Source: Xiphias gladius
Taxonomy: Eukaryota; Chordata; Actinopteri; Istiophoriformes; Xiphiidae
Direction of reading: 5' to 3'
Assembly (NCBI RefSeq): GCF_016859285.1
Contig: NC_053415.1
Location: forward strand, 27,376,001-27,440,000
Length of the DNA stretch: 64,000 nucleotides
The stretch's first letter is position 1, and each line of letters opens with the position of its first letter. A program made the position numbers and the translations under genes. Shown piece by piece: positions 1 to 64,000 of this stretch. Below the pieces are notes generated by a model. It searched no databases, was not told the DNA's origin, and saw only the letters and a program-made list of their open reading frames with translations.

Positions 1-439
1 CAAAACCCACAAGTCTGATCTCACAGGATGTAAAACAAATGATTACAGCCTCCTGAACACTTTTCAGACAATTGATTGGGTCCCATAAACAGCATCTGCC
101 GAGAGGAGCAGGAAGCCGAAAAATGAAATCAAACAAAGACAGACAGAGCAGCGAAGGTCTCTCGTCGGGCGGCCTCAGCGCCATTACGCCTGTGACGTGT
201 CTCATTCAGTGGCGATAGGAGAGGAGGGAGAAGTCGGGCAACAAGAGAAGCTGAATGATTTCCGTGCACATGCGGTCCAGGCAGAGTTTACGGCTCCGGG
301 TCTCTCATCTGTTCTTTCTCTCCCCTGACCCCGTCAGTGTAGGACTCGTTCATCCATTTGTTTCAGTGCCAAAATGATCAAATACTGTGCTCGCTTTCAT
401 AGTGCTGATACTCTCCAAATTAAGAGACCGGTACGACCT
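1..439. other. Non-coding, repeat-poor DNA
   Basis: No exon or repeat recognised. The stretch 1-260 has a balanced composition and homeobox-like TGATTACAG and CAATTGATTG words, as conserved enhancers often do, but nothing here proves function. Confidence 0.3.
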
Positions 440-655
440 GCAAATGGTAAATGGTCTGCGTCTATGCTTTACATTTATACTATATTTACTGCTTGTGTCC
501 AAAGTGCTTTACAGTTTGCCGCTCACTCACCCAGCAGCGAGCTACCATGCAGGGCACTGGCCTGACCACCTGGACCAACCCGGGTTCTGACTCTTTGACA
601 CGTAGTCCGGAGGAGCTGGGGATCAGACCAGCGGCCCCGTGACTGGCGGACGGGA
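440..655 (+). repeat. Degenerate dispersed repeat ('aaatggtaaatgg' family)
   Basis: Starts with aaatggtaaatggtctg, passes aaagtgctttacagtttgcc, and ends with ggagctggggatcagaccag. This is the wording of a very common teleost repeat (table: gtaaatgg, gcgctttacag, gaggagccggggatcgaacc). The copy is diverged and has no coding capacity. Confidence 0.6.
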
Positions 656-3275
656 ACAGCCGAAGCTTCAGCAGCCTTGCTAGCTTCTTTACTCCTCTAC
701 TGCTAACACATCTTATCACAGCGTTTCACTGTGATTCCCCTACAAACACGTGACAAATGTGGGAAGGTGAAAACAATTATGAGTCACTGAAGACACTCGT
801 GGAAGGCCCCTACACAGATTAAGACACAGCGGCCCCTAAATCCGTCCTACATAGGAACAAGGCACCCCGACTTTTTAGCGTCTCCGTGTACATATGCAAA
901 ATCAGAGGCTTTGGTCCAGCGGCCTCCCGACCTGCAAAGTCTGCCAGAATCCTCTCCCAGCGTATTTCGAAATGCAGCAGAGCAGTGAGGAAGCGCCGAC
1001 TGTGGGAGGCCGGAGCTTGTGGCTACGTAGTGTGTGTTGTGGAGGGCGGGGGGGGGCACGGAGAACACGGACTGACCAGCCATGAGAAGTTGCTGCCGGA
1101 CTCTTAGTGTGTCTGCTGGAAAGACAGCGAGTCTGGTGGAGCTCCGACAGTCACTAGGAGAAGATTTATCTCCCTTTGAGGGAGCCGCCGTGCGGGTACC
1201 GGTGCCGTAGCTGGGCTGCGAAGTACCAGAGCACAGTCGCCTAAGTGACATCACTTTGGAAATCAAGATATGCGAAAGCTGTGAAACGGGCAGACGAAGT
1301 AAGCTAGAATCTATCTGGGTCTCCCAGTAAACATCAGCGTGTTCGCACCTGCCTGCAAGCTGATAACGTCAGATTCAGTCAATGAGTATTCACTGTTAAA
1401 GTTGATCCAGAACGTTCCCGCTCCTTCATTCAGCGGAAGACTGAGACTCTGCCCAGAGGCCTCCAGTGTCAGGGAGTCATCTTAAAGTGAGAGAAGGACA
1501 AGAGGATGATGACACAGGCAGGTTAAACCCACATTTAAGAAGAGATGGAAGCGACTGCTCTGGACTGCAGGAAACTGAAACGTCGGTTAAAAACGTACCC
1601 TGTTCACGGCCTGATCAAGTTAATACGTGGCCACACACAGTAGCTACGCTTGTTTTCCACATAGCAACTGGTGTGTGGGAAGCCTGGGAGGCTGAGAGGT
1701 GATCTATTTGCACAGTAAGTAATTATTTTGTTCTCTCAGTTTATTTTCAGACACTGAAATTACATTTTGTTCTCCAGAATTCCAACTTGTTCCGTCTAAA
1801 TTTTATTCTCAAAACACTGAACCCTCTTCCTTCTCTCTTGTGGAAGGCAGCGAAACGGTTTTACCAAAGGATGTCAAAGCATTAAGTAGAAGTGCTAAAA
1901 CCTCCTGTGTTATACAGTTGATTCCCTGGAAACTTTGCTCATAACTTTCCAAAACATTTCCAAAAAAATAAATAACACAAAATTTAACATGGGAAAAAAA
2001 CGGGAGAAACCTCAGAGGTAGAGGCGACCGAGGAGGGATTCCTCTTCCAGGATGAGACGTGAGTACAGAGCAGAGCAACAGAGTAGATTTACAGTCCAGA
2101 CAATCAGGAAGACGACACTACAGATTGTAAAAATACGTGGGGAATATAATCCAGGAGGATAGTGAGCAACTTCCAGGTGCCGCAACAAAACGCAGGGAGT
2201 CCACACAAGTCCACCATGATTCAAAGAGTTTATTTTGCACAAAAACTGCAGGAATCAGTGAGTCAGGAGCGTGGCGTGTGCTCGGGTGAGTGAGGCCCGA
2301 GCATGTGTTCAGGCGGTCTGGGTGCTAGCTATGGTAGAGAGAGGGACTGGCCAGGTCTGCTCCTTACATAGTCTAGGGCCCCGACACAAGCCGGGGCTGT
2401 CCGCCCCGGGGTTGAGTCTGCGGTAGCTGGTCACCATCACTCCCCAGCGTGTCGTGGCTCTTCAGACACCACTTCGTCTTCCCTGTCTGCCTACTCGGTG
2501 AACCGGGCTGCTTCTGGGCCTAATAGCTTCTGAGTGAAGAGCCGCGGGGTGCTGCTGAGCTAATTTTAACTCCCGCTAAAATGGCAAGAAATCAAAACGG
2601 TCCAAAATGAACATCTGCTGCACCGTCCTGCTGAGGAGCTGCAACAGAGACACAGCGTGGAGGAGGGAAGAAACTGTGCCCACGAACTCGGAGCCGTGTG
2701 ACTGATGAATACTGATATAGAAAGACTATTTCTGGAAGCCAGGGGCTGAGTCATGCTTCGAAAAGATGATCACTTTCTCTTCCTTAATCCCCCTCTTGAA
2801 AGTCACCTGTGGGAATAAATGAGGAGATGTAGATAAATCTGTACCCAAGACCAAATTTTCAGAGCCACATTAGAAAAACTGAACGACACGAAACATAAGA
2901 CTAAAAACTTTCCTACTGACACAAGGTGTACAGACCCCCCGTGAACAACATGTGGATATCTGCGATAACGGAATAATAAGCTGTCAAACCGCAGCTTAAC
3001 CACCCTGATGTATCGTAGTGTTTCGAATTAAAGACGGCCCCACTTTTCCAGCATCTGTTTTTGAGAACACGCCAGCAAACACTTTGACACACGTCCTGCC
3101 GGGAAAGTCTGAATTAATCCGAGGAGCAGAGAGTCCTCATCGCTGAGGACGTTTCTCTCCTTAAAGCGAAACATGAAATACGGCGATAAGTGAACCCACG
3201 TCAGTGCATCTTGTCTCTCGGTCACAGACTCTCACTCTCTCCTGTCGGACTGTTGAAGGTCAGAATCATTTTCTC
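656..3275. other. Intergenic DNA without recognised gene
   Basis: 850-1270 is moderately GC-rich and shares 'ctgaccagccatgagaag' with a stretch near 13500 (ctgaccagccacgaacag), so both may be remnants of one repeat. 2220-2570 is a GC-rich block beginning at a minus-strand AATAAA (2229-2234) with CCCCGGGG-type words; it could be a solo LTR or other element remnant, but no termini are clear. No exon is supported. Confidence 0.3.
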
Positions 3276-3950
3276 TGACAGTGTTTATCAGGCTTCAGTC
3301 TTTCTGAGCTCATCGTCTGTGACAAATGTGATTCTTGGCCGTCGGACAGATTTTCTCCCTGGTTCATTTCTGCGGCAGAGACGCCGCGGCGGGAGACGCC
3401 GCGAACTCGTTTTCTCTCGTCGTGAATTTATTTCCTCCGTGGCAGCAAAACACGTCACGGCAGCCGTCAGAGACTCCTGCAGGTTGAACTGGACTAAGAC
3501 ACTTTTAGCGCCGACTGGCTCAAAGACTGACTATAAACAGAACGAATACACTGGCTAGCCTCGCGACATTGAGGCTACAAACATCCCATAATGCAACACT
3601 CTGTAGCAGACCATGGTACACTGGTATTTGCTCCATTCAAAAACAAATATCTGATGTTGTGAAAACACAGTTGTCTCATCGGTCCGATACTTTGGTTTGT
3701 GGCCAAATACCTGCAAAACTAATGAGGTTCCCATCAGCCCCAGCTGGAATTTGTGTTTACTGCTAATTAGCAGATGTTAGCATGCTAATAAGCTAAACAG
3801 AGAAGAAACGTCGGGGGGCGACACGCAACAAAGGCTCTGGTCGGGGACGTCGAAGCTACAAGACATGCTAACACTCACTGTAAACTAAGATGGAGAAAAT
3901 GGCCAACATGACACCTGCAAACGCACAGTACGTCACTACTTACGTTAGCA
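3276..3950 (+). repeat. Dispersed teleost repeat, long copy
   Basis: 3276-3385 and 3600-3680 match 62345-62455 and 62475-62545 in the same order; 3685-3800 (atacctgcaaaactaatgag, cccatcagccccagctgg, ttagcatgctaa) matches 9560-9655. It is therefore one diverged element with at least two other partial copies in the window. Confidence 0.65.
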
Positions 3951-4160
3951 CAAAGGCAGTAAGTCTGGGGAGAGGAGCTGGGGCCGATCCGTGGACGTCA
4001 TGTCCTAATGACGAGGCTGGAGGAAGCTGACACGCCTTGATGCTGGGAAACAGGACTGCGGTGTATCCTGAGGAGTCGACAACCATCAACACACCGCCGG
4101 TGTGCGGGCTTACATAGAAAACAATAGGTAGGCGCGTTTTGTCACGCACTGAAGGCCGCC

Positions 4161-4216
<56 letters not shown>

Positions 4217-7200
4217 CCTCTAGTCTGGTTAATGGCCTATCTGCTCCGGCACACGTACCGTATGGGAGGGTTTACTGATGTGCGCTGTCCAATAAAGCCT
4301 CTGCTGGAGTTCAGCTTGCTGTGAAGAGACACACAAAACAGTGACCCTAGTTACAACTGGCACTGACGTGTGATCGGGAACACGAAAAAACTCGTGCTCA
4401 TGCAAGACGGAAATGCTCACGAAACGCAGAGATCCCAGCGTCCAGGCCACATCTGGACGCTGGATTGAGACTGGATCTCTCCGGGAACCCACTGCCCATA
4501 TTTCGATTTTGTTCCAGCATTTTGTGTTTTGTGTGATGGTTTAGTTGAAAATTGTTTTCATGTAAAACATAAGCATCTCCACCACATGGTTAAACAGCAG
4601 GAATTTCTCTGTCTCGCTCTCCCCCTCAATCGCTTTCTGTCTCTGCCTGTGATAAATTCAAATGAATGAGACGCTGTTGACTCTAATTTAATAAGACACA
4701 ATCTGATGAGTTGACGTTACACAAATGGTTTTGCGATCCTATCGGCCAGGAAACATCTGCTGCTCCGGCTGAACATTTGCACGGAGACGATAAGAACATT
4801 TCTGACATAACAGAAATTCATCTGTATAGACGCCTCGTCACAAGGGCATGACAGGAAAATACGTTTTGTTTACCACGACAAAATGGGCCCGTTTCTGGGT
4901 TTCAATGCGTGGCTCCTATGGGCATTCGTTTTCAGCGGAGCTGTGGTAGGACAGATACAATAGAGGGAGGCAGGGGTCCGAGGAATTGATCGAAAGGCGT
5001 CTACCTACGCCATCGCTCTTCACGCCGGCAGGACACAGTCAACGGGAGAAGCGCTTTCGGCGTGAAACGCCAAACACCGCTCGTTTTGGGGCTGTGATTT
5101 GTACATGGCTCTGTCAGCTTCTTCTCTTGAAACCAGAGCAGGTGTGGTTGCACATTAAGCTCCAAGGGTTGGACCTACGGAGGACAAAAGCGAATCACAC
5201 TCCTACAAGTGAACAGTGTGCAGTGGCAACACTATGGAATTTAGTCAAAGCCAGATAAACATGAAAAGATTGCATGTGGTTTCGTTACACTGCTGTGGCA
5301 ATTATGTGTATTGGCTGCAAGATCATTATTTGCTGCCAATTGAATGTAAGAGGCAAAGTAATCAAGCGTTTCTTCCAAAGCAGAGGAGCAGATTAACTAC
5401 GAGTCCTGTTGGGTTATGTTTTAAAAAAACAAAACAAAAACCCTTCACACTTCAGTTAGTGTAGTGTGTAGTCAAGGAGGCTCAGCTGATTGTAGCATAA
5501 ATACACCTGTGTGGGGGAAGGCCAGCTTTTGGTCGGACCTACACCACGATGAAAGAACACTCCCCAGAAACTCTGCAAGGTCATTGTTTCCTAGGAACTC
5601 CGTGCACATTGAAATGTGAGGCTGGTTTTCAGATTTAATTGGCTCCAGGGGGCATTTTCACGCTCTGCAACGTGGATATGGTTGTGATGGATGAGTTATT
5701 TAGGCTGATAATCGGGCTTTATTTTAACTGCTCCTGTTGCTCTGTGGAGATTTAAAGAATTAGTTGACAGTCCTGTGCCACGTGCATAAGAATGCACACA
5801 GCGCTCTTCTCACTTTGGAGAGTCCATGTTCCATGTAATCCATCCTGCTGCGTGATGGTTACGGGTGTTTAATAAACTCGGCTGAAAGAAAACCACACGC
5901 ACGGCGAGTATTGGTGCTTCTGCAAAACCTGCGTGGGTATACTTGCCCTGAAGGACGGCCCTCGTGGTTTCCTCCCTTATGACATTTGTTTAGACAGAGT
6001 GAGAACATGAGACAGAATCTGAAGGCAGGTGTCTCCCACCGAAGGCGTGAGACTTAGCAACCCTCACACTAAGAGACATTAATACTCCAAAACTCAGTCC
6101 CAAAAACTGACGTACTTTATCAAGTTATTGTCAATAATTCACTCTTTCCTGCACGGTTGAATTAATTGCGTTACAATAACAATATATTATATTTGATACG
6201 TTAGAGCGAAATCGGTAGCAGCTTAGATGTTGACGTGACTGACAAGTCCCAGACTTGTAATTACTGGAACTCTGATATGAAATGAACGCACCATGTGCGA
6301 GCATGACCGCGGAGTTCCTGATCATTATTATTCTCATTTCCGACACAAAATGCCAGCTAACTCTTTCTAAATGGACTAAATTGACCAACAAATTCAGCTG
6401 CCCCCTTCCCCCGGCTCACTGAGGCCGACCGGCCTTATCACAACTTCAGAAATGAACCGGCAGCGGCGGCGGCAGCACAACTCCTCTAAACTCCGGACCT
6501 TATCAGTGTGAGCCAGCAAACAGCCACCGAGCCTGCCTGCCCGTATTCGCGCTGCAGGACCTCCATCACTGTCTGCAACCGGGGGGAAGTACTGAGGAGG
6601 AGGAGGAGGGGGGAGTCTGCGTGACAGATGAAGATGGAAACAAACCGTTATCTGCGTTTTTGGGACCTAATTATAAAAATAGCGCTATCAAGTCAACACG
6701 AGGCTCATCATTTTCAGGCTGAATCAGTCTGTACAGAGACGGTGAAAATGGCTCCCGTTTCAGGTCAGACAGTTGAAGCTTGTTTCCATCACACAGGCTC
6801 CACTGGTGACGGTGACAGAGGAATGTGATCCCAATGTGCTTAAACTGAACAGAAGAACTAAGAGAAAGTACCTGAAGTTCCCGATTATACAGCTGATGGT
6901 TCATTGTTGAAATAATTCAGCCACAACCAGGGCCAGAGCTGCCACTGAGGACACTCAGGTCACGTCCTCTGGTGTGTTGTTCAGGGTACTTGTGGGGGGG
7001 TTAGACACCCGAGGTGCAGATTGAGACCCCTTGTCAGTTTCCAGATATACTGTATATATAGATACATCTGGAAACGGGGCCTAAAACGTAGTTGAGCTGT
7101 TTACTAAAGAAGCGATAATTTATATTATTATTATACATTTTATATATATATGATATATAATATAATTCTGTATGAAATGAAAATGTGAAAACAATGTTCA

Positions 7201-7290
7201 GGAGTCTCTGGTAGCGATTAACCTCCAGAGAAGGATCATCTGAACCCGCAGCTTCACAGTGACTCTCAGCTCATTGTCTACTGTTCTGGT
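3951..7290. other. Intergenic DNA, largely repeat-poor
   Basis: Apart from the (GT)n at 4163 I see no repeat or exon. 4620-4860 and 6390-6700 are non-repetitive with GATAA/TTATC and TAAT words and could be regulatory. 7040-7160 is AT-rich with TATA runs. Confidence 0.3.
4163..4215 (+). repeat. (GT)n microsatellite
   Basis: About 26 uninterrupted GT units. Confidence 0.97.
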
Positions 7291-7625
7291 TCACTCTCAC
7301 CGCTCTCATGGCGCCGTTTTCGGCCGCAGCAGGCAGATGTTTTCAGAGGAACAGCTGGAAAAAGCCACTGTCCACCACCTGCTCAGCAGCAAACAGCAGA
7401 CAGACCCAGTCAGAGACCAGCTGGTGGACATTGAGGAGCATTTAAGAGCTGAAGAGCCAGATGTTTCCCTAAGGAGCTGGTGGAGACCAAAACCAGAGCT
7501 AAAAGAGGGGAGTACTGGACTTGGATTCATCAGGTGACACAGACACCAGATCCAGATGAATCATCATGTTGCTCTGTAACTGCTGGACGTGGAAATAAAC
7601 AGCTGTTTGAGAACAAGTTCAACAT
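7290..7625 (+). repeat. Dispersed teleost repeat ('gctggtggacattgagg' family)
   Basis: Contains ttttcagaggaacagctgg, gaccagctggtggacattga, gagccagatgtttccct and tggaaataaacagctgtttg, which is the wording of a frequent perch-like fish repeat. The 92-codon frame inside it is part of the repeat, not a gene. A fragment recurs near 21800 (agccgcagcagcagctgttt). Confidence 0.6.
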
Positions 7626-9997
7626 ATCAACTTAAAAGGTGATATGTTTTGGAGAACCTTAATAATGTTAGCTTGAGTGCTCCATTAGCATGTGAACACC
7701 TTAGCCGTGGTTCTTGATCAGTATCTGTGCCGGTGCGAACTCAGCTCGAGTTAAACTGGAGTTACGATCGTCTCTGCTAACCCAGGACGTTCTTCGGTAA
7801 CGGCAGGTCACAGTGTCTGGTGGAGGCCTGTGCGGACCTGAACGTCGAGCAAGTTCAGTTGATCCAAAGGGTTCAGTAAGGAGGAGAAACATGAACTTTT
7901 TACAGGTTGTACTTTTTAGCGTAAAAGAAACAGCCACGCGACTCTCAGTCAGAACAGCCCCTGGACACGTTCGCCTACATGCAGCTCGGAGGAACGTGCT
8001 CCAGGCTAATGTGGTAGTAACTCAGTAAAACAAAAAAGAATTTCAAACACCGTCCTGATAGTCGCCACACTGAAAAGAGTGAAAGTCAGACATCGGTAAC
8101 ACAGAGCTTAAATTGCATTTTTGATCATCGGTGATCAAACTGTGAAGCCAAATTCAGCAAAGCGGCCCCAGCAGCAGAGTCCAGCAGCCAGAAACCCTGC
8201 CGGGTTCATCCTCACCTGTCCGGGTGACCTCGACGGTGTGGAAACAGTGGCCGAGATGACGCCGCCGATCGGCAAATGTCCAGGTATGTGTGAACTATAG
8301 AAACACAAAGTAATGAGTGTGGTGTGTGTGTGTGTGTACTTTAACAATAACTGAGGGTCTGTGAGACGACATAAAGCAGCGTGTTGACACTTCAGAAGAC
8401 ATTTCAAACATCAGCGTTGGAATTCGTTACTTCAGTAAAAGTAGAAATATCACAACGTAATAATTACTCCATTACAAGCATTTACACTTATTCATTTATA
8501 ACATTCATGGATAGGCAGCAAAACGGAGTTAAGTATTAAAAGTACTTTTACTTGTCAGAGTGTTGGAAAGAATTTCATTATAATCCATCCAGGTTTGAGT
8601 GTTTTTGAGAGATTCCACTCTGAACCACAAGAGTTAACCTCATGGTGGCGCTAGAGGAAAAGTTAGAAGGATCTACAGAGTCAGTAAAATTCATCCTGTG
8701 AGGACCACGAACGCCTCTACAGACTCCGTCCGATAGCCTCACGAAGATCTTTCAGTCCACAGACCAACTGTTACCTGCTGCACGCGTGGCTAAAAATAAA
8801 ATTGTGAGTGGTCTGGTGGACGAGCCGTGTGACGGGGACGCTCTTTGTCTCCGTTCACCGGCCCACAGGTACAAACACTGATCATTTATCAGTCAAGGTC
8901 CAAGTTGTTGTTGTCTGGGTTTATTGTGTGTTTTGAGTATAAAAACCTTGATCTGAAAAAGCGACCGGAAAGTCCAGCTGTCAGATGACTGTAATAAAGT
9001 AAAATATTTGCCCTCTGAAATGTAAAAACTGTAAAAACAAAATAGCTCACACCAGCTGCCAGTAACATGACTAGCAATCTAGGAAGGAAGTAGCGCTCTG
9101 ACACATGCAAAGATTTGTGCTTTACAGCCAAGCTGCTCTCAACTTTAAGTGTCTATACAGTAAGTTCTGTATATCTTTGATGCTACATATGAGCCAAAAC
9201 TATGACCAGCTGCCTAAGAAGGTGCTGGTCCTCGGGGTGCCGACAAAACACCGGGACATGGACTCTACAGGACCTCTGAAGGCCCCCGTGGTATCTGGTG
9301 GTGGTATCTACCCCCATGAGCCTCCCCGCTTCGGAGATGTTCCGACAGTCGTCTGGTCGTCGTTTGTTTGTTTTGTTTGTTTTTTTAACACCTGCCATTT
9401 CTCCCACCATGACATGTGCTGTCTTTACAAGATAGATCAACGTTACTCGCTTCCTCTGTGACTGGTCGTAATGTTCCGGCTCATCGGCGTATATTTTTGT
9501 CACTTGAAATAACTTTGGTGATCCTCCGACTTTTCAGCTGGCGTCTCAAATTTTGGTTTTTGACTAAATATCTGCAAAACTGCAGACATTCCCATCAGCC
9601 TCAGCTGGACTCTGTGTTTACTGCCAATTACGAGTTGCTAGCTCGTTAAACCGAGATGGCAGGAATCACGGATGAGCACGAACAGATTAAAAGTGCTGTG
9701 AGTCGTGGGAGGTACAGGGCAAGAGCTGGATTGTACTATAAGGTGTTTCCACTCCTCTGTCCACTGCCTGTGAGTTAGCCACGTGCTGCGACAGCGTTTG
9801 AAGCGAGGACCTCGGGCAAAACCACATTTTCCCTTCACAGAAACACAAATCTTGACACAGATTCAGTTCAGTTTGGTTGTGATCCAGCAGAGACTCTTCC
9901 CTCCGCCGCCCACAACACACTCGTCATCATGTTTAATATTGTGATTCTAAATGCAAAACTACAGCCGTGAAAAACCAGCTCCCGACCTAACACCCCC

Positions 9998-10028
<31 letters not shown>

Positions 10029-10320
10029 ACACCCGCTACATTGGCTCTAGCTGTGACCGTTTTTCAAACATAAGAGAGTTTCATTTACCAGAACAACATT
10101 TTCTGCCTCAGTGGCCTTTTCTGCTCTGGAATAACAAGTATGTAATGAAATGTTCATGTACAATCAAAATCACCTTTATTTTTCTAGCCGGAGGATCAGA
10201 GCTGCGCCTCGTGTTGCGACAGAGGAAATTATGGAAAGAGAGGCTCGAGCAAAGACTTCAAAGCTGTGTGTGTGTGTGCGTGTGTGCGTGCGTGCGTGCG
10301 TGTGTGTGCGTGCGTTGTAG
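7626..10320. repeat. Repeat-bearing intergenic DNA
   Basis: 8415-8560 is a piece of the 'GTACTTTTACTT' family. 8590-8790 (aacctcatggtggcgctaga, then ctttcagtccacag) is a copy of a second family, with another at 19905-20060. 9460-9660 is a partial copy of the repeat at 3690-3800. CA/GT tracts lie at 9999-10031 and 10265-10313. No exon is supported. Confidence 0.5.
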
Positions 10321-13300
10321 TGGCGAGACTTGATTTCAGTAGAGATCTAAACACAGCAGGGAGTCCTGTGGTTTGACCCAGGTTCTGATCTTCTCTGCTG
10401 TCTCTCTGGAGCCCAGCAGTCAGAGGCTGGTCAGGTCAAGCAGTTAAACACCTGCAGGTGCGACGTCACCTGCCGTCTTTATAATCCCCTAACTTTTGCT
10501 GACGCCTCACTCAGAGTGACCTCCGTCAGGGTCACTGCAGGGCCGATAGCAGACCGACGCAGGTTAAGAGCACTATTACCAGAACAACAAAATAAAGCCC
10601 ACATCCACAGGCCAGGCCGCGGTGGCTTTACTTCGTCAGCCCCAGGGAGCCCCTCAGGGAGCTTTCTCGACGAGAGTTAGATGAGACGATCGATACCGGT
10701 CTCTCCTGTTACTGCTATAGCCAGGAACCAGTTAGCTTAGCTTAGCATAAGGACTAGAGAGATATTCTTTGCACAGATCGTTTGTCTCTGGTCAGAGCCG
10801 GACTAGATGTGTCCCTCTACCTGTGAAAAAGACGATTTGCTGTTTTTAACAGGGGTTAAGTTTCAGACTCTTTCTTGGCTCTGAGCATTTTCCAGGAGAC
10901 GAGCAGAGACTTCATCGAGTTCCCGGTCGCTGCCAAGAAGCCGTTCAGCGCATAACCCTGGTTAAATGACGGCACTGCTCCCGAAATGAGCTTTCAGTCG
11001 GTGTCCTTGGGCATCGTCCCGGGGAGAACAGTTTTACCTCAGCAAGCCCTTCGGTAATTTACTGCCGGCTCTGATGTCGCCGTGGAGTTCTGATTTATAA
11101 TTCCTTTTGAGTTTCAGTTTGTCTGAAGACAGAGTTCAGGTTCATGTTTTTAATCGCACAGTTTCACAGCAGCGCTGCCTCCGTGGACTTTGTGTACAGA
11201 TATCACCACGTTTGGATTAAAATCGATGAATACATGAAATTGAAAAGGCAGAGCAGCCTGCAGTAAATTTGGTTCGATTTCAAACCGTCATCGAGGCTTC
11301 TCCCGAACAATCCTGTTAGTCGACCTTTTGAGTCGAGATTATTTTGTCACGGTACAGTAAGGTAGAAGTCTAGCCAGACCGAGGACACTGTCGTCCCAAT
11401 GACAAACTGACCGCACCGTGTCCTAACGTCCTCACAAGTCTGGATCTTGGCGTACTCTAGACCTGGTTAAGTGCCAGAAAAAGAGCGGATGGACACGTGG
11501 ATCGATGTCCTCACGCAAGACAGACAACACAGGAGGGGGAAAAAAAAGCACAGAATCATTGTTCTCTATTTATTTTGTTTCTTCCTTTGTCTTACTCCTT
11601 GAGGAGCATAAATATTTTACATAGCGAGAATATCGGTTTGGTTATTTACAAGATATAATAAATGACGTACAACTCACAATGTCTGTGTTCGGAGCGCTGG
11701 AGGAGGATGAGGAGGAGGAGGAGGAAGAGGGAGGGAAAAAGAAACATCTACAGTCATTTTACTGATCTGCTGAGGGGACTCGGCCCAACTCGACTCTGAT
11801 GTTAGACACAAACCAAAACAACAGCCGAGAGAAAACGGCTAGCGTTGTGGCATGATGGCAGACTGAAAACACAGCGGCATCCAACCCTGGAGCCGCCAGT
11901 TTTCCCACAAAGGGGGGCTATAGTAGAACCAAGTAAATACACCGAAAGACAGATCTCCGGTGTTTCCAGTCCAATTCTCGTATCTTGTAAAACCAAAGGA
12001 AGAGAAAAACCTAATAAGCTCCCAGGGGATGAAGCTAAAGTGCTGCATTAGCTCATTTAAACCCGACACTGCTACGATAACGACTCCCTCCAACATCAAC
12101 CTGAACTTCGCGCCGCGCCAACCGATTCAACGTCCGCTCAACTCCACGTGTAGTCTCCATCTTCCTCCCTCACGGTTTTTCCCTGGAAAACACGAGCTCC
12201 GCGACAGGAACACTGAATAATTCATTTCTTTAAAAAAAAAAATTCGCTTTAAAAAGCTTTAAAAAAGAAAGATTTCAACCACTGAGCCAAGAATTTCCTT
12301 TTGTCTGTTGGCAAAGCGACTAATGTAGTTACAGAAGATCAAATCTGACAGTTTGCATTTCAACCCGCAAACGTGAAGGGGAAACCACACCGGCGGCATC
12401 GCATCATTAACTCGCTTCCCACCGTGTCACGCCGACGGACGCCGTCGTCCAGATACAGTAACGGGGATGTGATGAGCTGGGGAGCGCGTGTCATCGCTGG
12501 AAAACTGGGACGTGGCGAACCCATGGCTGAATACCGGGCGCAGGCCCTGAGGCCCTGAGGCTCTGGCCCAGGGGCCCCCAGACCCCTGACCCCACTGTTA
12601 GCTGGAAGGTCAGTCTAAAGACGCAAAGCGACCACAAAGAGACGCAGAGTTGCAACTGCAGCAGTTTGTGGAATTTAATTTTCACCGATTTGTGATGTCT
12701 CATACACGTGGATGATTAATTGAGAATAGACAGATAAAGATAATAAAAATCGTTAGTTGCGTTCTGTCTTATCTGGGGGGGGGGGGTTACTTGACTGTGT
12801 CCAGGGGTCCATTGTCTCATAATCCCTCCCTGGGTGTATCCTGACACATCCTGCTACGTTTTAAGGATTATCTTTGCTTCTTTTCACCTCCTTTATCAGT
12901 AATGAGATGAAATGTTCAATAAGAGATTTGTTACACTGGGTTTAAAAGGTCAACTCCACAAAATTACAAAAAAAACCCCCCACATATTTTCTCACTAGCC
13001 AATAGTATCTCGCCATGCAGATATTTGGGCTTTTCCTTGGGACTGTGTCTTCAGCAGAAAGTAGCTCCAGTGAAGCCGGTGGATTTTCCAGGACACTCTC
13101 TGGAAAGAGATGTCGCTGGCGTCATTTCTTTAATGCTGTGAAACTGTACAAGTTAACTTCCATTCACTTCACCTCCAGTGTATTAAGGTCGAGGCAGAAA
13201 CCTCAGACTTATTTTTAAATATCTCACAGCCTGGACAAATCAAACCAAAACCGTCCGCGTGGGTAGGAACCAATAAGGGGCAGGAATCTCGGTACAGTTA

Positions 13301-13727
13301 TCAGCTTGGGGAACCCAGCTGTGCTTGTAACCGCTGCTCCACCCTCTCCAGATGCTGGACAGTGAACCTAAACTTAGCTTCGTAATTAATTACATGAACC
13401 TGGGATGCAGCAGCGACTGATGTTAACAGTATCGCGATGTAAGGGAGGAGCTCGGCAAGGTTCCTCGGCTTTTGGAAAGAAGCGGCGGCCCCAGATGTGC
13501 CGTCTGACCAGCCACGAACAGCTGCTGAACCCCTCTCAGCTGCTGCGCTCCAACACTATTACTGAATCAGAGCTGCGCTGGCGGCGCTGTCGTCAAATTG
13601 AGGCCGTTTCCTGAAGTCAAATGCAGTAACGGTTTTACCGCATGGTGCTGGTTGAAGCATTTCGTCGCGGGGTCAGCTGAAGCGCTGAAAACACACAAAG
13701 TCATACATGAAGGGAACGAGTCCACTC
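10321..13727. other. Intergenic DNA downstream of sucla2
   Basis: 10725-10770 is a fragment of the 'ttagcttagcttagcata' repeat. 11540-12550 is non-repetitive; on the minus strand it ends with AATAAA (11573-11568) and A/T-rich sequence, which could be a 3' UTR end of a non-coding transcript or of a long sucla2 form. No coding exon of a known neighbour such as htr2a or esd was seen. Confidence 0.3.
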
Positions 13728-14003
13728 TTTATTCTGTTACATTCCTGTTTGGACAACACACTGAAAAGGCACTCATGCAAAACTACATGTGTGTATTTTT
13801 GAAACTGACGGGACTACTCTCCTGGTTCCTGAAGCCTCTTCAGTCAGCTGTTTGCACCCACTTGATGTAACAGCACCTTTCTACAGCCTCTCAGGCTCCT
13901 GTCTCACAACTGAAGACACAAAATGAAGTGAGTGAAAGCAGCTTCTTCAGTCATTCGAATTTGAAATCAAACAGCAGAACACGTCAACTGGTCTGTTTTT
14001 ATT
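13728..14003 (-). promoter_or_regulatory. sucla2: Candidate sucla2 polyadenylation signals
   Basis: On the minus strand AATAAA occurs at 14003-13998 and again at 13733-13728, about 420 and 690 bp after the sucla2 stop. Either could end the mRNA; the sequence alone does not choose between them. Confidence 0.35.
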
Positions 14004-14424
14004 TTTCTAACAGGCCGAAGCAGCTTGTCCCAACGAGGACCGAGTAAACGGACTGGTGTCTCCCTCCCGGACCGTGGGGGTCAGTGGAGAAGGCCGGGGG
14101 GGGGCGTTGAAGGCGGAGATTTGTGCGCATCGACTCAAGTGCAACGTATGTTAGAGGAAAGTAGGAGAGGGACGTAGGGCGGAGACAGAAGATACCAGTG
14201 TGACTACAAAGGAGGCTACTCTCTGCTGCTGTTGGACGCCTGTGCAGAGTCGTGCCATCATGCCACAGAAAACCCAAACGTGTCCCAGGTGTGAGGGATC
14301 ATCTGGCTGTCAGTTGAGGGGGAGGAGTGCTGGGCCGCTACGGGTGCGTCCGGGGAGGTGACAGAGGAAGTGCTGGGGAGGGGTTGGGGGTGAGGGGGCC
14401 ATGGAGGTCAAAGGTCCAGGTTTC

Positions 14425-39728
<25,304 letters not shown>

Positions 39729-39800
39729 GTCTCCCTCTATAGCGGAGTAATTACCGCGCATGCGTCATGAAGTGCAAAGTCGGGCTACCCCAGTGCTGCT
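39729..39800 (-). promoter_or_regulatory. sucla2: sucla2 proximal promoter/5' UTR with NRF-1-type site
   Basis: About 30 bp upstream of the sucla2 ATG lies GCGCATGCG (39756-39764) in the context CGCGCATGCGTC, a good match to the palindromic NRF-1 consensus. NRF-1 is known to drive nuclear genes for mitochondrial proteins. The first exon and the DNA within sucla2 intron 1 (39100-39640) are CpG-rich and there is no TATA box, as for a housekeeping promoter. The transcription start cannot be placed exactly. Confidence 0.6.
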
Positions 39801-39892
39801 TTCACACGCTGTCGGAAATTAGAGAACTATTTCAAAATAAGAGCTCCGAGAAGACCAGACAACATGTCTGGGAAGTATTCAGGCGAGTTAGA

Positions 39893-40402
39893 TGCTGTGG
39901 TAGAAAGTAACTAAGTACATTTACTGAACTACTAATTCTTTTGCTGCTTGTACTTTACTTGAGAATTTTGATTTTCTGCTGCTTTATACTTGTACTCCAC
40001 TACAGCTCTGAGGGAAGTATCGTACTAAGTTACTTCCCAGTTATTTTTAAAATTATTATTTAGTTTTAGGTCCCCTGGTGACCCTGTGGAGCGGCCCGAC
40101 CCCCAGGTTGGGAACCAGTGGACTAAACTCTCTCCCTGTCTATGGAGCAGCTCCAACAGTAAAACGCTGCTGAAGCATCGACGCATTAATTAATTAACAA
40201 CCTTATAATGTCATATGTGATAAATCATTAGTGACAGAAAACAAGCACTTTTGATACAACAGCTACATTTTGTTGATAATACTTCTGTATTTTACTCAAG
40301 TAGGATTTTGAATCCAGGACTTTTACTTGTAATACAGTATTTTTAAATTGTTGTATTGAAACTTTTACTTTTACTATGTTATGAGTACTTCCTCCACCAA
40401 TG
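39893..40402 (-). repeat. 'GTACTTTTACTT' family, full-length inverted copy
   Basis: Begins gctgtggtagaaagtaacta and gtacatttactgaactac, ends gttatgagtacttcctccac. It lies 0.16 kb upstream of the sucla2 start. An inner block at 40065-40130 (aggttgggaaccagtgg) is of different origin. Confidence 0.65.
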
Positions 40403-40717
40403 TGAAGTTTAACATGAAGACTAGACTCAGTTGTTACCAGATAGTTGTCGTAGATGAACACAACCATTATTGGCTAAAAGCCCAATTGGTTTGTCTTCAT
40501 AACATCACCGCTGCATGATTTAAACACAAATACAAACACCGGAGCCATACTGCTGGAGGTAGGATATCTTTGCTCCTTCCTTTTAACCAGAATACATGAT
40601 ACGTATTTATGACAATCAGTGACACCGGGAGTTAGCAGAGGGATCCTGAAGGCAGCACGTAGGCCCTGACAGTGTAAATATAGCCTCGTTCTGGCCTTTA
40701 ACCTACATTAGCACAAT

Positions 40718-41455
40718 CAGCAGTGGTGGCGGAGGTACTCAGGCCCTCTGAGGAAGTTAAAGTACCGATACAACGCTGTAAGAAAATACTCCTGCACTGA
40801 AAGTCCTACTCAGGTAAAAGTGCAGTGCTATTATTAAGGGTATTATCAGAAAAAGGTACTTGAAGCATCAAAAGGAAAAGTACCTCTGTGACTGATATCA
40901 GATTCTCTCTGACATTACTACATAGTCTGGTTTGGTCTGAGGGGTCGGGCCCCTCAAGTTCTGAGTCACAATCAGTTTTCAGGTTGGTTTTTTTTTTTTT
41001 TTTTTCAAAATATTGAATAATTTCACCATTTTGGGCCTAAAAACAGTCACTGAAATGAAACCATGTGAAATGTTCGAGGCGAAATGTTTCCTTTGTGAAA
41101 CTATTAACTCATAAACAGCTGGAACATGGCAAATGTTGAGGCCCCAAATGTTGTTATTTGTTATTTATTAGGGGCCACATGCAAAAAAAAAAAACAGGTT
41201 GGGAAACAGTGGTTTAATCTTTTAAAAAGATGCTTTGTATTTTATAGGTATATCATGTTTTTTTAAGTAAAATTTTAATCTGAAAAGTGCCTAGTCACTA
41301 AAGCTGTCAGGTAAATATAGTGCAGTAAAAACTCCAACATTTACCCCTTTAATGCCGTGGAGTTGGAGTTGAAAGCATCATAAAATGTTAATACTCAAGT
41401 AAAGTACCTCAAAGCTGTACTTAAGTACTTGAGTGAATGTAGTGCCAGTCATTAC
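40718..41455 (+). repeat. 'GTACTTTTACTT' family with inserted block
   Basis: Begins gcagtggtggcggaggtact, ends taagtacttgagtgaatgta. 40930-41215 (gaggggtcgggcccctcaag ... caggttgggaaacagtgg) is an inserted or composite block. Opposite orientation to the copy at 39893. Confidence 0.65.
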
Positions 41456-41739
41456 TGTATAATGCTGTGACTGAAGTGCTTTTCAAGGCTTCTGCACCTC
41501 GTGTCGGACTCTGAGGTATTTTAGTCCCTTTAACCTTTTTCATCTATCCACCAGGTCCAAGCGTCACTTTATGACTGTTTTTATTGTGTTGTTAACAACT
41601 GGAACATGGAGGACAAAACTCTTTACACGGGAGACAATATAAGATAATAAAATCATAAAAGAAAATATGTGCTATAATACAGTCAGCGTCAATGCTGTGA
41701 CGCGTGTAATAATTACCACACTTCTACATAACTTTACCC

Positions 41740-42245
41740 TCACTCAAGGCTGGATCAACGACCAGGCGGAGCAGGCAACTGCCCGGGGGCCGAAAAAGGC
41801 CCCGGGTTCACTCCGCATCAGTTGGTCCCGTGTTTGTACCACTGCGGCAGCGCATCAGCGCTCCGTCCTCCATGTTGTAGCCCCGGTCTTGGCCAAAGAC
41901 CCTGAATCTAAATCTAGTTCTAAACGGACCTGAACTGTTTTAGTTTATCAACTTAAACAAGAGGGGAAAACTGCAGGCTCTTATTCCATCAGAGGAGAAC
42001 TGAACGGCAGCAACCAAGAATTATTTTTATCATAAAATCGATTGTTCTGTGAATAAAATGTCAGAAAATAGTGAAAATATTCAAGTTCACATACTCCAGG
42101 TGTTGAGTTTACGGTCAGAAAAAAAAACGAGAAACTAGCAAGTATTCAGTGATTTTTTTCCCTGTGAAATTGTTTAAATTTACTGCCGAGTCCTTTCTTT
42201 TCAATCGAATAATGGATTCATCAACTCATCCTTTCAGCTCTGGAG
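41740..42245 (+). repeat. Repeat fragments between sucla2 and med4
   Basis: 41745-41890 (aaggctggatcaacgacc, actgcccgggggccg, aaggccccgggttc) is a teleost repeat fragment. 41995-42245 is a diverged 'GCTGCAACTAACGATTA' copy (tgaataaaatgtcagaaaat, ttcatcaactcatcctttca). Confidence 0.5.
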
Positions 42246-42467
42246 GACTAGTCGGTTTCTTGGTGTATGGGGAAATAATGAAACTGCCACGTCGAGCAGG
42301 AGCTCAATCCGGCCGTGCCCTTTGTTCTAATATCTGGAAATGATTTCCAGTGTTTCTGCAGCTTCATATTCTAGTTATGTGGTTTACATTTCAACAACTG
42401 TTACCTAGGCGGTAACAGTTGTGTTAACAGTTAATCCAAAGAGTGCCAGACCAGAGGCCCCTGGTAA

Positions 42468-42576
<109 letters not shown>

Positions 42577-42720
42577 CTGTTCAAAAAAGTATTTATTTAC
42601 AGGACTGAGTATGTACAAGCTTATTTACACGGATGTTAATTAACAGCATCTGTCCAAGTTGTTATTACACTACACTATGTTAATACAAGCTGCAGTCGAC
42701 ATAAATGAGACCTGACATCA

Positions 42721-42755
<35 letters not shown>

Positions 42756-42911
42756 ACGATATTAGACTAATTCTATGCAGACGTCTACAACAGGACTTCA
42801 TCTTGGTTAGTTTTTGCTTTTGTTTAGTTTGTTGTTATTTGTTGCAGACAAACATAAGCCACTCGGGTTTGTTGACATTTAATGTCTGTAACTGGTGCAA
42901 CTGCAGGATCC

Positions 42912-43706
42912 TAAAGGAACAGTTCGACTTTTTGGGAAATACATTTACTCCCTATTTTCCTGCTTAGAAATAGACGTTCAGATCGATCCCACTCTCATGT
43001 CTGTATGGTAACTAGCAAGCTGCAGCCATCAGCCAGTTAGCTTAGCTTAGCATAAAGACTGGCTCTGTCTAAAGGTAAATAAAAACCCACCTTCCAGCTC
43101 TTCTGAAGCTCACTGATGAACATTATCAGTGAGTTATGTCTCGTCTGTTTAATCTGTACTAAAAACAAAATGTAAAAAATACAGGATGTGGATTTCCAGG
43201 GTTTATGTGCCATAATTAACATGTTAATCAGGGAACTTCAGGGATGCTGGTATGGTGGTTTTGCTACTTTAGGACAAAGCCAGACCTGCTGTTTGTGAAA
43301 ACAAAGAGTTTATTAGTAGATTAAGAGAAAAATCAATGAGCAACCATTTTTTTTAAAAACTGTCATTTTTCAAGATTCAGTGATTCCAGCTTCTCAGGTG
43401 TCTTGGTTTTTCTTGTCTTAACATAAAAATAAACTAATATAAAATATCTTTGAGTATTGGGCATTTTTTACTGCTTTATGAACAAATAATTGATTAATCC
43501 AAAATAACTGACAGATCACTCCATAATAAGAATAATCATTAGTTGCAGCCCCAGCTGTTTCACACTGTTTTTAGTCTTTATGCTAAGCTAACTGGCTGCA
43601 GCTTCATGTTTACTGAACAGATATGAAAGTGGCACTAGTCTGAACATCTAACTCGTAGATGGAAAGTGAATAAGCATATTTCCCAAAATGTGGAACTATT
43701 CCTTTA
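42912..43706. mobile_element. Non-autonomous foldback transposon with a nested insertion
   Basis: Termini: TAAAGGAACAGTTCGACTTT at 42912 and its partner ending at 43706 agree in 27 of 30 positions when one is reverse-complemented. Inner arms carry gttagcttagcttagcataa (about 43037) and its complement agtctttatgctaagcta (about 43573). 43325-43560 is a reverse copy of the 'GCTGCAACTAACGATTA' family inserted into it. There is no transposase frame. Confidence 0.75.
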
Positions 43707-44397
43707 AAAGCGAAGCCAGATGGAGAACCCTGACACACTCCCTGCTCCGTCCTCCATATACCATCAGTAGAAACTCTGAAAGTCTTCCTGCCGTGAGCCG
43801 TAAGGCTGCAGAGTCAGCAGACGGTAATGTCTTCAAACCCTCAGGCCCTTCAGGTCACCGAGACTCAGAATACAGGGTCCGTTTTCCACAAAGGAATGAA
43901 ACGACAATCCTAAGTCAGATGGGACCCACAGGAAGTGACTCAAGAGTCCGATGCTGTTGTTCAAAGTCCTGACAAGTGTCATTAAAAGAGAATTTTGGCC
44001 TTTGCAGTGCGGAAGGAAGGCTCAACGCCGTTCTCACAAACAGGCTCCATCTACAACATTAAAATAAGAGATGGCGTCTTGTAATAAAGGACAGTGTGGA
44101 GCCACAGGCCTCGGCTGACGTAATGGTAGTAAAGGATGGTGCGGTGATAAACTGCAGCTGCTCCACTACTGAGAGCCAGAGGCAGCAGATACAATCCACA
44201 ACTCCTCAGCTTCCGTAGAGGACGTGAACTGCTGCTCACATCGTTTTACCTGAAGACAATCGTGTGGAGCACGATTTGGTGCAAATGGGCTGTGTCATGA
44301 AATGTCTGCTTCCCCGTGTTTGAGTCTTAAATTAGCCTAAATGTAACCGACCCTAGGTGGGGGTATTTGATCGGATGTTGCTAAGTGGTGATGTCCC
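43707..44397. other. Short intergenic region behind med4
   Basis: No repeat or exon recognised. It would contain the med4 3' UTR; no clear minus-strand AATAAA is seen close to the stop. Confidence 0.3.
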
Positions 44398-44421
44398 ACA
44401 CACACACACACACACACACAC
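44398..44421 (+). repeat. (CA)12 microsatellite
   Basis: Sits 12 bp beyond the med4 stop codon, so in the 3' UTR, where it would be read as (TG)n. Confidence 0.95.
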
Positions 44422-44433
44422 AGTCCCTGTCTT

Positions 44434-44606
44434 TCAGTCGGAATCACTGCTGCTGCTGGAGGAATCGGTCGACATGGCCTCCACGTCATCCTCGTTCTCC
44501 TTGTTGTGACCCGGAGGCTCCAGGCCGAAGTCGTTGCCGTGGTGAGGGGGCAGCATGCCCACTGAGACGTCCGAGGACTGCCAGGGGTAGTGAGGCGTCA
44601 GGACGT
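44434..44606 (-). CDS. med4: med4 coding exon 7 and stop
   Basis: Residues 201-257: [39 protein letters not shown], and the acidic Ser tail, with TGA at 44436-44434. A (CA)n tract lies directly behind the stop (44398-44421), so it is in the 3' UTR. Confidence 0.95.
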
Positions 44607-47370
44607 CTGGGGAGACAGAGGAGCGCTGGTGGTTACTCTGTGAAATGCAACTTTTTCATACAGCCGTCCTCTCCCCGGGCGTTGATGGCGGAGAGGACGT
44701 CACGGTGCTCAGGTCCCATCCTGCTGGCGGCACCTGGACGTTGCTCGGCGTCCTCCCAGCTCATAATCTATAAAGTTGTGATCTGATTGTCCGTAGTGTA
44801 AATCTACTGTCGCTCTACTTTACACACCACATCTATTGCATGTCTCCTCCTGGAGGATGTGGACCTACCTGGTAACCTTCCAGCAGCCAGAGCGTCACCT
44901 GGCAGATGTCCGTTCACACCGTTGGTGGCCAGGTTGGCCATGTGACCCAGCATCCCGCTGCGCATTTCCAGGTCAGTAGGGTAGGGTCGGCGCGGATCAC
45001 CTGAGACAAACGCTTGCGTTAAGAGTGGGTGAGGTAAAACGTGATTTCTGCTGACAGCCGGCGGCGACTGTGCGGGTCCTACCTGGTACCCAGTTGAGAG
45101 GAGCGCACACAGCGTTGCTGGCACTGATTCTGTGAGCATATTTGATGATTTCTTCTGACGAGATGCTTCCTGCAGAGAACAAGTGAATTACTTGACTTAG
45201 TGGACAAATCATCAGACACCAGACCGGAGTCAACAACCTCAGTGTTCAGCAGACAGTGTGAGACAGGCGCGTTAGCTCACCTTTCCTGGCTTTGTCGATG
45301 GATTTGAGTTTCTCTTTGGCCTGGTAAACGGCCGTGGCCTTAAAAAGAGACAGAAGAGGAGCCGGCTTATGTCAACAGAACCTGCGATGATCAGCGTGAA
45401 ATGTACTGACGTTTCCCCGGTTCACAGCTAACTGAGCGTCCGAAGTAGGATAACGTCTCTACAATTACGATCATCTGCTCAACAACGTCAGACCAACGCT
45501 GGACCAGAGTAGGGCCGGGCGATGCGGCCTGATATCATCACAATAATGTTTTTTCATATTGATTGAGAATTGCCTGTATAAACATTTAATGCCATTAGTG
45601 AGGAAGGAATCACATTCAACATGTTTGTTAGACCTCAATGATACACACAAGATGTTACGGGGATTTAACACTGGATGTAAACATTGTTTGCAGGAAAACT
45701 CCACAAAGTCCCTTTTTAATCTGAATCTCGCGGGTTCCTTCAGTTTGGGATCGACTCCTACATCAATCAGAAGGTTTGTCCTGGTTCTGAACAGTCACTT
45801 GTGTTGGAATCAATAATGCGATTCTCTCCGTAACCAACACGGTTTAACATTAATGCTCATCGGGCTCATGTAAGGCTCTGCTGTGCCGCCAGACCACAGG
45901 TCATTAGTGGTGGCGAAGTGTGTAAAGCCGCTCTTCCACTTTTTCTCTTCATTCTTCATAAAGCTGAGGCAGCGCTGTTTTTGAACAAGGTTCCCTCCTG
46001 GGACTTCACACCCAGAGTCAACCCCTTAATCAGGATTGAAACCTGGTTTTTCACCGTACTGACTGGTGTCGCGCCTTTTACTCTAAAATACGAAGCTTCT
46101 TTTTGAGCTTTTATCATACGAGGTAATGAGTGGAGAGGCAGACGGGAGCAGCTGCTGCTGGGGTTCGAACTGACGTTACCGCATGAGGTTTGTTTGCGAG
46201 CTCGGCTGCTAGCAGTGCTGGCAGCAGACTTTGTCTTTCCGTGTACTGGGTGGGACGGTAACGGTGAACAGATCTCTCTCTGCTGTTTATCCAGCTTAAA
46301 AGATCCAAACCGTTTTCAAATCACTGATGTTGTGGCCTTTTTATTGCCACAATTCCATCATCTTATGTGTCCGTCTGACTCTCTTCACGGTCGCTAGTCT
46401 TTAGGTCAGATTAATTCGGTTTTCTTTCCTGGTTTTGACCCTACACACGTCAGCGTGAACCAGTTGCTGTAGTCTGATAGGGGGATTGTACAGGGGGTTG
46501 ACCTAGAGACAAACAGAGGCATTTATCATTAATGTACTCAGTTTATCATGGCTACTGTTAATATTTTTTCCGTAATAAGTATGGAGCTAGTTTAATCACC
46601 CAGCCTCAGAGCAGACTGCATCTGGTCCACTCTTGCTGTTCAACAGAGCCCAGCTGGCTGAGTTTGTCGTTTAGTAAAATGTACAGTGAGACACACGGAC
46701 CAGGAGACCGTGGGCCCTCGGGCCCAGACCAGCAACACCCACCAGGATGTGTTCAGCCTCCTTCAGCTGCTTCTGGAGCTGCTGGATGTCGCTGTCTCTC
46801 TTCTCCACCTCCTTCTCCAGCAGCTGCATCTCCTGATGCACCTTCCCCTGCTGCCGAGCCACCTCCATCAGCTCCTGGAACTCCCTGTCCCTCTGCACCA
46901 GCAGCTCCAGGATCTGAGGACAAAGACCACAAACAGCAGCACCCCGCCCCCCCTCGGTTACTAACCCTAGTGTGTTTCATTAGCCCAGGCTCACTGTGGC
47001 TTTGTTCCAATGCTTCCCCCCGCGTCCTTGTTGCGTTACCTGAACGTCCTCTCCTGGCTGGGGCAGTTTCTGGCTCCTGGACAGAGCTAACATCTCTATC
47101 AGCTCCCTGAAACAAGAAAAAAGAAAAAAGAAAGCTGGCGTTAGAGACGGAAAAGGAAGCAGCTCCCGCAGCCGGTCCCAGGCTCCGACCAGCCGAGGAA
47201 AACCCCCTCACAGGTCAAACAGCAGCAGCGTGAAAAGCGCCCGGACACCTCGCCAGGAAACAGCCACAAAAGGCTTCACCTTACCGGGATAAAACCTCCA
47301 GGTCGTCCAGCACAGACAGCAGCCGCTCCTTCGTTGACTTCTCCGCCACCGTCGCCATGGTTGTCGCCAT
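44434..47370 (-). CDS. med4: Mediator of RNA polymerase II transcription subunit 4; 7 coding exons
   Basis: Exons 47285-47370, 47040-47106, 46743-46913, 45281-45338, 45083-45169, 44869-45000 and 44434-44606 join to a 774-nt frame coding 257 residues (human MED4 has 270; the difference is a shorter N terminus). The first ATG gives [20 protein letters not shown]; a second in-frame ATG four codons on could also be used. Residues about 12-130 form the conserved helical/coiled-coil part ([34 protein letters not shown]), then [20 protein letters not shown], a central [18 protein letters not shown], and an acidic Ser tail ending [15 protein letters not shown]4 is a subunit of the Mediator middle module in the nucleus. 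All introns are short (about 130 to 1400 bp), so the gene is compact. No disruption was seen. Confidence 0.95.
44869..45000 (-). CDS. med4: med4 coding exon 6
   Basis: Residues 157-200 plus one base: [20 protein letters not shown], then [20 protein letters not shown]. Acceptor tctcag, donor gtaggt. Confidence 0.95.
45083..45169 (-). CDS. med4: med4 coding exon 5
   Basis: Residues 128-156 plus one base: [20 protein letters not shown] then VCAPLNWVP. Acceptor ctgcag, donor gtagga. Confidence 0.95.
45281..45338 (-). CDS. med4: med4 coding exon 4
   Basis: Residues 109-127 plus one base: [19 protein letters not shown]. Acceptor tttaag, donor gtgagc. Confidence 0.94.
45510..45800 (+). repeat. Dispersed repeat in med4 intron 3
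   Basis: Starts agggccgggcgatgcggcct followed by gatatcatcacaataatg, the wording of a common teleost repeat; ends near gttggaatcaataatgcg. Confidence 0.5.
46743..46913 (-). CDS. med4: med4 coding exon 3
   Basis: Residues 52-108, exactly 57 codons: [20 protein letters not shown], then the coiled-coil core [20 protein letters not shown] and KEAEHIL. Acceptor tcctcag, donor gtgggt. Confidence 0.95.
47040..47106 (-). CDS. med4: med4 coding exon 2
   Basis: Residues 29-51: [20 protein letters not shown] then DVQ. Acceptor gtttcag, donor gtaacg. Confidence 0.93.
47285..47370 (-). CDS. med4: med4 coding exon 1
   Basis: Residues 1-28 plus two bases, from ATG at 47370-47368 to LEVLS and a split Arg codon. 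Donor gtaagg. The start is supported by the conserved [17 protein letters not shown] that follows; there is no upstream in-frame ATG nearby. Confidence 0.9.
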
Positions 47371-47480
47371 GGTTGACTCCCGTCGCTTCTGCGCAAGACA
47401 GGACGTGACGGCCGGTTCGTCACCACGGGAAAAGGCGCACAGCGCCCCCTATTGTATCGGAGTGCGTAGGTTCGCTGTTT
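47371..47480 (-). promoter_or_regulatory. med4: med4 promoter region
   Basis: GC-rich, TATA-less DNA directly upstream of the med4 ATG. On the minus strand it shows CRE-like TGACG and CGTCACG elements (about 47404-47424) and a TGCGCA half site (about 47391). This is motif reading only. Confidence 0.4.
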
Positions 47481-48599
47481 AAAGAAACAAAAACGAAGTC
47501 GAGCTACGTTCTGATCCTGAATCCTCAACAGACCACACCACCCACCTCCCAGTCCGAATCCCATTTACCACACTGCATAGCAACGTCCCCAGTTACACCA
47601 CTGCCAAAGACCCGAAGGACTTCTTTCCCAATGGACAGTACTAACCTTGGACCTGCAAGCTCCGGTCCCCTGAAAACCTGGGCCCTGTACCTATGCAGCC
47701 TCAGTGGGGCCCCTGGCCTTGTCCCCCTTTTACAAAGAAGCGAGTCAGCAAGTAAACACGTGCATCGTAAGAAAGTCTGCACAGTCTGAACTTTCCAATT
47801 CAGGGTTTTGGAGGGTCCTCCCCACGCTGGCGCCCTGGGTCCTCATTTTCCCCGTGGGCCCGACTATCCGCCCCCTGTGAACTGCCCGATATCAACAGAG
47901 TTCTGTATATGTAGTGGTGTCTGAGTCCCATTCCAAACTCTCCCTCCATACCCATCCTTTAACCATCTGTATTCCTGCCACGAGACCAGTTCGGGTCGGT
48001 CGTGGCTGCAGGTGCATCTGAACGAAGCCGCCGCTGCTATTGGCTCAACCTGTTCCATCCATTGGGGACCAGAAATAACTGCCACCCCCTCTGGAGAAAA
48101 CGCCTGTGAAGCTTCACACGTCCACTATCAGGACTCTCAGAGCACCTGTTTATGTCGTCATACACCTGTAAAACTGTCTTTCCTTAACGGTGCAATGGAC
48201 GCGGTCGGTTCCTGCTTTAGCGGGAACACCTGTACACCTGCCTGTGCCTGCCATTACCCGATCAGCCAATCGCGTGGCAGCGGTGCAGCGGGTGAGAGGT
48301 CAGGAGCTTCAGCACGTTAAAGCACCAGAATGACCCCAGGTGGAGGAGCTACAGTAGCAGAGGACCACGTCTGCTTCAGGTCCTGTCAGCCAGGAACAGA
48401 GAGGCTCACCAGAACTGGACCGTTGACTGGTGTCCAGCCAGATCCTCTTCTTCCTCAGAGCACCAGGTTGCCAGTGAAAGGCAGATTTCAGTTTTTTTTT
48501 TTTTACTCTTTCATTGTGGGTTACCGAGGGGGGGTTCGTGGGCAATCCCACCCTCTTAAAATCAAATCTTAGTGTGAGCAGAGACCTGAACCCTCTCTG
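47481..48599. other. Intergenic DNA between med4 and the zinc-ribbon gene
   Basis: No exon recognised. Open frames occur on both strands because of high GC and few stops. A (T)12 run lies at 48492-48503. Confidence 0.3.
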
Positions 48600-48779
48600 G
48601 TCCCGGGTCCCGAGTCCCGAGTCCGGACCCTGCGAAATGACCCGGAGGAGCTTCTCCCGAGCGAGCGCTCCTACCGGCGACAGCTCACGTCTGCACAGAT
48701 GTTCTTCCTCTCCGCGCTCGGTGGGATCCATCCACAGACCGGATCACCTTGTCTTCGGGACGCCTCCGCTGTGATCGGG
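48600..48779 (+). promoter_or_regulatory. Probable promoter and 5' non-coding exon of the zinc-ribbon gene
   Basis: A CpG-rich stretch (about 48590-48920) ends at a strong donor, gtaagt at 48780. Since the coding start at 50533 abuts an acceptor, this stretch is a good candidate for the 5' UTR exon. Its frame has a stop at 48772-48774, so it is unlikely to add coding sequence in that frame. A second candidate donor (gtaaga) lies near 50457. It sits head to head with med4, about 1.3 kb away. Confidence 0.45.
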
Positions 48780-49569
48780 GTAAGTGGTCGGTAGCCGGCG
48801 ATGAAACCCGCTTCGGGGGATCAGAGAAGAAGCAGTCAGCGTGTTTTCGGGTCTGGTGCAACCGGACGGTAGCGTGTTTAGTCGGGAGCAACGATCCCGG
48901 GGCTAAGTTAGCCAGCAGTTAGCCCTGGGAAAGTTAGGGCTAAAATGAGTGGTTTTGTGAACGGGGTCTGGTCCCCTCGGTGCAGGCAGACAGCGGTGTC
49001 CGGCGATAGGTGCGTGCTCCGGGTGCACGGCCGTAGGAGACCTCAAGGGTGCCGTGCGGTAGATGTCTTTACCGGGGGGGCACAGGTTCACGGTGAGGAA
49101 ACGTAGAATTCACCACACACAGATGAGATCTGCAGGGGAGTCGGTTCACGGCTCCGCACAACGAAGCTGCATAGACCTGATCCAGCTGGAGACCGGACCT
49201 GAGTCCACCTGCCTCTGCTGGTCTGCATGTTCCTGTTGAAACCAAAGCTGACCTTCAGAGAGAGACCGGATCTGCTGCATTAATGAATTCTTCACTGCGT
49301 TTGGTAGCAATGTTGAACAGGAGGGAGTCGGTGAAAACGCAGCACCGTTGAGTCCTGTAAGGTTCAGACTCTCAAGACCCAGATACAGTTCTGTTCTCAC
49401 TGTTTCACCCTGGGGTCTCTGCCAAAGCTCCTCCTGTCCGTCTCCCGTCTTGTGGGACAAAGTTCAGTGATGCCAAAGTCACTTTAGATGAGGAGGTGCG
49501 TTGGAGTCGAGGGTTCTCGCCGCGCTGCAGACCACTTATTTTATTTTGACAAACAGCGTTCATTATGCA

Positions 49570-49642
49570 GACAGGTGTTTCTATTATTTAGCCTCCCCTT
49601 ACTGAGCTACCTGGGGTGGACAAAATAATAGAAACACCTGTC
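49570..49642. repeat. 73-bp perfect hairpin / MITE-like element
   Basis: Arm GACAGGTGTTTCTATTATTT (49570-49589) is exactly complementary to AAATAATAGAAACACCTGTC (49623-49642): 20 bp with no mismatch around a 33-bp loop. It lies in the presumed 5' intron of the zinc-ribbon gene. Confidence 0.85.
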
Positions 49643-50113
49643 CCTATGACACTGTACAGTTCCACAGCAGCAGGTCTCTGAAACCGTTTCAACACCAACT
49701 GGACGTTAGAACCTTTGTACCGCTGGTACACTGGCTCCGTTTTTAACCAGGTGTTCGGGTTAAAGAGCCACCTGAGGGAGTGTTACCAAGCGTGGGGCCC
49801 GTTCTCCCTTCCTTCAGTAAGGTCGCACACTAAGATAGGTGGTTCGATTTTGGTGTCCCAGAATCAGACTCTGTGACGCTACGATATCAGCTGCTTAGAA
49901 GTCCAAAAGGTCGGACAGGTTCCGACAGGTGAGCTCCGAAAGACGGTCCCGTACACCTGCTCACGCGGTGTGAGCCTCTGGTCATCCATCAGTACCTGTG
50001 ACCTTATCTAAAAAATGTGGGGGCGTCATGCTCGGTAACAGCTGTCAAACCAAAGTGGATGATAAAACCTTCAATACACGCGACAGCCAGATGGGTCGCA
50101 GGAGACGGCGTCC

Positions 50114-50225
50114 GGAGCCTGGAGCCTGGAGCCTGGAGCCCGGAGCCCGGAGCCCGGAGCCCGGAGCCCGGAGCCTGGAGCCAGGCGCCAGGCGCCAGGC
50201 GCCAGGCTCCAGGCGCCAGGCGCCT
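50114..50225 (+). repeat. GC-rich 7-bp minisatellite (16 units)
   Basis: Sixteen consecutive 7-bp units in perfect register: GGAGCCT and GGAGCCC ten times (last unit GGAGCCA), then mainly GGCGCCA with one GGCTCCA. The second half is close to the reverse complement of the first, so the tract can fold on itself. Confidence 0.95.
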
Positions 50226-50532
50226 CACGGGCAATACCACCTCACCTACATGTTATTCTTGGTGGCTATTTAAACAAACACTGGTTCCCACAGGGTTTGG
50301 GCCCACATCTCCATTAGAGCCCTCTTCCTGTAGAAGACGAACTAAAACACAAAACAAAGAAGTTGCAGCAGTTTGCATTGAAAGCCTTCACATCAGGCCA
50401 CTGCGGTGATAATGTTGACAAGGGCAACAAGCCCTGACTCCTGCCTTGACGGTGCGGGTAAGAAAACGAACTCTTTCCCCCCGACAACGCGGCGTGCGAC
50501 TCTCTAACCTTTATGTGTGTTTCCTCCTCCAG

Positions 50533-50727
50533 ATGCCCACTCAGAAAGAATGCCACGTTTGTAAGAAAAAAATTGGGGTAGCCAGCAAGACGTGCGGGCA
50601 CTGCGGTGCCAAGCAGCCGTACAAGCAAAAGCTGGAGAAGATAAAGAAAAAACTCGCCCACGGCTGGAAGGAGAGGCAGAAAAAAAACAGCAGCGTCAAC
50701 AAAGTATACGATGCCACAAATCTGCTG
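50533..50727 (+). CDS. Zinc-ribbon gene coding exon 1
   Basis: Residues 1-65. The ATG follows the splice acceptor cctccag with no base between, so an upstream non-coding exon must be spliced on. CHVC and CGHC are the two knuckles; the Lys-rich stretch KQKLEKIKKKLAHGWKERQK follows. Donor gtaggt after CTG, phase 0. Confidence 0.85.
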
Positions 50728-50813
50728 GTAGGTCCTTGGTTTTTTCAAATGGTAAAGTATCCACATCCCTACTGCTGACCTCGGCATCCATCCTGGGCTC
50801 ATTGTCAGTTACA

Positions 50814-50869
<56 letters not shown>

Positions 50870-53800
50870 GAACCGATCGGTGCCTGTTTACTGGTACTTG
50901 AGCCACGTGTCATTAACCACCACACTTACATTCAGTGAAGGCCGAGGGTCCAACTTGCGGGCACCGCAGGTTTTAGTTTGACCAAGGCGGGAGGCTACGT
51001 ATTAGTATGACGTGGGGCGAGTGGCGGCTGAAGAACAACCGCACACACCTGACAACGTCAGATGAGTCTTCATCACACCCTTTTCAGACTAATGGAAAAA
51101 TCCGGTTAAAGTCCAACGTTTACGACGACTATGCAAACAAAACACGAGAAAGTAGATTAGATGGGAATTGGAACAGAATAAAAGGATCTGCAGTATCCAC
51201 AATAACTGGACACCATTAACATAGGTCAGCTCTCTTACTACTGTGTGTATAAAAATGATAATAATACAATGTATGCTACCTTGTATGTAGTTTATATGGG
51301 CAAAGGTATGTTAGATGTGAATATTTACAAGAGAGCAGTATGTAGCTGCAGATGGGGTAAGAATATTAACGACGCAGTTCACGTAGGATGAGACTGAACT
51401 GACATTAGAATAATAAACTGAAAACTGAGTTTATGTGGGAAATGGGCCTGATGCCGTGAGTGACAGAGGGATGGTGAACGAGCCTCAACTGATTAATGGG
51501 CCGGACATAAATACACCGACCTATACACTGTGTATGAATTCATATTGTTTTAGTTTTAGCCGTCCACGGTGTTGCCTGGAATTGTCTTTTTTTTTTTTTT
51601 TTAATGCCACCTCCTGCCAACGGAAAGTGTGTCTTATTTAAAATGGCTACGTCTCCCCTGTAAGAGCAGCGGGACACAAATCTGTAGCGGGTTGTACCTG
51701 TACCTTCCGACCTGGTGTTTGTCCCGAACTGGAACTAAAAGAGGTTCAGACTCTACCGTTGCATGAGTAAAAGTAGTTCAACTGTTGTGGTTTTTAGTCA
51801 AGGATGGTGCTTCCAGTATGTGTCTGACAATGAGCATCTTCTTATTTTGAAAGTGCGGTGAGTCTGATGGGCAGATGTTTGTGTCAGAAACATTATTGTG
51901 AGATCGTCCCATGTTCAGGTGTCTGACGTCTTGCAGTGCTCCAGCGCTGCAGATACACAGAAGCCCGCTGCTTGTCTCTTGTCTCTCACTGAATTCGAAT
52001 GGTTTTCAGGTCTGGTTCAGTGCAGAGGTTTTGGGTTTAGTTTTTGACATCGCTACTAAGACTCTGTTTAGAATTACTCGACCGTGTCTCTGAAAGTACA
52101 GCTTATCTGTCTAGGTATCACAGCAAGACCTGGGGTGAAGCCTTTTATCGACCGACACAGTTTCCCGAGATTTTTTCAGCGCTCTGACCTTGGAGTTATC
52201 TGTCTCATTTTCATCATGATCTTGTGTCAATTTTGTTCCAGCTGCACAAGTGGGAACTTCTGGAGCGACATCCGATGCTCCTTCTCGCCAGGAGAACCAC
52301 GAACGGGTTTTTAGCTGAGTGCTTCTGTCCGTGGCAAATGAATGCACAAGATACCAAAGATGCCCTAGTCACGATAAAGAGGATTTATGAAAGTCTTCTC
52401 AACGGTAACGTACACACACTTTCCTCCCGCAGTTCCTTTACTGATGATCCTGCATCGACTTGAGGAGCATTTAGAAAGACAAACGGACGATGGGTTTTAC
52501 CAAGAGCGCAACATTTCAGACACAGGGAGCTTTACCGTCGTCTCACCGCAGTTACAGTGATTCATATCATGACAGCTTTAAACTTTGATTTCAAATTTAA
52601 TTCAGCAAATACAAATAACATCAGTAACGAGAAGAACAATTCAGTCAACCTTTGCGAAGGCCCCAAAGAGGAAAAGGGTTTAAGGGATAAGAAGAAGTAA
52701 GAATAAAGAATAAAAATAAATAAGATGGTTTGCAGGGTTGAGGTGGAGCAGGCAGATGAAGCCGTGGATCGTGCAAAACACATGCACATGATTATTAAAC
52801 GGAATATAAAGTTTGTTGCAACAGTGTGTGAATATAAATACACATTCCGGCCAGTGTACTGTGTTTATAGCTCCTTACACAGAGCCTGGTGCTTTCTGCA
52901 CAGGAAGACTTTTAGCCGACATTTAGTGACATGGCTCAGGATGAAAATGGAGACCTCGGCTTTGCTTAAGGTTGAAGGCCGCTACGGTGACCCGAGTTCT
53001 GAGTCTCGATTTGTTGGAGCCGAGCAGACGTCCTCGCTTTCTAATCCCGTGTCATCCACCGAATCGAAAGTGTCTGTCCCGGGGATTTCTGCCTCCGCCC
53101 CCACAACGAAGTACACGAATGGAATTTAGTTTGAAAATTCAACAGCAACACCTCCCTCACGTAGCGGCGTCACCATGGCTCTGAATAATCCTCAGGCCTC
53201 AACCTAAAGAGGCCACGAGACCTTTCCCTGGATAGAAAACCGCGTCACTGAGAACGTTTTAAAGTATTAACGCGTACGGACCAGACCGGCCAAGCGACCG
53301 CCATGGTCCACGAGGCCGCTTGTGCTCTAATGAAAGGATGAAATGTTTGTGTGTCTGTGGTGCGTGTTGTGTATATTTGAATGGAAGGTTCCACACCTGT
53401 TCTACGGGCATGTACCACCTAGAATTAACATTCATGCTCCATTTACAAACAGGGACACGATCCCTTGAGAGACAGTTTCACCTCTGGTAGGAAGCCGTTC
53501 TGTTTTGCCGTTTCTGCGATTGTTCCGCTTCCTTGAGGAATCTGTTCAGCTCCGTGTCATACTAGAACATAATGAGTGTGCCGGAGTAGACTCGGCCGTC
53601 TCACACCATTGGGTTCTTTCTTTGTTCCGTCACACTCTCTTCTCCCCCAAAGTGACGGTGCCAGCTGAGCCGGCAGCCGAGATGGGGGGGCCTCCGGCAG
53701 CGGACGGCGAGGAGCCTCCGGCCACTCAGACAGAGACTCCGCCACCGGACCAGCATGTCCTCCCGGCCAACACCGATTCCACCGCCGCACCTCTGCTCAG

Positions 53801-56218
53801 ACCAGAGTTGGACACCGAATTCACCTTTGTGCTCAGTCCCGGGTCCTCGTCCCTGGCCTCTCCTGTGCCCTCCTCCTCCCAGATCCCTCCTGATTCCTCC
53901 CCCTCCTCCCTGACCCGTCCTGTGTCCTCAGCCTCCCCAACCCCTCCAGTGTCCTCCTCCCTGGCTTCGCCCGTGTCATCAGCCCTTTCTGTTTCTTCCA
54001 AGCTGTCCTCTCCCGTGTCCACTCGGCTGGACACCCCTGACTCACTATCGTCCTCGTGGAAAAGAGCGCAAGCGAGAAGGAAACTAGACCCCAGCGGTAC
54101 GTGTGGGTTTATCAGCGTGTAAGTCAAAACTGTGTTGGACATTTTGCAAAGTGAAGCAGTTTCGTCCCACTCTTCTCCCAGCTGAATGAACAGGGCCTGT
54201 CTCTGTAGCTGAAGATGATATGACTTAGACCAATCAGATACGATCGTAGTGTGAAATCCCCTCTTTTCTGTCACTTGTTATTTAAAACACACTGGAATAG
54301 GAAAAATGAGGAGATGTGTGGATTTCATATATTAGAGTAGCTTTAGTCAGGAACCACTGCTCCTTCGACCTGGGCATGGAAGCATGGTGTTAAGACGGAC
54401 TTGGAGAAGATGTGAACCGATCCTTTAACAGAAAGGACGAGAACGCACCCCTGCGGTGTGTCACGGGGATTCCTCGGTCTCAGAAATGTTGTCCCGTCAT
54501 GTCACGCTACTCTAACATCAGTGGACAGGCTCCTGTTCAGCGCACGTTTGAGTTCCTGTGTTGTTTCTTTAGCTAAGACCTTCATGGCCTTGTCTAGAAA
54601 ATGTCCGTTGAACCTACAAATGATTAACGTCTCTCAATTCATTTCAGAGTGCCCCATTCACCAAGGCTCCAGCAGCTTCCCCTACAAACAGATACTGGGG
54701 GAAAGAATCAGGGAGGTTTGTAATCCAGAAACGCTTTTCCAATTACTAGAAGAGTCATAAAGCGATGATACGACCACCCCTGTGGAATCACACAGTATAA
54801 TGGCCCAAGAGAAATCATTCTAAGTCATGATTCTTTGTGTCAGCAGAGGGTTTTAGCTGGTCCATAGCCAAAGACTGCAGGTACCGCCGGAGAAAAGTCC
54901 CTGTGCCAATTGTTGAGTGATGGTGTGATTTCAAAATGTCAGTTCGGCTTGAGAACGATTCCTGTAAAGCTGGGTGTCGGTTTTCAACCACTCATTTTAC
55001 GAAGCAAAGTCTCGCTTCATAAATTCATAAGTTTTGAGTGTGAAACGTTATTGGTGACCATGGTAGTATAGCAGTTTGCCAGAATTAAAAAGTCAAGACC
55101 CACAGTTTCTACATCAGTATTTGTACATTAGTATTAATATATGTAAATAAACTGCCCCCTGATTTTTGAAAGCTTTATATGTGATGGAGTCAGTCCTCCT
55201 TTACAGTTCAGAAGCATGTACAGTATGTCAGTCTGCCTTCTATGCTTATTTGTTGAGAGAAAATGTGGTGACATTTTTTTTTTTCCCCTTTCTGTCTTCA
55301 CCAAGGGCCGTGCCGAGGTGCTGCTGCAGTGGTATCCCTGCTCTGGATGGTGTGTATGATACCTGACCTTTACTTTACTGTAGGTGGCCGAGCCGCGGGC
55401 TGCAGAGCTCGCAAGACAAAGACAAGCTCTTCGGCTTCAACCGCAGCTCGATCAGTGACGAGACGCGCGGCAGTTTGGCCAGTGCAGAAATTCTGTCGCT
55501 GCGGTTTAAATGCTAGTTTTCACTTCAGATTTTGATCAAATCCCAGCGGATTAAACTGTGACCGGATGGGGAAAGTTCCCTAAAGGTCCGGACTAGAAAT
55601 GGGTTGGTGTGGAATCCGACGCACGACCAGAGCAATGAAAGATGTGCTCCAGTCTGACACGTTGTGAGTGCAAGGCGTAGAATTTAAAGCGATCTCCTCA
55701 ACAGTTATTATGAAAAAGATTTCTCCTGCAAGGACCAGCAGCTGTACAAGCTTCATGCCTCACAACAGTATATTTACAAATGTGCTTGGGATTAAAACCT
55801 CTACCTAATATGACCTGCCTGGCTTCACGTACAGTATATATTGTGCTTTATGTGCATGTATTGTGGCAAATAAATCGCACTTTTAGAGGCTGACTTCGCT
55901 CCCGCACGTAAGAGTTCTATCTTAAAAAGCAGGCTGCTAAGTTCATATTTTAATGGAAGGTAAACACGAAATACATCATGTTTTTACTCGGGATGGCCAC
56001 TAGGCCCAGGTGTTCGGAGGATTCCTCGTCAAAGGCCTGAGTGCATGCACACCTGACGGTGTCCCAGTGTGTGTCATATAAGATAGGACGGTGCAGTGTC
56101 AGCATAGTACTGTTGAGAACGGTGTGACGGTAAATAATTGTTGTCGTCTCCCTTTGTGTGTTGCAGTGGGGCAAAGTGGAAAAACACCTGGGAGCCAAAA
56201 GAAAATATTCTCAGTTAA
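50533..56218 (+). CDS. Uncharacterised zinc-ribbon and chromodomain-like protein; 6 coding exons
   Basis: Exons 50533-50727, 52242-52404, 53653-54096, 54648-54715, 55306-55349 and 56167-56218 join to a 966-nt frame coding 321 residues; all introns are GT/AG and all phases agree. Residues 7-24 hold a CxxC-x10-CxxC zinc ribbon (Cys 7, 10, 21, 24), then a Lys-rich basic helix (28-52). Residues 66-119 form a compact, probably folded block (LHKWELLERHPMLLLARRTT, then AECFCPWQM). Residues 120-267 are Pro-, Ser- and Thr-rich and probably disordered. Residues about 278-319 resemble a chromodomain: YKQILGERIREGRAEVLLQW, then W309 and the TWEP signature (312-315). An extra CxxC (302, 305) sits between strand and helix. 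The N-terminal ribbon recalls the UPF0547 family; that link is by eye. A nuclear, nucleic-acid- or histone-related role is inference. I do not recognise a named gene. Confidence 0.82.
50817..50867 (+). repeat. (GT)n microsatellite
   Basis: About 25 GT units in intron 1 (between coding exons 1 and 2) of the zinc-ribbon gene. Confidence 0.97.
52242..52404 (+). CDS. Zinc-ribbon gene coding exon 2
   Basis: Residues 66-119 plus one base: LHKWELLERHPMLLLARRTT, then NGFLAECFCPWQMNAQDTKD and VTIKRIYESLLN. Acceptor ttccag, donor gtaacg, phase 1. Confidence 0.85.
53653..54096 (+). CDS. Zinc-ribbon gene coding exon 3 (Pro/Ser-rich)
   Basis: Residues 120-267. Low-complexity Pro, Ser and Thr sequence (for example PPATQTETPPPDQHV and repeats of SSLASPVSS), with WKRAQARRKLDPS near its end. 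It lies between acceptor cccaaag and donor gtacgt, both phase 1. The reading frame stays open on the opposite strand too, because of the repeated TCC/GGA codons. Confidence 0.75.
54648..54715 (+). CDS. Zinc-ribbon gene coding exon 4
   Basis: Residues 268-290: ECPIHQGSSSFPYKQILGER then IRE, the first strand of the chromodomain-like module. Acceptor atttcag, donor gtttgt (weak), phase 0 at the end. Confidence 0.78.
55306..55349 (+). CDS. Zinc-ribbon gene coding exon 5
   Basis: A 44-bp exon, residues 291-304 plus two bases: GRAEVLLQWYPCSG, the second chromo-like strand. Acceptor accaag, donor gtgtgt. Confidence 0.78.
56167..56218 (+). CDS. Zinc-ribbon gene coding exon 6 and stop
   Basis: The split codon TG+T gives Cys305, then GAKWKNTWEPKENILS and TAA at 56216-56218. 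The TWEP signature completes the chromodomain-like module, which is why this acceptor (gttgcag) is preferred over the nearer one at 55383. Confidence 0.8.
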
Positions 56219-56461
56219 TATCATCCCCAACGTATTTGTGTCATTTTGTTGTCGTCGTGTTGACGTGTCCTCTCACATTTCCGGAGACTGGCTTGAGATT
56301 GTGCCTTTCAGAGTCAGGATTTTGTTTCTCTCCTCACATCAGATTTATGCCTTTTAATGCAATATTTTAAAGAATGTCAATCAGTTCTTTTAGTCTTTTA
56401 TGTAACTGCTTTATAAGCACATAGCTTCATTTTTCAGCATTTCAGGAAACTGGATGGATAA

Positions 56462-56467
56462 AATAAA
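56462..56467 (+). promoter_or_regulatory. Polyadenylation signal of the zinc-ribbon gene
   Basis: AATAAA about 245 bp after the TAA stop, followed by TTTTTG and GT-rich sequence. Another AATAAA at 55869-55874 lies in the last intron and could serve a shorter transcript. Confidence 0.55.
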
Positions 56468-56759
56468 ACTTTTTGAAATAGCGTTTATCGTCACTGGCTG
56501 TGTACCGTCACGTGTACTTGATTGTTCTGATTGTTAACAGTAACCTTGTGATGAGAGCCCAGAATAACTGTCCTTTCACTAAAAAAAAAATAAAATAGAA
56601 TTTCTGTCATTCTTGTACCACAGGACATTTTACTGAGTGTTTCTGTACATCTGTCTACTTCATCTTGAGACCAGAGGGCAAATGAATTGTCACCTCGATG
56701 GAAAAAAAACTGCACTTTTAGTCTTTTGTTTTGTTTTCTCTTATTTCTTACTCATCAGT

Positions 56760-56985
56760 TTCAGAAACACTCAAACCGGCTCGTCTGGCTCCAACAATCA
56801 CTCACAGTCAAAGTCACTGAGGTCACGTTTTGTCCCCCTTCTGATGTTTGATGTGAGCATGGACTGAAGCTCCTGACCTGGATCTGCAGGGTTTTATGCA
56901 CTGCTGCCACACGATTGGCTGATTGGGTGACTGCATGAATAAGCAGGGGTACAGGTGTTCCTAATAAAGTGCTCGGAGAGTGTAC
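56760..56985 (+). repeat. Repeat 3' part ('cctaataaagtgctcgg' end)
   Basis: Contains caatcactcacagtcaaagt, ctgctgccacacgattggc, and ends aggtgttcctaataaagtgc and tcggagagtgt. Same terminal type as the element at 27560-27880. Confidence 0.6.
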
Positions 56986-58839
56986 TCTTTCTGAGTGACT
57001 AGGATGCCATTTTCAGATCTTATTTTAAATAAAGAGTCAAGTCAAAGAACATGGAAATAAGAGAGAAGAAAACAGTGACAAGGCAAAGATTTAGAAAGAT
57101 GAGGAAATGCCAGTAACAGAGAGAGTGAAAAGGAAACTGGCTCATAAAAGAAGGATAAAAGCAGTTTGCTTTACAAAGATGTGAAAAATAAAAACATGAG
57201 CTAGGATTCAGTTTCCATGTCACGTACTTGTTGCCACTGCAATCAATATTTAACTAAAAAGAGCCAGAACGATTAGCACAAAGGAAAAAAGGGAAAAAGC
57301 TGTGTGTGTCTGCGTGTATACAAAAGTACACAAATACTACACTTACACTGCGAATGTGATGGACTTGTACATCATTAACTTTATGGCATTTTACATCAAA
57401 TGTCAATAAAGAAAAAATAAACTAAAAATAAGGAAAAACAGAAAGGGTAAATAATAATATAAAATTAACGGATACATTTAAAAAATCATACATAAGCACT
57501 TTACATAAATTTCTTTAAATAACTCCTGATTCACACATTTCATATTATTGATAAGTTCGACAGATTCAATGTGATTTCCCACAAGAGATTTCAAAAAAAG
57601 TGGATTTATGGTTGTAATATTAGTGACTTACCGTAACAGTCGGATGCATTTTCTGGTTCTTGTTTCCGTAACATAAAATAATCTCGACTTTACTGTGTGA
57701 TGATTTTGTCATCAGCCAGCGAGGGAGAAACCGTCTGGGAAATTCCTTAAAACTAAAAGCTTCAGTTTTATTTTAAGAGCAGTGAAACAACCAAAAGGTG
57801 AGATATGACTTTGCTGATCCCTGACGGGGGAAATCCACACGTTACACGAGGCTGAGAGCTCAGAGAAGCACAATAATAATAATACCAACAATAGGGTTGA
57901 GCTGTAGTACTGGTCTATGGCGACACAAGAAATATAATGTAATGTAAAAAAGAAAAAAGTGTTCTACATATGTGACTGTCTTTTAATTGCTCCTTCCATA
58001 GTAACAAAGACAATGTTAATATGCAACAGGGGACAAGGTTCAGATGTACTGGAGCCAGACACTGGTCTCATTAGAAACCAGTCATGTTTCAGAGGTTCTG
58101 TAAAACAGTCTCAGGCTGACTGAGCCTCAGTATGAGGCCGTGAACCACCTCAGACTGATGCTTCGGGAATGAGGAGCAGGCAAACAGACAGTGTCTTCCT
58201 CTCAAACGTGACACAGCAGGACAGTGAGGTCGTGCAGGGCCGACCCTGCTGCCCGCTACATGAGGAAGTCTCCCCCGCGGTCGCTGTCCTCGGCACAGCC
58301 TGGGTGCGTCTGATCTTAGTGGCAGGCTTCGCCCCATCTGCTCGGAGCGGGGGATACCGGCCCGTATCTGGCGGTCCCACGGAGCTACCGTGCGGACACG
58401 GGCGCATCGAGGTGGACGCGGGTCGCCGGGCCGCGCTCAAAACTTCAAAATAAGAGTGGGGCGGGCTCGGCTAATGTGGCCTCGCTTTACCGGCACCGGC
58501 GTGCTAAAGGCGTTCCGGGACGCGAAGCACATATGAGTTGTCCAGCTGTTGTCTTCGATCGCATGATCAACGGGACAGTCTTTTCTGGCACCGCGGGACA
58601 CTTTTCCAGGGCTGTTTAACGCAGCATTTCTGCGGTCTCAAGATGCTAAAGCTGCCGTGCTGTGATGCAGAAGCCGCTAGTTCACGTCCTCTTCCTTTGT
58701 TTCTGTTGTACAGAGAGCAGAGACTCTCCGGGCCGTGTTGCACTACAAATTCACTAAAGTTGTTGTTTTGTTTTTTTTATCCTCAAGTTTCTCACTTTTA
58801 TCCTTCACCCGAGTCCAAAATGTCCCGTCTGTGACGATG
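56986..58839. other. Intergenic DNA between the zinc-ribbon gene and itm2b
   Basis: 56986-57960 is AT-rich without recognised repeats. 58090-58500 is strikingly more GC-rich; its minus strand holds an open frame of 96 codons, but it has no recognised domain or splice context. It could be an unmethylated island or a non-coding transcript. Confidence 0.3.
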
Positions 58840-59111
58840 AATGCGAACATGTCCTCCTCCTCCTCCTCCACCACCGCTCGCTGAGCTAACGTTGCCAGGT
58901 TCGGCCGTTATGCTTTGATTGTGAAAGCGCGCCGGAAGCGCCGCTGTCCTCTGCCCAGCCGTTGGCTCAGCCGCTATCGCAGCGGATCAGACTTGGCCGG
59001 AGGGAGGTGCGAATACTTCACTTCGGAGCAAATTCTCGCCGTTTTGTTTGTTTTGCAGCTTTTTCGTAGCGTTTCCCTCCACGTTAGCGGGTCGCCAGCG
59101 CTTGTTCCAGG
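58840..59111 (+). promoter_or_regulatory. itm2b: itm2b promoter and 5' UTR
   Basis: GC-rich DNA with no TATA box. A (TCC)n tract at 58854-58871 is followed by an ETS-type CCGGAAG within gcgccggaagcg (58929-58940), and further CpG-rich sequence runs to the ATG. It looks like a housekeeping promoter; the transcription start is not determined. Confidence 0.5.
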
Positions 59112-59195
59112 ATGGTTAAAGTGTCTTTTAATTCGGCCCTGGGGCAGAAAGATGTGAAAAAGGACGCCGAAACTCTTATCCCCGAGGAGGACAAA
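59112..59195 (+). CDS. itm2b: Integral membrane protein 2B, coding exon 1 (partial gene)
   Basis: The exon codes 28 residues beginning MVKVSFNSALGQKDVKKD and ending IPEEDK, followed by donor gtgagt in phase 0. The start matches the cytosolic N terminus of ITM2B/BRI2 (human MVKVTFNSALAQKEAKKD). ITM2B is a type II membrane protein of the secretory pathway; furin cleaves its BRICHOS-containing ectodomain to release a C-terminal peptide. None of those later domains are in this window: the remaining exons must lie beyond 64000. The location next to med4 on the plus strand is the same as in human. Confidence 0.93.
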
Positions 59196-61432
59196 GTGAG
59201 TAGAAAATGGCTAACTTAGCCTCCAGCTCGCCGAGGGAAGACGCAGCTAACACACGGAGTTGTTGTTCAGCTGAGCTCGTAGTTTGGTTTTTTTTTTTTT
59301 ACTCTTTCTGTAACTGGTTCACTCTCAAAAAAGAGGTCACTGCTGTATGTTTATTGGGACTTTTCAGTGCGTTAGAGTAGCGTCACCTAGTATGTGATTT
59401 TGCCTACTTCCATGTGTTGCATTTAGGGTTTTTTTTCCTTTAGATAAACATAATAAGGATTTAGTTTTGCTGTGCCGCTGGTCCGCTGCCCTTTTGCCTT
59501 TTAAAATCTCTACTTTGATGTCAGTTTTTCTATCGTGGGCTTAAGATCACAGTTAATAAGTACAACTAAATTAATGCATATGGTTTATCCCTCTAAGCAC
59601 AGGTTTTAATTTGCTTTATTGACGAGAAAAAAAATACGGCATAACAAGTTTATGGTCACAGTTAGAAGGGCACTCAACTTTGTGTGTGATTTTTCATGTT
59701 GTTCTACAATTAGCCAGCAAAGTAAGCCAACTTGTGTGGAAGAGAAGTTAAGTATCTGAAGCTGTTTTATTTCCATATTTATGAAGTACCTGAAGACTTG
59801 AATGTGAAACTGAAAGGTACTAACTCCCTGCTGGTCAGTTTATCATTATAGGTCTGTTAATTAGCTCAACACAGGCCCCTAGAACTGGTCTCCACACACA
59901 TGAACTCAGTGTCCTCTGTCCTTTATGTCCCATTTGTTGTCTCTTTGTCTTTCAGTCGCTTTCTCTCATCCTTTGCAGCACTGTGGGGTTAGTTTTAAAG
60001 AAAACTGCTGCTGCTTGTGAAAAGTGCGTCACCCTGACCAAAGAGAAAGCAAACAAGGATTTGGGAGGGGGGGGCGTATCCATCAGCCACAGTCACATTT
60101 TAGCTGTGGCCAGAAACTTCTTCTAATCTCTTCCGCAACTTTGGGCAACTAACTGACTGATCTCGATCCACTGGAAGTTAGACAGAGAAGGAGGCGAGTT
60201 TCCCACTTTGTCAGCCTGAGCGGGTTACACACACAATGAGGAAGTTACCTTTATGAAGGCGTGTTGGAGAAGTTGGGAAATTGCTTCGATGTGTAATTAG
60301 AAGTTGAGAAAAGTCACGTGGACATGAACAGTAATTCTAGGTTTGTGATGGTTGAGCAGACTGGAATCTAGTTTGCCTGTGAAACGGCTGCTGTAAATCT
60401 TAATATCTGGTGTGGCGGTGTAACAGAATTACAGTGGTGGAACGGTGCAGTAGCTGTGAGCACTGTGGGATGTGGGTCTGCAGACTGACTGGTGCAACTG
60501 AGCCACAGTTCCTGCTCCACAGTATTTTATGTTGCGTTTTCATGTGTCATGCTTTGTTTTAGGTATTTTATCCTTCATTTTTATCACTCTAGTGTTGTGT
60601 ACTCTGGACTTTTGTCTGTTTATACAGCACGGTACTTGTTTTACATGTTGTGTTCTTAAGCTGCGTTTATGTTTTGGTGAGCCAAAGATAGTTTTCCACT
60701 CTGTTGAACAACAAAGTTGTAGAGTATGCCATTTTATTCGAATAATTCTGCGATTTTAAGGCTGGTTGGGGACTTGAGCTGCAGTCTGCCGAGACGTGTG
60801 GTGATTCTCTGATTAGAGTCTAGTAAAAAGTCCTCCTGCGATTCTGCCCGCTCAGTCTCCACCCTGTTGTGAAAGCCGTGTGTCTGTTTCCGACAGGGGA
60901 AATTTCAGCTCTGTTTGGAGATTGTCAGACAGGCTTTTTGTTCTTTGCGTAAATTCGACTCTAGAGAGCTGAGATGTAAATTTAATTGCATGTACGGTTA
61001 GTGTTGTAGGTGAAAATACATGTTCTGTAAATGTAACAGAGATACAAGCTGATTTAAAAACCCGAAAGTCAAATCTCGGTAAACAAGTTGTTATAGACAT
61101 AGGATTTCTCGTCTTGACACTATCTGTTCTTTCAATCTGTTTTGATGTGATAAATATCTTTCTGCTGAAACCTTTTAACACTGTCTTCCTGTATGCTTAT
61201 TGTGGTGATGACTGTGCAGGGCTAATCTGGGTTGGTTTTCACCTCCCCCACCGAGTTTTGGTCAGAACGACTCCTATCTTGATAATCGCAGCTTAATGTT
61301 TTCCTTCTGGGGATTGAAGTCGGCTCAAATAGAGCAGATTCTGTACTTGTTGGTGTTGTTTTTTGGGGGGGGGGATTTCCTGCACTTGGTAGAGTGGTTT
61401 CGACTGCAGCACAGAACCCAGACCAGGTCCTC

Positions 61433-61560
61433 GTACACTCAGTTGGCGGTTTATTGGGTACACCTAGCTAAAACGGAGTCTAACATAAGAGCTCTACAAT
61501 GAATCCTCCTTCATGAAGGTTATAATGTTGAGTTTGCGTTGACACTGTCTTTAGGGAGGT
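61433..61560 (+). repeat. Repeat 5' part ('ggcggtttattgggtacacc' end)
   Basis: tacactcagttggcggttta followed by ttgggtacacctagc is the left terminus of the family seen complete at 27560-27880; the right end is not found. Confidence 0.5.
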
Positions 61561-62344
61561 GTTGATTCAACCGTGTGATCATTTTGGAGGATGTACTTTG
61601 TGCTACTTCTGGGGGGGGGGGTCGCCCGCTGATCTGGAAAGAGTCCCATTGGTCTCAGTCGCTCTTGGTATTTCCCAGTCGTTCGTGATTTTGCCGTCGC
61701 TTACCAATGAACTTTGAGCAGCGTCTGTCACCTGTACATGTGCGCTGCTACCTGACTTTATCTGCTACCAATTTAAATTGAGTAAGAAACCACAATGAAA
61801 TTAAGCTCAAATGATTTTTAGTTTCTGTTAAGTTTGTTTTTCTTAGCCACTCGCTGTCTTTTTGTTACGCCCATCTTGTCTTTCTCTGTCATTCTCCTGA
61901 AATCTCCATTTCTACTCTCAACGAGAGGGATAAGGTGCTGTGGTAGAGTGGGGAGGGGACATTCTAACATCGTTTTTGGACCATTATCATTGCAATATTT
62001 GTAAAAGGAAAACACAGGTTGTCTTTCACAGGGCACTCAGACATGAGCGAGAAGAAGAGCAAAACAGATCTGCTCACTGATGAGGTGAACGCTATGTCCT
62101 GAGGTGATCCTTCACACTGAGTGATTGCACTCATACAAAATAACAGGGGTAAAACAAGGCTTAAAGTGAATGGATTTGAACTGCCATTTCCTCATCCTCT
62201 CACAGCCGTCTGACAATGTGATGGCTAAGTAAGAAAACGTCTTCGGTCTGTAGGCACATCACTTTCTCAGTGGGTGTAGCCGCTAGCCAGCTGATTACTA
62301 TACTAAATTAAGTCAGCTCCTCCATCAGAACGATTTCCTGTGAC

Positions 62345-62560
62345 AGACAGCATTTTTCAGGTTTTCAGTCTATCAAAGCTCATTATCTGTGACAGCTGTG
62401 ATTCTTGGCTGTTGGACAGGTTTTCTCCCTGGTTCGTTTCTGCAGTAAAGACATTGGGGGACAAAATACACTCGTCGCGCAACTGGTGCTCCCTCCATTC
62501 AAAAACAATATCTGATGTTGTAAACATAATTGCCTCGTCCTCTTTTTCAAACCTAATATC
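62345..62560 (+). repeat. Partial copy of the 3276-3680 repeat
   Basis: Shares gtgattcttggctgttggac, ttctccctggttcgtttctg and ccattcaaaaacaatatctg with the longer copy. Confidence 0.65.
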
Positions 62561-62669
62561 AGGAAAAAATATTGTTGTATATTTAGGCCGGTACGGTCTA
62601 CTTTCTCTCCAGGGCGGCAGAGAACTCAGCATAGTTTTTTCTGTTCATTTGGCTTAGATGCTGCATCTA

Positions 62670-62735
62670 CACCGATCAGCCACAACATTAAAACCAGTTA
62701 GCTGTTTTAATGTTGTGTGTGTGTGTGTCTGTGTG
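62670..62735 (+). repeat. Repeat terminus with short GT tract
   Basis: accgatcagccacaacatta followed by aaaaccag, then ttttaatgttgtg, an inverted echo of acaacattaaaa, followed by (GT)n. Confidence 0.5.
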
Positions 62736-64000
62736 TGGGTAATATGTATACTACCTCTGAAAATGAGCGACTATGTATAAAAATGGCTGTAACTCCTAAA
62801 CAGATAATGCGTTATTTTTTTTAAACCCCTTGAATTAAAGCTGAAAGTCTACACTTCAGTCACACCTTGATAATTAATTATTCACGGTTTAAAGAAGTTC
62901 AACTTCTCAGGAAAAAACGCTTCACGTCAAGCAGTTTTTTGACAGCTGGCCGATCACAAGAGGAGCAACGAGACCTGTCGTGTCCCCTAACGGCGTCAAA
63001 ATTGGAGAAGGTAGCGGTGGAGGAAGTAATTATGTTAGAATCAGAGCAAAGTAAAAAATATGACATGGCAGTTAAACTGTATCACCAAGATTTATTTCTT
63101 TAATATTCTGTTTTGTTTTTTTTTGTTTTTTCTTGTTTGTTTGGTTTTCTTTTTTGTTTTTCAGATAGTCCTTTCGAACTCAAAATCTGCAATTAGTCGA
63201 TATTAAAGGACTCGGATCCAAGCCAAATAAACTTGATAAGGACGTCCCCATGTTGCACTATTTTAACTGATAAGAAATAAATGCACGTGTACGTTTCTCT
63301 GCATCTGCTTGAGACAGGAAGCTTCTTACTCTAAAACTGTGTTGTTGTTTTTTTTTTAAATGATACAAAGCAGTTTTTGTGATGTTGGCCGCATGTCTCT
63401 GAATTGTTAGGTCCAACTCAACGACGACACCCGGATTTCTGAAGTGAAGTGCTTTTTCAGAGAAGAGGAGGCTAGAGGAGAACTTAGAGCAGAGGCTCAG
63501 CACCAACTACATGCAGCTAACATACACTGAGACTGAACTTTAAGTCAGTAGGAGAGTTTATCTGCTACTTTTTTTAAAATTAGTGAGAAACCACTATGAA
63601 ATGGCGCTGAAATGATTTTTAGTTTTTGATTCTGTTTAAGTTTGGCTTGCTCATTCTGTCGCTCTCTGTCCGTTATGTTTCTGTCTCATTGCATCACTCT
63701 TTCTGTTGCGGTGTTTTTTAAGAAACCCTCACCTCCAGTTTGAACTTACAAATCGAAAAGGGCTATTCTTTGAGGCATATGCTGTTTTTGTTTCCTGGTC
63801 TTTTTAAAACTGTTAAAATTATTATTTGCATCATGTGCAGCTTCATGTTAATGACCTTCCATCAGGCAGTTTGTCAGTCTTTAACAGGTTAAACGGAGTT
63901 GAAACCAATCAGCTGAACGCTCTGTGACTAAAGACAGTTGCAGAGACATTTATAGAGACAAAAAATAGACCAAGCTAAATATTAGGCTAAGCATGTCCAC

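Follow-up and report, generated by a model that had tools for sequence, protein, structure and literature searches.

The swordfish (Xiphias gladius) gene at positions 50533 to 56218 of the window, the whole 64,000-nucleotide stretch of DNA analyzed here, encodes a protein with a zinc-ribbon module at its N terminus and a chromodomain related to those of Polycomb-class CBX proteins at its C terminus. Both ends are conserved among teleosts, the exon borders recur in fish relatives, and the N-terminal module is also found in fish proteins with other ends. On balance, we lean toward a teleost chromatin-adaptor gene, in which a Polycomb-CBX-type chromodomain has gained a C2HC zinc site and is combined with a transferable N-terminal effector module. 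The protein would then bind zinc through this site, read methyl-lysine, and act through its N-terminal part.

Gene structure and teleost relatives

Six plus-strand exons join into 966 bases, corresponding to 321 residues and a stop codon, with GT-AG at every junction and agreeing phases. This is the structure that the initial annotation had proposed, and it matches a swordfish database model letter for letter. Exon 1 (50533..50727), which is defined by its splice sites and translation and is conserved in homologues, encodes residues 1 to 65, comprising a basic helix and the zinc ribbon C7-x2-C10-x10-C21-x2-C24, located where a CxxC-x10-CxxC motif had been described. Exon 2 (52242..52404; residues 66 to 119) adds a helix, a beta-hairpin, and a further helix and completes the N-terminal module, while exon 3 (53653..54096; residues 120 to 267) encodes a variable Ser/Pro-rich linker of low model confidence. 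The chromodomain begins in exon 4 (54648..54715), which carries C269-x2-H272 and the N-terminal arm with the aromatic residue F278, up to RIRE, where a phase 0 border (RIRE|G) leads to exon 5. It continues in exon 5 (55306..55349; 44 bp), with W299 and C302 and a phase 2 border in the loop, and ends in exon 6 (56167..56218), which shares the C305 codon with exon 5 and encodes the last part of the domain (GAKWKNTWEPKENILS) and the stop codon. The annotated positions of the second CxxC (C302/C305) and of TWEP (residues 312 to 315) were likewise correct. A candidate AATAAA poly(A) signal follows at 56462..56467 on the plus strand, with further candidates at 56589 and 56963. Intron 1 contains a (GT)n run (window 50815-50868), and a GGAGCC-rich repeat lies immediately 5' of exon 1 (window about 50110-50235).

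Upstream of the gene and on the opposite strand lies med4 (about 44.8-45.2 kb, minus strand), which had been named as the adjoining gene and whose identity is supported by matches to MED4 chains (E 4e-21). Downstream, from about 59.1 kb, is what we take to be itm2b, and minus-strand frames at window positions 17643-18041 and 24571-25110 are presumably exons of sucla2, an expected neighbor of med4.

The exon chain is reproduced by two swordfish database models. P0001 (348 aa, “flocculation protein FLO11-like isoform X3”) consists of 27 residues followed by the exact 321 residues of the window, and P0002 (LOC120801837 isoform X2) of the same 27 residues followed by the exact product of exon 4 skipping; a chance chain of exons is therefore ruled out. 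The coding part of the upstream exon in the P0001 model (48699..48779, plus strand; donor GTAAGT, following ggg) supplies the 27 N-terminal residues in frame with exon 1. In our alignment A2, 14 relatives extend to the N terminus: 8 of them start with the exon 1 methionine, and the other 6 carry, as judged by eye, unlike residues before it. The 27 residues are therefore probably 5' untranslated sequence rather than coding.

Skipping of exon 4 (68 bases) or exon 5 (44 bases) shifts the frame and destroys the chromodomain. Such forms are known from automatic gene models: exon 4 is absent from some models, Chanodichthys P0022 resembles the exon-4-skipping product over 36 residues, and Gymnodraco P0018 does so over 16 residues and then diverges, while exon 5 is skipped in Labeo models. 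Weak-looking donors follow exon 4 (GTTTGT) and exon 5 (GTGTGT). The exon borders in the fish relatives are old, as one Chanodichthys model agrees with the window in its exon 3-5-6 reading and three Labeo models agree with it in the exon 4-6 reading.

The family's database names include FLO11-like, mucin-2-like, and involucrin-like, and those of several members seem to derive from the low-complexity linker. The gene had been called undescribed; this holds in that the literature searches made yielded no functional description, but database models already exist.

The initial annotation had staked the gene on fish homologues sharing both the ribbon and the TWEP end, and such proteins were readily found. 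Among the matches listed at E<=10 in the first protein search, at least 16 of 46 proteins, from at least 14 species, carry the ribbon together with the PCxxCG knuckle of the chromodomain, these counts being lower bounds because the search scored the 7988 candidates with the most shared words. The 14 species comprise Xiphias, Toxotes, Seriola, Melanotaenia, Acanthochromis, Sparus, Centropristis, and the goby Knipowitschia, as well as the carps and minnows Ctenopharyngodon, Phoxinus, Megalobrama, and Onychostoma and the loaches Misgurnus and Paramisgurnus. Across the overall collection of 50 proteins, a pattern match finds both ribbon and knuckle in 18, from 15 teleost species. All 48 organism-named proteins in this collection are from teleosts, from moray and Prochilodus to percomorphs, a range that is a minimum because the protein searches detect sharers of exact words; the moray protein has the N-terminal module only and the Prochilodus protein the chromodomain end only.

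In alignment A2 (the window protein and 15 relatives, some of which span a segment partly), identity to the window is 60-95% over exon 1 (14 relatives) and, for the 15 relatives, 46-93% over exon 2, 11-71% over the linker, 43-87% over exon 4, and 68-97% over exons 5-6. The high values at the ends and the low values between them point to two constrained ends around a freer S/P-rich linker. When the swordfish genome was searched with the N-terminal module, the strong matches were its own two exons (1.2e-38 and 9.7e-31), accompanied by four weaker places, counts that are lower bounds because the best candidates were scored. The best of the weaker places (E 0.09), on contig C23 (L004 1501-1599; G000 C23:25802914-25803012), contains the short open frame CKKRINVSCKTCKACKAEQPHKLRL, which resembles a ribbon that has decayed or diverged. 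A genome search with 31 residues of the chromodomain end returned one place, its own, and as far as the search shows, the gene is single copy in swordfish.

The C-terminal chromodomain and its putative zinc site

The C terminus had been annotated as chromodomain-like with a built-in CxxC, and both matches to CBX proteins and conservation in homologues bear this out. In a single-sequence comparison with solved structures, CBX8 and CBX4 came top with E about 4e-5 (CBX8, 3.7e-5). A profile of 11 sequences, compared with PDB sequences, placed CBX2 top (E 7.6e-7), followed by CBX8, CBX4, and CBX6, and gave E-values of 1e-5 for CBX1 (HP1 class), 1.3e-5 for CBX7, and 1.9e-4 for Drosophila Polycomb. 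The domain is thus homologous to known chromodomains. The structure prediction that had been suggested as a check agrees, the P0001 model matching a CBX-type fold with modest scores. The proposed HMM comparison had a divided outcome: homology to CBX proteins was found with the PDB-sequence profile, but Pfam Chromo (PF00385) reached 15.9 bits with the whole protein and 20.2 bits with the 59-residue end, below its gathering score of 25.1. We attribute this shortfall to a 4-residue insert between W299 and W313 relative to CBX chromodomains.

The best matches in sequence and fold are to the Polycomb class (CBX2, 4, 6, 7, and 8), with which the swordfish protein shares RIRxG, F278, W299, and TWEPxENI. 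It differs from CBX proteins in carrying the CxxC within the 4-residue insert, C-x2-H in the arm, and a cysteine as the third cage residue. In addition, the chromodomain is N-terminal in CBX proteins, whereas here the domain itself forms the C terminus, and the CBX7_C/PcR box (PF17218) does not appear in the Pfam list, seven matches long at E up to 10, from which filters remove most matches above 0.1. The domain is best described as a chromodomain of CBX type, though derived, into which a zinc site has probably been inserted; the protein as a whole is not a CBX protein.

The division of one small chromodomain among three exons had been considered unusual. However, vertebrate CBX chromodomains are distributed over three exons as well, according to PMC2784810, so that the split is what would be expected of a CBX-derived domain. 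With the likeness being one of exon number, the split may be more readily understood as a vestige of CBX-type ancestry.

F278 and W299 occupy what we take, from alignments with CBX proteins, to be two of the methyl-lysine cage positions. Both are kept in 16/16 sequences of alignment A2 (F278 as Tyr in one), as is W309, a further aromatic residue. At the third cage position, Trp in CBX proteins, there is a cysteine, either C302 or C305 depending on gap placement, leaving two of the three positions aromatic.

Chromodomains are usually regarded as metal-free readers. The initial annotation had noted the CxxC formed by C302/C305, and these residues are invariant (16/16 A2 sequences), but they are only half of the candidate site, C269 and H272 having been overlooked. 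Exon 4 starts with ECPIH, and C269 is present in 16/16 and H272 in 15/16 A2 sequences, the window counted. The PCxxCG knuckle occurs in 20 of the 50 collected proteins, several of which are isoforms of one gene; the arm cysteine accompanies it in 20/20 and a His at most three residues away in 19/20. Seven further proteins (P0005, P0026, P0029, and P0041-P0044) have the arm without the knuckle; from their sequences, we explain most of these by a skipped exon, read-through of an intron, or a different end. The simplest reading is a predicted C2HC site, C269-H272-C302-C305, that joins the N-terminal arm, a part of low confidence in the predicted structure, to the loop between strands 2 and 3. Chromo-like barrels and zinc chelation are also connected in the archaeal Cren7/Sul7 lineage, whose barrel, according to PMC5906684, arose from a zinc ribbon through metal loss; the swordfish chromodomain, by contrast, appears to have gained a putative metal site.

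The N-terminal module and its partners

The ligand spacing of the ribbon fits that of NZF/RanBP2-type fingers (TAB2, TRABID, Nup153, and RYBP), and the fold similarity to such fingers is weak, with E-values that are not significant. UPF0547 (PF10571), a short zinc ribbon that had been suggested for comparison, showed a weak likeness: the ribbons of 8 of 31 members of the present fish family match it at E<=0.1, the best with 21.5 bits (E 2.6e-4) against the UPF0547 cut-off of 29, and UPF0547 is unlisted by Pfam for the window protein at E up to 10. Unlike UPF0547, the ribbon here precedes a conserved part of about 90 residues with a predicted helix, hairpin, and helix, for which Pfam scans returned no convincing family.

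What follows the module is exchanged between proteins. It heads C2H2-finger proteins in Thunnus, two Pampus, Myripristis, and Solea solea, whereas in a Scomber model the finger-like sequence comes before it. In Triplophysa it is fused to BESS, and in Gymnothorax it is combined with a coiled coil that has a sub-threshold CCDC106 match. In the cyprinid proteins P0047, P0048, and P0049, module and linker are repeated in tandem, in P0048 and P0049 with a single chromodomain end after the repeats. Conversely, P0046 (Prochilodus magdalenae) has the zinc-knuckle chromodomain behind a different N-terminal part that lacks the ribbon module. Some of these fusion models may be faulty, as is probably the case for P0015, in which an amino-acid permease precedes the module. 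Because the sequence behind it changes, the module suggests a constant, swappable effector, the remainder of each protein finding the target by histone mark or DNA sequence. Within the family, one ribbon cysteine is lost in P0050 (the Solea solea C2H2-finger protein), and in P0040 (Solea senegalensis), where fingers are not called, all four cysteines are present but the core of the ribbon is altered. An intact ribbon may not be required for the remaining part of the module to function.

An N-terminal module joined to C2H2 arrays within a vertebrate lineage recalls KRAB, SCAN, and FiNZ. The last of these, described in PMC10547256 as a fish module of 28 residues that is encoded by a single exon and present in about 700 zebrafish genes, provides a precedent. 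The swordfish module differs in having a zinc ribbon, two exons, and about 119 residues, in matching the genome strongly at its own two exons, and in also heading a chromodomain protein.

Proposed mechanism and alternative explanations

In ordinary chromodomains, the N-terminal arm and the strand 2-3 loop close over the histone tail upon binding. In the Polycomb-CBX-type chromodomain of the swordfish protein, zinc bound by C269/H272 in the arm and C302/C305 in the loop would hold these two elements together beforehand and substitute for the third cage aromatic, with F278 and W299 staying available for methyl-lysine. A flexible linker would connect this reader to the N-terminal module (NZF/RanBP2-like zinc ribbon, helices, and beta-hairpin) as the effector or partner-binding part, and skipping of exon 4 or 5 would, through the frame shift, produce proteins that keep the effector and lack the reader. 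We put forward tentatively the more specific possibility that the zinc-stapled chromodomain has an altered choice of mark or binds in a zinc-dependent manner and that a teleost effector has been coupled to either this reader or C2H2 arrays.

The two ligand pairs might instead not form one intramolecular site, C302/C305 being the half-site of a zinc hook, or a redox or disulfide pair, in a chromodomain that dimerizes. The spacing of the arm pair does vary (C-x2-H or C-x-H, once with Tyr for His), set against an invariant C302/C305, but C269 is just as invariant and is found in all 20 knuckle proteins, and CPxH beside CxxCG supplies the residues required for a C2HC site; we consider such an arrangement quite unlikely. 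Loss of methyl-lysine reading from a domain of chromodomain ancestry, with zinc merely stabilizing a protein-protein interface, would fit the cysteine in place of the third cage aromatic and the Pfam score below the cut-off. Yet both F278 (or Tyr) and W299 have been retained throughout A2, and the equally conserved W309 could complete the cage, making this loss unlikely in our view.

Captured chromodomains are known in general, and the present one could derive from a retroelement integrase or another mobile element rather than from a Polycomb-type CBX gene. Solved structures probably include few mobile-element chromodomains, which would bias the ranking toward host proteins, and CBX7 did not rank above the HP1-class CBX1 in the profile comparison. 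Retroelement genes, however, are as a rule intronless. The three-exon split resembles that of vertebrate CBX genes, as given in PMC2784810. The restriction of strong N-terminal-module matches to its own two exons, in a search that scored the best candidates, leaves a multi-copy mobile family in swordfish without support, and none of the 31 pattern matches to the chromodomain end in viral contigs was confirmed, so that a captured viral gene is without support as well. We therefore regard a mobile-element origin as very unlikely.

If the zinc-stapled reading is true, the same effector would reach places in the genome in two ways, by a reader or by C2H2 arrays. Names that seem to be taken from the linker, such as flocculin, mucin, and involucrin, conceal the family. 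A metal site where the histone-closing arm and the cage belong would be a natural experiment on reader closure and mark choice, and the N-terminal module, which accompanies a chromatin reader in some proteins and DNA-binding finger arrays in others, suggests a fish effector domain that is still unnamed.
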